Shown piece after piece: positions 1 through 64,000 of a stretch of DNA of 64,000 nucleotides (the stretch's first letter is position 1; every line of letters begins with the position of its first letter). The stretch is taken from the NCBI RefSeq assembly GCF_035994185.1, contig NZ_CP108538.1, positions 6,363,501-6,427,500 on the forward strand. Reading direction: 5' to 3'. The stretch comes from Streptomyces sp. NBC_01217. Lineage in GTDB: Bacteria; Actinomycetota; Actinomycetes; Streptomycetales; Streptomycetaceae. A program made the position numbers and the translations under genes. The notes beneath the pieces are model-generated. The model did not search any database. It saw nothing but the letters and a program-made list of their open reading frames with translations, and was not told the origin of the DNA.

Positions 1-2
1 AC

Positions 3-1283
3 GAGCTGCACCTGGTCGGCATCATGAGCCGGGCAGGCATCAACCTCCCCTCCACCCTCGAAGCCATGGGCCGCTCCCTGGAGGCTGTGGCCGCCGCGGA
101 CCACGGCATCGAGATCAGCCGCAGCCACGGCATCGCCGACATGGAGGCCTGGGTCCGCTGCAACCAGGCGACCTCGCTCTTCTCCCTCGGCCACTGGGAC
201 GAGAGCCGGACCACCACCGACGCGGCGGCCCGCGCCGCCCAGTCCGGCAAGGCGCAGGGACTCGTCGCCTCACACCGGACCGAACTGGCCCTCGCCCAGG
301 GGGACCTGGCCGAAGCCGAGATCCAACTCGCCCTGACCCGGCGCTTCTTCGGCTCCCGCGACCCGCAGCCCCAACACCTCATCACTCCCGTGCGCCATGC
401 CATGATGCTCGCCGTGCAGCAGGGGCGGCTCCCCGAGGCGCGGGCCGTGTTCGAGGCACAGTCGGAGCAGGGCTTCCCGCCCGGCACCCAGCGGTACGCC
501 CTGCCGCTGCTCCATGTCGCAGCCGCCGCCGAGGCCGACTCCCGGGGGCTGCCCGCGGCCGACCCCGGTCGTCCGGCGATCCTCGCGGCCGTCCGGGCCC
601 ACCTGAAGCGGCTGCCGATGCTCGTCCCCGTCTGGGCGGCGCACGGTCTTCTGGTCGACGCCGAGCTGGCCAGGGCCGAGGGCCTCGACACCCCCGACCA
701 CTGGTCCCGCGCCGCCGCCGCCTTCGCCCCGCTCCACCGCCCGTACCAACTGGCCCAGATCCACTACCGCTGGACCGAGGCCCTGCTCATCGCCTCCGGC
801 GACCGGTCCGCGGCCACCGCCCTGCTGCGCGACGCCCACCACACCGCCGGGCGACTCGGCGCCCGCCCGCTGACCGAGACCATCGAGCTGCTGGCGGGCC
901 GCGCCCGCATCACCCTCACCGCGCCCGAGCGGACCGGGGCCCATGGCACCGCGCACGAGATACCGGCCGCCGTCACCGTCCCCGACCGGGACGGCACCAC
1001 CGAGGAGACCGCGGACCGCGAGCAGACCGAGGACCATCTGCGCGAGGCCGCCGCGGCGGCGGTGGAGTCCTTCGGGCTGACGCGCCGCGAACAGGATGTG
1101 CACCGGCTGGTCGCCGCCGGTCACACCAATCGCCGCATCGCCGAGGAGCTCTACATATCGCCCAAGACCGCGAGCGTGCATGTCTCCAACATCCTCGCCA
1201 AGCTCGGCGTCTCCAGCCGCGGCGAGGCGGCCGCCCTGGCCCACAGGCTCCGTCTGTACCCCGCCGGGAACGCCGCCTCCTGA
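3..1283 (+). CDS. LuxR-family transcriptional regulator, C-terminal part (cut by window edge)
   Basis: The reading frame is open to the left edge, so the start lies outside the window; an internal ATG at 24 is not convincing as a start. The visible 426 residues are an all-helical, TPR-like stretch of the kind found in large ATP-binding LuxR (LAL-type) regulators. It ends in a LuxR helix-turn-helix at about nt 1072-1262, with [10 protein letters not shown], the recognition segment [13 protein letters not shown] and the closing AKLGV. The protein should bind DNA as a regulator; its target and ligand are not visible. The family (LAL versus shorter LuxR) cannot be decided without the missing N-terminus, where a Walker A site would be expected. 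The stop is followed by a convergent DUF6191-like gene only about 30 bp away. Confidence 0.85.
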
Positions 1284-1315
1284 CGCCGGAACCGCCCCCG
1301 GCGCCCCCGGCCCTC

Positions 1316-1636
1316 TCAGGGCCGCGCGTCCGGCCCTGCTTGGGCCGGCCCGCTCTCCGGGTCGTCCGGCGTACCCGGCCCGGACGCCATCTCCGGATCG
1401 ACCGCGACCGCGTCCGGGCCGTCCGGGTCCGGCAGCGCCTCCCGGTCAGCCGCAGGGCCGCTGTCGGCCCCCGGCGCCCTGACGGTCACCTTTCCGGAGG
1501 CGAGGTCTATCGGCCCGCGCCCCGGGTCGCCGACACCGAGATCCACCCGGCTCAGCTCCAGCCGCCTCTGCTCCTCGGCGGCGTGCTTACGGCCCGGTGC
1601 GAAGAGCTCCTCGAAGAAGTTGAACACCGGCCGCAC
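1316..1636 (-). CDS. DUF6191-like small protein
   Basis: A 106-residue protein starting at a GTG, with purine-rich sequence (AGGTGAAAGGG) just upstream. The N-terminus NFFEELFAPGRKH and the later GDPGRGPIDLASGKV are the segments I associate with the actinobacterial DUF6191 family. The second half is Pro/Asp/Gly-rich and looks disordered. No signal peptide or membrane segment is visible and no function is known to me. A second GTG at 1627 would shorten it by three residues. It is read in the same direction as the sugar dehydrogenase upstream, with a gap of about 20 bp, so the two may be co-transcribed. Confidence 0.7.
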   Translation of the reverse strand: MRPVFNFFEELFAPGRKHAAEEQRRLELSRVDLGVGDPGRGPIDLASGKVTVRAPGADSGPAADREALPDPDGPDAVAVDPEMASGPGTPDDPESGPAQAGPDARP

Positions 1637-1658
1637 GCCCTTTCACCTGCTGTAGCCG

Positions 1659-2912
1659 CTACCGCACCTCCAGCACCAGGATCCTGTCGTCTCCCGGCTT
1701 CGGGGTGCCACGGGTGTCCGTGTTGTTCGTGACGAGCCAGAGCCTGTTGCCGCCCGCGGCGAGCACCGTGCGCAAACGCCCGTACCTTCCCTCCAGGAAC
1801 GCCTGCGGGGGCGCCAGAGATTCCTTGTCCGGCTTGCCGGACAGTGGAATCCGCCACAGTCGCTCACCGCGCAGGCCCGCCATCCAGACCGAACCCGCGG
1901 CGAAGGCGATCCCGCTCGGGGAGGCCTCGGAGGTCTTCCACTGGGCCACGGGGTCGATGAATCCCGGCTTCTTCGCCGTGCCCTCGGCCTCCGGCCAGCC
2001 GTAGTTCCCGCCCGGCACGATCCGGTTCAGCTCGTCCCAGGTGTCCTGTCCGAATTCGGACGCCCACAGCTGCTTCTGCCCGTCCCAGGCCAGCCCCTGC
2101 ACATTGCGGTGACCGTACGAATACACCACGGAGTCGGCCTCCGGATTGCCGTGCAGCGGCTGCCCGTCCGGGGTCATCCGCAGGATCTTGCCGGCCAGCG
2201 ACCTCTTGTCCTGCGCGAGCCCGGTGTCCCCCGTCTCACCGGTGCCCGCGTACAGCATGCGGTCCGGGCCGAACGCGATCCGCCCGCCGTTGTGGATCGT
2301 GCCCTTCGGGATGCCCCGCAGAATCGTGTCCGGTGCACCCAGCAGCTGTCCGGGCGTCGTGCCGTTCTCGTCGTACTGCATGCGCGCGATGCGGTTGTCG
2401 GACGCGGTCGTGAAATACGCGTACACGAAATGGTCCGAGCCGTACGTGGGTGAGACTGCGATGCCCAGCAGCCCGCCCTCCCCGTCGGGCGCCACCCCGG
2501 GCACGGAGCCCAGCAGGGTCTTCCTGCCGCTCTTCTGGTCGATCCGGGTGATCGTGCCCCGGTCGCGCGAGGACACCAGCAGATCGCCGTCGGGCAGCTG
2601 CGCCAGCCCCCACGGCGAGTCGAGACCCTCGGTGAGGGTGGAGACCACCTTCACCGAGCCCTTCGCGGGCGGCAGGGCGACCGACGGGGACGGGGCGGCC
2701 GACGGGCCCGAGGCGGCGGGGGAGGGCCGGGCAGGCGTCGTGCCGCCGCCTGCCGTGGTGCCGGAACCGTCCTCCGAGGAGCACCCGGCCGTCAGCAGCA
2801 GCGTGCCCGCCGCCAGCGCGGCCACCGCCCCGCGGCGCACGCCCCGGCGCCGTCCCGCGCGGCCCGCGGGGCCTCGTACATCTCCAGCATCTTTGAACAG
2901 AACACCGCGCAC
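1659..2912 (-). CDS. PQQ-type glucose/sorbosone dehydrogenase, lipoprotein
   Basis: Soluble aldose dehydrogenase family (YliI/Asd-like six-bladed propeller), which oxidises sugars outside the cell using PQQ. A signal sequence ends in the lipobox LTAGC, so it should be a membrane-anchored lipoprotein. A Thr/Pro/Ser-rich linker follows, then the propeller with LDSPWGLAQLPDGDLLVSSR, GEGGLLGIAVSP, IHNGGRIAFGPD and YGHRNVQGLAWD, the family's repeated signatures. I chose the GTG at 2912 because GAAGGGA lies 8 nt before it. A GTG at 2840 would give a more compact signal peptide, while the frame stays open to 3020. Sugar specificity cannot be read from the sequence. Confidence 0.85.
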   Translation of the reverse strand: MRGVLFKDAGDVRGPAGRAGRRRGVRRGAVAALAAGTLLLTAGCSSEDGSGTTAGGGTTPARPSPAASGPSAAPSPSVALPPAKGSVKVVSTLTEGLDSPWGLAQLPDGDLLVSSRDRGTITRIDQKSGRKTLLGSVPGVAPDGEGGLLGIAVSPTYGSDHFVYAYFTTASDNRIARMQYDENGTTPGQLLGAPDTILRGIPKGTIHNGGRIAFGPDRMLYAGTGETGDTGLAQDKRSLAGKILRMTPDGQPLHGNPEADSVVYSYGHRNVQGLAWDGQKQLWASEFGQDTWDELNRIVPGGNYGWPEAEGTAKKPGFIDPVAQWKTSEASPSGIAFAAGSVWMAGLRGERLWRIPLSGKPDKESLAPPQAFLEGRYGRLRTVLAAGGNRLWLVTNNTDTRGTPKPGDDRILVLEVR

Positions 2913-3029
2913 AGCATCGATCCCTTCGACGGCGACCCGACCACTGTTCGTTCTTACACCGCGGCCCCGCTCAGGGTTCCCGACGCCGCCAACTTTCTCG
3001 GCCGCCGACCACGCGGACAACGCCTGCGC

Positions 3030-4022
3030 TCAGTCCCACGACCCCCGCGCCGCGGGCAGCCGGGCGATCTCCGCCAGGTCCTGCGCGGTCAGCGTCAGCC
3101 CGGCCGCCCCCGCGTTCTCCACCGCCCACCGCTCCCGCTTGGTCCCCGGCACCGGTACCACATGCGGCCCCTGCCGCAGTACCCAGGCCAGCGCCACCTG
3201 CGCCGTACTCGCCCCGTGCCGCTCGGCGATCCGCCGCAGCCCGACCACCACCGGCTGGTTCGCCGCCATCATCTCGGCCGTGAACCGCGGATGCCTGGCC
3301 CGCAGATCCTCCGGCTCGAAACCCTGACCCGGGGTCAGGGTTCCCGTCAGATAGCCGTTCCCCAGCGGCATCGCCGCCAGCAGCCCGACTCCCCGCGCCG
3401 AGCACCACGGAAGCAGCGATTCCAGCGCGTCCGGCGACCAGACCGAGAGCTCCGCCTGGACCGCGCTCACGGGGAAGACCTGCTGCACCCGCTCCAGCTG
3501 ACGGATCGTTTCGTCGTACATCCGCGCCCCCGGCCGGCGCGAGGCCCGCGCCCCGACCGCACAGAGTCCGAGCGCCCGCACTTTCCCGGCGCTCACCAGC
3601 TCCGCCATCGCGCCCCAGGTCTCCTCCACCGGCACCTCGGGATCGGCCCGGTGCAGCTGGTACAGATCGATCACCTCGGTCTGCAGCCGCCGCAGCGAGG
3701 CGTCACAGGCCCGCCGCACATAGCCGGGGCGGCCGTTGGCGACGATGTGCTGATCGCCCACCAGCAGCCCGCACTTGGTGGAGACGAACGCATCGGACCT
3801 GCGGCCCTTCAGCGCCCGGCCCACCAGCAGCTCGTTGGTGAAGGGGCCGTACATGTCGGCCGTGTCGAGCAGTTGGACGCCCGCGTCCAGCGCCGCGTGC
3901 ACCGCGCGCAACGCACGGTCACCGCGCTGCTGCGACGCGCTGTACGCCCAGCTCATCGGCATGCAGCCGAGCCCGACCGCACCCACGGCGAGTGCCGCCG
4001 CACCGAGACTCCTGCGCTCCAA
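3030..4022 (-). CDS. Aldo/keto reductase
   Basis: A 330-residue NADPH-dependent AKR-fold oxidoreductase. The catalytic tetrad is recognisable: Asp and Tyr in LLDTADMYGP (about residues 50-58), Lys in FVSTKCG (about 84) and His in YQLHRADP (about 122). The C-terminal cofactor region reads VVPVPGTKRERWAVENAGA. The likely start is TTG at 4022, preceded by GGGAGGG and AGGGGAG; no ATG fits better. It lies divergent to the 2-hydroxyacid dehydrogenase and next to the sugar dehydrogenase, which suggests a small redox group but no defined pathway. The substrate is unknown. Confidence 0.87.
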   Translation of the reverse strand: MERRSLGAAALAVGAVGLGCMPMSWAYSASQQRGDRALRAVHAALDAGVQLLDTADMYGPFTNELLVGRALKGRRSDAFVSTKCGLLVGDQHIVANGRPGYVRRACDASLRRLQTEVIDLYQLHRADPEVPVEETWGAMAELVSAGKVRALGLCAVGARASRRPGARMYDETIRQLERVQQVFPVSAVQAELSVWSPDALESLLPWCSARGVGLLAAMPLGNGYLTGTLTPGQGFEPEDLRARHPRFTAEMMAANQPVVVGLRRIAERHGASTAQVALAWVLRQGPHVVPVPGTKRERWAVENAGAAGLTLTAQDLAEIARLPAARGSWD

Positions 4023-4154
4023 CTCCCCTGACCCTCCCTAAGGTCCCGTGACCACGAGACCTCGGCCCCGCAGTCACGGGACCACACAGCACCCCAAAGT
4101 AGCCTCTGCCGCCCACCGCCCTTGCCCGGCCTCCCGGGGATTAGCCTCCTGACC

Positions 4155-5105
4155 GTGACTTCGACCAAGACGCCCGACGTATGGCTGCCGCTTCCCGCCG
4201 AGGAGATCGAAGGACTCCCCGAGGGTCTCAACTACCTTTTCTGGGACGGCGCGCAGGACTATCCCGCCGATCCGGCCGACTGCGCCTTCTACGTCGTGCC
4301 GTACATGAAGGGCCCCGAGGTCGCGGTCCGTCCGCTTGCCGGCATGACGGCCGTGCGGATCGTGCAGACGCTCTCCGCGGGCATCGACCACATCGAGCCG
4401 GGGCTCGGACTGCTGCCCGTCGGGGTTCGGCTGTGCAATGCCAGGGGAGTCCACGAGGCGTCGACCTCGGAGCTCGCCCTCACCCTGATCCTCGCCTTCC
4501 TGCGCGGCCTTCCCGGGTTCGTCCGGGGCCAGGACGAGGAGGAGTGGCGGAGCGGCTTCTACCCCGCGCTCGCCGACAAGTCCGTGCTGATCGTGGGGTA
4601 CGGATCGATCGGCGCCGCCATCGAGGACCGGCTCGCGCCCTTCGAGTGTGCGCGGGTGGCGCGCGTCGCGCGCTCTGCACGGGCAACAGCACGCGGCCCC
4701 GTACACGCACTCGACGAACTGCCCGCACTGCTGCCCGAGGCCGATGTCGTCGTGCTGTCCACCCCGCTGAACGCGTCCACACAAGGGCTGGTGGGCGCGG
4801 AGTTCCTCGCCGCGATGCGGGACGGAGCGCTGCTCGTGAACGTCGCGCGCGGCGGTGTCGTCGACACCGGGTCGCTGCTGCTCGAACTCGAGTCCGGCCG
4901 GCTGCGTGCCGCCCTCGATGTCACCGATCCGGAACCGCTGCCTTCCGGCCATCCGCTCTGGCATGCTCCGAATATCCTGATCACTCCTCATGTGGGCGGC
5001 AGCACCTCGGCGTTCCTGCCGCGCGCCCGACGGCTGGTGGCAGGGCAGCTGAGCCGCTTCGCCGCGGGGGAGCCGGTGCACAACGTCGTGCGCACCACCG
5101 GCTGA
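4155..5105 (+). CDS. D-isomer-specific 2-hydroxyacid dehydrogenase
   Basis: NAD-dependent 2-hydroxyacid dehydrogenase of the phosphoglycerate/glyoxylate reductase superfamily, 316 residues from the chosen GTG. The Rossmann motif is VLIVGYGSIGAAI. The catalytic Arg lies in LVNVARGGVVD, the Glu in DVTDPEPLPSGHPLW and the His in LITPHVGGST. The frame runs back to an ATG at 4122, but the first 11 residues look unlike the family, and VTSTKTPDVWLPLP is a natural beginning. No clear Shine-Dalgarno precedes the GTG, so a leaderless transcript is possible. It is divergent from the aldo/keto reductase. The substrate is not predictable from the sequence. Confidence 0.85.
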   Translation: MTSTKTPDVWLPLPAEEIEGLPEGLNYLFWDGAQDYPADPADCAFYVVPYMKGPEVAVRPLAGMTAVRIVQTLSAGIDHIEPGLGLLPVGVRLCNARGVHEASTSELALTLILAFLRGLPGFVRGQDEEEWRSGFYPALADKSVLIVGYGSIGAAIEDRLAPFECARVARVARSARATARGPVHALDELPALLPEADVVVLSTPLNASTQGLVGAEFLAAMRDGALLVNVARGGVVDTGSLLLELESGRLRAALDVTDPEPLPSGHPLWHAPNILITPHVGGSTSAFLPRARRLVAGQLSRFAAGEPVHNVVRTTG

Positions 5106-5467
5106 CCACGCTGCGGGTCCACGCGACTGCGTACCGTACCGACAAGACCCTTGATCGTCACGGAGAGTAGACAAGCTATGTCCCTGCGTGACCGGTCTGG
5201 TGTATCGTCCCGAAAGGGGCGCTGCGCCGAGGAGAGGGCTGCGCCGGGGAGGACGCAATACGCGAGGGGGATACGGGCGATGTACGGCCGATGGGCGAAC
5301 GATCCGACACCGCGGGGCAGTCGGCGGCGAGCGGTACCCGTTCCGGGCTCCCCGCAGTCCGGCCGCGGGGCGTGCGCGCCGGTTGTCGCGAGGCGGACGG
5401 CAGGGCCGGAGCGGGCCCCGTCCGGGCGCCGGGTGCGCGCGCACCCGGCGGCGTCGGGTGATCCCCG
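5106..5467 (+). other. 360-bp gap upstream of the GGDEF-EAL gene
   Basis: No gene is supported here. A 97-residue frame from the ATG at 5178 ends at 5471 and overlaps the next GTG by GTGA, which would allow translational coupling. Its product is almost only Arg, Pro, Gly and Ala, as expected of non-coding high-GC DNA. No convincing hairpin or promoter was found, though the promoter of the downstream gene should lie in this stretch. Confidence 0.4.
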
Positions 5468-8305
5468 GTGAGCGCCCCGGCCGGCGCCCTCGGGGCGTTC
5501 CTCTCCCGGCGGTCGGCCGTCGGCGGCGCATCCGCACTGGTCCCGCAGGTCCTGCTCGGCCTCGTCTGCGGCGGCTACGCGGTGGGGGCGGCCCTCGGCT
5601 GGGGTTCTTCGGAACTGGCGCTCATCATGGGGGACTTCGGCCTCAGCGCCGCCGCGCTGGTCGCGGCCGTCTCCTGTTTCCTCTACGCGCGGACCGGCGG
5701 TGACCGGTTCCGGCCCGCCTGGCTGCTGTTCTCGCTCTCCTCGCTCATGGCCGCCGGGGGCAACGCGGTCTGGGGCTGGTACGAGGTCGTGCTCGGCATC
5801 CCGGTGCCCGGCACCTCCCTCGCCGACGTCTTCTACCTCTGCTTCGCACCGCCCGCCGTCGTCGGGCTGCTCGTCCTCGCCAAGCGCCCCGTCACCCGGG
5901 CCGGCTGGCTCTGTCTCGCACTGGACTCCTGGCTGATCGGCGGATCGCTCCTCACGCTCTCCTGGAGCCTCGCCCTCGCCCACACCGCACATCTCGTGGA
6001 CGCCGAGGGCGCGAGCGTGGCCCGCGCCGCGCTCTCGCTGGCCTATCCGCTGCTCGACATCGTGCTGGTCTCCATGGTGCTGGCCCTGCACTTCCGGCGA
6101 TCCAGCGTCAATCGCTCCGCGGTGAACACCGCCGTCGCCGCCCTCGCCCTGACGGTCCTGTCCGACGCGCTGTTCACTTCTCCGCTGCTGCGCCAGAGCT
6201 ACCACTCCGGCCAGCTGCTGGACGCGGGCTGGTTCGCCGGTTCCCTGCTCCTCGCGTACGCACCCTGGGGCGCGAACAGCGCGGCGGACAACGCCTTCCC
6301 GCCGCGGGGGGCGCCGCGCTCGACCAGCCGCCCCATCGCGGGATCGCTGGCCGCGCTGACGCCGTATCTCGCCGCCGCCGTCTGCACCCTCGGCATTCTG
6401 TACAACGTCATCGAGGGCCGCCGGGTGGACCGGGTCGTGGTCTTCACCGGCTGCACGGTGGTGCTCGCCCTGGTCGTACGGCAGGGCATCATGCTCGTCG
6501 ACAACATCGCCCTCACCCAGGAGCTGGCCCAGAAGGAGAACCACTTCCGCTCCCTGGTGCAGGGCTCCAGCGACGTCATCATGATCGCCGCCCCCTCCGG
6601 CGTCCTGCGCTACGTCAGCCCCGCCGCCGCGGGGGTGTACGGGCGCGATGCCGACGACCTGGTCGGCGCCGAGCTCGCCTCGATCATCCATCCCGAGGAC
6701 CTGGGGCGGGTGGTCCACGAGGTGCGCCGGTTCCTCGCCGCCTCCCCGGGAGAGGAACCCACCACCCGCATCGAGTGCCGCTTCAGATCCGGTACGGGCG
6801 ACTGGCTCAACGTCGAATCCACGGTCAACCGCCACCAGGGCGGACTGATCCTCAACAGCCGCGACGTCACCGAACGGGTGCGCCTGCAGGCCCAGCTGCA
6901 GCACAACGCCGAACACGACCCGCTCACCGACCTGCCCAACCGCGCCCTGTTCACCGAGCGGGTACGCCAGGCCCTGGGCGGCCGCCGCTCCGGCGACCCC
7001 GGCACCGCGGTGCTCTTCATCGACCTCGACGGCTTCAAGGCGGTCAACGACCGCCTCGGCCACCAGGCGGGCGACGAGCTCCTCATCCAGGCCGCCCGCC
7101 GCCTCCACGAGTCCGTACGGGCCGGTGACACCGCCGCCCGCCTCGGCGGTGACGAATTCGCGGCGATCATCCTCGGCGACGGCATCCGCGAACAGTCCGC
7201 CCGCGAATGCCAGGTCCACGAGATCGCCGACCGGCTGCGCCTGACCCTCTCCCAGCCGTACCGCATCGGCGCCGGTGAGGTCAGGGTCGCCGCGTCCATC
7301 GGCGTCGCCTTCGCCGAGCCCGGCATCTCCCCGAGCGACCTCATGCGCAACGCCGACCTCGCCATGTACCGCGCCAAGGCGGGCGGCAAGGACCGCGTCG
7401 AGCTGTACGCCCCGCAGATGCAGGCCGAAGTCGTACGCCGCTCCGAGCTGGCCGCCCGGCTGCGCACCGCCCTGCGCGACGGCGAGTTCGCCCTGCTCCA
7501 CCAGCCCGTGGTGCATCTCGCCAGCGGCACCGTCGCCGCCGTCGCCGCCCAGGCCCGCTGGCGCTCCGCCCAGGGCATCCTGTTCACCCCGGCCGAATTC
7601 CTCCGCGTCGCCGAGGACGGCGACCGCACCGCCGAGCTGGGCCGCTGGCTCCTCGAAGAGGCCGTCGAGCAGGCCGCCGACCGGGCCAGGGCCGGCCACC
7701 CGGTCTCCGTCGCCGTGCGGCTCTCCGCCCGCCGCCTCCTCGACAAGGGCATGCCGTTCGGCTCCGTCGAGGCGCTGCTCACCCGGCACGGCCTGCCCTC
7801 CGGCGCCCTGATGATCGAGGTCGCCGACAGCGACCCCCGGATCTCCTTCGAAGAACTCGAACAGCGCCTCGTCGCGCTGCGCCGGCTCGGCGTCCGCATC
7901 GCACTCGACGGCTTCGGCAGCGGCTACGCCGCGATCAACGCCCTGCGCCGGCTCCCCATCGACGTACTGAAACTGGACCGCGGTCTCGTCGAGGGAGTCG
8001 TGGAATCCGCCCGGCTGCACAAGATCACCAGCGGCCTCCTGCGCATCGCCTGCGACCTCGGTATGCAGTCCGTGGCCGACGGCGTGGACGTACCGGAGCA
8101 GGTCCTCGCACTGCGCGCCATGGGCTGTACGCACGGCCAGGGAATGGCCTTCTCCGGGCCGCTCGACGAGTACCGGCTGCGCCGCGCCCTGGCCCGGGGC
8201 GAGTTCCCGGTGCCCAGCAGCGCCACCGCCCAGCCGGTCCTGGCAGGCGGCTCGATCCCGCTCCTCAGTGGCTCACATGTTGAGACGCCCGTCCCACCCA
8301 CTTGA
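5468..8305 (+). CDS. Membrane PAS-GGDEF-EAL cyclic di-GMP protein with degenerate EAL
   Basis: A 945-residue protein. The first 340 residues or so hold eight or nine hydrophobic segments (an integral membrane sensor). A PAS domain follows (about 357-475, with HPEDLGRVV and SRDVTER), then GGDEF, then EAL. The GGDEF site is intact (ARLGGDEF, about residue 560) and the inhibitory RxxD (RAGD) sits five residues before it, so a feedback-inhibited diguanylate cyclase is expected. The EAL domain is decayed: the EAL triad reads AAQ (about 690), the Asn of NLSAR is Arg, and DDFG is DGFG, although KLDR is kept. I infer no phosphodiesterase activity but perhaps c-di-GMP or GTP binding. Start is GTG with no strong ribosome site. 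It lies directly upstream of the ilvBNC leader. Confidence 0.9.
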   Translation: MSAPAGALGAFLSRRSAVGGASALVPQVLLGLVCGGYAVGAALGWGSSELALIMGDFGLSAAALVAAVSCFLYARTGGDRFRPAWLLFSLSSLMAAGGNAVWGWYEVVLGIPVPGTSLADVFYLCFAPPAVVGLLVLAKRPVTRAGWLCLALDSWLIGGSLLTLSWSLALAHTAHLVDAEGASVARAALSLAYPLLDIVLVSMVLALHFRRSSVNRSAVNTAVAALALTVLSDALFTSPLLRQSYHSGQLLDAGWFAGSLLLAYAPWGANSAADNAFPPRGAPRSTSRPIAGSLAALTPYLAAAVCTLGILYNVIEGRRVDRVVVFTGCTVVLALVVRQGIMLVDNIALTQELAQKENHFRSLVQGSSDVIMIAAPSGVLRYVSPAAAGVYGRDADDLVGAELASIIHPEDLGRVVHEVRRFLAASPGEEPTTRIECRFRSGTGDWLNVESTVNRHQGGLILNSRDVTERVRLQAQLQHNAEHDPLTDLPNRALFTERVRQALGGRRSGDPGTAVLFIDLDGFKAVNDRLGHQAGDELLIQAARRLHESVRAGDTAARLGGDEFAAIILGDGIREQSARECQVHEIADRLRLTLSQPYRIGAGEVRVAASIGVAFAEPGISPSDLMRNADLAMYRAKAGGKDRVELYAPQMQAEVVRRSELAARLRTALRDGEFALLHQPVVHLASGTVAAVAAQARWRSAQGILFTPAEFLRVAEDGDRTAELGRWLLEEAVEQAADRARAGHPVSVAVRLSARRLLDKGMPFGSVEALLTRHGLPSGALMIEVADSDPRISFEELEQRLVALRRLGVRIALDGFGSGYAAINALRRLPIDVLKLDRGLVEGVVESARLHKITSGLLRIACDLGMQSVADGVDVPEQVLALRAMGCTHGQGMAFSGPLDEYRLRRALARGEFPVPSSATAQPVLAGGSIPLLSGSHVETPVPPT

Positions 8306-8332
8306 CACGCTGTAGGCGCCGGAGAGAGGGTC

Positions 8333-8380
8333 ATGGCCATGCGCACCCGAATTCTCGTACTTGGAAAGCGCGTCGGCTGA
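8333..8380 (+). CDS. ilvL: ilvBNC leader peptide (attenuator)
   Basis: A 15-residue reading frame, MAMRTRILVLGKRVG, with GGAGAGAGGG just upstream of the ATG. It places Ile-Leu-Val-Leu codons in a row and ends 45 nt before the terminator stem. This is the classic design of a branched-chain amino acid leader peptide: a ribosome stalled on these codons when charged tRNAs are scarce would prevent terminator formation. Too short for standard gene calling. Confidence 0.88.
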   Translation: MAMRTRILVLGKRVG

Positions 8381-8381
8381 A

Positions 8382-8458
8382 GCAGAGTCCCTCCCTGACA
8401 CTCTGCAGACCGCACCGGCGCGCTCCCCTCGCTTGCCTCACGGCACGAGGGGTTTTTT
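8382..8458 (+). promoter_or_regulatory. Transcription attenuator of ilvBNC
   Basis: Two stems follow the leader peptide. The first pairs GCAGAGT (8382-8388) with ACTCTGC (8400-8406) and may act as a pause hairpin. The second pairs CCCCTCG (8425-8431) with CGAGGGG (8446-8452) and runs straight into six T, a typical intrinsic terminator. It stands upstream of ilvB rather than after a gene, which supports attenuation. The antiterminator pairing was not folded computationally. Confidence 0.85.
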
Positions 8459-8522
8459 GTTGCACTAAGACCAGGCATAACCTCGCAAAACACCCGCAAA
8501 AACCCTCAGCTTCGAGAAGAGA

Positions 8523-10379
8523 ATGCCGATGACCGAGCAGGCCACCGGGGCCCACCATCCCCAGCCGCGGGCCCGTAACGGCGGATCGTCCGCCGCCACC
8601 GTTGAGCACGTCACGGGCGCGCAGTCACTCATCCGGTCTCTTGAGGAAGTGGGGGCCGACACGGTATTCGGCATCCCCGGCGGCGCCATCCTTCCGGCGT
8701 ACGACCCGATGATGGACTCCACCCGGGTCCGTCATGTGCTGGTCCGTCACGAGCAGGGCGCCGGACACGCCGCCACCGGCTACGCGCAGGCCACCGGCAA
8801 GGTCGGCGTCTGCATGGCCACCTCGGGCCCCGGCGCCACCAACCTGGTCACCCCGATCGCCGACGCCCACATGGACTCCGTCCCGCTGGTCGCGATCACC
8901 GGCCAGGTCGCCTCCGCGGCGATCGGCACGGACGCCTTCCAGGAGGCGGACATCGTCGGCATCACGATGCCGGTCACCAAGCACAACTTCCTCGTCACCA
9001 AGGCCGAGGACATCCCGCACACCATCGCCGAGGCCTTCCATATCGCCTCCACCGGCCGTCCGGGCCCCGTCCTCGTCGACATCGCCAAGGACGCCCTCCA
9101 GGCGCAGACCACGTTCAGCTGGCCGCCGACCATGGACCTGCCCGGCTACCGCCCGGTCACCAAGCCGCACGCCAAGCAGATCCGCGAAGCCGCCAAGCTG
9201 ATCACCCAGGCCAAGCGCCCGGTGCTGTACGTCGGCGGCGGTGTCATCAAGGCGGGGGCCACCGCCGAACTGAAGGTCCTCGCAGAGCTCACCGGAGCGC
9301 CCGTCACCACCACACTGATGGCGCTCGGCGCATTCCCCGACAGCCACCCGCTGCACGTCGGAATGCCGGGCATGCACGGTGCGGTCACCGCCGTCACCGC
9401 GCTGCAGAAGGCCGACCTGATCGTCGCCCTCGGAGCCCGCTTCGACGACCGCGTCACCGGCAGGCTGGACAGCTTCGCCCCGTACGCCAAGATCGTCCAC
9501 GCCGACATCGACCCGGCCGAGATCGGCAAGAACCGCACGGCCGACGTGCCGATCGTCGGTGACGCCCGCGAGGTCATCGCCGACCTCGTCCAGGCCGTCC
9601 AGGCCGAACACACAGAGGGCCACACCGGCGACTACGCGGCCTGGTGGCAAGATCTCAACCGCTGGCGCGACACCTACCCGCTCGGCTACGACCTGCCCGA
9701 GGACGGCAGCCTCTCGCCGCAGCAGGTCATCCAGCGCATCGGCCGGCTCGCCCCCGAGGGCACGATCTTCGCGGCGGGCGTCGGCCAGCACCAGATGTGG
9801 GCCTCGCACTTCATCCAGTACGAGCAGCCCGCCACCTGGCTGAACTCCGGCGGCGCCGGAACGATGGGATACGCGGTCCCGGCCGCGATGGGCGCCAAGG
9901 CCGGCATGCCGGACCGCACCGTCTGGGCGATCGACGGCGACGGCTGCTTCCAGATGACCAATCAGGAACTCACCACCTGCGCGCTGAACAACATCCCGAT
10001 CAAGGTCGCGATCATCAACAACGGCGCGCTCGGGATGGTCCGCCAGTGGCAGACCCTGTTCTACAACCAGCGGTACTCCAACACCGTGCTGCACTCCGGC
10101 GCCGACACCGAGGGCATCCCGGCGAAGGGCACCCGCGTCCCGGACTTCGTCAAGCTGTCCGAGGCCATGGGCTGCTACGCGATCCGCTGCGAGGACCCGG
10201 CCGACCTGGACAAGGTCATCGAAGAGGCCAATTCCGTCAACGACCGCCCCGTCGTGATCGACTTCATCGTCCACGAGGACGCCATGGTGTGGCCGATGGT
10301 CGCCGCAGGCACCTCCAACGACGAGGTCATGGCCGCCCGCGGGGTCCGCCCCGACTTCGGCGACAACGAAGACGACTGA
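8523..10379 (+). CDS. ilvB: Acetolactate synthase large subunit
   Basis: Catalytic subunit of acetohydroxyacid synthase, which joins two pyruvates (or pyruvate and 2-oxobutyrate) in the first shared step of valine, leucine and isoleucine synthesis. At 618 residues it is normal for actinobacteria. The ThDP-activating Glu sits in [12 protein letters not shown] (about residue 77). [10 protein letters not shown] lies in the middle FAD-binding domain. The ThDP-Mg motif is [15 protein letters not shown] (about 469-483). The first 25 residues are a non-conserved tail. ATG 8523 follows GAGAAGAGA; ATG 8529 is two codons later. It is the first gene of ilvBNC, 65 nt after the attenuator, so expression should follow branched-chain amino acid supply. 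Confidence 0.98.
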
Positions 10380-10401
10380 GAGACAGAGAGAGACCGACTC
10401 C

Positions 10402-12046
<1,645 letters not shown>

Positions 12047-12052
12047 CTCTTT

Positions 12053-12090
12053 CGCCCCGGGGGCGGGTCATCCGGCCCGCCCCCGGGGCG
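12053..12090 (+). terminator. Terminator after ilvC
   Basis: A perfect 15-bp GC-rich inverted repeat (12053-12067 and 12076-12090) with an 8-nt loop starts 7 nt after the ilvC stop. There is no T-run, as is common in Streptomyces terminators. It should end the ilvBNC transcript. Confidence 0.8.
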
Positions 12091-12319
12091 TTGCCCTGCT
12101 TCACCGCTGGAAGAGGCGGCGTCGTACGTGTGTACAAGTCGTCCACCCCCGTGTGGGTGATCCTTCCATCGGGGCTCAGTATGCGTCCTGGCGCATGACT
12201 ACACTTCTCCACACATACACGCGTCAGGCCCACAGTGTCGTGCGTCTTCCACGCGGCAAGCCCCTCCACCGCCTGCGGCCGTCGGGACGGCCGTCCGCAC
12301 TGGACCTGTGAGGACTCAC

Positions 12320-13912
12320 GTGAGCTCGAAACCTGTCGTACTCATCGCTGAAGAGCTGTCGCCTGCCACGGTTGACGCCCTGGGTCCGGATTTCGACATC
12401 CGGCACTGCAACGGCGCGGACCGCGCCGAGCTCCTCCCCGCGATCGCCGACGTCGATGCCATCCTGGTGCGCTCCGCCACCAAGGTCGACGCCGAGGCCA
12501 TCGCCGCCGCGAAGAAGCTGAGGGTCGTCGCCCGCGCGGGCGTCGGTCTGGACAACGTCGACGTCTCCGCCGCCACCAAGGCCGGCGTGATGGTCGTCAA
12601 CGCGCCGACGTCCAACATCGTGACCGCCGCCGAGCTGGCCTGCGGTCTGCTCGTCGCCACCGCGCGCAACATCCCGCAGGCCAACACCGCCCTCAAGAAC
12701 GGCGAGTGGAAGCGCTCCAAGTACACCGGCGTCGAGCTGAGCGAGAAGACCCTCGGTGTCGTCGGCCTCGGCCGCATCGGCGTGCTGGTCGCGCAGCGCA
12801 TGTCGGCCTTCGGCATGAAGATCGTCGCGTACGACCCCTATGTGCAGCCCGCGCGCGCCGCGCAGATGGGCGTCAAGCTCCTCACGCTGGACGAGCTCCT
12901 CGAAGTCGCCGACTTCATCACCGTGCACCTGCCCAAGACCCCCGAGACGCTCGGTCTGATCGGCGACGAGGCGCTGCACAAGGTGAAGCCCTCGGTGCGC
13001 ATCGTCAACGCCGCGCGCGGCGGCATCGTCGACGAGGCGGCGCTCGCCTCCGCCCTCAAGGAGGGCCGGGTCGCCGGCGCCGGTCTCGACGTGTACGCGA
13101 AGGAACCCTGCACGGACTCCCCGCTGTTCGAGTTCGACCAGGTCGTCTGCACCCCGCACCTCGGCGCCTCCACCGACGAGGCGCAGGAGAAGGCGGGCAT
13201 CGCGGTAGCCAAGTCCGTGCGCCTCGCCCTCGCCGGTGAGCTCGTGCCGGACGCGGTCAACGTCCAGGGCGGCGTCATCGCCGAGGACGTACGCCCCGGC
13301 CTGCCGCTCGCCGAGAAGCTCGGCCGGATCTTCACCGCGCTCGCGGGCGAGGTCGCGGTCCGCCTGGACGTCGAGGTGTACGGCGAGATCACCCAGCACG
13401 ACGTCAAGGTGCTCGAACTCTCCGCGCTCAAGGGCGTGTTCGAGGACGTGGTCGACGAGACCGTGTCGTATGTGAACGCCCCGCTCTTCGCGCAGGAGCG
13501 CGGTGTCGAGGTCCGCCTCACCACCAGCTCCGAGTCGCCCGACCACCGCAATGTGGTCACCGTCCGCGGCACGCTCTCCGGCGGCGAGGAGGTCGCGGTC
13601 TCCGGCACGCTGGCCGGACCCAAGCACCTCCAGAAGATCGTCGCCGTCGGCGAGTACGACGTGGATCTGGCCCTGGCCGACCACATGGTGGTGCTGCGTT
13701 ACGAGGACCGTCCCGGTGTCGTCGGCACGGTCGGCCGCATCCTCGGCGAGGCAGGACTGAACATCGCGGGCATGCAGGTCTCGCGGACGGACGCGGGCGG
13801 CGAGGCGCTGGTCGTCCTCACCGTCGACGACGACGTCCCGGCTTCGGTGCTCGCCGAGATCGCCACGGAGATCGGTGCGGCGTCGGCCCGTATGGTGAAC
13901 CTCTCCGACTGA
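12320..13912 (+). CDS. serA: D-3-phosphoglycerate dehydrogenase
   Basis: First step of serine synthesis: 3-phosphoglycerate to 3-phosphohydroxypyruvate with NAD. 530 residues from GTG 12320, the long type-I form. Order: substrate domain, NAD domain with VVGLGRIGVLVAQR (about 146), catalytic Arg in NAARGGIVDE and His in TPHLGAST. An intervening (ASB) domain follows, then a C-terminal ACT domain (about 450-530, VVLRYEDRPGVVGTVGRI) that senses serine in relatives. I chose 12320 rather than the upstream GTG 12308 because GAGGA lies 5-6 nt before it and the protein then starts with the familiar MSSKPVVLIAEELS. It has its own upstream region of about 230 bp, separated from ilvC by a terminator. Confidence 0.97.
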   Translation: MSSKPVVLIAEELSPATVDALGPDFDIRHCNGADRAELLPAIADVDAILVRSATKVDAEAIAAAKKLRVVARAGVGLDNVDVSAATKAGVMVVNAPTSNIVTAAELACGLLVATARNIPQANTALKNGEWKRSKYTGVELSEKTLGVVGLGRIGVLVAQRMSAFGMKIVAYDPYVQPARAAQMGVKLLTLDELLEVADFITVHLPKTPETLGLIGDEALHKVKPSVRIVNAARGGIVDEAALASALKEGRVAGAGLDVYAKEPCTDSPLFEFDQVVCTPHLGASTDEAQEKAGIAVAKSVRLALAGELVPDAVNVQGGVIAEDVRPGLPLAEKLGRIFTALAGEVAVRLDVEVYGEITQHDVKVLELSALKGVFEDVVDETVSYVNAPLFAQERGVEVRLTTSSESPDHRNVVTVRGTLSGGEEVAVSGTLAGPKHLQKIVAVGEYDVDLALADHMVVLRYEDRPGVVGTVGRILGEAGLNIAGMQVSRTDAGGEALVVLTVDDDVPASVLAEIATEIGAASARMVNLSD

Positions 13913-13929
13913 CGGCTCCGGAGTCCCAC

Positions 13930-13980
13930 GTACCCGGCATCTAGACGTGCGTCTTACACGGACGTCTGGATGCCGGGTAC
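13930..13980. repeat. 19-bp inverted repeat between serA and tetR
   Basis: Arms 13930-13948 and 13962-13980 match with one mismatch, separated by 13 nt. The second arm ends 9 nt before the TetR start codon. It could be the serA terminator, the operator of the TetR gene, or both. The high AT content inside the loop and its position over the likely promoter favour an operator role. Confidence 0.75.
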
Positions 13981-13989
13981 GCTGCTGTC

Positions 13990-14583
13990 ATGGGACATCG
14001 TGAGGATCTGCTCGAAGGCGCCAAGCGCTGCCTGCTGGAGAAGGGGTACGCCCGGACGACGGCACGCGACATCGTGGCCGCCTCCGGTACGAACCTCGCC
14101 TCCATCGGCTACCACTACGGCTCCAAGGAGGCCCTGCTCAACCTCGCCTTCCTCAAGGTGACGGAGGAGTGGGGCGATGTGCTCACGAAGCAGCCGGACG
14201 AAGACGCGGCCGCGGGTGACGCCGAGGTGGAGAAGCCGCCGCTCGACCAGTTCCGCGACACCTGGGAGCGGGTGATCGCCGGCTACGAGCAGTCCCGGTC
14301 CGTCTGGCAGCTCCAGACGGAGGTCGTCTCCCGCATCGACTCCGACCCCGAACTGCAAAAGGCCCTGGCGGGCCCGCAGCGCGAGGGGCGAAACGGGCTC
14401 GCCCAGAGCATGCTCGGCATCGACCCGGAGACGGAACCGGAGAAGGCGCGGGTGGCCGGACTGTTCTGCCAGGCGCTGCTCGCGGGCGTGATGGTGCAGT
14501 GGCTGATGGACAGTGAATCCGCGCCGTCCGCACAGGACCTGACGGACGGCCTGAAGGCGGTGCTGGAGGGGCGGGCGCCGTAG
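13990..14583 (+). CDS. TetR-family transcriptional regulator
   Basis: A 197-residue repressor-type regulator. The N-terminal HTH is clear (REDLLEGAKRCLLEKGYARTT followed by ARDIVAASGTNLASIGYHYGSKEALLNLA). The C-terminal ligand domain (from about 60) carries TWERVIAGYEQSRSVWQLQ and a closing acidic/hydrophobic helix, similar to many Streptomyces TetR regulators of unknown ligand. It is followed by the rifamycin-resistance-like pair on the same strand, 157 bp later. The target is unknown; the inverted repeat just upstream suggests autoregulation. Confidence 0.9.
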   Translation: MGHREDLLEGAKRCLLEKGYARTTARDIVAASGTNLASIGYHYGSKEALLNLAFLKVTEEWGDVLTKQPDEDAAAGDAEVEKPPLDQFRDTWERVIAGYEQSRSVWQLQTEVVSRIDSDPELQKALAGPQREGRNGLAQSMLGIDPETEPEKARVAGLFCQALLAGVMVQWLMDSESAPSAQDLTDGLKAVLEGRAP

Positions 14584-14659
14584 TCGGCTCAGGGCGGATC
14601 GCACGACAGCGGGGAAGGAGGAGTACCCACTCCTTTCCACTCTCAACATATAGCGCATG

Positions 14660-14682
14660 GGGGGCCTTGCGGCAAGGCCCCC
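14660..14682. promoter_or_regulatory. Rifamycin-associated element (RAE)-like palindrome
   Basis: Perfect 23-bp palindrome: GGGGGCCTTGC, a central G, then GCAAGGCCCCC. The core CTTGCGGCAAG within G/C runs matches my memory of the RAE, the motif found upstream of rifampin-inducible resistance genes in actinobacteria. An AT-rich hexamer (TATAGC) lies just before it. It sits 58 nt upstream of the glycosyltransferase GTG, which fits a rifamycin-inducible promoter. Confidence 0.75.
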
Positions 14683-14740
14683 ATCGTGCCGCAGAATCAT
14701 CGGCCGAGGCCAGAACCTGCGGAAATGGGAGAGTCACGAA

Positions 14741-15982
14741 GTGCGTGTGCTGTTGTCTACGTATGGGTCGCGTGGGGACGTCGAACCGCTGGTGGGACTC
14801 GCGGTGCGGCTGCGGGCACTCGGCGCGCAGGTGCGGGTGTGCGCGCCGCCGGACGAGGAGTTCGCGAAGCTGCTGGCCGGTGTCGGCGTGGAGCTGGTGC
14901 CGGTCGGCCGGTCGGCGCGCGCGTTGACGATCGGGACGACGCCGCCGTCCGCCGCGGGCCTGCCCCAGCGAGCGGCCGAGCTGATCGCCGGTCAGTTCGA
15001 CGCGGTCACCACGGCGGCCGAGGGATGCGATGTGCTGGTGGCGACCGGCGTGATGCCGGCCGTGGCCGGCGCGCGGTCGGTGGCCGAGAAACTGGGCATC
15101 CGCTCCGTGTCCGTGACCTTCCAGCAGGTCACCCTGCCGTCCCCGCACCACGCGCCGCTGGCGTATCCGGGCCGGCCGTTCCCGCCGGAGGTGACCGACA
15201 ACCGGGTGCTGTGGGATCTGGACGCCCGGAGCATCAACGCGCTGTTCGGTGCGGCGCTCAACACGAACCGGGCGTCGATCGGTCTGCCACCGGTGGACAA
15301 CGTCCGCGACCATGTCATCGGTGACCGGCCGTGGCTCGCGACGGACCCGGTCCTGGACCCGTGGAAGGGGTCGGCGGACCTCGACGTCGTACAGACCGGC
15401 GCGTGGATCCTGCCGGACGAACGGACCCTCCCGGCCGAGTTGACGGCGTTCCTGGACGCCGGCGCACCACCCGTGTACGTGGGCTTCGGCAGCATGCCCA
15501 TGCGCACATCGACGGACGTCGCCCGGGTGGCCATCGAGGCGGTCCGCGCGCAGGGCCGCCGCGCACTCCTCGCCCACGGCTGGGCCGACCTGGCCCTGAT
15601 CGACGACCAGGACGACTGCTTCGTCGTCGGCGAGGTCAACCAGCAGGCACTGTTCGGCCGGGTGGCCGCCGTCGTGCACCACGGCGGCGCGGGCACCACG
15701 ACGACGGCCACCCGGGCCGGTGCGCCTCAGGTGGTGGTACCCCAGGCGACGGACCAGCCGTACTGGGCGGGCCGGGTGGCAGAGCTGGGCATCGGCGCGG
15801 CACACGACGGTCCGACTCCGACCGCCGAATCCCTGTCGGCCGCGCTCAGGACGGCCCTGACCCCCGGGACCCGCGCACGAGCGAGGGCCGTGGCCGGCAC
15901 GGTCCGCGCCGACGGGACGACCGTGGCCGCGAGGCTGCTGCTCGACATGGCCGACCGCGAAAGGCCATCGGTGTCCGCGTGA
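14741..15982 (+). CDS. rgt: UDP-glycosyltransferase, probable rifamycin glycosyltransferase
   Basis: A GT1/MGT-type glycosyltransferase of 413 residues. The N-terminal acceptor domain opens RVLLSTYGSRGDVEPLVGL. The C-terminal donor domain carries the nucleotide-sugar motif HHGGAGTTTTATRAGAPQVV (about residue 308), with ATDQPYWAGRVAELG following. Rgt enzymes inactivate rifamycins by glucosylating an ansa-bridge hydroxyl. Assignment to that subgroup rests on context: the RAE-like palindrome upstream and a HelR-like gene 75 bp downstream. From sequence alone it could be another sterol or natural-product glycosyltransferase. GTG 14741 was chosen because GGGAGAG lies upstream and the frame's earlier start (14657) would cover the palindrome. 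Confidence 0.8.
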   Translation: MRVLLSTYGSRGDVEPLVGLAVRLRALGAQVRVCAPPDEEFAKLLAGVGVELVPVGRSARALTIGTTPPSAAGLPQRAAELIAGQFDAVTTAAEGCDVLVATGVMPAVAGARSVAEKLGIRSVSVTFQQVTLPSPHHAPLAYPGRPFPPEVTDNRVLWDLDARSINALFGAALNTNRASIGLPPVDNVRDHVIGDRPWLATDPVLDPWKGSADLDVVQTGAWILPDERTLPAELTAFLDAGAPPVYVGFGSMPMRTSTDVARVAIEAVRAQGRRALLAHGWADLALIDDQDDCFVVGEVNQQALFGRVAAVVHHGGAGTTTTATRAGAPQVVVPQATDQPYWAGRVAELGIGAAHDGPTPTAESLSAALRTALTPGTRARARAVAGTVRADGTTVAARLLLDMADRERPSVSA

Positions 15983-16057
15983 ACCACGCGGGACCGCCAA
16001 GCCGGACGCCTTGCCGCGCGCAATGGTCGCAAGCGGCCTCAAAACGGAGCTGATGAC

Positions 16058-18211
16058 GTGAACCCCCTGACCACCAGTGCGTTCGGCCTTCCCGACCGCC
16101 TCTCCCACAAGGCGGACCCGGCGCTGATCGCCGGGGACGAGCAGCACTTCGCGGCCATCGCGGAGTGCCTTGAGCAGTCGATCGCCGAGCTGTCCGACCG
16201 CCTCGATGCCGAGCTCAAGTCGCCCGGCGGCGCAGGCCGGCAGGCGATGGACCGGGACGTGGAGGTCCACCGGCTGACCGCGCGCCTGCGCGCACTGCGC
16301 CGCTTCGGCCTGGACCTGTGCCTCGGACGCATGGTCGGCGCGGACGACCCCGAGCCCGTGTACGTCGGACGGCTCGGCCTCACGGACAGTACGGGGCGGC
16401 GGCTGCTGCTCGACTGGCGCTCCCCTGCGGCCGAGCCCTTCTTCGGAGCCACCCACGCCAACCCGACGGGTCTGGCGAGCCGCCGCAGGTATCGCTGGAC
16501 CGGTGGCCGGATCAGCGACTACTGGGACGAGGTGTTCACCTCGGACGGGTTCGCCGGGCACGCCGCGCTCGACGACCAGTCCGCCTTCATCGCCAGCCTG
16601 GGCAGCAACCGCTCGCCCCGGATGCGAGACGTGCTCGGCACCATCCAGGCCGACCAGGACGCCATCATCCGCGCGGGATCCCGCGGCGCTCTCGTCGTCG
16701 ACGGCGGTCCGGGTACGGGGAAGACCGTCGTCGCCCTGCACCGCTCCGCCTACCTCCTCTACTCCGACCCCCGCCTGAGTCACCGCCGGGGCGGCGTGCT
16801 GTTCGTCGGTCCGCACCGGCCCTACCTGGCCTACGTGGCCGACGTCCTGCCCAGCCTCGGGGAGGAGGGTGTGCAGACCTGCATCCTGCGGGACCTCGTC
16901 GCCGAGGGAGCCGCGGCAGCGATCGAGACCGCCCCGGACGTGGCCCGCCTGAAGTCGTCCGCGAACCTGGTGAACGCGATCGAGACGGCCGTCAGGTTCT
17001 ACGAGAAGCCGCCCGCCAGGGGGATGACGGTCACGACCCACTGGTCCGACATCCGGCTGAGCGCCGACGACTGGGCCGTGGCGTTCGAGGCGGCAGAACC
17101 CGGTACCCCGCACAACGAGGCGCGCGACCAGGTCTGGGAGGAGCTGCTCACCATCCTGGTGGACAAGCACGACGGTGACGCCCCGGCCGACCGGCTCCGC
17201 AAGTCGCTGCTGCAGAACAGGGAGTTGCTCACGGCCTTCGACCGTGCGTGGCCGCTGCTGGAAGCGGCGGACCTCGTCGCAGACCTGTGGTCCGTACCCG
17301 CCTACCTGCGGATGTGCGCTCCCTGGCTCGGCCCCGACGACGTGTCGAAACTGCAGCGTGAGGACGCCCGGGCCTGGACGGTGTCCGACCTGCCGCTCCT
17401 GGACGCGGCACGGCAGCGGCTCGGCGACCCGGAGGCGTCACTGCGCAGGCGTCGGCACGAGGCCACCCTCGCCGCCGAACGCGCGCGCCGGGCCGACGTC
17501 ATCGACGGCATCCTGCGGGACACCCAGATCGACGAGAGCGAAGGCGCGGTGGGGATGCTGCGCGGACGCGACCTGCAGGACGCCCTGATCGACGAGAGCG
17601 CACCGCCCGGCGCCGAACCGGACCTGCTCGCGGGCCCGTTCGCCCACATCGTCGTGGACGAGGCCCAGGAACTGACCGACGCGGAGTGGCAGATGCTGCT
17701 GCTGCGGTGCCCGTCCCGGAGTTTCACCATTGTCGGGGACCGTGCCCAGGCCAGGCACGGGTTCACGGAGTCGTGGCAGGAACGGCTCGACCGGGTCGGG
17801 CTCGACCGGATCGACCTGGCGTCCCTGAGCATCAACTACCGGACACCGGCGGGAATCATGGCGGAAGCCGAGCCGGTCATCCGGGCCGTGCTCCCGGACG
17901 CCAACGTGCCGACCTCCATCCGCAGCAGCGACGTCCCCGTCGTCCATGGATCCGCTTCGGATCTGAGCTCGGTCCTCGACACCTGGCTCGCCGCACATGC
18001 CGACGGGATCGCCTGCGTCATCGGCGATCCCGCGTTCCGGACGACGTCCCGTGTCCGGTCGCTGACCCCGGAGCTGTCGAAGGGACTTGAGTTCGACCTG
18101 GTCGTCCTCATCGACCCGGAGACGTTCGGCAAGGGCATCGAGGGAGCGGTCGACCGCTATGTCGCGATGACCCGGGCGACCCAGCAGCTCGTCATCCTCA
18201 CGAGCTCCTGA
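16058..18211 (+). CDS. helR: HelD-like RNA polymerase recycling ATPase, probable HelR
   Basis: A 717-residue UvrD/HelD-type SF1 ATPase that removes stalled RNA polymerase from DNA; HelR members also displace rifamycin and give resistance. An N-terminal coiled coil (about 25-90) is followed by GRLGLTDSTGRRLLLDWRSP, typical of the HelD secondary-channel region. Walker A is VVDGGPGTGKTVVALHRSAY (about 215). Walker B is HIVVDEAQELTDAEW (about 530). Late SF1 motifs are INYRTPAGI and RYVAMTRATQQLVIL. GTG 16058 with GGAG 10 nt upstream. It shares the direction and probably the RAE-controlled promoter of the glycosyltransferase; the 75-bp gap holds no strong hairpin. The HelR subtype is inferred from context. 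Confidence 0.85.
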   Translation: MNPLTTSAFGLPDRLSHKADPALIAGDEQHFAAIAECLEQSIAELSDRLDAELKSPGGAGRQAMDRDVEVHRLTARLRALRRFGLDLCLGRMVGADDPEPVYVGRLGLTDSTGRRLLLDWRSPAAEPFFGATHANPTGLASRRRYRWTGGRISDYWDEVFTSDGFAGHAALDDQSAFIASLGSNRSPRMRDVLGTIQADQDAIIRAGSRGALVVDGGPGTGKTVVALHRSAYLLYSDPRLSHRRGGVLFVGPHRPYLAYVADVLPSLGEEGVQTCILRDLVAEGAAAAIETAPDVARLKSSANLVNAIETAVRFYEKPPARGMTVTTHWSDIRLSADDWAVAFEAAEPGTPHNEARDQVWEELLTILVDKHDGDAPADRLRKSLLQNRELLTAFDRAWPLLEAADLVADLWSVPAYLRMCAPWLGPDDVSKLQREDARAWTVSDLPLLDAARQRLGDPEASLRRRRHEATLAAERARRADVIDGILRDTQIDESEGAVGMLRGRDLQDALIDESAPPGAEPDLLAGPFAHIVVDEAQELTDAEWQMLLLRCPSRSFTIVGDRAQARHGFTESWQERLDRVGLDRIDLASLSINYRTPAGIMAEAEPVIRAVLPDANVPTSIRSSDVPVVHGSASDLSSVLDTWLAAHADGIACVIGDPAFRTTSRVRSLTPELSKGLEFDLVVLIDPETFGKGIEGAVDRYVAMTRATQQLVILTSS

Positions 18212-18231
18212 CGCCGGATCCTGGAGCGGGC

Positions 18232-19374
18232 TCAGAGGCGGGCGCTCTTGAGTGCCATGTGCAGCAGCAGCCGGTCCTCGCCGTCGTTCAGGTCGAGGCC
18301 GGTGAGCTGCTGGACCCGGGAGATCCGGTAGTAGAGCGTCTGGCGGTGGATGCCGAGTGCGGCGGCCGTGCGGGACGCCTGGCCCGCGCAGTCGAGGAAC
18401 ACCTCGGCGGTGCGGGCCAGCTCCTTGTTCGGCGGGGTGAGCAGGGCGCGGACCGCGGGGTCCGCGGTCGCCTCCGCGGGGAGCGCGGTCAGCAGCCGGT
18501 ACGGGCCGATCGCCGACCAGTTCGCGACCGGGCCGAAGCGGGACTCGGCCGCCGCGGCGCGGGCCGCGGCCGACGCCTCCTGCCAGGCCTCGGCCAGGTC
18601 CGCCAGGCCGCGGCGGGGCACCCCGACCCCGGCGGTGGCGCCCCGGACCGCGGTGGCGCGCAGCCGGTCCGCCGCGGTGAGCGCCGGATCGAGGACATCG
18701 GCGGAGCGCAGCCGGACCAGCGCGGCCAGCGAGGGGGGACCGGCGGCCCCGGGGGCCGGGAGCGAGGTCAGGGCCGACGCCGCCGAGACCGTACGGGCCG
18801 ACGGCGGATCGTCGGTCCACGGGGTCACGCACACCACCGCGTGCAGTCCCTCCGCGTCCCGGCCCAGCGCCTCGTGCAGCGCGGCCACCGCCATGTCGCG
18901 CTGCCAGCCCCGCCCGGCGGTGAGGACCGCGCCGAACTCCCGGGACAGATCCGTACCGGCCCGCGCCTCGTCTGACAGCAGCCCCCCGATCCGGGTCGCC
19001 GCCTCCATCGCCGCCTTCAGCTGCTCGTCGGTGGGCCCGGGGTCGGCGTCGAGCAGCCATACGTAACCGAGGACGACACCCCGATGGCGTACCGGCAGAC
19101 AGATACGGCCGCGGAACACCCCGGCCTCCGGGGCGGCCGGGATGCGGACCGGGCCGGTGGCGCGGGCGATGCCGAAGCCCTCGAACCAGGCGCGGACCGC
19201 GGGCGTGGAGCGCCTGGTGAGGATCGAGCGGGTGCGGACCGGGTCCATCGCCGTGTCGTCGTCGCTGTCGTGGGCACCGAAGGCGACCAGGCCGAAATCC
19301 CGGTTCTCCAGCGTCGCGGGGGCGCCGAGCAGCCCGGAGATCTCGTCGACCAGCTCCTGGTAATCGCCCTTCAC
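18232..19374 (-). CDS. PucR/CdaR-type regulator of proline catabolism
   Basis: A 380-residue regulator. The N-terminal half is a GAF-like sensory domain ([18 protein letters not shown]). The C-terminus is a PucR-type HTH ([39 protein letters not shown], shown here as part of a longer motif at about 325-365). It is divergent from proline dehydrogenase, with a 16-bp palindrome between them. PucR regulators in this position activate proline oxidation genes in response to proline; that role is inferred from position. The stop lies 20 bp from the convergent helR stop. Confidence 0.88.
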
Positions 19375-19394
19375 CCGGCCATTCTCGCACCCCT

Positions 19395-19456
19395 TCAGAC
19401 ATATGTCTGAGAACCCGCGAATGGATGCGTGACAGCTGTCGATGGCACACCATCGG
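19395..19456. promoter_or_regulatory. Palindromes between pucR-type gene and proline dehydrogenase
   Basis: A perfect 16-bp palindrome TCAGACATATGTCTGA (19395-19410) lies 21 bp upstream of the divergent regulator start. It is followed by GACAGCTGTC (19432-19441) and the CGATGG/CCATCG repeat (19441-19456). The AT-centred 16-mer is the best candidate operator for the PucR-type protein. Confidence 0.6.
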
Positions 19457-19553
19457 AGGGATCCTTAGATTTCACGGTGGTTCTCCGTGCTGTACCGCTC
19501 TGTTCCCTTTTCGCCGGTACGGCCATCGTTCGTACTTTCCGTGGAGGTGCCCC

Positions 19554-20534
19554 GTGCTGGGTCCCGTGATTCTCGCCGCGTCCCGCAGCGACAGGATGCG
19601 CCGTTTCATCTCGGCCGCACCTGGCACCAAGCAGGTCGTCGACCGGTTCATCGCCGGTGAGACCGTCGACCAGGTCGTCCCGATCATCGAGGACGCCGCC
19701 GACAAGGGCCTCGAAGTCACCCTCGATGTGGTGGGCGAGGACATCACCACCCCCGAGCAGGCCGCCGCCGCCCGCGACGCCTACCTGGAACTGATCGAGC
19801 GCCTCAAGGACCTCGGCCTGGGCACCAGGGCCGAGATGTCCATCAAGCTGTCGATGTTCGGCCAGTCACTCCCGTCGCCCGCCGCCACCCTCGACGCAGA
19901 GCCCTCCGGGCTCGCTGCTCGATTCCCCGGCGGTCACGAGCTGGCGCTCGCCAACGTCCGCCCGGTTGTCGAGGCCGCCGCCGCGATCGGCACCACGGTC
20001 ACGCTGGACGCCGAGGACCACACCACCCTCGACTCGATGTTCGCCATCCACGAGGAGCTGCGGAAGGACTTCCCGCAGACCGGCTGCGTGATCCAGTCCT
20101 ACCTGTTCCGCACCGAGGAGGACGCCCGCCGCCTGGCCGCCGCGGGCAGCCGCGTCCGCCTCGTGAAGGGCGCCTACAAGGAGCCCGCCTCCGTCGCGTA
20201 CCAGAACAAGGCCGAGATCGACAAGGCGTACGTCCGCATCCTGAAGACCCTGATGGAGGGCGAGGGCTACCCGATGATCGGGTCGCACGACCCGCGTCTG
20301 ATCGCCATCGGTCAGGAGCTGGCCCGCAAGGCCGGGCGCAAACTGGACGAGTACGAGTTCCAGATGCTGTACGGCATCCGCAGCGAGGAGCACATCCGGC
20401 TCGCGGCCGAGGGCCACCGGATGCGCGTCTACACCGCGTACGGCACCGACTGGTACGGCTACTTCATGCGCCGCCTCGCGGAGAAGCCCGCGAACCTGCT
20501 GTTCTTCGGCCGCTCCATCCTCACCAAGGGCTGA
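19554..20534 (+). CDS. Proline dehydrogenase (monofunctional)
   Basis: FAD-linked oxidation of proline to pyrroline-5-carboxylate. 326 residues, the usual size of the monofunctional enzyme. Family segments: VTLDVVGEDITTPEQA near the start, then TVTLDAEDHTTLDSMF, QSYLFRTEEDARRLAAAGSRVRLVKGAYKEP (part of a longer block), IGSHDPRLIAIG and the closing EFQMLYGIRSEEHIRLAAEGH. I chose GTG 19554 because GGAGG lies 6 nt upstream; the frame runs back to 19425 but that stretch is not protein-like. It lies 47 bp before pruA, with which it forms an operon. Confidence 0.95.
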   Translation: MLGPVILAASRSDRMRRFISAAPGTKQVVDRFIAGETVDQVVPIIEDAADKGLEVTLDVVGEDITTPEQAAAARDAYLELIERLKDLGLGTRAEMSIKLSMFGQSLPSPAATLDAEPSGLAARFPGGHELALANVRPVVEAAAAIGTTVTLDAEDHTTLDSMFAIHEELRKDFPQTGCVIQSYLFRTEEDARRLAAAGSRVRLVKGAYKEPASVAYQNKAEIDKAYVRILKTLMEGEGYPMIGSHDPRLIAIGQELARKAGRKLDEYEFQMLYGIRSEEHIRLAAEGHRMRVYTAYGTDWYGYFMRRLAEKPANLLFFGRSILTKG

Positions 20535-20581
20535 CCTGCCCGGCTGACCCCCACCCCCTGACACAAGGAGACAAGGCACTC

Positions 20582-22213
20582 ATGGACGCTGTCACCCAGG
20601 TCCCCGCGCCGGTCAACGAGCCGGTCCACTCCTACGCCCCGGGTTCTCCCGAGCGCGCCCGCCTGGAGGCGAAGCTCAAGGAGCTCAGCCAGAACCCGAT
20701 CGACCTTCCGATGACCATCGGCGGCGAGAAGCGGATGGGCGGCGGCGAGCGCTTCGACGTCGTACAGCCGCACAACCACAAGGCCGTCATCGGTACGTTC
20801 GCCGCTGCCACCCAGCAGGACGCCCAGGACGCGATCGACGCCGCGCTGGCCGCCGCCCCGGCCTGGCGCGCGATGTCCTTCGACGACCGCGCCGCGATCA
20901 TCCTGCGCGCCGCCGAGCTGCTGTCCGGCCCCTGGCGCGAGACGCTGGCCGCGTCCACGATGCTCGGCCAGTCGAAGACCGTCCAGCAGGCCGAGATCGA
21001 CACCCCCTGTGAGCTCGTCGACTTCTGGCGCTTCAACGTGCACTACGCGCGCCAGATCCTGGCCGAGCAGCCCCCGGCGAACTCGCCGGGCGTGTGGAAC
21101 CGCATGGACCACCGCCCGCTGGAGGGCTTCGTCTACGCGATCACGCCGTTCAACTTCACTGCCATCGCGGGCAACCTGCCCACCGCCCCCGCCCTCATGG
21201 GCAACGTCGTGGTGTGGAAGCCGTCCCCCACGCAGACCCACTCCGCCGTGCTGCTGATGCAGCTCCTGGAGGAGGCCGGGCTGCCCAAGGGCGTCATCAA
21301 CCTGGTGACCGGTGACGGCATCGCCGTCTCCGAGGTGGCCCTGAACCACCGCGACCTGGCCGGCATCCACTTCACCGGCTCGACCCCCACCTTCCAGCAC
21401 CTGTGGAAGACGGTCGGCACCAACATCGCCAACTACCGCACCTACCCGCGGCTCGTCGGCGAGACCGGCGGCAAGGACTTCGTCGTCGCCCACCCGTCGG
21501 CCGACCACGCCGTCCTGAAGACCGCGCTGACCCGTGGCTCCTTCGAGTACCAGGGACAGAAGTGCTCGGCGTCCTCCCGCGCGTACGTCCCGGCCTCCAT
21601 CTGGAACTCCGGTTTCAAGGAGAAGTTCGCCGCCGAGGTCGACTCCATCACCATGGGTGACGTCACCGACCTGTCGAACTTCATCGGTGCCGTCATCGAC
21701 GAGCGCGCGTTCGCCAAGAACAAGGCCGCGATCGACCGAGCCAAGTCCGACCCGGCCTGCACGGTCGTCGCGGGCGGCACGTACGACGACTCGGTGGGCT
21801 ACTTCGTCCGCCCGACCGTCATCGAGTGCAGCGACCCCTCGAACGAGGTCTTCACGACCGAGTACTTCGGCCCGATCCTCGCCGTGCACGTCTACGAGGA
21901 CGACAAGTACGACGAGATGCTGGAGCAGATGGAGTCGGTCTCCGACTACGCGCTGACCGGCTCGGTCATCTCGAACGACCGCGCCGCGGCCGCGCACACG
22001 ATGGAGAAGCTCCGCTACGCGGCGGGCAACTTCTACATCAACGACAAGTCGACCGGTGCCGTCGTCGGCCAGCAGCCCTTCGGCGGCGGCCGTGCCTCGG
22101 GCACGAACGACAAGGCGGGCGCCCCGCAGAACCTGCAGCGCTGGACGCTGACCCGCGCCATCAAGGAGACGCTGGTCCCGCCGACCGACTACACCTACCC
22201 CCACCAGGGCTGA
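20582..22213 (+). CDS. pruA: L-glutamate gamma-semialdehyde dehydrogenase (P5C dehydrogenase)
   Basis: Second step of proline catabolism: glutamate semialdehyde to glutamate with NAD. 543 residues, the standard length. The catalytic Glu lies in LVGETGGKDFVV (about residue 293) and the catalytic Cys in YQGQKCSASSRAYVP (about 327). The NAD loop is ITPFNFTAIAGNLPTAPALM, and the C-terminal part holds QQPFGGGRASGTNDKAG. ATG preceded by AAGGAGACAAGG. Two hairpins follow the stop, ending the transcript against the convergent SpoIIE-type gene. Confidence 0.97.
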   Translation: MDAVTQVPAPVNEPVHSYAPGSPERARLEAKLKELSQNPIDLPMTIGGEKRMGGGERFDVVQPHNHKAVIGTFAAATQQDAQDAIDAALAAAPAWRAMSFDDRAAIILRAAELLSGPWRETLAASTMLGQSKTVQQAEIDTPCELVDFWRFNVHYARQILAEQPPANSPGVWNRMDHRPLEGFVYAITPFNFTAIAGNLPTAPALMGNVVVWKPSPTQTHSAVLLMQLLEEAGLPKGVINLVTGDGIAVSEVALNHRDLAGIHFTGSTPTFQHLWKTVGTNIANYRTYPRLVGETGGKDFVVAHPSADHAVLKTALTRGSFEYQGQKCSASSRAYVPASIWNSGFKEKFAAEVDSITMGDVTDLSNFIGAVIDERAFAKNKAAIDRAKSDPACTVVAGGTYDDSVGYFVRPTVIECSDPSNEVFTTEYFGPILAVHVYEDDKYDEMLEQMESVSDYALTGSVISNDRAAAAHTMEKLRYAAGNFYINDKSTGAVVGQQPFGGGRASGTNDKAGAPQNLQRWTLTRAIKETLVPPTDYTYPHQG

Positions 22214-22221
22214 TGCCCTCC

Positions 22222-22296
22222 GGGGCGCCGCACCCCGGCGCCCCGCCACGATTCCCGCCTCCCGCCCGGTTCCCCTGCCGGCCGGGAGGCGGTTTC
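22222..22296. terminator. Double hairpin between pruA and SpoIIE-type gene
   Basis: First stem GGGGCGCCG/CGGCGCCCC (22222-22244). The second, longer stem pairs 22255-22269 with 22278-22292 and is followed by TTT. It serves two convergent genes and is probably bidirectional. Confidence 0.75.
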
Positions 22297-22312
22297 CATT
22301 GCGGTGGCGCCG

Positions 22313-23755
22313 TCATGTGCGCTTGATGACCAGCACGGCCACGTCGTCGAGGTGGTCCACCGCGACCGCGGCGTCGAGGATCCGGTCGGCGACCGCCTCG
22401 GCGTTCAGTCCGTCATGGAGGGCCTGTGCAACCAGTGTTCCGGCCCGCTCCAGACCGGCGTCCAGCGTCAGGCCCGGCCCTTCGACCACGCCGTCGGTGA
22501 CCATGACCAGCGCGGTGCCCTTCTCCAGCACGAAGGTCTCCTCCAGGTAGTCGGTGCCTGACAGGACTCCCAGCACCGGACCGCCCGGCAGCTCGCGGAC
22601 GTCGCTGCTGCCGTCCCCGCGTGCGCACAGCAACGGCACATGGCCCGCGCTGGTGCCGGTGACCTGTCCGTCGCGTGGATCGATGTACAGCATGGTGCAG
22701 CTGGCGAATCGTGGCGCGTTCATCGTGATGAGCAGTTCGTTGGTGCGCGTCAGCACGGTTGCCGGCTCCGGTTCGTGCGGGGCGATCGCGCGGATGGAGG
22801 TGCGTACCTGCCCCATGAAGGCGGCGGCGTCCACGTCGTGCCCTTGGCTGTCGCCGATCTCCAGGGCCACCGCACCGCCGGGCATCACGAAGGCGTCGTA
22901 CCAGTCCCCGCCGATGTCGAGCCCGTCCCGGCTGGGCTGGTAGCGGGCGGCGACCTCCAGGCCCGGGAGATGGTCGGGCAGCGTGGGGAGCATGTGCTGC
23001 TGGAGCGCCGTGGCCAGCTCGACGCGGGCCTGCTGCAGTCGGATGCGCTTGAGTGCCTGGCCCGCCAGGTCGGCCAGAGTGGTCATGAGGGCGCGCTCGT
23101 CCGGGGGCGAGTGGTGCTCGCTGTCGTAGGTCACCGCCCACGCCCCGAGCGGATGGGCGCCGACCGGACTGAGGGGGGCGATCGATAGGGCGGTGAAGGA
23201 GTCGAGCCACGGAATACCGACTGCCTGCGGCCAGAGGTGTATGAACTCCTCGTGGTTGGGGATGAAGTGCGGCCTGCCAGTTCGGATCGCATCGGTCACC
23301 GGTACCGGATCATCCAGCGACAAACCGCCCATGGCATCTACCTGACGCGGGTCGACACTGGCATCGGAGGAGGCGCGTAGGCACCCTGTCTCATCGTCGA
23401 GGAGCATGAGCATGGCGCCCGTGCCGCCGAAGGTCGCTGCGACCCGTGTCAGGACGACCTGCCGCAGTTCCTGCTCGCTGGCGGCGGTGATCAGGGCGGC
23501 GGAGAATTCGGCGATCTCGCCGGCACGCTGCCGCTCGGCAGCCAGTTTGGCCAGCGCTTTGCGTCGGCCCGCCTCCAGCCGGGTGTCGTCGCGGATCACC
23601 CCGAAGACCTGCTCGCGGCCGCCGTAGCCCAGCTGGATCCGACGGATCTGGCAGGTCATATGGTGCCACCCGCCGTTCTCGGTACGGAACCGCAGGCTGA
23701 CCCAGGGGGACTGGGCGGCAGTCGAGCGCGAGCCGCCCCAGGGCCTCCCGGTCAT
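22313..23755 (-). CDS. PP2C (SpoIIE-type) phosphatase, C-terminal part of a frameshifted gene
   Basis: This frame holds the end of a PAS domain (WVSLRFRTENGGWHHMTCQI then FGVIRDDTRLEA), a GAF domain (about residues 90-245) and a complete SpoIIE phosphatase domain. The metal-site motifs are intact: GGDWYDAF, EIGDSQGHDV, VMVTDGVVEG and LDDVAVLV. Such enzymes dephosphorylate anti-sigma antagonists. The first 18 residues of the frame are not real coding sequence, since the natural N-terminus lies in the other frame (see next entry). Removing one C from a five-C run (minus-strand reading of 23705-23709) joins the frames as LALDCRPVPWVSLRF. If that extra base is a sequencing error, the true gene is 22313-24275. 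Confidence 0.8.
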   Translation of the reverse strand: MTGRPWGGSRSTAAQSPWVSLRFRTENGGWHHMTCQIRRIQLGYGGREQVFGVIRDDTRLEAGRRKALAKLAAERQRAGEIAEFSAALITAASEQELRQVVLTRVAATFGGTGAMLMLLDDETGCLRASSDASVDPRQVDAMGGLSLDDPVPVTDAIRTGRPHFIPNHEEFIHLWPQAVGIPWLDSFTALSIAPLSPVGAHPLGAWAVTYDSEHHSPPDERALMTTLADLAGQALKRIRLQQARVELATALQQHMLPTLPDHLPGLEVAARYQPSRDGLDIGGDWYDAFVMPGGAVALEIGDSQGHDVDAAAFMGQVRTSIRAIAPHEPEPATVLTRTNELLITMNAPRFASCTMLYIDPRDGQVTGTSAGHVPLLCARGDGSSDVRELPGGPVLGVLSGTDYLEETFVLEKGTALVMVTDGVVEGPGLTLDAGLERAGTLVAQALHDGLNAEAVADRILDAAVAVDHLDDVAVLVIKRT

Positions 23756-24275
23756 CCGGGTGTACTCGCCGGACCACCCTGGACAAGGAGACCGAGGCCT
23801 CCGGGAACAGCGCCGCCAGGGCGGGTGAGCCGCCCAGCCAGTCCAGCTGGTGCTTCCGGGGCGCGTACATCCACAGACCGAGATCCGCGGCCGCGGCCGC
23901 CAGCCGGAACGGGATCAGCAGGCCGCCCGGGTCGTTTCGCGCGTCCACCGAGTGCACCCACACCAGCCGCTCGTGACCTGCGGGATCCCTTACCGGCCGG
24001 GCCTCGATGAGGCTGATCACGGATGCTCTGCCCGGTCCGGAGAACTCCAGCACACGCATTGCGACCGTCTTCGTCGTGGCCCCGTGTATCAGCAGACTCT
24101 CGGCCGAGGCCCGCTGGGTTTCGGGCAGCAGGCCGAGGAAGTCATAACCCACGCACTGCTTCTCGGGCCTGCCCAGCGTCGCGGCCATCGGGGCGTTGAG
24201 GGAGCGGACGGTGCCGTCCAGCGCCAGAAGAGCCGATGGAGTGGCCCATCGAAGGAATTCGTCCCAGGTGTCCAT
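23700..24275 (-). pseudogene. N-terminal PAS part of the frameshifted SpoIIE-type phosphatase
   Basis: Starts with ATG at 24275 (MDTWDEFLRWATPSALLALD). It encodes one PAS domain (LLALDGTVRSLNAPMAATLG, SVISLIEARPVRDPAGHER) and the first half of a second (VVRRVHPDDREALGRLALDC). The frame then turns into Arg/Pro-rich nonsense at the shift point near 23710. The domain order PAS-PAS-GAF-PP2C would be normal for Streptomyces once the two frames are joined. No HATPase or response-regulator domain is present. Confidence 0.75.
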
Positions 24276-24405
24276 CGGTCACTCCCTGACAATCCTAGGG
24301 CGATGACACAAACGATCCTTCTACATCATATTCCGGTCCTTTCGCAGCGGCGCCCCGGAAGTTTCGCGATCCGGGACGCCACGCGGCGGGCCCCGCCTGC
24401 CGGGC

Positions 24406-26757
24406 TCACGCAGGAGGCCCGGCACCGCTTCCGCGCTCCGTGGACATCCCTGTCGGTTGCTCCGCCCAGACGGTCTTTCCCCGGGTCCGGTAACGCGTGC
24501 CCCACTGGTCCGCGAGGCTCGCGATGATGAACAGCCCCCGGCCTGTCTCGTCGATGGTGCGGGCGTGTTTCACCTGCGGGGCGCTGGTCGCGGTGTCGCT
24601 GACCTCGCAGGTCAGCATCCGCTCGAAGATCAGGCGCAGTTGCAGAGGCGGAGTGCCGTAGCGGACCGCGTTGCCGACGAGCTCGCTGACGATGAGCTCG
24701 GTGGTGAACGCCGTCTCCTCGTCCACCCCCCAGGCGTCCAGCCGGCGGCGGGCCGCCGCGCGGGCGACCGGTGCGGCCTCGGGGCCCTCAGGCAGCGCGA
24801 GGGTCAGTACCCGGTCCCGGGGGAGCGCCTTCGTGCGGGCGAGCAGCATCAGTGTCTCGCCGGTCCGGCGGCCGCCCGCGAGCGCGTGCGTGATGTCGTC
24901 GCACAGATCCGACAGGGGCCCTGTGCAGGCGCCGTCCAGGAGCGGGCGCAGTGGACCGGACGGCGCCAGGACCTCGTCCGCGAGCGCGGCCGTGCCCATC
25001 ACCAGTGTGCTTCCTTCGCGGAGGTCGACGGTGGTCGCAGGGAACGGGGCGTTGCCCGTCTCGGCGAGTGGGGGACCCGGGGGGACGGGCAGGTCGGCCG
25101 AGGTCCCGTCGGGAAAGGCCACGATCGGCTCCGGGAGGCCGGCGCGGGCGATGGCGCAGGTGAGATCGACCGGGTCGTAGATCGCGATGACGCAGTCGGC
25201 GGTGAGCGGCTCGTGGCTCAGGGGGTCCATGGGAGGCAGCGTTGCGCGCGCGGCCACGAGGCGGGCCGCGGTGTCGCTGAGGCGGGCCAGCAGCTCGTCG
25301 GGTGGCAGGTCCAGGGCGGCGAGTGTGTGGACGGCCGTCCGCAGGAGTCCCATCGTGATGGCTGCGGCGATGCCTCGCCCTGCCACGTCGCCGACGATCA
25401 GCGCGGTTCGTGCACCGGGCAGCGCGATCGCGTCGGACCACGCCCCGCCGCCCTCCGGGGCAGGAAGGTGGAGTTGGGAGACCTCCACGGTGGCATGTGT
25501 GGCCGGTCGTTGGGGAAGAAGCCTGCGCTGGACGGTTCGCGCGATGATCCACTCGCGCATGAACTGACGGGCGTTGTCGATGCAGAGCGCAGCGTGCGCA
25601 CACATGGCGGACGCCACCGCGACGTCCTCCTCCTCGAAGAAGTCTTCCCGCTGGTGGCGGTAGAAGCTGACCACGCCCAGAGCATGGCCGCGCAACGCCA
25701 GCGGTGCCACGATCAGGGAGTGGGCACCGGATCGCCGGATGACGTCGGCCCGGGCCGGGTCGGCGGCCAGCCACGAGCTGTCCTCCTCGATCACCACGAG
25801 GCGCGGGCGAAGGTCGGACAGGACGTCCGAGAAGGGGGTGCCGACCGGCAGGGGGTGGAAGACTCCGACCGGCAGAGGGCGGAAGGCTCCCGCCGGGTGA
25901 CCCGCGATCCGTCCTTCGAAGGCTGCTCGGCGCAGTGGAACGTCGCGGTGGACGGGTACCGGGGGAGGGTCCTCTCCGCCGATGACGTCTTCGATCACCT
26001 CGACGTCGGCGATGCCCGCGAAGGCGGGCACCACCGCCTCCACCAGCTCACGGCAGACGTCCATCACGCTCAGCCGGTGCCCCACCCGTGTGCGGACCGT
26101 GTCCAGGAGGGCCAGTCGGTTCTGTGCGTTCTCCCGCTCGGTGACGTCGAGTGCGGATGCCACCAGTCCGACCACTTCGCCGTGGGAGTCCTCCAGGCGG
26201 AAGTAGGAGAAGGCGTCGATACGGCGCGTGGGCCGGCCCGGTGTCTTGATGCGCCGGACGAGCCGGTTCACCACCGGCTCTCCGCTCTCCAGGACCCTCT
26301 GCGCCACGGCGGCTTCTTCCTCGGGGTCCGCGAGTTCGCACGCCTCGGTGAAATGCTTGCCCAGCAGGTGCTCCACCGGCGTGTCGTGCGGCCCGCCGGT
26401 TGCGGTGCTCATACGGACCACGCGCAGCCGGCTGTCGAGGACGTGCAGTGCCACCGGGGAATGGGTGAACACGGCCTTCAGGATCGCCATGTCCCGCCCC
26501 GGCGCGGTGTCCGCCGCCGCGAGCACCTGCCACACCACGGAAGTACCGCGCAGTACCGGCTTGACCAGCACCGCGGCCGCATCCGAGAACCTTTCCCGCC
26601 GACCTTCCCGGTCAGCGGCGACCGCATGCATGAGCGTGGTCACGGACCGGCCGACGGCCTCCTCGGCGGACCATCCGAACAGTTCCTCGGCCGGACGCCC
26701 CCACTCGATCACCCGGCCACTCTCATCGATGAGTACGAGCACGTCACCGCTGGGCAT
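24406..26757 (-). CDS. PAS-PAS-GAF-pseudo-PP2C-HATPase sensor
   Basis: 783 residues. Two PAS domains come first (about 1-110 and 95-215, ending ALDVTERENAQ), then GAF (about 225-400, IVAPLALRGHALGVVSFYRH). A SpoIIE-like domain (about 405-625) is followed by an anti-sigma HATPase (about 640-770). The kinase end keeps its N box (ELVGNAVRYG) and glycine box (GRGLFIIASLADQWGTRY). The phosphatase domain has lost its metal site: GGDWYD reads GGAWSD, the TDG motif reads GTAALADE, and the late DD motif reads GETLML. I infer a sensor that binds or phosphorylates an anti-anti-sigma factor but does not dephosphorylate it. It lies 130 bp upstream of the frameshifted phosphatase gene, same strand, so the two may have formed a pair. 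Confidence 0.88.
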   Translation of the reverse strand: MPSGDVLVLIDESGRVIEWGRPAEELFGWSAEEAVGRSVTTLMHAVAADREGRRERFSDAAAVLVKPVLRGTSVVWQVLAAADTAPGRDMAILKAVFTHSPVALHVLDSRLRVVRMSTATGGPHDTPVEHLLGKHFTEACELADPEEEAAVAQRVLESGEPVVNRLVRRIKTPGRPTRRIDAFSYFRLEDSHGEVVGLVASALDVTERENAQNRLALLDTVRTRVGHRLSVMDVCRELVEAVVPAFAGIADVEVIEDVIGGEDPPPVPVHRDVPLRRAAFEGRIAGHPAGAFRPLPVGVFHPLPVGTPFSDVLSDLRPRLVVIEEDSSWLAADPARADVIRRSGAHSLIVAPLALRGHALGVVSFYRHQREDFFEEEDVAVASAMCAHAALCIDNARQFMREWIIARTVQRRLLPQRPATHATVEVSQLHLPAPEGGGAWSDAIALPGARTALIVGDVAGRGIAAAITMGLLRTAVHTLAALDLPPDELLARLSDTAARLVAARATLPPMDPLSHEPLTADCVIAIYDPVDLTCAIARAGLPEPIVAFPDGTSADLPVPPGPPLAETGNAPFPATTVDLREGSTLVMGTAALADEVLAPSGPLRPLLDGACTGPLSDLCDDITHALAGGRRTGETLMLLARTKALPRDRVLTLALPEGPEAAPVARAAARRRLDAWGVDEETAFTTELIVSELVGNAVRYGTPPLQLRLIFERMLTCEVSDTATSAPQVKHARTIDETGRGLFIIASLADQWGTRYRTRGKTVWAEQPTGMSTERGSGAGPPA

Positions 26758-26892
26758 TCGAAAACACCTCCGCGCCCATCCCTGCCCGCCCCGTGCGGAC
26801 GACAGGCCCGCTCACCGGGCAGTTGCGCCGATCGGCTCAGCCCGCGGACCGCCGGCCGGAGCGAGCCGATCCCGGCCTCCCGCTGCGTCCGT

Positions 26893-28101
26893 TCAGCTCC
26901 AGCCGTGCACGATCAGTGAGAGTCCGGCCGTGAAGCCGCCGCCCAGCAGGACCAGATAGCGGCCGTAGTGACGACGGTGACGGCGCATCAGCAGACCGAA
27001 GGCGGCGAAGCCCAGCCCCACGGTGAGGGTCCGCGAGCCGCGTGCCGCGGCCGATGCGGTGAGCCAGTCGAGCGCGGGCACTTCGGCGCGGCCCGCCTCG
27101 GCGCCGTACACCTTGAAGGGGATGCCGTTCCACGGCTGGTGACGCACCGCGGACGCACCCTCCAGGACCAGTTCGCCGCGGACCTCCGCGCGCATCCGGT
27201 CCGTGGTCATCGGTGCGGGCAACTGCACGCCCGCCGAGGCCAGCTGTAGGGCGAGCAGGCCACCGGCCAGACTGCCGGCCAGGGCCGCCAGCGACATCTT
27301 CGGCGCCGCCCTCGGCACCGCCACACAGACCGCGCCCAGCAGCAGCTCCGGCATCAGCGGCCAGCTGAGCGCCTCCGCCAGCGCCCAGAGGGAGGCGAGC
27401 GGAATGCCCCAGCGCGAGGTGACGACCGAGGCCACCCGGCGCCGCGCTGCGGAGTCCCTCAGCGGCTCGGCGACCGTACGCGCGTGCAGCGCCGCCACCG
27501 CGTCGCGGGCCTCCTCCGGCGTGAGGGCCGACGGCAGCGGGTCACCGATCGACACCCGCACCAGCGCCGAGCGCAGCCGGCCGTGCTTGGGCAGCAGCCG
27601 GTCCGTGCCCGCGATCCCCACCGGCACGACCGGGACACCCGCCCGCTCGGCCAGGACCAGCGCGCCCCGGTGGAAGGAGCCCAGCTCGCCGTCCCCGCCC
27701 CGGGTGCCCTCGGGGAACAGGACGACGGCCCGGCCCGCCCGCAGCTCGTCCGCCATCGACAGCAGGTCGTCCATGCCGCCGCCGCTGCGCCGCACCGGGA
27801 ACCCGGCCGCGAGCCTGCGGCAGATCCGGCGCCGCCACGGCGAGGCGAACCAGTAGTCGGCCGCCGCGCCGATCGCCGGGGTGTGCCGGGCGTCGAGCGC
27901 GGCGAGGAGCGCCGCCGTGTCCGCGTGCGAGGAGTGGTTGGCGACGACGACACAGCCGCCGCGCGGCAGCCTGCCGCGCCGCTCCACCCCGCCGGTGAGG
28001 CTGAGGACGCCCCACCACAGGCCGCGCCGGAGCGCGGCGGTCGCGCGGGAGCGCACGGGCAGCACGATCCGGTCGCGGATGCGCGGGAGTGCGGAGGTCA
28101 T
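26893..28101 (-). CDS. 1-acyl-glycerol-3-phosphate acyltransferase (PlsC-like)
   Basis: Acylates lysophosphatidic acid in phospholipid synthesis. The PlsC motifs are clear: VVVANHSSHADTAALLAAL (H(X)4D, about residue 52) and VVLFPEGTRGGDGELGSFHRG (about 125, first 20 shown in part). The C-terminal 170 residues are unusual: at least three hydrophobic segments around a charged part, suggesting a membrane-anchored extension. ATG 28101 overlaps the upstream cdsA-like stop by ATGA; the frame extends to 28824 but that part is only the shadow of the cdsA-like gene. Third gene of a lipid operon. Confidence 0.88.
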   Translation of the reverse strand: MTSALPRIRDRIVLPVRSRATAALRRGLWWGVLSLTGGVERRGRLPRGGCVVVANHSSHADTAALLAALDARHTPAIGAAADYWFASPWRRRICRRLAAGFPVRRSGGGMDDLLSMADELRAGRAVVLFPEGTRGGDGELGSFHRGALVLAERAGVPVVPVGIAGTDRLLPKHGRLRSALVRVSIGDPLPSALTPEEARDAVAALHARTVAEPLRDSAARRRVASVVTSRWGIPLASLWALAEALSWPLMPELLLGAVCVAVPRAAPKMSLAALAGSLAGGLLALQLASAGVQLPAPMTTDRMRAEVRGELVLEGASAVRHQPWNGIPFKVYGAEAGRAEVPALDWLTASAAARGSRTLTVGLGFAAFGLLMRRHRRHYGRYLVLLGGGFTAGLSLIVHGWS

Positions 28102-28958
28102 GTCATCACCATCGCCAGGAGAAGGGCCACCAGCAGGGAGTCGATCCGGTCGAGGAGGCCGCCGAAGCCGGGCAGCCAGCTGCCCGCGTCCTTCACCCCC
28201 GACTCGCGCTTGACCATCGATTCGAGCAGGTCGCCGAGGACACAGCCGCCGAGCACCGCTGCCCACAGCGGGAGGGTGAACGTGCCGAGTACGAGCAGGA
28301 GTGCGGCGGTTGCCGCCGCGGCACCGGCCACACCCGCCCAGGTCTTGTTGGGGGAGAGCGGCGACAGCGGCCGGGCGAGCGGGCCGCGCCGGCCCAGCGC
28401 CGTACCCCCGCACCAGGCGCCGACATCGCCGAGCGCCACCGCCAGCCCCACCGCCACACCCGTGTCGCCGAGCGTCACCAGACCGGTCAGCGCGACCGGG
28501 ATCCACAGCAGCCCGAAGACGGTGCGGGCGGTGCGGGTGAAGCCCGCCCGGTCGTCCCCGGACAGCACCGCGGGAAGCGCGGCCGCGACCAGCAGCAGCG
28601 CCGCCGCCCGTACGTCGAGGAGTTGCGGCGCCAGCCAGGCCAGCGCCGGAAGCGCGAGGGCCGCCACCGCGAGCACCGCGTGATCGCCGCGTGTGAGCCC
28701 CGCCATCCGGACGAACTCGCTCACCGCGATCACCCCGAGCCCCGCGGCCAGTGTGAACGTCCCGCCGCCGCCAAGGAAGTACGCCCCCAGGAAGACCGGC
28801 GCCACCAGCGCCCAGGTACGCCACCGCTTGCGCAGCTCGGCCCGCATCCGGACCCTCGACGGCAGTACGGCGACGGCGACGCCGCCCGCCCCCAGAACCC
28901 CCGCGACCAGCGGCACGGCCCGGGCCGCCGCCTCCTCGGCGATCAGTACGGCGCTCAT
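28098..28958 (-). CDS. Phosphatidate cytidylyltransferase (CdsA-like)
   Basis: Makes CDP-diacylglycerol from phosphatidate and CTP in the membrane. 286 residues with about eight hydrophobic segments. The family signature is present near the C-terminus: SMVKRESGVKDAGSWLPGFG followed by GLLDRID. The usual HGG reads FGG. Further support: ALGDVGAWCGGTALGRRG and LSPNKTWAG. ATG 28958 overlaps the previous stop by ATGA, and its own stop overlaps the acyltransferase start in the same way, so all three genes are translationally coupled. This is probably not the housekeeping cdsA but a second copy within this operon. Confidence 0.88.
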   Translation of the reverse strand: MSAVLIAEEAAARAVPLVAGVLGAGGVAVAVLPSRVRMRAELRKRWRTWALVAPVFLGAYFLGGGGTFTLAAGLGVIAVSEFVRMAGLTRGDHAVLAVAALALPALAWLAPQLLDVRAAALLLVAAALPAVLSGDDRAGFTRTARTVFGLLWIPVALTGLVTLGDTGVAVGLAVALGDVGAWCGGTALGRRGPLARPLSPLSPNKTWAGVAGAAAATAALLLVLGTFTLPLWAAVLGGCVLGDLLESMVKRESGVKDAGSWLPGFGGLLDRIDSLLVALLLAMVMT

Positions 28959-29527
28959 GCCAGCTCCCGCCACAGCCCGGCCAGCCGGAGCGCCGCGGTG
29001 AGCAGCGAGCCGACGGCGATCACGATCAGGACGGGTACGGCCCAGCCGATCGCCGCGGCGAACACGACCAGCAGACAGCGCTCGGTCTTGCCGACCGGGC
29101 CGCCGTTGCGCCGGGGCGCGCCCGCGGCGGCCCCGGCCAGCGACACCCACGACGGCAGCGTGGCCGCGAGTCCGGCCGTTGCCACCAGCCACAGCGGGGC
29201 GAGTGCCAGGAAACCGGCCAGCACGACCAGATCCGCCACCCGGTCGCCGAGTTCGTTGAGGACGGCGCCGCGCCGGGTCGTCCGGCCGGTGTCGCGAGCC
29301 AGTGCGCCGTCAAGATTGGCGAAGGCGAGCCGGGCCGCGAGCAGCACGGCGACCGGCAGGGCGGCGAGGCCGGTGGGCAGCCAGGCCAGTGCGGCGGCGG
29401 CACCGGCCGCCGAGACCACGCCGGCCGCGGTGAGGGTGTCGGGCGACACCTCACGGCGGACCAGCGAGGCGCGGACACCGGAGAGCCGGTCCGCGTACCA
29501 GGGCTTGAGAGCGTAGAGGCCGTTCAT
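28955..29527 (-). CDS. CDP-alcohol phosphatidyltransferase family protein
   Basis: 190 residues, a small polytopic membrane enzyme expected to move a phosphatidyl group from CDP-diacylglycerol to an alcohol. The signature region is recognisable (NLDGALAR, then GAVLNELGDRVAD). Against the consensus DxxDGxxAR(x8)GxxxDxxxD, the first Asp is Ala and the third is Asn, while the second and fourth are kept. Either the metal site is rearranged or the activity is changed. ATG 29527 with GGAGAG upstream. First gene of the lipid operon, directly coupled to the cdsA-like gene that would supply its donor. The acceptor alcohol is unknown. Confidence 0.82.
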   Translation of the reverse strand: MNGLYALKPWYADRLSGVRASLVRREVSPDTLTAAGVVSAAGAAAALAWLPTGLAALPVAVLLAARLAFANLDGALARDTGRTTRRGAVLNELGDRVADLVVLAGFLALAPLWLVATAGLAATLPSWVSLAGAAAGAPRRNGGPVGKTERCLLVVFAAAIGWAVPVLIVIAVGSLLTAALRLAGLWRELA

Positions 29528-29670
29528 GGGCTCAACTCTCCTGCGGCGCACGGTTCTTCGACACGTGGCAGGTACTCAGATGAGGGCTGAGTACCTGGTG
29601 CGTGCGGTGCCCGGGAGGCCGGGGCGCATGACTGAGTCCACCGAGCCGGCGCTCCGGGGCCGTCCCCGGA

Positions 29671-30544
29671 TCAGGGCCGGGCGCCCTGACCGGCGATGCG
29701 GATCAGCATCTTGCCGGTGTTCTCGCCGCGCAGCATCCCCAGGAAGCCGTCCACGGTCCGCTCGATACCGTCGATGACCGTGACGTCCGCAGCGATCAGC
29801 CCGCTGCGCAGATGCGGCACCAGGAAGTCCTCCAACTCGCCCTGCACTTCGCGGTGGTTGCGAACCAGTACCCCTTCGAGGCGCAGGCTCTTGCCCACCA
29901 CGTCGTAGAGGTTGCGCGGGGCGGCCGGGGGCCGGTCCGGGGAGTGGTACTGGGCGATCGCACCGACCCAGGCGATCCGCCCGTGCTCGCGCAGCGCCGA
30001 GATCGCGCCCTCCAGATGGTCCCCGCCCACGTTGTCGACCGCGGCGTCGATCCCCTGGGGTGCCGCCTTCGCCGGCAGTTCGCCGACCGGTCCGTCGTGG
30101 TAGTCGAAGGCCGCGTCGAATCCGAACTCCCCGGTGAGCCGGGCCACCTTCGCGGCCGAGCCCGCGCTGCCGATGATCCGTCCGGCGCCGAGCAGCCGGG
30201 CGATCCGGCCCACGGCGGAGCCGACCCCGCCCGCGGCGGCCGAGACGAACAGGTCCTCGCCCGCCCGGAGATCCAGCGTGCGGGTGAGGGCCACATAGGC
30301 GGTCAGTCCGGTGCCGCCGAGGATCGAGAGGTGGGCGGTCAGCGGCACTCCCTCGTACGACGGGAGCTTGCGCGCGCCGAGGGCCCCGGCCGTGACCAGG
30401 GCGTGGGTGCGCCAGCCCTGCCGGTGGAAGACCAGATCGCCCTCGGCGAGAGCGGGGTCGCGGGAGGCGACGACCCGGCCGACGGTCCGGCCCTCCAGCG
30501 GGGTGCCGGGCAGTGGGTTGCGTCGATGGAAAGGCCGTTTCCAT
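29671..30544 (-). pseudogene. NADP-dependent oxidoreductase (MDR/PTGR-like), N-terminus missing
   Basis: Zinc-free medium-chain reductase of the leukotriene B4 dehydrogenase/curcumin reductase type. The cofactor domain is complete (ILGGTGLTAYVAL, VSAAAGGVGSAVGRIARLLG, GIDAAVDNVGGDHLEGAI, SLRLEGVLVRNH). The usual first 75-85 residues, including the YMRGRM region, are absent: the frame becomes recognisable at PLPGTPLEGRTVGRVVASR, and the divergent LysR gene begins immediately beyond. No credible start codon or ribosome site was found in frame. I read it as a 5'-truncated gene created by a deletion between the divergent pair. The upper coordinate is approximate. Confidence 0.75.
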
Positions 30545-30578
30545 GAGCGGTGTTCATGCAATGAGGGGGAACCGCGAG

Positions 30579-31527
30579 ATGACCGACCTCGCCCCGCACG
30601 AGCTGCGGGTACTCGTCGCCCGTCGAGGACGCCCGCAGCTTCTCCGGCGCGGCACAGGCGCTGGGCATGACGCAGTCCGCGGTGTCCCACTCCGTGCGTA
30701 CCAGCGAGCGCAGGATCGGGGCGGTGCTCTTCGACCGCGGCAGGAAGGGTGCCAGGCCCACCCCCGCCGGTGAGAGCGCCGTCGCGCACGCCCGACGCAT
30801 TCTGCGGCTCCTCGATCTGATGGGCGCCGAGGCGCGGGGCGTGGCGGCCGGGCGCTCGGGGTCCGACGTGGTGGCCGGGCCGCTGCGGATCGCCGCTTTC
30901 CGCAGCGCCGCGCTGTATCTGCTGCCGCCCGCGCTGGAGCGGCTCAGGGCCCGCCACCCGGGGATCGAGCCGGTGGTGCGGATGGTGCGCGAGGTGGGAC
31001 GGGGCACGTCGGGCGAGGTCCTGGACGGGCGCGCCGATCTGGGGATCGCGACGATCGGGACGAGTTCCCCCGTACCGAAGGAGCTGGTCGGGGGAGTGCT
31101 GATGGAGGAGGAGTACGCGCTGGTGCACCCCGCCGGTCATCCGGCGCCGCGGACGCTCCCGCTGGTGGACTGGGCGGAGAGCTGCACCTCGTACACCCGC
31201 GACTGGTGGGCCGCGCAGGAGTGGATTCCGCGGGCGACCATCGAGGCGGAGGACGACGGAGCGGTGCTCTCGATGGTGTCCCGTGGTCTCGGTATGGCGA
31301 TCATGCCGGAGCTGTCACTCGAAGGAGCACCCGGCACGGTCGAGATCACTGCCCTCGGGCCGGAGCGGCCGACGCGTTCGGTCGGCTATGTCACCACCCC
31401 TGAGCAGGCACGATCGCTCGCAGTGCGGGCCCTGATCCGGGAACTGAGAGCGGGCTGGCGTAAACCTCCGTCTCAGATAGTAGGAAGTCCGAGTAATTGT
31501 GGAGACAGACCGGCCGAGCTGTCCTAG
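30579..31527 (+). pseudogene. LysR-family regulator with a +1 frameshift near its start
   Basis: The start ATG 30579 follows GAGGGGGAACCGCGAG and gives MTDLAPHELRVLVA, after which the frame fails. Removing one C from CCC at 30619-30621 restores a textbook LysR N-terminus: VEDARSFSGAAQALGMTQSA then VSHSVRTSERRIGAVLFDRG. The rest of the frame (from 30667) holds the substrate-binding domain, complete to residue 286. Either the gene is inactivated or the base is a sequencing error. It is divergent to the truncated oxidoreductase, the usual LysR/target arrangement. Confidence 0.8.
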
Positions 31528-31711
31528 CTTTGTAGGAGCCGAACGTCTCGCTAGATCCAGCGACTGGCGGTCGTGAGTGCGCGCTCCTGTGCAGGCAACC
31601 CCTGCGGCGCCCGCTCCCCGCCCCTTCCGGCGCCTCGAAATCCCGATCTCGAAATCACGTTCACGATTTTTCGATCTCGAAGTCCTCGCGATCTCAAGGA
31701 GTCGATCCACC

Positions 31712-31840
31712 ATGGCAGAGACGACTGTCCGCCGCGTCCGTCACACCCACCGCCCGACCGACTCGGAGCGCCAGAACGCCGCCGCCGCCCTGCAGCGGGC
31801 TCTCGACCGCAGGGACAACGGCGGCTCCACGGGCCACTGA
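31712..31840 (+). CDS. Small basic protein, 42 residues
   Basis: ATG 31712 is preceded by AAGGAG (10 nt spacing). The product starts MAETTVRRVRHTHRPTDSER and then reads QNAAAALQRALDRRDNGG. It is charged, without a signal peptide or membrane segment, and its second half is likely a short amphipathic helix. The composition is unlike the surrounding non-coding frames, and I recall similar short proteins in Streptomyces, though I could not check this. The function is unknown. It sits intact between two damaged genes. Confidence 0.7.
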   Translation: MAETTVRRVRHTHRPTDSERQNAAAALQRALDRRDNGGSTGH

Positions 31841-31846
31841 GAGAGG

Positions 31847-33347
31847 TCAGCCGCGGCTGATCTCGAAGTGGTCGATGCGCTCGCCCGACTCGGCGAGCGC
31901 GGTCACCTTCATCCGGGCGTGCTGCCCGGGCTGCACCTCCACCGCGAGGAACGAGAAGCCTGTGTAACGCACCCGCGACCACTCCACGGTCTCGGTGGCC
32001 TTCCCGCTGCCCTTGACCACGTGGTACGTGTTCACGCTCTCCCGGTCATCGACGTGCCCCTCGTAGGTGTCCGGCGCGGGGAAGTCGTACAGCGCCTTGC
32101 CCGCGCCGCCCGCCGTGACGTACACGATGCCGTCCCGCGTCGGGTCGGTGCGCTCGCCGATCGGCACCTTGCGCTGGACCGCGTTCTTCAGGATCGCGTC
32201 CGTGCGCTCGTAGACGTGGTTGTGCCCGTTGATGACCAGATCCACCTGGTGCTTCTCGAAGAGCGGCACCCAGGCGTCGCGCACCCCGCCGTCCGAGGCG
32301 TGTGCGTTGGTCGTCGCTGATCCCGAAGTTGGCCGGGATCTCGTACGAGACGTCATTGGCGTCGAGGGCGATGACGCCCACGTTGCCGTGTACGAACGAG
32401 TACGCACCGGGCTGGTTCACCGGGTCCGGACCGTTGCCGGGCAGTGTCCAGCGCGCGTTCTGGCCGCCGTAGCCGTCCGGCGAGTACCAGGCCTCCATGT
32501 CGTGGTTGCCGGTGGTCACCATCCACGGCACGGTCTTCGACACGGTCTCCGTCTGCGCCAGGAACTGGTCCCAGGTGCGGGCGTCGTAGGTGTCGGTGCT
32601 CTGCCCGGAGCCGGACGGGTCGGCGTAGCAGATGTCGCCCGCGTGCAGGTGGAACGCCGGGTTCTGGCCCAGGATCAGCTGGTCGTTGCCCAGCGCGTGG
32701 TAGCTCACGCCCTGGTCGCCGAAGGCGGTGAAGGTGAAGGCCTCGGCGCGCGCGGGCGCGGTGATGAAGGTGCCGAGCGTGCCCAGGTTGCGGGGGTCGG
32801 CGGGGTCGAAGCCGTTGTGGCCGACGCCGTAGTAGTACGTCGTGCCGGGCTGCAGCCGCTCCAGGCTCGCGTGTACGTAGAACTGCTCGACGGCCGCGAT
32901 CTTGCCGTCGTTCAGCTCGGGGGTGGTGAGGTGGCGCACCTCGGCGTCGATGCGGTGGCTCAGCGCCCACGGCTTGAGGCCGATGTGGATGTAGGGCTTC
33001 TTCACGGCGAACGGGACCTGCCAGGAGACCGCCATCTGCGTGCGCGGGCCGGCGCCGTACGCCAGGTGCCGCCCGAACGGCGCAACCAGCGATCCGTCCA
33101 CCTGGGTGGAGGTGCGGCCGGAGGTGAGAACGGCCGGTGCCGCGTGGGCGGGCGAGGAGGCGAGTGCGGTGCCCAGGCCCGCGACGGCCGCGGTCGCCAC
33201 GCTCGTACGGAGCACGCCGCGCCGGGTGAGCCGGGTGCGCAGGTATTCGTGCTGCTCGGCCATGCTCGTACGGCCGGCGAGTTGCTCGGGAATGCCGAAA
33301 CGTGGGATGTCCATGGACGAGAACAGCCACCCGTCGCCTGACGCCAT
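31847..33347 (-). pseudogene. Tat-exported calcineurin-like (purple acid phosphatase type) phosphoesterase with internal deletion
   Basis: The N-terminal frame (33347 down to about 32320) has a twin-arginine signal (LTRRGVLRTS ... AHA), a fibronectin-like domain and the metal motifs FGDQGV, GDICYAD and TGNHDME. The C-terminal frame (about 32310 to 31847) carries INGHNHVYERT and the end of the enzyme. Between them the frame changes, and about 35-40 residues are missing, including the expected His-containing FHH motif. The junction reads SDDQRT in one frame and ATTNAH in the other, as if two copies of a short CGACGACCAACGCAC-like repeat had recombined. The product would lack a metal ligand and its C-terminus, so it is probably inactive. 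Confidence 0.8.
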
Positions 33348-33442
33348 CGCCTCAGATAGGTGAACGGTACACGTACAGCTCCCATGTGTCCGTATGGTGG
33401 ACGTAAAATGTCATGGGGTGGGACGCGCAGTAAGGTGCCGAT

Positions 33443-34483
33443 ATGTCTCACAGCATCAATCTCGCAGTGATCCCTGGTGACGGTATCGGCCAGGAGGTCG
33501 TGGCTCAGGGCCTCAAGGTCCTCAATGCTGTTCTCCCGCAGGATGTGAAGCTGGAGACCCAGGAGTTCGACTTCGGCGCCAAGCGCTACCACGCGACCGG
33601 TGAGACCCTCACCGACGCGGACGTCCAGGCGCTCAAGCGGCACGACGCGATCCTGCTCGGCGCGATCGGTGACCCCTCGGTCCCGTCCGGCGTCCTGGAG
33701 CGCGGCTTCCTGTTGAAGCTCCGCTTCCTCTTCGACCACCATGTGAACCTGCGGCCGTCGAGGCTCCTCCCGGGTGTCGCCACCCCGCTCAAGGGCCAGC
33801 CGGAGATCGACTTCGTCGTGGTCCGCGAGGGCACCGAGGGTCCGTACACCGGCAACGGCGGTTCGATCCGCACCGGCACCCCGCACGAGGTCGCCACCGA
33901 GGTCTCGGTCAACACCGCCTTCGGTGTCGAGCGCGTGGTCCGTGACGCCTTCGCCCGCGCCCAGGCCCGCCCGCGCAAGAAGCTGACGCTCGTTCACAAG
34001 AACAACGTGCTGGCCTACGCCGGGCACCTGTGGACCAACGTCTTCAACCGGGTCGCTGCCGAATTCCCGGACGTCACCACCGACTACCTGCACGTGGACG
34101 CGGCGACGATCTTCCTCGTCACGCAGCCCGAGCGCTTCGACGTGATCGTCACCGACAACCTCTTCGGCGACATCATCACCGACCTCGCCGCGGCCGTCTC
34201 CGGCGGCATCGGCGTCGCGGCATCGGGCAACATCAACCCGAGCGGCGAATTCCCCTCGATGTTCGAGCCGGTGCACGGCTCCGCCCCGGACATCGCGGGC
34301 CAGGGCAAGGCCGACCCCACGGCCACGGTCCTCTCCGTCGCCCTCCTGCTGCGCCACCTCGGCTACGAGACCGAGGCCGGGCGCATCGAGGACGCCGTCT
34401 CCGCCGACCTCGCGGAGCGGGGCGACACCCCCCGTACGACCGATCAGATCGGCGACGCGCTCGCGGTACGAGTAGCGAGCTGA
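33443..34483 (+). CDS. leuB: 3-isopropylmalate dehydrogenase
   Basis: Oxidative decarboxylation of 3-isopropylmalate in leucine synthesis. It can also act on methylmalate in the citramalate route to isoleucine, which matters here because cimA is nearby. 346 residues. Key segments: [12 protein letters not shown], substrate Arg residues in [20 protein letters not shown], the Tyr in [29 protein letters not shown], metal Asp residues in [18 protein letters not shown] and the NAD motif [21 protein letters not shown] 33443 with a weak ribosome site (AAGGTG). Its own promoter is likely (TAAAAT about 35 bp upstream). Confidence 0.95.
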
Positions 34484-34502
34484 CCCGACGACTCCATTTT
34501 TC

Positions 34503-34537
34503 GAAGCCGCCGGGTCGCAACCGCACCCGGCGGCTTC
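34503..34537 (+). terminator. Hairpin after leuB
   Basis: 13-bp perfect arms GAAGCCGCCGGGT/ACCCGGCGGCTTC with a 9-nt loop, 19 nt after the leuB stop. It should separate leuB from ilvE. Confidence 0.75.
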
Positions 34538-34724
34538 TCCTCTGCGGTCCCGGGTGCCACCATCGACCACTGGACCGCATTCGCGTCATTTCGTGCACGG
34601 CCCCCCGGGAGCGATAATCGAACGGGGCCGTGGCTCGCCATGAAGCTCGGACGTCCTAGCACCTGTCTGACAGGAGCGGCGTGAGCGCGGTCCAACACAC
34701 ACAACCGGTGAAGGACACGCACTC

Positions 34725-35813
34725 ATGACGACGCCCACGATCGAGCTCAAGCCCTCCTCGAACCCGCTGTCCGACGCGGAGCGCGAGGCGATCCTGGTCA
34801 AGCCCGGATTCGGCCGCTACTTCACCGATCACATGGTGACGATCAAGTGGACCGAGGGCCGTGGCTGGCACGACGCCCAGCTCGTTCCCTACGCACCGCT
34901 GTCGATCGACCCCGCCAACATGACCCTGCACTACGGGCAGGAGATCTTCGAGGGCCTCAAGGCCTACCGCCAGCCGGACGGCTCGGTCGCCACGTTCCGC
35001 CCCGAGGCCAACGCCAGGCGTTTCCAGGCCTCCGCGCGCCGGCTCGCCATGCCGGAGCTGCCCGTCGAGACGTTCATCGCGGCCTGTGACGCGCTCGTCC
35101 AGCAGGACGAGGCATGGGTTCCGGAGCACGGCGGCGAGGAGTCGCTCTACCTGCGCCCGTTCATGATCGCGGCCGAGGTCGGTCTCGGAGTGCGGCCCGC
35201 CAACGAGTACCTGTTCCTGGTGATCGCCTCGCCCGCGGGCGCGTACTTCCCCGGGGGCGTCAAGCCGGTCTCCATCTGGCTCTCCGAGGACCGGGTGCGG
35301 GCCGTCCCCGGCGGCATGGGCGACGCCAAGACCGGCGGCAACTACGCCGCGTCCCTCCTCGCCCAGGCCGAGGCCTCCGCGAAGGGCTGCGACCAGGTCG
35401 CCTACCTCGACGCGGTCGAGCACAAGTGGGTCGAGGAACTGGGCGGGATGAACCTGTACTTCGTGTACGGGAACAAGATCGTCACCCCGGCCCTGACCGG
35501 CTCCCTGCTCGCCGGTGTCACCCGTGACTCGCTGCTCAAGGTCGCCCGTGACCTGGGCCACGAGTCCGAGGAGGGCCGCGTCTCCATCGACCAGTGGCGC
35601 GACGACACCGCGAACGGCACGCTGACCGAGGTCTTCGCCTGCGGCACGGCCGCCGTCATCACCCCCGTCGGCACCGTCAAGTCCGCGGGCGGCGAGTGGA
35701 CCCAGGGCGACGGCGCGCCCGGCGAGGTCACGATGAAGCTGCGCGAGCGCCTGCTGGACATCCAGCGCGGCGTCGCCGATGACACCCACGGCTGGATGCA
35801 CCCGCTCGGCTAG
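34725..35813 (+). CDS. ilvE: Branched-chain amino acid aminotransferase
   Basis: PLP enzyme catalysing the last step to valine, leucine and isoleucine. 362 residues, the typical type-II length. Segments: [20 protein letters not shown], the PLP Lys in [20 protein letters not shown] and [19 protein letters not shown], then [15 protein letters not shown] 34725 follows AAGGACACGCACTC. The upstream 187 bp after the leuB hairpin contains no leader peptide rich in branched-chain residues, unlike ilvB and cimA. A strong terminator follows. Confidence 0.96.
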
Positions 35814-35833
35814 CAGCCCCCTTACGTACGCGC

Positions 35834-35868
35834 GAAGGCCGCGCCCGGTTCTGCCGGGCGCGGCCTTC
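35834..35868 (+). terminator. Terminator after ilvE
   Basis: 15-bp perfect arms (35834-35848, 35854-35868) with a TTCTG loop, 20 nt after the ilvE stop. Confidence 0.85.
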
Positions 35869-35950
35869 TGCATGTGCCGGGGTCTGTCGCGCTGTTCGAG
35901 CATCGCTCAATAGTGAGCCATTCAACCCTTCGATTCACGCTGATTCGCGG

Positions 35951-35967
35951 TTAGAGTGCTGCTCTAA
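35951..35967. promoter_or_regulatory. Candidate TetR operator before ureAB
   Basis: TTAGAG-TGCTG-CTCTAA, an AT-rich inverted repeat ending 17 bp before the ureAB ATG and adjoining AGGAGG. Its size and position suit a TetR-type repressor, and the operon carries its own TetR gene (39378). Confidence 0.5.
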
Positions 35968-35984
35968 ACAGGAGGTGTACGGGC

Positions 35985-36665
35985 ATGCGACTGACCCCGA
36001 CGGAACGTGACCGGCTGCTGCTCTTCGGCGCCGCGGAACTGGCCCGGGCCCGCCGCGCCCGGGGCCTGAAGCTCAATGTCCCCGAGGCGACCGCATTGAT
36101 CGCGGACACGGTCTGCGAGGCCGCCCGCGACGGGCGCAGGCTCGCCGAGGCCATCGAGGCCGCGCGCTGCGTGCTCGGCCCGGACGATGTCCTTCCGGGG
36201 GTCGCCGATGTCGTCACCGAGGTCCATGTGGAGGCCGTCTTCGACGACGGTTCGCGGCTCGCGGTGGTCTCCCGGCCGCTGGGCGACGGGCTCGGTGCCG
36301 ACGCGCCCGGGGCCGTCCTCCCCGGCCCCGCGGTGCCCGAGCCGGAACCGGCGGCGCTGCTGACGGTCCGTAACACCGCGACCGTGCCGGTCTCCGTGAC
36401 CTCGCACTTCCACTTCTTCGAGGCCAACCCGCGCCTCGACTTCGACCGGGCGGCCGCCTACGGGATGCGGCTGAGCGTCCCCGCCGGGTCCTCCGTCCGC
36501 TTCGGGCCGGGGGAGTCGGCCGAGGTGGGGCTCGTACCCATCGGCGGCGACCGGATCGCCATCGGGTTCGCCGGACTGGTCGACGGGCCGCTGGATGCGC
36601 CCGGCGCACGCGAGGAGGCCCTGCGGCGCGCGGCGGCCTGCGGATATCTGGGAGTCGGACGATGA
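35985..36665 (+). CDS. ureAB: Urease gamma-beta fusion subunit
   Basis: 226 residues joining a gamma-like domain (about 1-100: LTPTERDRLLLFGAAELARA, LNVPEATALIADTVCEAARD) to a beta-like domain (about 125-226: NTATVPVSVTSHFHFFEANP, LDFDRAAAYGMRLSVPAGSS). Fused gamma-beta subunits occur in some actinobacteria and Helicobacter. ATG 35985 with AGGAGG 10 nt upstream. It overlaps ureC by ATGA. No ureD, E, F or G gene is in this window, so nickel loading would have to come from another locus. Confidence 0.92.
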   Translation: MRLTPTERDRLLLFGAAELARARRARGLKLNVPEATALIADTVCEAARDGRRLAEAIEAARCVLGPDDVLPGVADVVTEVHVEAVFDDGSRLAVVSRPLGDGLGADAPGAVLPGPAVPEPEPAALLTVRNTATVPVSVTSHFHFFEANPRLDFDRAAAYGMRLSVPAGSSVRFGPGESAEVGLVPIGGDRIAIGFAGLVDGPLDAPGAREEALRRAAACGYLGVGR

Positions 36666-38350
36666 GCATCGACCCTCACGAATACGCCTCCGTGCACGGC
36701 CCGCGCGCCGGGGACCGGGTCAGGCTCGGTGACTCCGGGCTGACCGTCCGCGTCGAGTCCGACGCTCAGCGGTACGGGGACGAGTTCCTTGCCGGATTCG
36801 GCAAGACCGCCCGCGACGGACTGCATCTCAAGGCCGCCGCCGTCCGCGACACCTGCGACGTCGTCATCAGCAATGTGCTGGTCATCGACGCCGTGCAGGG
36901 CATCCGCAAGGTGTCGATCGGCATCCGCGAGGGCCGGATCGCGGCGATCGGACGGGCCGGCAACCCGGACACCCTCGACGGCGTCGACGTTGTCGTCGGC
37001 ACGGGGACCACCATCGTCTCCGGCGAGGGGATGATCGCGACGGCGGGAGCCGTCGACACCCATGTCCATCTGCTCTCGCCGCGGATCATGGAGGCCTCGC
37101 TCGCCTCCGGCGTCACCACGGTCATCGGCCAGGAGTTCGGCCCGGTCTGGGGCGTCGGCGTCAACTCGCCGTGGGCCCTGCGCCATGCCTTCAACGCGTT
37201 CGACGCCTGGCCCGTCAACATCGGCTTCCTGGGCCGCGGTTCGTCCTCCCACGAGGCCCCGCTGGTCGAGGCGCTCGCCGCGGGCGGGGCGTGCGGCTTC
37301 AAGGTCCACGAGGACATGGGCGCCCACACCCGCGCCCTGGACACCGCGCTGCGCGTCGCCGAGGAGCACGACGTCCAGGTCGCCCTGCACAGCGACGGGC
37401 TGAACGAGTGCCTGTCGGTCGAGGACACCCTGCGCGTCCTGGAAGGCCGCACCATCCACGCCTTCCACATCGAGGGCTGCGGCGGCGGCCACGTCCCCGA
37501 CGTACTGAAGATGGCGGGCGTCGAGAACGTCATCGGCTCGTCCACCAACCCGACGCTGCCCTTCGGCCGGGACGCCGTCGCCGAGCACTACGGGATGATC
37601 GTCTCCGTACACGACCTCAAGACGGACCTGCCGGGCGACACCGCCATGGCCCGCGACCGCATCCGCGCGGGAACGATGGGCGCCGAGGACGTCCTGCACG
37701 ACCTGGGCGCCATCGGCATCACGTCCTCCGACGCCCAGGGCATGGGACGCGCCGGTGAGACCGTACGCCGCACCTTCGCGATGGCCGGGAAGATGAAGGC
37801 CGAGCTCGGACCGATGGACGGCGACGGCCCCGCGGACGACAACGCCCGGGTGCTGCGCTACAACGCCAAGCTCACCATCAACCCCGCCATCGCCCACGGC
37901 CTCGCGCACGAGATCGGCTCCATCGAGACCGGGAAGCTCGCCGACATCGTGCTGTGGCGGCCCGAGTTCTTCGGCGCGAAGCCACAGCTCGTACTGAAGT
38001 CCGGTTTCCCGGCGTACGGGGTCACGGGCGACCCGAACGCCGCCACCGACACCTGTGAACCCCTGGTCCTCGGACCGCAGTTCGGGGCGTACGGAGCCAC
38101 CGCGGCCGATCTCTCCGTGGCCTTCGTCTCGCAGGCCGCCACCCAGTTCGGCGCGGACCTCATGCCCACCCGCCGGCGCCGCGTCGGGGTGCGCGGCACC
38201 CGAGGCATCGGCCCCGGCGACCTCGTCCACAACTCCCGTACCGGAGAGGTCGCCGTGGACGCCCGCAGCGGTCTGGTCACCCTGGACGGAGACCCGCTGC
38301 GCTCCGAGCCCGCCGACTCCGTCTCCCTCAACCGCCTCTACTTTCTGTAA
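36662..38350 (+). CDS. ureC: Urease alpha subunit paralogue
   Basis: 562 residues, the amidohydrolase-fold catalytic subunit. Nickel ligands are kept: HVH in DTHVHLLSP (about 134-136), the carbamylated Lys in CGFKVHEDMG (about 212), His in ALHSDGLNE and FHIEGCGGGH, and Asp in SSDAQGMGR. The mobile-flap motif, CHH in ordinary ureases, reads VHD (IVSVHDLKTDLPGD, about 315), so the flap Cys is missing while the catalytic His remains. HEDWG reads HEDMG. It may be a slower urease or act on another ureido substrate; the next gene makes N-carbamoylputrescine. Part of an ATGA-coupled operon. Confidence 0.9.
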   Translation: MSIDPHEYASVHGPRAGDRVRLGDSGLTVRVESDAQRYGDEFLAGFGKTARDGLHLKAAAVRDTCDVVISNVLVIDAVQGIRKVSIGIREGRIAAIGRAGNPDTLDGVDVVVGTGTTIVSGEGMIATAGAVDTHVHLLSPRIMEASLASGVTTVIGQEFGPVWGVGVNSPWALRHAFNAFDAWPVNIGFLGRGSSSHEAPLVEALAAGGACGFKVHEDMGAHTRALDTALRVAEEHDVQVALHSDGLNECLSVEDTLRVLEGRTIHAFHIEGCGGGHVPDVLKMAGVENVIGSSTNPTLPFGRDAVAEHYGMIVSVHDLKTDLPGDTAMARDRIRAGTMGAEDVLHDLGAIGITSSDAQGMGRAGETVRRTFAMAGKMKAELGPMDGDGPADDNARVLRYNAKLTINPAIAHGLAHEIGSIETGKLADIVLWRPEFFGAKPQLVLKSGFPAYGVTGDPNAATDTCEPLVLGPQFGAYGATAADLSVAFVSQAATQFGADLMPTRRRRVGVRGTRGIGPGDLVHNSRTGEVAVDARSGLVTLDGDPLRSEPADSVSLNRLYFL

Positions 38351-38360
38351 GGACCCCGCT

Positions 38361-39374
38361 GTGACCTTCCGCATGCCGCCCGAGTGGGCCCCGCACGAAC
38401 GCACCTGGATGGCCTGGCCGGGCCCCAACCCCACCTTCGGCACCGACGCCGCACTGGACGAGGCCCGCGGCGCCTGGGCCGGTGTCGCCCGCGCCGTGCG
38501 CCGCTTCGAACCCGTCACGATGGTCGTCGGCCCCGGCCAGGAGGACGGCGCCCGCGCCCTCCTCGGCCCGGACATCGATCTCGCCGTCCGTCCGCTCGAC
38601 GACGCCTGGATGCGCGACATCGGCCCCACCTTCGTCAGCGACGGGCATCAACTTGCCGCCGTCGACTGGACGTTCAACGGCTGGGGCGCCCAGGGCTGGG
38701 CCCGCTGGGAGCACGACCAGCACATCGCGCGCTCAGTCGCCGAGCTCGCCGACGTGCCCGTGCACAGCTCCCCGCTCGTCAACGAGGGCGGCGCCATCCA
38801 CGTCGACGGCGAGGGCACCGTCCTGCTCACCGAGACCGTCCAGCTCGGCAAGGAACGCAACCCCGAGTGGACCAGGGCCGAGGCCGAGGCCGAGATCCAC
38901 GCCAGGCTCGGCACCGAAAAGGCCATCTGGCTGCCGCGCGGACTGGCCGGTGACTACGGTACGTACGGCACCCTCGGCCATGTCGACATCGTCGCCGCCT
39001 TCGCCCGCCCCGGCACCGTCGTCGCCCATGTCCAGCCGGACCCGGCCCACCCCGACCACGAGATCACCCGCGAGACCGTCCGCATCCTGCGCGCCGCCAC
39101 CGACGCCAGGGGCCGCACCCTGAACGTCGTGGAGGTCCCCGCCCCCACCGTGCTCAGGGCCGACGGGGAGTGGGTCGACTACTCCTACATCAACCACTAC
39201 CTCTGCAACGACGGCGTGATCCTCTGCGCCTTCGACGACCCGCGCGACAAGGAGGCCGCGGCAATCTTCGGCGAGCTGTTCCCCGGCCGTACGGTGACAC
39301 TCGTCGACGCCCGTACGATCTTTGCCGGCGGTGGAGGTGTCCACTGCATCACCCAGCAGCAGCCGAAGGTCTGA
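38361..39374 (+). CDS. aguA: Agmatine deiminase
   Basis: Converts agmatine to N-carbamoylputrescine and ammonia. 337 residues of the guanidino-group-modifying (PPAD) family. Substrate segments: PPEWAPHERTWMAWPGPNPT, RPLDDAWMRDIGPTFV, WTFNGWGAQ, LVNEGGAIHVDG. The catalytic His lies in GTLGHVDIVAAF (about 205) and the catalytic Cys in GGGGVHCITQQQP (about 329). GTG 38361 follows AAGGACCCCGCT, 10 bp after ureC. It lies between a urease paralogue and an MHS transporter, which suggests catabolism of agmatine taken up or made from arginine. Confidence 0.93.
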   Translation: MTFRMPPEWAPHERTWMAWPGPNPTFGTDAALDEARGAWAGVARAVRRFEPVTMVVGPGQEDGARALLGPDIDLAVRPLDDAWMRDIGPTFVSDGHQLAAVDWTFNGWGAQGWARWEHDQHIARSVAELADVPVHSSPLVNEGGAIHVDGEGTVLLTETVQLGKERNPEWTRAEAEAEIHARLGTEKAIWLPRGLAGDYGTYGTLGHVDIVAAFARPGTVVAHVQPDPAHPDHEITRETVRILRAATDARGRTLNVVEVPAPTVLRADGEWVDYSYINHYLCNDGVILCAFDDPRDKEAAAIFGELFPGRTVTLVDARTIFAGGGGVHCITQQQPKV

Positions 39375-39377
39375 ACC

Positions 39378-40001
39378 GTGCCCCCCGCTCCACGCCGCCG
39401 CAACACCGCCCCGCCCCGCGAGGACGTGCTGGCCGCCGCCATGGCCACCATCGCCGAACGGGGCCTGGACGGCCTCACCATGGCCGGGCTCGGCCGTGAG
39501 GTCGGCATGAGCAGCGGACACCTTCTCTACTACTTCCGCACCAAGGACGAACTGCTGCTCCAGACCCTGGAGTGGAGCGAGGGCCGGCTCGGCGCCGAGC
39601 GGCGCACCCTGCTGTCCGGGCGGACGGCGGTCCGCGAGCGGCTCGACGCGTACATCGATCTCTACCTGCCCGACGGCCACCGCGATCCGCACTGGACGCT
39701 CTGGCTGGAGGTCTGGAACCGCTCGCAGAACGCCGACGACGACGCCCGCGCCCGGCAGGCCGCGATCGAGGGCGCCTGGCACCGCGACCTGGTGGCGCTG
39801 CTGGCGGAGGGCGCCTCGCACGGCGAGTTCCGTACCGTCGACGCCGAACGGTTCGCGACCCGGCTGCGGGCCCTGCTCGACGGGTTCAGCGTCCATGTCG
39901 CCGTCGGCATCCCCGGTATGAGCCGCGGTCAAGTACTCGACCGGGTGAGGGAGTTCATCGACGACTCGCTCACCGCGCCGGAGCGTCCAGGGACGTCGTG
40001 A
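39378..40001 (+). CDS. TetR-family regulator of the urease/agmatine operon
   Basis: 207 residues, a BetI-like TetR. The HTH is AMATIAERGLDGLTMAGLGR then EVGMSSGHLLYYFRTKDELL. The ligand domain contains TLWLEVWNRSQNADDDARAR. GTG start 3 bp after the aguA stop, so it is part of the operon and translationally linked. I infer that it represses the operon through the inverted repeat before ureAB and is released by a polyamine-type compound; the ligand is not shown by the sequence. Confidence 0.88.
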   Translation: MPPAPRRRNTAPPREDVLAAAMATIAERGLDGLTMAGLGREVGMSSGHLLYYFRTKDELLLQTLEWSEGRLGAERRTLLSGRTAVRERLDAYIDLYLPDGHRDPHWTLWLEVWNRSQNADDDARARQAAIEGAWHRDLVALLAEGASHGEFRTVDAERFATRLRALLDGFSVHVAVGIPGMSRGQVLDRVREFIDDSLTAPERPGTS

Positions 40002-40076
40002 ACGCAACGCACGTAAGTACGCGTGATCGTTGCCTGTTGCGCCCTTGTTACGCTCCCGGACATTCGGGCACGGTGA

Positions 40077-41417
40077 GTGACCATGGGACGAGAGCAGTGG
40101 AAGAAAATCTGGGTCGGCTCCGCCGGCAACATGGTCGAGTGGTTCGACTGGTTCGTGTACGCGACCTTCGCGGTCTACTTCGCGGATTCCTTCTTCCCCG
40201 AAGGCAATGAGACCGCCAACCTCATGAACACCATGGGCATCTTCGCCGTCGGCTTCTTCATGCGGCCGGTCGGCGGCTGGATGCTCGGCCGGATCGGTGA
40301 CCGCAGAGGCCGCAAGGCGGCGCTCACCCTCACCGTCACCCTCATGTCGGCCTCCGCGGTCCTCATCGCGGCCGCGCCGACGTACGACGTCGCGGGATAC
40401 GGCGGCGTGGCCGTCCTGCTGGTGGCCCGGCTGCTGCAGGGCCTCTCCGTCGGCGGCGAGTACGCCGCCAGCGCCACCTATCTGACCGAGGCCTCCGCAC
40501 CCCACCGGCGCGGCTTCGCCTCCAGCTTCCAGTACGTGTCCATGACCGCGGGACAGCTCATCGGCCTCGGCCTCCTGATCATCCTGCAGCGCACCATGTC
40601 CGAAACGGCCCTGCACGGCTGGGGCTGGCGCATCCCGTTCGTTGTCGGCGCGCTCGGTGCCGCGGTCGTCTTCTATCTGCGCCGCTCGATGCTGGAGACC
40701 GAGGTGTACGCGAAGTCCGGCGCCGCCGAGCAGGAGGACCGCGGCACGCTGAAGGCGCTGTGGCGGCACAGGCGCGAGGCGTTCCTGGTGATGGCGCTGA
40801 CCATGGGCGGGACCGTCGCGTACTACACGTACACGACCTATCTCACCAAGTTCCTCGCCAAGAGCGCGGGCATGGAGAAGTCCACCGCCTCGCTCGTCAG
40901 CTTCTGCGCCCTGTTCGTCTTCATGTGCATCCAGCCACTGGCGGGACTGCTCTCCGACCGGATCGGCCGCCGCCCGCTGCTGATCACCTTCGCGCTCGGC
41001 TCCACCTTCCTGACCGTGCCGATCATGACGATGCTCAGGCACGCGGGCACCTTCTGGCCCGCGTTCGGCCTGGCGCTCCTGGCCCTGGTCGTCGTCACCG
41101 GGTACACCTCGATCAACGCCTGTGTGAAGGCCGAGCTCTTCCCGACCGGCATCCGCGCCCTGGGCGTCGCCCTCCCGTACGCCATCGCCAACGCGCTCTT
41201 CGGCGGCACCGCCGAGTACGTGGCGCTCTGGTTCAAGAAGGCGGGCGTCGAATCCGGCTTCTACTGGTACGTGGCCGGCTGTGCCGCGGTCTCCCTGGTC
41301 GTGTACCTGACCATGCGCGAGACCCGTGACATCGACCTGGGCCGGGTCGGCGCCCGGGAGCCCGGACGCAAGCCGCGGGAGCGGGCAGGGGCCACCAGCG
41401 TCACGCCCGCATCCTGA
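40077..41417 (+). CDS. MFS transporter, metabolite:H+ symporter (KgtP/ProP-like)
   Basis: 446 residues, 12 membrane helices. MHS-family signatures: SAGNMVEWFDWFVYATFAVY at the N-terminus, MRPVGGWMLGRIGDRRGRKA (loop 2-3) and LLQGLSVGGEYAASATYLTE. Relatives carry alpha-ketoglutarate, citrate, betaine or proline. The place in the agmatine/urease operon suggests a substrate or product of that pathway, which would be new for the family. GTG 40077 or ATG 40083 may be the start. The Lys/Arg-rich C-terminus is cytoplasmic. Confidence 0.88.
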   Translation: MTMGREQWKKIWVGSAGNMVEWFDWFVYATFAVYFADSFFPEGNETANLMNTMGIFAVGFFMRPVGGWMLGRIGDRRGRKAALTLTVTLMSASAVLIAAAPTYDVAGYGGVAVLLVARLLQGLSVGGEYAASATYLTEASAPHRRGFASSFQYVSMTAGQLIGLGLLIILQRTMSETALHGWGWRIPFVVGALGAAVVFYLRRSMLETEVYAKSGAAEQEDRGTLKALWRHRREAFLVMALTMGGTVAYYTYTTYLTKFLAKSAGMEKSTASLVSFCALFVFMCIQPLAGLLSDRIGRRPLLITFALGSTFLTVPIMTMLRHAGTFWPAFGLALLALVVVTGYTSINACVKAELFPTGIRALGVALPYAIANALFGGTAEYVALWFKKAGVESGFYWYVAGCAAVSLVVYLTMRETRDIDLGRVGAREPGRKPRERAGATSVTPAS

Positions 41418-41460
41418 GACGGGGCACGGCACGGAGGCGGCGCTGTGCAAGACTGCCTCC

Positions 41461-41511
41461 GTGTCCTCGTTCGTCATGATTATTGGCAACAGGCGCGCCG
41501 GTCCGCAGTGA
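41461..41511 (+). CDS. cimA leader peptide (attenuator)
   Basis: A GTG-started frame encoding VSSFVMIIGNRRAGPQ. Val-Met-Ile-Ile in a row parallels the ilvBNC leader. It ends 55 nt before a terminator hairpin with six T, and 188 nt before cimA. I infer a ribosome-sensed isoleucine/valine attenuator. Confidence 0.75.
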   Translation: MSSFVMIIGNRRAGPQ

Positions 41512-41565
41512 CCGTCCCGTACCACCATGTGCGGAGCGGCCACCGTGCCCCAGACCCGCGCGCAG

Positions 41566-41592
41566 ACCTCTCGCACCCGCGAGGGGTTTTTT
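41566..41592 (+). promoter_or_regulatory. Terminator hairpin of the cimA attenuator
   Basis: ACCTCTCGC pairs with GCGAGGGGT (one G-U pair) around an ACCC loop, followed at once by TTTTTT. The stem sequence is closely similar to the ilvBNC attenuator stem (CCTCG/CGAGGGG). Confidence 0.82.
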
Positions 41593-41698
41593 CGTTTTCC
41601 GGCCCTCACCTCGGCCGGGACGAGAAGTGCGCGGGATGATGGGGGCAAGTGGAGCCCGATCGTCCGGATCCACTCATCCGACAGGAGTCAGATTCAGC

Positions 41699-43312
41699 AT
41701 GACCACCAAGGCCAAGGCCAAGGCCACCGACGACAGCTTCCATGTCTTCGACACCACGCTGCGCGACGGTGCACAGCGTGAAGGCATCAACCTGACGGTC
41801 GCGGACAAGCTGACCATCGCCCGGCACCTGGACAACTTCGGCGTGGGCTTCATCGAGGGCGGCTGGCCCGGTGCCAACCCCCGCGACACCGAGTTCTTCG
41901 CCCGCGCCCAGCAGGAGATCGAGTTCAAGAACGCCGAGCTCGTCGCCTTCGGTGCGACCCGCAGGGCCGGTGGCAGCGCCGCCGAGGACCCCCAGGTCAG
42001 GGCGCTGCTGGAGTCCGGCGCCCCGGTGATCACCCTGGTCGCCAAGTCCCACGACCGCCATGTGGAACTCGCCCTGCGCACCACCCTCGAAGAGAACCTG
42101 GAGATGGTCGTCGACACCGTCTCCTACCTCCGAGGGCAGGGCCGCCGGGTCTTCGTGGACTGCGAGCACTTCTTCGACGGCTACCGCGCCAACCCCGAGT
42201 ACGCCAAGGCCGTCGTCCGCGCCGCCTCCGAGGCCGGTGCCGATGTCGTCATCCTCTGCGACACCAACGGCGGGATGCTCCCCGCCCAGGTACAGGCCGT
42301 CGTCGCCACCGTGCTCGCCGACACCGGCGCCCGGCTCGGCATCCACGCCCAGGACGACACCGGCTGCGCGGTCGCCAACACCCTGGCGGCCGTCGACGCG
42401 GGCGCGACGCACGTCCAGTGCACCGCCAACGGCTACGGCGAGCGGGTCGGCAACGCCAACCTCTTCCCCGTCGTCGCCGCCCTGGAGCTCAAGTACGGCA
42501 AGACGGTCCTGCCCGAGGGCGCACTCGCCGACATGACCCGCGTCTCGCACGCGATCGCCGAGGTCGTCAACCTGACGCCGTCCACGCATCAGCCCTATGT
42601 GGGTGTTTCCGCCTTCGCCCACAAGGCCGGACTGCACGCCTCCGCGATCAAGGTCGACCCCGACCTGTACCAGCACATCGACCCCGCGCTGGTCGGCAAC
42701 ACCATGCGGATGCTCGTCTCCGACATGGCCGGCCGTGCCTCCATCGAGCTCAAGGGCAAGGAGCTCGGCATCGACCTCGGCGGCGACCGCGAACTCGTCG
42801 GCCGGGTCGTCGAGCGGGTCAAGGAGCGCGAGCTCAGGGGCTACACGTACGAGGCCGCCGACGCCTCCTTCGAACTGCTGCTGCGCGCCGAGGCCGAGGG
42901 CCGGGTACGCCGCTACTTCCGCACCGAGTCCTGGCGCGCCATCGTCGAGGACCGCCCCGACGGCACGCACGCCAACGAGGCGACGGTGAAACTCTGGGCC
43001 AAGGGCGAGCGCATCGTCGCCACCGCCGAGGGCAACGGCCCGGTCAACGCGCTCGACCGGGCGCTGCGCGTCGCGCTGGAGCGGATCTACCCACAGCTCG
43101 CCAAGCAGGAACTGGTCGACTACAAGGTCCGCATCCTCGAAGGCCGCACCGGCACCGAGTCCACCACACGAGTCCTCATCACCACGGGCGACGGCGAGGG
43201 CGACTGGGCGACGGTCGGCGTCGCGGAGAACGTCATCGCGGCGTCCTGGCAGGCGCTGGAGGACGCCTACACCTACGGACTGCTGCGGGCCGGGGTCGAG
43301 CCCACGGAGTAA
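41699..43312 (+). CDS. cimA: Citramalate synthase
   Basis: Condenses pyruvate and acetyl-CoA to (R)-citramalate, the threonine-independent entry to isoleucine. 537 residues: a catalytic barrel (FHVFDTTLRDGAQREGINLT, about 12-31) and a C-terminal LeuA-type allosteric domain (about 400-530). The substrate and metal loop, HxHND in most relatives, reads GIHAQDDTGCAVAN (about 214), so the second His is Gln. TANGYGERVGNANL and VSAFAHKAGLHASAIK support the family. Homologues are often named 2-isopropylmalate synthase-like; CimA fits better because of NGYGERVGN and the Ile-rich leader. ATG 41699 follows ACAGGAGTCAG. Confidence 0.88.
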   Translation: MTTKAKAKATDDSFHVFDTTLRDGAQREGINLTVADKLTIARHLDNFGVGFIEGGWPGANPRDTEFFARAQQEIEFKNAELVAFGATRRAGGSAAEDPQVRALLESGAPVITLVAKSHDRHVELALRTTLEENLEMVVDTVSYLRGQGRRVFVDCEHFFDGYRANPEYAKAVVRAASEAGADVVILCDTNGGMLPAQVQAVVATVLADTGARLGIHAQDDTGCAVANTLAAVDAGATHVQCTANGYGERVGNANLFPVVAALELKYGKTVLPEGALADMTRVSHAIAEVVNLTPSTHQPYVGVSAFAHKAGLHASAIKVDPDLYQHIDPALVGNTMRMLVSDMAGRASIELKGKELGIDLGGDRELVGRVVERVKERELRGYTYEAADASFELLLRAEAEGRVRRYFRTESWRAIVEDRPDGTHANEATVKLWAKGERIVATAEGNGPVNALDRALRVALERIYPQLAKQELVDYKVRILEGRTGTESTTRVLITTGDGEGDWATVGVAENVIAASWQALEDAYTYGLLRAGVEPTE

Positions 43313-43320
43313 CGGAGTAC

Positions 43321-43372
43321 GTCATCGGCCGCCGGAAGGACCCGGGACCGGGCCCCTCCGGCGGCCGATGAC
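43321..43372. terminator. Bidirectional terminator between cimA and GH30 gene
   Basis: 16-bp perfect arms GTCATCGGCCGCCGGA (43321-43336) and its complement (43357-43372), with a 20-nt GC-rich loop, between two convergent genes. Confidence 0.85.
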
Positions 43373-43382
43373 ACGGCGACGC

Positions 43383-45251
43383 CTACTGAAGATGCCACTT
43401 CTGGTTGGCCGCTCCCGTGCACGTCCAGATCTGGGCGCGGGCCCCGTTCGCCGTCGACTGGTCGGTGATGTCCAGACACTTGTCCGCTGCGGTGTTGACG
43501 ACATCACCCGTCGTGGCGTTGTACGTCCAGCGCTGCGCCGACGAACCGTTGCAGGTGTACAGCTGGACCTTCGCACCATTGGCCGTCGACGCGGCCGTCA
43601 CATCCAGGCAGGAGCCCAGCGCCTGGATCGAACCGTCCGTGCCGACCGTCCAGCGCTGCGCCGCCGAGCCGTTGCAGTCATAGAGCTGAACGGCCGTCCC
43701 GTCGGCGCCGCTGCCGCCCGCGACGTCCAGACACTTGCCCGCCGGGCCCGAGAAGACGCCCGAGGTGCCACCGGAACCGGACTGCGTCCCCGACCAGGTG
43801 AAGGTCGCCGATGTACGGCCGGGGAGCGAGTAAGTGAACTTCTGGCCACCCCAGTTGACCGTGATCTGCTGCGCCGACGTACCGCCGTTGTACGCGATCA
43901 GCGCCTTGGAGCCGTCCGGGTTGCGCCAGGCCACGTTGGGCACGGTGGAGCTGGCCGTCGAGGAGATCCGGGCGGCGCCGGGACGGACGAACTTCGTCAG
44001 ATGGCCCATCGTGTAGTACTCGATGTTGTAGTCGACCTGGCCGCTCCTGCTGTCCCCGTTGTGCACGGTGATCAGGCCGTCGCAGGTGCCGCAGCCGCCG
44101 TTGTGCGGGCCGCGGTTCTGGTCCACGGCGAGGGACCACTTGGTCACCGACTTCGCCCAGTTGCGGGTGTAGTCGATGATGTTGAGCATGTCCTCGCGCT
44201 GCTGGTCGGCGATCCAGGTGCCGCCGGAGTGCTCGGTCTGGAAGGCGTCCATCGACGGGTACTGGTTGTGCACGGTGGTCTGCTTGGCGATGTCACCGCC
44301 GTAGCCGTGCCAGGCGACCCCGCCGAAGTTGGGGTGGCTGCGCACGGCCGGGTCGTCCACGGTGGCCGCGGCGTACGCGTCGTAGGTGTCCCAGTTCCAG
44401 TCGTGGGCCAGGACCTTGGTCGCGAGCCCCGCGGACTGGAGCTTCGGCAGCAGCTCGCTCTTGGTGAAGTACGCGAGCCCCGAGCCGTTCCAGCTCATCG
44501 ACGGGTAGCCGGAGCAGCAGGTCGGCTCGTTCTGCGCGGTGACGTAGTCGACCGGAATGCCCTGGTCGCGGTAGGCCTGGAGGTACTTCACGAAGTAATT
44601 GGCGTAGGCGCCGTAGTTCTCCGCCTTCAGCCAGCCGCCGTTCAGCTGGCCGCTGTCCTTCATCCAGGCCGGGGCCGTCCACGGCGAGGCCACCGTCGTC
44701 AGCGCCGGGTTGAGCTGCTTGGCCTGCTTGGTGAGCGGGAGCACGTCCACCAGATCGTGTGCGATCGAGAAGTTGGCGAGCGTGGGGTCGCTCTGGCCGG
44801 CCGGTACGTCGTCGTAGGTGTAGCCGAACCGCGCCAGGTCCGAGCCGCCCATCGGATTGCGTACGAAAGAGAGCCCGATGCCGTCGGTGGGGGAGAACAG
44901 CTTCCTCATCGTGGCGTCGCGGGTCGCCTGGCTGAGCGCCCCGCTGCTCTTCATCAGATACGCGGCCGTGTCCGTGAACGAGGCGCCGCCGCCCGTGAAG
45001 GTCTGGTAGCGGGTGTTCTCGTCGACCGTGATGTTCGTACCGCTGCCGCCGTTGCCGGCGCCGAAGGTGACCGGGGCCTGGGCTTCGAGGCCGCGGGTCA
45101 CATGGCGGCCGCCGGAGTCGTCGGTGGTGGTCAGCGCGATGTTCACGCTCTCGCCCGCGGCCTGGGCGGTACCGGACGAGAGCCCGGTGAGGCCGGCCGT
45201 GGCGAGCACGGCGGCGAGCAGCGCCCGGGCCGCTCTTCCTGATCGGATCAT
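43383..45251 (-). CDS. Secreted GH30 glycosidase with ricin-type (CBM13) lectin domain
   Basis: 622 residues with a Sec signal (cleavage near AQA-AG, about 32). GH30 TIM barrel: FTGGGASFTDTAAYLM near the start, acid/base Glu in YVTAQNEPTCC (about 239), nucleophile Glu in FQTEHSGGTW (about 341). A beta-sandwich follows, then a Thr/Gly/Ser linker (about 480-490) and a beta-trefoil with three QxW repeats (AQRW, AQRW, NQKW). GH30 enzymes of this type cut beta-1,6-glucan or glucosylceramide-like bonds. Divergent to the LacI regulator and the importer, it probably feeds them with oligosaccharides. Confidence 0.93.
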   Translation of the reverse strand: MIRSGRAARALLAAVLATAGLTGLSSGTAQAAGESVNIALTTTDDSGGRHVTRGLEAQAPVTFGAGNGGSGTNITVDENTRYQTFTGGGASFTDTAAYLMKSSGALSQATRDATMRKLFSPTDGIGLSFVRNPMGGSDLARFGYTYDDVPAGQSDPTLANFSIAHDLVDVLPLTKQAKQLNPALTTVASPWTAPAWMKDSGQLNGGWLKAENYGAYANYFVKYLQAYRDQGIPVDYVTAQNEPTCCSGYPSMSWNGSGLAYFTKSELLPKLQSAGLATKVLAHDWNWDTYDAYAAATVDDPAVRSHPNFGGVAWHGYGGDIAKQTTVHNQYPSMDAFQTEHSGGTWIADQQREDMLNIIDYTRNWAKSVTKWSLAVDQNRGPHNGGCGTCDGLITVHNGDSRSGQVDYNIEYYTMGHLTKFVRPGAARISSTASSTVPNVAWRNPDGSKALIAYNGGTSAQQITVNWGGQKFTYSLPGRTSATFTWSGTQSGSGGTSGVFSGPAGKCLDVAGGSGADGTAVQLYDCNGSAAQRWTVGTDGSIQALGSCLDVTAASTANGAKVQLYTCNGSSAQRWTYNATTGDVVNTAADKCLDITDQSTANGARAQIWTCTGAANQKWHLQ

Positions 45252-45307
45252 GGGCTGTTGCCTTCCTCGGCAGAGGTGTGGGGGAGTTGCCGTCGATCGA
45301 GGCGTGA

Positions 45308-45368
45308 GTGAACTGCCCTTACGGGTTCACGTCAAGAGGGCGTGCGTTCACAACCTGAACGCACGCCC
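45308..45368. promoter_or_regulatory. Inverted repeats upstream of the GH30 gene
   Basis: GTGAAC (45308-45313) is paired with GTTCAC (45325-45330). It is followed by a 13-bp perfect inverted repeat (45338-45350 and 45356-45368, loop CAACC) whose inner part is again GTTCA/TGAAC. The repeated half-site spaced through 60 bp suggests an operator array for the divergent promoters. Confidence 0.5.
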
Positions 45369-45470
45369 CCGGTCCAACGCGTCTTGCCTGCACAGGAGAT
45401 GGGTACGGACCAATGTCGGTGTGAAGTATTGACGGCTGTGTTCCAGCGGGGTTAACTCACGCCGCAACGC

Positions 45471-45507
45471 CGGTACCGGTTCCGGAACCGGTTGCGGTAC
45501 CGGTTCC
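45471..45507. repeat. Palindrome and 13-bp direct repeat before the LacI gene
   Basis: CGGTACCGGTTCC occurs at 45471-45483 and again at 45495-45507. The first copy forms part of the perfect 18-bp palindrome ACCGGTTCCGGAACCGGT (45475-45492). It lies 35-70 bp before the LacI start, where autoregulation would act. Confidence 0.6.
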
Positions 45508-45541
45508 AGCCCCCTGTCCTGCCTTGTCCCCGGAGGCCCCG

Positions 45542-46516
<975 letters not shown>

Positions 46517-46684
46517 CAGCCCGGCCGGCCCCCCGGCCACCTGCTCCCGCACAGCGTTCCGCGTACCAGCCGCACCATCAGTACTACCCGTACCACCCGC
46601 ACCGCCCCGTACCGCCTGTACCCGGCGCGCCGAGCGCTGCCCACTTCCCGGATCTCCCGGTCCGAAGTCCCTCATGGAGTCGCC

Positions 46685-48358
46685 ATGTCCGCACGACGTC
46701 ACGCCACGTTGAGAGCGCTCTCGCTCGCCACCGCCGTGGTCGCGCTCGCCGCCGGTTGCTCGTCCGCCAACTCGGGTGCCAACAAAGGGGGCGGCGCCTC
46801 CGGCGTACTGACCCTGGGCAAGCCGGACGGGCCGCAGACGAACAACAGCAACCCGTTCCTGAACACCTCGGCGGGCGCCACGCTCGGCTACCGCTACATG
46901 ATCTACGAGCCGCTGGCGATGACGAACCAGATCAAGCCGGCGGAGAAGGCCGACCCGTGGCTGGCCACCGACTGGAAGTGGGAGGACAACTTCACCAAGG
47001 TCACCTTCACCCTCGACCCCAAGGCCAAGTGGGCCGACGGCAAGCCGCTGACCGCCGACGACGTCGCGTACACCTTCGACCTGCTGAAGGAGCACACGGC
47101 GCTCAACTGGAACGGCATCCCGTTCGACGGGGTCGCGGTGGAGGGCAAGCAGGTCGTCCTGACCTTCAAGGACTCCCAGTACGTCAACCAGAACAAGATC
47201 ATCCAGACCTTCATCGTGCCCAAGCACATCTGGGAAGGCGTCAAGGACCCGGAGACCTGGCCCAACCGGAACCCGGTCGGCTCCGGCCCGTACAAGCTCA
47301 AGACGTTCACCCCGCAGACCACCACCCTGACCGCCACGCCCACGTACTGGAAGGGCGCGACCAAGGTCAAGGAGCTGCGCTACACCGCGTACAACGACAA
47401 CAGCGCGGCGACCACGGCGCTGGCGAGCGGCAAGGTCGAGTGGTCGTTCGTCTTCATGCCGAACTACAAGCAGCTGTTCATCGACAAGGACCCCAAGAAC
47501 CACAAGCTGTGGTTCCCCTCCGGTCTCGGCATCCACGGACTGTGGTTCAACACCGCCCGCAAGCCGTTCGACAACCCGGCGCTGCGCAAGGCCATGGCGA
47601 TGGTCGTCGACCGCAAGGCGATCTACACCCAGGCCGAGGCGACCCTCTACCCGGAGATCACCAACCCGACCGGCATCCCGCTGCCCGCCGGTGAGTCCTT
47701 CCTCGCCCCCGAGTACAAGAGCGCCACCACCGCACCCGACGTGGCGGGCGCCAAGAAGGTGCTCGCGGACGCCGGGTTCAAGCTCAGCGGCGGGGTGCTC
47801 AAGGACCCGAGCGGCAAGCCGGTGGAGCTCACCTTCACCGACCCGGCCGGCTGGAACGACTACATCACCGGGCTCGCGATCATCAAGGACAACATCAAGC
47901 AGCTCGGCATCGAGGCCAAGGTCAAGACCCAGACCGCCGAGGCCTGGGGCGCGGACGTCGCCAACGGCAACTTCGACGCCACCCTGCACTGGACCAACAG
48001 CGGCGCCACCCCGTACGACATGTACCAGAACATCATGGACGGCGCGCTGCTCCAGCCCATCGGCAAGGCGGCCCAGCAGGGCAACTTCGGCCGCTTCAAG
48101 AACGACGACGCGACCAAGGCGCTCAAGGACTTCGCCACCGCCACCGAGGACTCCGCCCGCACCGAGGCCATGAACACCCTGCAGAAGATCATGGTCGAGC
48201 AGGCGCCGATGATCCCGACGGCCGCCGCCCCCATCGGAGCCGAGTACTCCACGAAGAACTGGGTGGGCTGGCCCACCGAGACCGACCCGTACGCCCCGCC
48301 GCAGCACACCCAGCCCACCGTGCTGGAGATCGTGCTGAAGCTCAAGCCCTCCAAGTAA
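46685..48358 (+). CDS. ABC transporter family-5 substrate-binding lipoprotein
   Basis: 557 residues with a lipobox (LAAGCSS) and SBP_bac_5 architecture: [40 protein letters not shown] and [15 protein letters not shown]. This fold usually binds peptides, but some members bind cello-, laminari- or xylo-oligosaccharides, which the surrounding glycosidases support. A perfect 12-bp palindrome (46711-46722) lies within codons 9-13, a likely LacI-type operator overlapping the coding region. ATG 46685 follows a weak GGAG. First gene of a five-gene importer. Confidence 0.92.
46711..46722. promoter_or_regulatory. LacI-type operator candidate inside the SBP gene
   Basis: GAGAGCGCTCTC, a perfect palindrome with the GAGCGCTC core I associate with Streptomyces LacI-family sites such as that of CebR. 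Being 26 bp inside the coding region, it would block elongation or a promoter just upstream. Confidence 0.55.
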
Positions 48359-48379
48359 GCACGGGGAGACGGACCGGCC

Positions 48380-49453
48380 ATGACCACCACCGATCGGACC
48401 GACGACGTCGTGCTCGAAGCACGCGGAGTCACCAAACACTTCCCCGTACGCCGCACCGGCCGCGACCTCCTCGCGGGCAGGCGCCGCACCGTCCACGCCG
48501 TCGACGACGTCTCGCTGAAACTCCGGCGGGGCACCGTCACGGCCCTGGTGGGGGAGTCGGGCTCCGGCAAATCCACCGTGGCCCGGCTGCTCGCCCAGCT
48601 GTATCCGCTCACCGAGGGCGAGATCCGGCTGGCGGGGAAGGCGGTGAAGGCGGGCCGTGGCCGGTCGTTTCGCACCTACGTACGCCAGGTCCAGCTCATC
48701 TTCCAGGACCCGTTCGCCTCGCTGAACCCGGTGCACACCGTGCGCTACCACCTCACGCGGGCGCTGAGGATCCACGGCCGGGCGGGCGACGGCGAGGCGG
48801 AGCTGGAACAGAACCTGACCGCTCTGCTGAACCGGGTCCAGCTGACTCCTCCCCATCAGTACCTGGACAAGTTCCCGCACGAGCTGTCGGGGGGACAGCG
48901 CCAGCGCGTGGCCATCGCCCGCGCGCTCGGCGCCGATCCCCGGGTCCTGCTCGCCGACGAGCCCGTCTCGATGCTGGACGTCTCGATCCGGCTCGGTGTG
49001 CTCAATCTGCTCAAGGACCTCAAGGACCGGCTGCATCTCGCGATCCTCTACATCACCCACGACATCGCGTCCGCCCGCTACTTCGCGGACTCGACGCTCG
49101 TGATGTACGCCGGCCGGATCGTCGAGGGCGGTGACAGCGAGAGGGTCACCCAGCACCCCGCGCACCCCTACACCCAGCTCCTCATCGCCTCCGCGCCAGA
49201 CCCGGACCGGGTGGTCGCCGAGGAGGAGCAGGAGGAGACCGGCAGCGGCGAACCGCCCTCGCTGATCGCCCCGCCCGCCGGCTGCCGCTTCCACCCGCGC
49301 TGCCCCAGGGCCATGGAGCGCTGCCGCACCGAACTGCCCCCGCGCTTCGACCTCGAAGACGGCCAGTGGGCGGCCTGCTGGCTGTACGCGGACGGTGGCG
49401 AGGACCTGGGCGGGCAAGCCGCCGACCAGCACCGGAAGGAGGCCGCGAAGTGA
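48380..49453 (+). CDS. ABC transporter ATP-binding protein (OppF-like)
   Basis: 357 residues. Walker [17 protein letters not shown] (about 56), signature [16 protein letters not shown] (about 172) and Walker [15 protein letters not shown]. The C-terminal extension has the OppD/F cysteine motif [14 protein letters not shown]. Its stop overlaps the permease start by GTGA. The order of this cluster (SBP, F, B, C, D) differs from the usual A-B-C-D-F. Confidence 0.93.
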
Positions 49454-50430
49454 AGTACCTGCTGCAGAGGCTCGCCTTCTACCTGGTCACCGCGTGGGCC
49501 GCGATCACCATCAACTTCCTGATCCCGCGCATGATGCCCGGCGACCCCGTCCAGGCGCTGCTCTCCCGCTTCCAGGGCCAGCTCGACACCAGCGCCATCA
49601 ACTCGCTCAAGGCGCTCTTCGGACTCGACAAGCAGCAGTCGCTCTGGCAGCAGTACACCGACTACTGGGCGCATCTGCTCGACGGCGACCTCGGGCTCTC
49701 CTTCACCTTCTTCCCGACCCCGGTCAGCGAGGTGATCGGCCAGTCGTTGCCGTGGACACTCGCGCTCGTCGGCGTCACCACCCTGATCAGCTTCGTGCTC
49801 GGCACCGGCATCGGTGTCTTCACCGGCTGGCGGCGCGGCTCCTGGATGGACAGCCTGCTGCCCGTCACCACGTTCATCTCCGCCATCCCGTACTTCTGGC
49901 TGGGGCTGATCGCCATCGCGCTGTTCGCCGTGAAGTGGCCGCTCTTCCCGGCCGCGGGCGGTTACGACAGTGCACTGGTGCCCGCGTTCGACTGGCCGTT
50001 CATCTCCAGCGCGCTCTATCACGCCGCCCTGCCGGGCCTCACGATCGTGCTCAGCGCCGTGGCCGGCTGGATCCTCGGCATGCGGAACATGATGGTGACG
50101 GTGTCCAGCGAGGACTACGTCATGGTCGCCCAGGCCAAGGGGCTCTCCGAGCGGCGGGTGATGTTCGGATACGCGGCACGCAACGCGATCCTGCCCAACA
50201 TCTCCGGCTTCGCCCTCTCCCTGGGCTTCATCGTCGGCGGCACGCTGCTGGTGGAGATGGTCTTCTCCTACCCGGGCATCGGCTACCAGCTCTTCCAGGG
50301 CGTGGGTGCCAAGGACTACCCCCTGATGCAGGGCGTCTTCCTCATCATCACGCTCTCGGTCCTCGCGGCGAACCTCCTCGCCGACGTCATCTACATGGTC
50401 CTCGACCCCCGTACCCGAAGGGAGGCCTAG
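49450..50430 (+). CDS. ABC transporter permease (OppB-like)
   Basis: 326 residues, six helices. N-terminal [19 protein letters not shown] segment ([19 protein letters not shown]) and the EAA loop [20 protein letters not shown] (about 218). GTG start overlapping the upstream ATPase stop by four bases. It pairs with the following permease to form the membrane channel. Confidence 0.93.
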
Positions 50431-50434
50431 GAAC

Positions 50435-52425
<1,991 letters not shown>

Positions 52426-52453
52426 CGACCCCACAGCACACCACAGGAGAACC

Positions 52454-53872
<1,419 letters not shown>

Positions 53873-54025
53873 TCGCGGCAACGACCGGGTCCCGCAGCCC
53901 TGCCGGGTCTGTCGCAGTCCGGTGTCGGCCCATCGCGCAGGGCGATGTGAAGTCGGAGACCGACCGGTTGCGAGCCGAGCAGCAGAAACAGCAGAAGCAT
54001 TCTTTCCGTGTCCCAAGGAGCCGCA

Positions 54026-57000
54026 ATGCCACCACGCACCCGCCGGCACAGCCGACACCGGGCCAGACCGGCGACAGCGACGCTCGCCGCGGCCGCCGTC
54101 CTCGCCGGTCTGCTCGCCGGAGCCGTCCCCAGCGCCGCCGCGACCGTTGCCGCCGACGACCCGGCACCCGTCCTCGTCGACCGCTTCGAGGGCGAGGTCC
54201 CGTTCGCGGGCCAGCCCGCCGACGGCATCTTCACCTGGGGCGGCGACTCCGACGACCCGCCCACCCTGGCCCTGAAGGACCGCGCCGACGCCCCCGAGGG
54301 CGCCAAGGTCCTCGAAGGCACGTACGACATCAGCGGCTACGGCGGACTCAGCCATGACTTCGCCGCCGACCAGCCCGCCCACGACTGGTCCGCCCACAAG
54401 GGCATCCGCTTCTGGTGGTACGGCCAGAACACCGCACCCCTGCCGCCCGGTTCGGGCAGGAGGATCAACTTCGAGATCAAGGACGGCGGCGCCCACGGCG
54501 AGGCGTCCGAGCTGTGGACGACCTCCTTCACCGACGACTGGGAGGGCTGGCACCAGGTCGAGATCCCCTTCGCCGACTTCACGTACCGCACCGACTACCA
54601 GCCCGTCGGCGGCATCGACCAGGTCCTCGGCCTCGACGAGATGTGGGGCTACGCCGTCACGCTGCCGACGGGCGCCCCCGGCTCGTTCGCCATGGACGGT
54701 GTGGAGCTGTACGGGAAGGCCGACGCGGCCCTGAAGGCGAGCGTCGTCACGGACGCGGCGGTCCACACAGTCAAGGAGGGCGGCGCGGCGGACATCGATG
54801 TCTCCGTCGCCACCACCGGCTCCGTACCGATCGAGGAACCCGTCACCGTCGCGTACGAGACCAAGGGCGGCAGCGCCGAGGCCGGCAAGGACTACACGTC
54901 GGTCAGCGGCACGTACACCTTCCCGGCGGGCACCGCCTCCGGCACCTCGCACCGGATCACCGTCGCCACGAAGAAGGACGGGTCCGCCGAGTCCGCGGAG
55001 ACGATCCCGCTCGAACTCACCGTGACCGGCGCCAAGCCGCCGAAGGAGAACCCGCAGGTCGTCATCGACGCCCATGGGCTGCCGTACCTGGACCCGAAGC
55101 TCCCGGTGAAGAAGCGCGTCGCCGACCTCCTCTCCCGGATGTCACCGGCCGAGAAGGCCGGCCAGATGACGCAGGCCGAGCGCAATGCACTGAAGTCGCA
55201 GGGGGACATCGCCACGTACGACCTCGGCTCGCTGCTCTCCGGCGGCGGCTCCGTCCCCACGCCCAACACGGCCGCGGCGTGGGCCAAGATGGTCGACTCC
55301 TACCAACTCCGGGCGCAGGCAACCCGTTTCCAGATCCCGCTGATCTACGGCGTGGACGCGGTGCACGGGCACAACAACGTCATCGGCTCGACGATCATGC
55401 CGCACAACATCGGCATCGGCGCAGGCCGCGACCCGAACCTCGCCGAGAGGACCGGCGCGGTCACCGCGAACGAGGTCCGTGCCACGGGCATTCCGTGGGA
55501 CTTCGCGCCCTGCCTCTGTGTGACCCGCGACGAACGCTGGGGCCGTTCCTACGAGGCGTACGGTGAGGACCCGGCGCTCGTCGAGTCCATGGAGACCGTC
55601 ATCCAGGGCATGCAGGGCGCCGCGTCCGGCAAGGACCTACACCGGGGCGACAAGGTACTGGCCACCGCCAAGCACTACGTCGGCGACGGCGGTACGGAGT
55701 TCGGCTCGTCCACCACCGGTTCGTACACCATCGACCAGGGCGTCACGAAGGTCACCCGGCAGGAACTCGAAGCCGTGCACCTCGCCCCGTTCGAGGAGGC
55801 CGTCAAGCGCGGTGTCGGCACGGTCATGCCGTCGTACTCCTCGCTGGACATCCTCGGTGACGACCAGGGCCCGGTGAAGATGCACGCCGACGCCGAGATG
55901 ATCGACGGAGTGCTCAAGGACCGGATGGGCTTCGAGGGCTTCGTCATCAGTGACTGGCAGGCCATCGACCAGATCCCCGGCGACTACGCGAGCGATGTCC
56001 GTACGTCCGTCAACGCCGGACTCGACATGATCATGGTGCCGACCGCGTACCAGGACTTCACGAAGACGCTCCAGGACGAGGTCACCGCGGGCCGGATCAG
56101 CCAGGCCCGGATCGACGACGCGGTCACCCGCATCCTCACCCAGAAGTTCCGCCTCGGCCTCTTCGAGAAGCCGTACGCGGACACGGCGAACATCGACGGG
56201 GTCGGCTCCGCCGAACACCGCGCCGTGGCCCGCGAGGCGGCGGCCAAGTCGCAGGTCCTGCTGAAGAACGACGGCGCAGTGCTGCCGCTCAAGGCATCCC
56301 AGAAGGTGTACGTCGCCGGGTCGAACGCCGATGACATCGGCAACCAGGCCGGCGGCTGGACCGTCAGCTGGCAGGGCTCGTCCGGGAAGATCACCACGGG
56401 TACGACGATCCTGGAGGCCATGAAGAAGGACGCCACGGACGCGGCCTCGCTCACCTACTCCAAGGACGCCTCGGCCTCCACCGACGGCTACGACGTGGGT
56501 GTGGTCGTCGTCGGCGAGACCCCGTACGCCGAAGGCATCGGTGACGTCGGCAACGGCAACGACCTGGAGCTGAGCGCCGCCGACAAGGCCGCGATCGACA
56601 AGGTCTGCGCCGCGATGAAGTGCGCGGTCCTCATCGTCTCGGGCCGCCCGCAGCTCATCGGCGACCGGCTCGGCGACATCGACGCACTCGTCGCGTCGTG
56701 GCTGCCGGGCACCGAGGGCGACGGCGTGGCCGATGTCCTCTACGGGAAGCGCGCCTTCACCGGACAGCTGCCGGTCACCTGGCCGAAGTCCGAGTCGCAG
56801 CTGCCGATCAACGTCGGCGACGCGGCCTACGACCCGCAGTTCCCCTACGGCTGGGGGCTCACCACGCTCCGCAAGCCCCCGGCGGGCGGCGAGCTGACCC
56901 TTGCCGCGCTCGCGATCGCCGCGCAGATCGCGGAGAAGGCCCACCTCGGCAGGACGGCGGGCGGCAAGGCGATCGTCGACCAGGCCAGGCTGCTGGTGCA

Positions 57001-57139
57001 GCAGAAGATGGAGCAGAAGACCGGCGGGAAGCCGACCGCGGCGGCGTCCAAGCCGTTCGCCGAGGCGGACCATCTGCTGCTCACCGGCGATCTGACCGGG
57101 GCGGTGGCGAAGCTGAGGACGGCGTACCGGGCCGCGTAG
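54026..57139 (+). CDS. Large secreted GH3 beta-glucosidase, multidomain
   Basis: 1037 residues. Signal peptide (cleavage near AAA-TV, about 39). An N-terminal carbohydrate-binding jelly roll follows (about 45-235, CBM11-like: KGIRFWWYGQN, WHQVEIPFADF). Next comes a Calx-beta-like module (about 240-345: GGSAEAGKDYTSVSGTYTFP) and then GH3 N- and C-domains. The catalytic Asp lies in GFVISDWQAID (about 642); the second domain holds VGETPYAEGIGD and SGRPQLIG. A short helical C-terminus (LLTGDLTGAVAKLRTAYRAA) resembles a FIMAH domain. I chose ATG 54026 because AAGGAG lies 6 nt before it; GTG 54008 is in frame. It would release glucose or short glycans outside the cell. Confidence 0.92.
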   Translation: MPPRTRRHSRHRARPATATLAAAAVLAGLLAGAVPSAAATVAADDPAPVLVDRFEGEVPFAGQPADGIFTWGGDSDDPPTLALKDRADAPEGAKVLEGTYDISGYGGLSHDFAADQPAHDWSAHKGIRFWWYGQNTAPLPPGSGRRINFEIKDGGAHGEASELWTTSFTDDWEGWHQVEIPFADFTYRTDYQPVGGIDQVLGLDEMWGYAVTLPTGAPGSFAMDGVELYGKADAALKASVVTDAAVHTVKEGGAADIDVSVATTGSVPIEEPVTVAYETKGGSAEAGKDYTSVSGTYTFPAGTASGTSHRITVATKKDGSAESAETIPLELTVTGAKPPKENPQVVIDAHGLPYLDPKLPVKKRVADLLSRMSPAEKAGQMTQAERNALKSQGDIATYDLGSLLSGGGSVPTPNTAAAWAKMVDSYQLRAQATRFQIPLIYGVDAVHGHNNVIGSTIMPHNIGIGAGRDPNLAERTGAVTANEVRATGIPWDFAPCLCVTRDERWGRSYEAYGEDPALVESMETVIQGMQGAASGKDLHRGDKVLATAKHYVGDGGTEFGSSTTGSYTIDQGVTKVTRQELEAVHLAPFEEAVKRGVGTVMPSYSSLDILGDDQGPVKMHADAEMIDGVLKDRMGFEGFVISDWQAIDQIPGDYASDVRTSVNAGLDMIMVPTAYQDFTKTLQDEVTAGRISQARIDDAVTRILTQKFRLGLFEKPYADTANIDGVGSAEHRAVAREAAAKSQVLLKNDGAVLPLKASQKVYVAGSNADDIGNQAGGWTVSWQGSSGKITTGTTILEAMKKDATDAASLTYSKDASASTDGYDVGVVVVGETPYAEGIGDVGNGNDLELSAADKAAIDKVCAAMKCAVLIVSGRPQLIGDRLGDIDALVASWLPGTEGDGVADVLYGKRAFTGQLPVTWPKSESQLPINVGDAAYDPQFPYGWGLTTLRKPPAGGELTLAALAIAAQIAEKAHLGRTAGGKAIVDQARLLVQQKMEQKTGGKPTAAASKPFAEADHLLLTGDLTGAVAKLRTAYRAA

Positions 57140-57168
57140 CTCAGTAAACCCCCGTAGAAACGGAACCG

Positions 57169-57207
57169 ACCCAGGTGGGCGGTGGCGCCAAAGCCGCCCA
57201 CCTGGGT
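57169..57207 (+). terminator. Terminator after the GH3 gene
   Basis: 14-bp perfect arms ACCCAGGTGGGCGG/CCGCCCACCTGGGT with an 11-nt loop, 30 nt after the stop and 12 nt before the next ATG. Confidence 0.85.
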
Positions 57208-57219
57208 TAGCTTCGAAGT

Positions 57220-58656
57220 ATGCGGAACAGGCTGTTCCCGACCCTGCTGGCCGCCCTGCTGCTGATTCTCTCGGCAGCCGTGCTCGCCATGGCACCCGCT
57301 GCGCCCGCATCAGTCGGTGCGTCAGTCGGTGCGTCAGTCGGTGCGTCAGCCGGCGCATCGGTCGGTGCATCGGTCGGTGCATCCACCATCAATGATGTCG
57401 CGCAGGCGCTGCGCAAGAGCCCGGTGTACGTCGATCCGGCCGCCGCCGGTCAGCTCTCCACGGGCCAGGCGGCCGCCCTGACGAAGAAGATCAAGGACGC
57501 CGACAAACCCGTGTTCGTGGCGGTGCTGCCGCAGACCCCGGCGTTCCCTCAGGACACCCTGCTCACCACCTTGCGCACTGACACCGGCATCACCGGCGTC
57601 TACGCGGTCCGCCTCGGCGACGGGTTCAGCGCCGGCGCGGACCCGCAGGTGATGTCCACCCGGGCGGTCCAGAACCTCACCGCCGCCGTGAAGGCACCCG
57701 GCACGGACACCGACGCCGCGACCCAGCTCAACGCCTTCGTCGACCGGGCCGTCGAACAGGCCAGGGGCAGCGCCCCCGCCTCCTGGGGCGGCTCCGCCGC
57801 GAGCGATGGTTCGTCGTCCGCCGTCGGACTGATCACGGTCGGCGCGATCCTGGTGCTGGGCGGCGGTACGGCCTACACGATCTTCCGGCGCAACCGCAGG
57901 CGCAAGGAGACCGAGGAACGGGCCGCGCTCGACAAGCTCCGGGTCGTCGTGGACGAGGACATCACCGCGTACGGCGAAACCCTGGACCGCCTGGACTTCC
58001 ACCCCGCCGAGCCGGGCGCCGACGACCTCATGCGCGCCGACTACGAGCGGGCGCTCGACTCCTACGAGGGCGCGAAATCCGCCATGTCCAGGGCCCGGCA
58101 CCCGTCCGACGTGCGCGGGGTCACCAAGGCCCTGGAGGACGGCCGCTTCTCCCTCGCCGTCCTGGAGGCCCGGCGGACGGGCGGTGAACTGCCCGCCCGC
58201 CGGCCGCCGTGCTTCTTCGACCCGCGCCACGGCCCCTCGGTCGCCGACGTCCACTGGTCCCCGGCCACCGGCACGGCCCGCGAGGTCCCGGTCTGCGCGG
58301 CGGACGAGATCCGGCTGCGCGAGGGCGAGGAACCGCTGAGCCGCACCGTCGACACGGGCGACGGCCGCCGCCCGTACTGGGAGGCGGGCCCGGCGTACGG
58401 CCCCTGGGCGGGCGGCTACTTCGGTGGCGGCCTGCTCCCGGGCCTGCTGGTCGGCACGCTGCTCGGCTCCGCGCTGTCGTCCCCGGCGTACGCGGCGGAG
58501 TACGGAGGCGGCGACTTCGGCTCCGGCGGCGACTGGAGCGGAGGGGACTTCTCCGGCTCCGACTTCGACTCGTCGGGCTTCGACGGCGGAGGTTTCGGCG
58601 GCGGCGGTGACTTCGGTGGCGGTGGCGGCGGCGGCTTCGACGGAGGCGGATTCTGA
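57220..58656 (+). CDS. Membrane protein with repeat-bearing N-terminus and glycine-rich tail
   Basis: 478 residues. An N-terminal signal-like helix runs directly into seven or so copies of Gly-Ala-Ser-Val (about 29-56). Then comes a domain of about 140 residues (DVAQALRKSPVYVDPAAAGQ, KPVFVAVLPQTP), one membrane helix (VGLITVGAILVLGGGTAYTI, about 203-222), a cytoplasmic helical region and a hydrophobic loop. It ends in a Gly/Asp/Ser/Phe-rich tail (about 425-478, repeated GGGDFGGGG-like). The layout is similar to TPM-domain membrane proteins, which have comparable tails, but the first domain does not clearly match. The function is unknown. Confidence 0.8.
   Translation: MRNRLFPTLLAALLLILSAAVLAMAPAAPASVGASVGASVGASAGASVGASVGASTINDVAQALRKSPVYVDPAAAGQLSTGQAAALTKKIKDADKPVFVAVLPQTPAFPQDTLLTTLRTDTGITGVYAVRLGDGFSAGADPQVMSTRAVQNLTAAVKAPGTDTDAATQLNAFVDRAVEQARGSAPASWGGSAASDGSSSAVGLITVGAILVLGGGTAYTIFRRNRRRKETEERAALDKLRVVVDEDITAYGETLDRLDFHPAEPGADDLMRADYERALDSYEGAKSAMSRARHPSDVRGVTKALEDGRFSLAVLEARRTGGELPARRPPCFFDPRHGPSVADVHWSPATGTAREVPVCAADEIRLREGEEPLSRTVDTGDGRRPYWEAGPAYGPWAGGYFGGGLLPGLLVGTLLGSALSSPAYAAEYGGGDFGSGGDWSGGDFSGSDFDSSGFDGGGFGGGGDFGGGGGGGFDGGGF
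57307..57390 (+). repeat. 12-bp tandem repeat in coding sequence
   Basis: Units of the form gcgtcagtcggt repeat about seven times with a few third-position changes, encoding Ala-Ser-Val-Gly. The unit is a multiple of three, so copy-number change keeps the frame. Such in-frame repeats often vary between strains. Confidence 0.85.
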
Positions 58657-58732
58657 ACCACTGACCGGCGTATTTCCGAGCCACCGACCGGCGAGCTCTC
58701 GGGCAGGTGCGATCCATGCTAGACCTGAAGTC

Positions 58733-61525
58733 ATGTCTGGTATCGGCCGATTCCGGGTGAGGCTGCGACGCTTCGTCCGGCGACCACATCGGCACGATGG
58801 GGGCTCCGGCCCAGTGACCTCCGCGCCGCCCGGCCGGAACACGGCCCACCGCTTCGCAGGCCGCGAACTGCTGTCCCTGTTCAGCGTGCGCACCGTGGCC
58901 GGCCAGGTCTTCCTGTGCGTGCTCGTGCTCGTACTCCTGCTCATCGCGGGCGGTGCGTTCGCGCTGGTGATCCAGGGCCGCAGCGACAGCCTGGAAGAGG
59001 CCCGGTCGCGCACGATGAGCGTGGCCGAGACCTTCGCCGAATCGCCGGGGCTCGTGTCGGCGCTGGACAGCAAGAACCCCACCGCGGTCCTGCAGCCACG
59101 CGCGGAGGAGGTCCGCAGGGAGGCCGGGGTCGATTACGTCATAGTGTCCAGCCCGCAGGGCATCCGCTACACCCACCCCGACCCCGCGCTGATCGGCAAG
59201 CGCATGCACGGCCCCTACAAGGAAGCGCTGACCGGCCCGGGCTTCACCCGCACCTTCTCCGGCAGCCAGGGGCCCGCGATCCTCTCGGTGGTGGCCGTCG
59301 ACCGGCCCGACGGCTCGGTCGCCGGTCTGGTGTCCGTCGGGCTCACCGACAAGACGGTGAACAGCGTGGCCGACCGGTCCATCCCGTTCGCCATCGCCGC
59401 CGCGGTGGCCGCCGCCGCGATCACCGCGGGCGGCGCGGCGCTCGTCAGCAGACGGCTGCGCCGCCAGACACACGGGCTCGGCCCCGCGGAGATGACCCGG
59501 ATGTACGAGCACCACGACGCGGTGCTGCACACGGTCCGCGAAGGCGTCATCATCGTCGATGCCGAGCACCGGCTGACGCTGGTCAACGACGAGGCCCGCA
59601 GGCTGCTCTTCCTTCCCCCGGACGCCGAGGGCCGCGTCATGGCGGACCTCGGGCTGGACGCCGACACCGCGGAACTGCTCGCCTCTTGCCGGACCGTCAC
59701 GGACGAGGTGCTGCGCGTCGGCAACCGGCTGCTGGCCGTCAACCTCAGGCCCACCGGCCTGCGCGACGGGCCGCCCAGCACCGTGGCGACCCTGCGGGAC
59801 ACCACCGAGCTCCGCAAGGTCACGGGCCGGGCGGAACTCGTCCACGAACGGCTGCTGCTCCTCTACGAGGCCGGTGCCCGCATCGGTACCACCCTCGACG
59901 TGACGCGGACGGCCCAGGAACTGGCGGACGTCGCGACCCCGGGATTCGCCGACGTCACGACCGTCGACCTCGTCGATCCCGCGCTCCCGGCGGAGGAGCC
60001 GGCCACCCCCGACAGCCCCGCGCTGGACATGCGCCGTACCGCCGTCGCCACCGCGGACCCGGACCAGCCCCTCTTCCCGATCGGCCATGCGGTCGGATTC
60101 GTTCCTTCCAGGACCCGGGCCATGCGCGTCAACAGTGCCGAGGCCGGCCTGGGAGCCGATGTCCACGAGCGGCTGGGGTGGCCGCACCGTGATCCCGAGA
60201 CGGCCGAGCGGATCCTGGCCTACGGATTCCACTCGGTGCTCTCCGTCCCCCTGCACGCCCGTGGCGTCATCCTGGGCATGGCCAACTTCTGGCGCGCGGG
60301 CAACCCCCGTCCGTTCGACGACGACGATCTGTCCTTCGCCGAGGAACTGGTCGGCCGCGCGGCCATCAGCCTGGACAACGCCCGCAGGTACACGCGTGAG
60401 CACGAAATGGCCGTGACGCTCCAGCGCAGTCTGCTGCCCCGCGACCTGCCCGAGCTGAACGCACTCGACCTCGCCCACCGCTATCTGCCCGCGCGGGCCG
60501 AGGTGGGCGGCGACTGGTACGACGTGATCCCGCTGTCCGGCGCCCGGGTCGCCCTGGTCGTCGGTGACGTGGTCGGCCACGGGCTGCACGCCGCCGCCAC
60601 CATGGGGCGGCTGCGCACCAGCATCCACAACTTCTCCGCGCTGGACTTCGCGCCCGACGAACTCCTCGGACACCTCGACGAACTGGTCGGCCGGATCGAC
60701 CAGGAGGAGGCGACGGAGGGCGGGAGCGCCGAGGTCGCCGGAGCCGGCTGCCTGTACGCGGTCTACGACGCGGTCTCCGGGAACTGCTCGGTGGCCAGGG
60801 CCGGCCACCCCGGTCCCGTACTGGTTCTCCCGGACGGCACCGTCGAGGTCCCCGAGGTGCCGGTCGGCCTGCCGCTGGGCATCGGCGGCATGCCCTTCGA
60901 GGCGGCCGAGTTCCACGTACCCGAGGGGAGCCGTCTGGTCCTCTACACGGACGGCCTCGTCGAGCACCGCGAGCGGGACATCGACGTCGGTCTGGAGCTT
61001 CTGCGCGCCACCCTCGCGGGCCGCGACCGGACACCGGAGGAGACCTGCGACGACGTGCTCGAAGCGATGGTGTCCGGGCCGCCGACCGACGACGTGGCCC
61101 TCCTCGTGGCCCGTACCCGCACGTTCGATCCCCACCAGGTCGCGCAATGGGCCGTGGCCAACGACCCGGCGGCCGTCGCCGGGGTCCGCAAGAACGTCGC
61201 CCAGTGGCTCACCGAGCGCGGCCTGGACGAGGAGGCGTTCACCACCGAGCTCATCCTCAGTGAACTGGTCACCAACGCGGTGCGCTACGGCTCGTCGCCC
61301 ATCGTCGTCCGGCTGCTGCACGACCGCAGCCTGATCTGCGAGGTCTCCGACAGCAGCAGCACCTCACCGCATCTGCGCTACGCGGCGACGACGGACGAGG
61401 GCGGCCGGGGCCTGTTCCTCGTCGCCCAGTTCGCCGAACGCTGGGGCACCCGCTACACCGAGACCGGCAAGGTGATCTGGTCGGAGCAGACGGTCGGCGA
61501 ACCGGAGACGGAGGAGGACGGCTGA
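58733..61525 (+). CDS. Membrane sensor PP2C phosphatase with anti-sigma HATPase domain
   Basis: 930 residues. Two membrane helices (about 58-80 and 217-240) bracket an extracytoplasmic sCache-like sensor (DYVIVSSPQGIRYTHPDPAL, IGKRMHGPYKEALTGPG). Then PAS (about 255-365), GAF (about 370-555), SpoIIE phosphatase (GGDWYDVI about 592, GDVVGHGLHAA, LYTDGLVEHRE about 735, PTDDVALLV) and a HATPase (ELVTNAVRYG about 843, EGGRGLFLVAQFAERWGTRY about 889). All metal motifs are intact. It can both dephosphorylate and phosphorylate anti-anti-sigma partners in response to an external ligand. ATG 58733; the frame's earlier part is a shadow of the upstream gene. Confidence 0.93.
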   Translation: MSGIGRFRVRLRRFVRRPHRHDGGSGPVTSAPPGRNTAHRFAGRELLSLFSVRTVAGQVFLCVLVLVLLLIAGGAFALVIQGRSDSLEEARSRTMSVAETFAESPGLVSALDSKNPTAVLQPRAEEVRREAGVDYVIVSSPQGIRYTHPDPALIGKRMHGPYKEALTGPGFTRTFSGSQGPAILSVVAVDRPDGSVAGLVSVGLTDKTVNSVADRSIPFAIAAAVAAAAITAGGAALVSRRLRRQTHGLGPAEMTRMYEHHDAVLHTVREGVIIVDAEHRLTLVNDEARRLLFLPPDAEGRVMADLGLDADTAELLASCRTVTDEVLRVGNRLLAVNLRPTGLRDGPPSTVATLRDTTELRKVTGRAELVHERLLLLYEAGARIGTTLDVTRTAQELADVATPGFADVTTVDLVDPALPAEEPATPDSPALDMRRTAVATADPDQPLFPIGHAVGFVPSRTRAMRVNSAEAGLGADVHERLGWPHRDPETAERILAYGFHSVLSVPLHARGVILGMANFWRAGNPRPFDDDDLSFAEELVGRAAISLDNARRYTREHEMAVTLQRSLLPRDLPELNALDLAHRYLPARAEVGGDWYDVIPLSGARVALVVGDVVGHGLHAAATMGRLRTSIHNFSALDFAPDELLGHLDELVGRIDQEEATEGGSAEVAGAGCLYAVYDAVSGNCSVARAGHPGPVLVLPDGTVEVPEVPVGLPLGIGGMPFEAAEFHVPEGSRLVLYTDGLVEHRERDIDVGLELLRATLAGRDRTPEETCDDVLEAMVSGPPTDDVALLVARTRTFDPHQVAQWAVANDPAAVAGVRKNVAQWLTERGLDEEAFTTELILSELVTNAVRYGSSPIVVRLLHDRSLICEVSDSSSTSPHLRYAATTDEGGRGLFLVAQFAERWGTRYTETGKVIWSEQTVGEPETEEDG

Positions 61526-61611
61526 GGCGCGTGCCGTCCGGAATGCCGACGGACAGCCGTCGTGACACGCTGAGACGGGGGATCACGGCTATGTCACCCG
61601 AGGAGATCGAA

Positions 61612-62049
61612 ATGGCCAGTGACACCACCAGAGCCAAGGCGGGCCCGAGCCCCTGGCACGCGCCCACATCCGGTACGACGCTCCTGGCAGCGGCCCTGAT
61701 GATCCTCGGCGGGGTGATGGCGATCTTCGAGGGGATCGCGGCCATCACGAGGGACAACCTGTTCGTCGTGACGCGCCACTACGTCTTCGAGTTCAGCCTG
61801 GCGGGCTGGGGCTGGGTCCACCTCATCCTGGGTATCGCCCTCGTGCTCGCCGGCTGCGCACTGTTCACCGGGGCCCTGTGGGCACGCTACTTCGGTGTCC
61901 TCGTGGCCGGCCTGGGCGCGATCGCCAACTTCCTGTGGCTGCCGTTCTACCCCTTGTGGGCCCTGGTGCTGATCGTCATCAACATCTTCGTCGTCTGGGC
62001 GCTGTGCATGGGCATGCACCGCGAAGCGGAAGAGGGCCGGACCGCCTGA
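61612..62049 (+). CDS. Small four-helix membrane protein (DUF7144-like)
   Basis: 145 residues with four hydrophobic helices (GTTLLAAALMILGGVMAIFE, FSLAGWGWVHLILGIALVLA, YFGVLVAGLGAIANFLWLPF, LWALVLIVINIFVVWALCMG). The arrangement matches short actinobacterial membrane proteins annotated DUF7144. ATG 61612 follows AGGAG at 6 nt; an in-frame ATG 61591 would add seven residues. It is in the same direction as the SpoIIE-type sensor, about 85 bp downstream. The function is unknown. Confidence 0.8.
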   Translation: MASDTTRAKAGPSPWHAPTSGTTLLAAALMILGGVMAIFEGIAAITRDNLFVVTRHYVFEFSLAGWGWVHLILGIALVLAGCALFTGALWARYFGVLVAGLGAIANFLWLPFYPLWALVLIVINIFVVWALCMGMHREAEEGRTA

Positions 62050-62069
62050 AGGCAGGACGCCGCGAACGC

Positions 62070-62116
62070 CGAGCGCCCGCCTTCCGCCCCCGGTGGGGGA
62101 GGAGGCGGGCGCGCTC
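62070..62116. terminator. Hairpin between membrane protein and YceI genes
   Basis: CGAGCGCCCGCC pairs with GGCGGGCGCGCTCG with one bulge, and a nested GCCCCC/GGGGG pair lies in the loop. It sits between convergent genes. Confidence 0.7.
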
Positions 62117-62144
62117 GGGTCCGGGCGTGGGGCGGCGGCAGGCG

Positions 62145-62762
62145 TCAGGCCTGCGGGGCGGCCTTGATCGCGGAGATGTCGAAGTTGAGCTTGACCTTGT
62201 CGCTGACCATCACACCGCCGGTCTCCAGCGCCGCGTTCCAGGTCAGGCCCCAGTCGGAGCGCAGGATGTTCGCGCTGCCCTCGAAGCCGACGCGCTCGTT
62301 GCCGTAGGGGTCGGTGGCGGAGCCGTTGAACTCCAGGTCGATGGCGAGGGGCCGCGTGACGTCCTTGATGGTGAGGTCGCCGGTGATGCGGTAGGTGTCG
62401 CCACCGAGCTGCTCGGCGTGGGTGGAGCGGAAGGTCATGAGGGGGAACTTCTCGGCCTCGAAGAAGTCGCCGCTGCGCAGGTGGCCGTCGCGGTCGGCGA
62501 TGCCGGTGTCGATGCTGGCGATCTTGACATCGATGGAGGCGGTGGAGTTCGCGGGGTCGTGCCCGTCGAGCTTCAGGCTGCCCTCGTGCTCGCCGAAGGA
62601 GCCGCGGACGTTGGTGACCATGGCGTGGCGCACGGTGAAACCGATGCTGCTGTGCGACGGGTCGATCGTGTACTCGCCGCTCAGGGCGACCAGGGCCGGG
62701 TCCACGGCGGTGGCGGTGGCAGCGGACGGGGCGTTGTTGTTCTTGCGGTTGAACAGAGCCAT
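62145..62762 (-). CDS. YceI-family polyisoprenoid-binding protein
   Basis: 205 residues forming a lipocalin-like barrel: YTIDPSHSSIGFTVRHAMVT, VRGSFGEHEGSLKLDG, GDLTIKDVTRPLAIDLEFNG, DWGLTWNAALETGGVMVSDK. There is no signal peptide; a 20-residue Asn/Ala-rich tail precedes the domain, so it is probably cytoplasmic as in other Streptomyces copies. These proteins bind isoprenoid quinones or amphiphiles. The upstream DNA has TTCAA repeats that may be a MarR-type operator. Confidence 0.93.
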   Translation of the reverse strand: MALFNRKNNNAPSAATATAVDPALVALSGEYTIDPSHSSIGFTVRHAMVTNVRGSFGEHEGSLKLDGHDPANSTASIDVKIASIDTGIADRDGHLRSGDFFEAEKFPLMTFRSTHAEQLGGDTYRITGDLTIKDVTRPLAIDLEFNGSATDPYGNERVGFEGSANILRSDWGLTWNAALETGGVMVSDKVKLNFDISAIKAAPQA

Positions 62763-62805
62763 GGCTCCTCCTCGGGGGACGTGATCGAGTGGCCGTCGAA
62801 AGTGT

Positions 62806-62860
62806 TTGTTTAACCTTCAACGAGAAAGACTCTAGCGGCATCTAGTTCAAAGTTCAACAT
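62806..62860. promoter_or_regulatory. TTCAA repeats upstream of yceI
   Basis: GTTTAACCTTCAAC is followed about 25 bp later by TAGTTCAAAGTTCAAC. The AT-rich GTTCAA direct repeats in a GC-rich genome resemble MarR-family boxes over the yceI promoter. No MarR gene lies next to it in this window. Confidence 0.45.
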
Positions 62861-62990
62861 CCGTGGCGTGGATTGTTGTGGAAATCGACTCGGCTGCCGT
62901 CATGCGCCCCTCGTCGCCCTCTGGCGGACGCGCGTAGAACTCGGGCACTATCTCCCTGCCTCTATTTGTCATGAGCAGGAGGAGTCCCCC

Positions 62991-63515
62991 ATGGTGTCAC
63001 GCATGACACTGCGCCCCGTCCTGACCGCCCTCGCCCTCGTCCTCGGCGTCCTCTTCGCCCCCGGCGTCGGTGTCCTCGGCAGTGGTGCCACCCAGGCCCA
63101 CGCCGTCACGAAGCTCACCCACTCCCAGGCCACCGCCCGGTTCAGCTCCTCCGGAATCACCTGGTCGTCCTCCGGCGGCTGCTCCGACCGGAACAACCCC
63201 ACCTGCACATCCTTCGAGCAGCTCAACCTGCCCACCGCCCAGGGCGCCCAGACCCTCAAGAGCGCCACCGGCTGCGCGCTCAACATCACCGGCGGCACCG
63301 AGACCGGGCACGCCAGCGGTACGTACTCGCACTGGAACGGCTACAAGCTCGACTACGGCAAGTCCACCTGTCTCACCAACTACATCCACAACGCCTTCAG
63401 CTACATAGGGCTCCGTGGTGACGGCGCTCCCCAGTACCAGTCCGGCTCCGGGAACATCTACGCGGACGAGGGCAACCACTGGGACGTCCTGTACTACAAC
63501 TGCGGCGGCTGCTGA
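62991..63515 (+). CDS. Small secreted protein with possible metal-peptidase-like core
   Basis: 174 residues. Sec signal (cleavage near AHA-VT, about 38), then a secreted domain of about 135 residues with five or so Cys. SHWNGYKLDYG followed 50 residues later by NHWDVLYYNCGGC recalls the H...D...HxW zinc arrangement of VanY/M15 peptidases, but the match is weak. TGGTETGHASGTYSHWNGYK is the most distinctive block. ATG 62991 follows AGGAGGAG. It could be a cell-wall hydrolase or an unknown secreted factor. A 15-bp terminator follows. Confidence 0.75.
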   Translation: MVSRMTLRPVLTALALVLGVLFAPGVGVLGSGATQAHAVTKLTHSQATARFSSSGITWSSSGGCSDRNNPTCTSFEQLNLPTAQGAQTLKSATGCALNITGGTETGHASGTYSHWNGYKLDYGKSTCLTNYIHNAFSYIGLRGDGAPQYQSGSGNIYADEGNHWDVLYYNCGGC

Positions 63516-63531
63516 CCGCATATGCCTGCGC

Positions 63532-63565
63532 GCGTGCCCCCGTTCCCACCGGAACGGGGGCACGC
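63532..63565 (+). terminator. Terminator after the small secreted protein gene
   Basis: 15-bp perfect arms (63532-63546, 63551-63565) with a CACC loop, 17 nt after the stop. Confidence 0.85.
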
Positions 63566-63601
63566 GGCGTCAAGGGACTTCCGCACTCCGGACCACATCG
63601 G

Positions 63602-63734
63602 CTATCGCCGCAGTGCTTCGACGGGCTGGATGCGGCTGGCGCGCCAGGCGGGGTAGAGGCCGGCGGCCAATCCGGTGGCCAGCCCGATGGCAGGGGCCAT
63701 GAGGACGGTCATGGGGTGGATGACCGGAGTGAAG
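63602..63734 (-). pseudogene. ABC transporter permease (FtsX/MacB-type), C-terminal remnant
   Basis: The minus strand reads FTPVIHPMTVLMAPAIGLAT then GLAAGLYPAWRASRIQPVEA LRR-stop, the hallmark C-terminus of FtsX-like permeases (last helix plus YPAxRAxRxxPVEALR). Nothing of the preceding 700 residues is present: upstream the sequence turns into a transposase fragment. The gene was therefore cut, probably by an insertion. Confidence 0.75.
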
Positions 63735-63812
63735 CGGGCCGAGACCGACGCCGGCCTGTGTGAGGGCACCACCAGCGCGGAAGCCGCCCGGATCGCCGGG
63801 CTCGAGCGGGAG
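63729..63812 (+). mobile_element. IS3-family orfA transposase fragment
   Basis: Plus-strand reading VKRAETDAGLCEGTTSAEAA then RIAGLEREVKD matches the middle of IS3-type OrfA (ETDAG ... E(E/A)AARI.LEREV), just before the usual coiled coil. Both ends of the insertion sequence are missing, no orfB is seen and no inverted repeats were found. It abuts the permease remnant within a few bases. Confidence 0.65.
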
Positions 63813-63857
63813 GTGAAGGATTCGCATGCCGGTCACCGGAGGCCGGAAACATGCGCG

Positions 63858-63884
63858 AGCCCCCCGGCCCTCGGCCGGGGGGCT
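63858..63884. terminator. Terminator of the S8-protease-like gene
   Basis: 12-bp perfect arms AGCCCCCCGGCC/GGCCGGGGGGCT with a CTC loop, 18 bp beyond the stop of the minus-strand gene. Confidence 0.8.
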
Positions 63885-63901
63885 GCGGATACGACGAGGC
63901 G

Positions 63902-64000
63902 CTACGAAGTGGTGCGGTAGGCCCGGAGGATCGTCTGCTTCAGCGTGTTGCCGTCCGCGTCCGTGAGCACGACGCGCAGCGAGACGGTGCCGGGGCGGGC
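63902..64000 (-). CDS. C-terminus of a probable secreted S8 (subtilisin-like) protease (cut by window edge)
   Basis: Only the last 32 residues are visible (ARPGTVSLRVVLTDADGNTL then KQTILRAYRTTS). VSLRV-T-DADGN-QTI-RAY is the ending I recognise from large Streptomyces S8 peptidases. The catalytic domain lies outside, so the call is tentative. Confidence 0.5.
   Translation of the reverse strand, partial: ARPGTVSLRVVLTDADGNTLKQTILRAYRTTS

Follow-up and report, generated by a model that had tools for sequence, protein, structure and literature searches.

What does the perfect palindrome that precedes a glycosyltransferase (GT) gene and a helR gene in Streptomyces sp. NBC_01217 do, and do the three together form a response to rifamycins? 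Within the window (the whole 64,000-nucleotide stretch of DNA analysed; Table 1), the locus is probably a rifamycin-inducible operon for drug inactivation plus target protection, in which the palindrome, a rifamycin-associated element (RAE), serves two divergent promoters as their common centre. The Rgt-like GT would inactivate rifamycins and HelR would displace the drug from RNA polymerase, with a promoter in the RAE giving one message for both. This element would then be more than a 19-bp operator: each strand of its palindromic core supplies a TTGCNG hexamer resembling a -35 element, and each of these may serve its own promoter. In drug-free cells, RNA polymerase would favour the leftward promoter, occluding the gene-ward one and producing an RNA that opens with a hairpin, with a U-tract at its end in many relatives; rifamycin would shift the balance towards the genes. 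Support at the level of sequence comes from the gene identities, the recurring gene pair, the RAE, both hexamers with their spacing and the compensatory changes in the hairpin.

Table 1 Features of the RAE-rgt-helR locus and its flanking genes, in positions of the window.
Feature	Position	Strand	Basis
Phosphoglycerate dehydrogenase	12308-13912		TIGR01327, 626 bits (cut-off 454)
Hairpin H1, predicted 5' end of leftward RNA	14613..14638	-	fold; 2-nt bulge, no U-tract behind
Leftward -10-like hexamer TATGTT (predicted)	14645..14650	-	15 nt from RAE core
RAE, perfect 23-bp palindrome	14660..14682	.	exact arms
RAE core CTTGCGGCAAG	14666..14676	.	contains proposed overlapping -35 hexamers
Proposed -35 hexamer TTGCGG	14667-14672	+	in RAE core; putative -35 role
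Proposed -35 hexamer TTGCCG	14670-14675	-	in RAE core; putative -35 role
Gene-ward -10-like hexamer CAGAAT (predicted)	14692..14697	+	15 nt after RAE core
Rgt-like GT1 glycosyltransferase, 413 aa	14741..15982	+	NF000354, 545 bits (below 800-bit cut-off)
HelR, class II HelD-type ATPase, 717 aa	16058..18211	+	NF041254, 1281 bits (cut-off 750)
Proline dehydrogenase-like gene			NF045947, 213 bits (below 500 cut-off)
P5C dehydrogenase	20582-22213		TIGR01236, 809 bits (cut-off 614)

An earlier note on this DNA, made from the letters alone, had described a perfect 23-bp palindrome and likened it to an RAE. The palindrome is exact, with 11-nt arms that are reverse complements around one central base, and its identification as an RAE is borne out by context, as the same core and flanks are seen again upstream of rgt, helR, rox, rph and arr genes. 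The palindrome contains the CTTGCNGCAAG core within the expected span of about 19 bp, and rifamycin-resistance genes, encoding the Rgt-like GT and HelR, lie downstream. The core is defined here by its recurrence before known RAE genes and not by published RAE letters. The same core stands before rph, before rox, where 3 of 3 genes tested pass NF033145, and before arr, where 4 of 4 pass NF033144. The core, the kinds of gene and the flanking hexamers at this locus are those of RAE-controlled actinobacterial genes (rgt, rox, rph, arr and helR) in general; S. venezuelae, for instance, has RAE-linked rox and helR. The 11-bp core occurs at three places in the 9.03-Mb genome: the rgt-helR locus, a second true RAE before rph, and an amylase-promoter repeat that has no RAE flanks. 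A decayed RAE copy is also present, and the rpoB of this genome is canonical. The bare pattern CTTGCNGCAAGNCC matches in 132 of 150 genomes, and its counts were left unused, since many of these genomes contain a reversed control pattern about as often.

The flanks of the RAE gave an unexpected result, a two-sided -10 geometry accompanied by a hairpin on the leftward side. Across 178 RAE sites (154 plus 24) chosen by downstream coding homology alone (rgt, helR, rox and rph), a leftward-strand TANNNT, the -10 pattern of Streptomyces, lies exactly 15 nt from the core in 173 (150 of 154 and 23 of 24), and a gene-strand YANNNT, nearly always CANAAT, lies exactly 15 nt from the core in 172 (151 of 154 and 21 of 24). 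Such hexamers are almost never found at other offsets in this set. Further loci have the hexamer at 15 nt on the left in 16 of 16 cases and on the right in 15 of 16, and four arr sites, kept apart from the homology-chosen set, show matching geometry. The left hexamer is conserved in the manner of a -10 (T1 in 175, A2 in 175 and T6 in 176 of 178), with position 3 free; outside Streptomyces, the + strand letters at this site vary while TANNNT is kept on the - strand. TATAGC, considered as a gene-ward -10, was dropped, as other families do not conserve it whereas they do conserve TANNNT on the opposite strand. The leftward hexamer (TANNTT) is also nearer to consensus than the weak gene-ward CANAAT, as expected if the leftward promoter is the stronger. 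A consensus scanner, which does not allow 19-nt spacers, called no promoter or terminator at the locus. This fixed geometry, common to five resistance gene families, makes the question of how rifamycin is sensed specifically testable.

At Streptomyces-type sites, the predicted leftward RNA, with a start expected about 28 nt left of the RAE core, begins with a hairpin, often with a U-tract behind it. Of 154 related sites, 132 have the H1 stem, compared with 3 of 154 for the gene-ward start, and six of its nine pairs change on both sides, that is, in a compensatory manner. In 146 of 154 predicted folds, the first base of the predicted RNA takes part in a pair, and the tract upstream of it is A-rich (0.48 versus 0.12). 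Outside Streptomyces, hairpin and U-tract are weaker (17 of 24 and 10 of 24, respectively), and the four arr sites have no clear hairpin beginning at +1. G.U versus A.C mismatch letters carried no information on the strand of the hairpin. At the locus itself, the bulge in H1 and the missing U-tract count against divergent promoters, as do the negative scanner result and the weaker hairpins at the other sites. Neither the two-sided geometry nor the leftward hairpin was found in the covered parts of published, open-licence accounts of the RAE; the 12 places covered, of 23 in PMC11077062, name no known RNA at an RAE, and HelR and the RAE are both absent from the main text of PMC13246000, as far as it was covered.

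In the covered parts of a review (PMC10719064), the RAE of mycobacterial helD and the -35 of a mapped promoter overlap, in line with the gene-ward promoter proposed here; the same source reports a second gene-ward promoter of M. smegmatis helD that starts upstream of the RAE, which the divergent geometry leaves unexplained and which counts against it. One specific form of the divergent arrangement, which we put forward tentatively and consider doubtful, dispenses with a dedicated drug-binding regulator and makes RNA polymerase itself the rifamycin sensor. On this view, a futile hairpin RNA would come from the stronger leftward promoter, which would hold the shared -35 region; polymerase arrested by the drug would break this cycle, to the benefit of the weak gene-ward promoter. 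A related system is the rifampicin alarm of B. subtilis helD and pps, where, according to the parts of PMC12802891 covered, a weaker sense promoter is opposed by a stronger antisense one and the arrangement is drug-inducible. As in that alarm, a helD-type or rifampicin-modifying gene may lie here behind a weaker sense promoter with a stronger opposing one, to judge by the predicted hexamers. The B. subtilis promoters are, however, convergent, with 39 bp between their starts and no RAE in the account given there, whereas the hexamers here point apart, so that the promoters would be divergent with -35 elements overlapping within the palindrome. Shifting the two B. subtilis helD promoters into overlap abolished induction and sensing (PMC12802891, parts covered), which counts against a divergent shared centre. 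If true, a polymerase-sensing RAE would parallel the convergent alarm as an independent system, used by rgt, helR, rox, rph and arr genes throughout the actinobacteria.

Could the RAE instead be a plain operator for a dimeric rifamycin-responsive regulator, with one gene-ward promoter? In that case, a different role would fall to the left hexamer and hairpin, such as a second regulator contact or a barrier against antisense transcription. The GGGG/CCCC arms of the palindrome extend past the proposed -35 hexamers, in keeping with an operator, and published accounts, in the parts covered, present a palindrome of 19 bp together with an unknown factor, with a 2022 review and a 2026 paper both invoking such a factor acting through the RAE. 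The covered parts of PMC10719064 also report that loss of half of the RAE abolished helR induction in M. abscessus. This reading, however, does not account for a left hexamer that has the -10 pattern and the same 15-nt distance as the right one, or for a hairpin that changes on both sides, for which DNA contact would have no need, and we regard it as unlikely. Those accounts also differ from the present locus in that two kinds of gene share one RAE here.

The inactivation-plus-protection operon further depends on what the two genes encode and on whether they belong together. That a HelD-type ATPase follows the GT on the same strand was confirmed, and its reading as HelR was supported: both genes are on the + strand, separated by 75 nt, and the protein passes the curated HelR model. 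It shares domain order, curated model and an acidic PCh-loop tip, kept near residue 491, with the class II HelD and HelR proteins of M. smegmatis, M. abscessus and S. venezuelae. The aligned loop reads IDESEG and is mostly DDDGEG-like in the others, among the 45 of 54 aligned rows listed; the tip in M. smegmatis HelD, which this protein matches at 342 bits, is 482-DDED-485. Unlike in those systems, helR here sits behind rgt without an RAE of its own. The order RAE-rgt-helR/helD is found in 53 of 80 named rgt loci; another 21 have the RAE without a partner and 6 have neither. Within the genus, rgt adjoins helR in 29 of 150 genomes, and the pair is thus not peculiar to this strain but at least widespread. 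In none of the 53 paired named loci does the rgt-helR gap contain an exact RAE core, which fits a single transcript. The recurring pair would couple inactivation of the drug to protection of its target, the partner coming from either of two HelD lineages. An account of it in print was not found among open-licence papers, although the primary HelR papers may well show it.

The claim that the GT is Rgt stood in part. Its best NCBIfam model is Rgt, with the next family at 68 bits, but the score is under the strict cut-off, which counts against our preferred explanation. Every one of the 73 matches listed at E <= 1e-100 across 150 genomes of the genus likewise scores below 800 bits, and 'Rgt-like' is therefore the safe name. 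The shortfall could mean that the GT comes from natural-product (vancomycin-type) chemistry, in which case HelR would only recycle polymerase and the adjacency would be incidental; its closest solved structures are GtfB, GtfA and GtfD (463 to 400 bits), and some relatives are labelled vancomycin aglycone glucosyltransferase by their sources. Yet the spacing between RAE and GT hardly varies across loci (here, 58 nt from the last palindrome base to the GTG start codon at 14741), the RAE elsewhere stands before rph, rox, arr and helR, and the pair recurs in many genera, in four loci with the second HelD lineage. An origin in vancomycin-type chemistry is thus very improbable.

A TetR gene (13990-14583), absent from the earlier note, lies directly upstream of the palindrome. 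It shares the strand of the GT, with 157 nt separating the two, and its product might control the operon, but we rejected this as scarcely credible, as no TetR homologue (E <= 1e-10) occurs within flanks of up to 6 kb at any of 80 rgt loci and the serA-to-TetR stretch occurs in genomes G015 and G004 without the operon beside it. A search of Rfam returned only a sub-threshold miRNA match, over an inverted repeat before the TetR gene. The reported location between serine and proline genes was correct, with phosphoglycerate dehydrogenase on one side and the proline dehydrogenase-like and P5C dehydrogenase genes on the other. A PucR-type regulator (PF13556, 80 bits), also absent from the earlier note, is encoded directly downstream of helR on the - strand (18232-19374).

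The palindrome, the glycosyltransferase gene and the HelD-type ATPase gene lie where an earlier note had placed them when the sequence is re-read (see table). The rifamycin-associated element (RAE) palindrome has arms of 11 nt each around a single central base and stands 58 nt ahead of a GTG start. The ATPase scores 1281 bits against the curated HelR model (cut-off 750 bits) and is the only one of nine matches to that model in its own genome to exceed the cut-off. The glycosyltransferase scores 545 bits against the Rgt model (next family, 68), under the strict Rgt cut-off of 800 bits; because 150 genomes of the genus yield 73 matches to the Rgt model (E <= 1e-100) and not one attains it, this cut-off does not separate function here. 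Its closest solved structures by sequence are the vancomycin-type GtfB, GtfD and GtfA. The rpoB of the strain looks canonical over the resistance region. The acidic PCh-loop tip is kept in HelR (45 of the 54 aligned rows shown); a study of M. smegmatis HelD describes this tip as reaching the RNA polymerase active site (PMC7749160).

Coordinates of features (window positions unless a fetched locus, L, or the strain's own genome, C1, is named)
Feature	Position	Strand	Remark
Imperfect inverted repeat	13932-13975		serA-TetR interval
Leftward hexamer TATGTT	14645..14650	-	-10-like
RAE palindrome	14660-14682		
RAE core	14666-14676		occurrence 1, before glycosyltransferase and HelR genes
Gene-ward hexamer CAGAAT	14692..14697	+	-10-like
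Rgt-like glycosyltransferase	14741-15982	+	GTG start at 14741
HelR	16058-18211	+	
Block matched in five relatives	14549-14630 to 18177-18212		
Second RAE, rgt 5' remnant, intact rph	L003 / L004 5312-7909; ~C1:8687027		core occurrence 2
Core occurrence 3			amylase promoter, without RAE flanks
Decayed third RAE copy	L236 ~1045-1210; C1:5025743-5025921		
Distant aldehyde dehydrogenase	L069 8682-10013		near rgt

The pairing of rgt with helR is recurrent. Of 80 named rgt loci, the best among 294 relatives found, 53 combined an RAE with a HelR/HelD gene immediately behind rgt, 21 had an RAE without such a partner and 6 had neither. When the window was counted together with 109 loci (110 glycosyltransferase rows in all), pairing occurred in 65 of the 99 rows that have an RAE and in 0 of the 11 that lack one, with one base change tolerated per side of the core centre. 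In a 150-genome sample of the genus, Rgt-like matches (E <= 1e-100) occurred in 58 and HelR (E <= 1e-200) in 99; both were present in 48 genomes and adjoining in 29. The gap between rgt and its partner spanned 14-455 nt across the 53 paired loci, none of which had an exact RAE core within it. Members of two HelD lineages serve as the partner, because in 4 of the 53 (L039, L042, L073 and L092, from two Nocardia, Solihabitans and Kutzneria) the partner is the M. smegmatis-type HelD (NF041465, 1368-1406 bits, cut-off 1051) and not the Streptomyces-type HelR.

The RAE core is flanked on both sides by hexamers at fixed distance. Extended flanks were common to 27 of 30 pattern-drawn genus loci, the other three being chance matches, and 40 further genus sites were taken as part of the pattern matches listed. 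Among 154 distinct sites, picked partly by these flanks, 146 had a TATAGC that starts exactly 17 nt ahead of the core and 136 a CA[GC]AAT exactly 15 nt behind it. Because this choice was circular, sites were picked again by downstream coding homology alone, giving 178 (96 rgt, 36 helR, 32 rox and 14 rph; identical sites merged, the window's own excluded): 154 from the genus sample and named loci, and 24 of 30 class-wide loci (L204, L206, L220, L222, L224 and L227 left out). On the upstream side of the core, at a distance of exactly 15 nt, 150/154 and 23/24 sites, respectively, had TANNNT on the - strand; at exactly this distance downstream, 151/154 and 21/24 had a + strand YANNNT, and both hexamers were present in 147/154 and 21/24. 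Elsewhere in the offset range 6 to 30, neither motif in its given direction exceeded 2% of sites; a comparison motif, + strand TANNNT upstream at the overlapping offset 16, reached 10% and 29%. All six rgt loci with one changed core base kept both hexamers.

A class-wide pattern search matched 78 of 197 genomes, from which 20 further places were taken, omitting single-strand matches and extra sites of genomes already sampled. Homology assigned sixteen of them to helR, rox, rph or rgt (left hexamer in 16/16, right in 15/16). The remaining four preceded arr (NF033144 above cut-off in 4/4), and their hexamers fit in 4/4, although direction there was picked by the hexamers. Three rox genes were tested, and 3/3 scored above the NF033145 cut-off. 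The left element is taken as leftward because + strand TATAGC is often altered outside Streptomyces while T1, A2 and T6 stay on the - strand. Over all 178 sites these three positions are kept in 175, 175 and 176, respectively, with position 3 free. In the gene-ward hexamer, position 1 is C at 172/178 sites, as though the hexamer were kept weak. G occupies the core centre in 149/178, giving TTGCCG leftward and TTGCGG gene-ward. A scanner called neither promoter nor terminator at the window site. At three class-wide loci (L220, L222 and L224), a DrrA-like ABC transporter ATPase stands behind an RAE with both hexamers (TIGR01188, cut-off 312: 326 and 338 bits above, 270 below); this putative rifamycin-inducible exporter is not among the RAE genes met in the literature.

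If transcription is taken to start (+1) six nt beyond the end of the leftward hexamer, the first base of the predicted leftward RNA is paired in 146/154 predicted folds (class-wide 17/24). Its fold energy lies below mononucleotide shuffles (mean z -2.2 for the 154, -1.6 class-wide), compared with +0.8 and +0.5 for the gene-ward RNA. Stems with at least 7 of 9 pairs occur at 132/154 leftward starts versus 3/154 gene-ward starts and 12/154 farther left. U makes up 55% of the 10 nt behind the hairpin (32% class-wide), and at least half of them in 103/154 (10/24). Six of nine stem pairs change on both sides, and re-dealing arms lowered mean pairing from 6.97, a value inflated by picking the second arm for best pairing and uncorrected for relatedness, to 5.72 (s.d. 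0.12, maximum 6.08 in 1000; 59 distinct arm pairs). Mismatch letters (A.C 24, G.T 21) do not indicate the hairpin strand. The window's own hairpin has a 2-nt bulge and lacks the U-tract, and the four arr sites have no clear hairpin starting at +1.

We propose that the RAE may be the common centre of two divergent promoters, at which only one polymerase would be bound at a time. The leftward promoter would be the stronger, and rifamycin would shift the balance toward the genes; the glycosyltransferase would then inactivate the drug and HelR free the polymerase. Sensing could fall either to RNA polymerase or to a protein bound at the palindrome. According to a B. subtilis study, opposed promoters can sense rifampicin and their overlap destroys sensing (PMC12802891); a direct copy of that model is therefore disfavoured, and sensing by polymerase alone seems unlikely. 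RAE, Rgt and HelR are already known; the two-sided geometry, leftward hairpin and rgt-helR pair were not found in the open-licence papers searched, and the pair may well appear in three primary RAE/HelR papers.

The core occurs three times in the 9.03-Mb genome: in the window, before an rph gene and in the amylase promoter. The second RAE shares the leader of the window RAE; a short remnant of the 5' part of rgt lies between it and rph (NF041857, 1645 bits, cut-off 999). An IS5-like transposase lies ~3 kb upstream of this rph locus. In a further, decayed RAE copy the core and leftward hexamer are damaged, the hairpin is intact and an rgt-like remnant is present; no recognised resistance gene follows, neither of the two nearest reading frames matching any NCBIfam family, or any Pfam family above its cut-off. 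An rgt remnant (E <= 1e-4) marks 7 of 82 RAE sites preceding helR, rph or rox, so in some cases the gene behind the RAE seems to have taken over the promoter of an rgt gene, or an rgt gene in front of it seems to have been lost.

The RAE-rgt-helR block moves as one unit. Five relatives (G006, G016, G011, G018 and G001) carry a matching block, with their serA and PucR-type matches on other contigs. None of the 80 rgt loci has, within flanks of up to 6 kb, a match (E <= 1e-10) to the TetR, serA or PucR-type protein of the window, and in genomes G015 and G004 ~2.4-2.5 kb of other DNA separates the TetR-side match from the PucR-type gene. The sole match of the window's neighbour genes among these loci is an aldehyde dehydrogenase with 28% identity to the window's P5C dehydrogenase. 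The long inverted repeat between serA and TetR, which gave a sub-threshold miRNA match, is possibly a TetR operator or a serA terminator.
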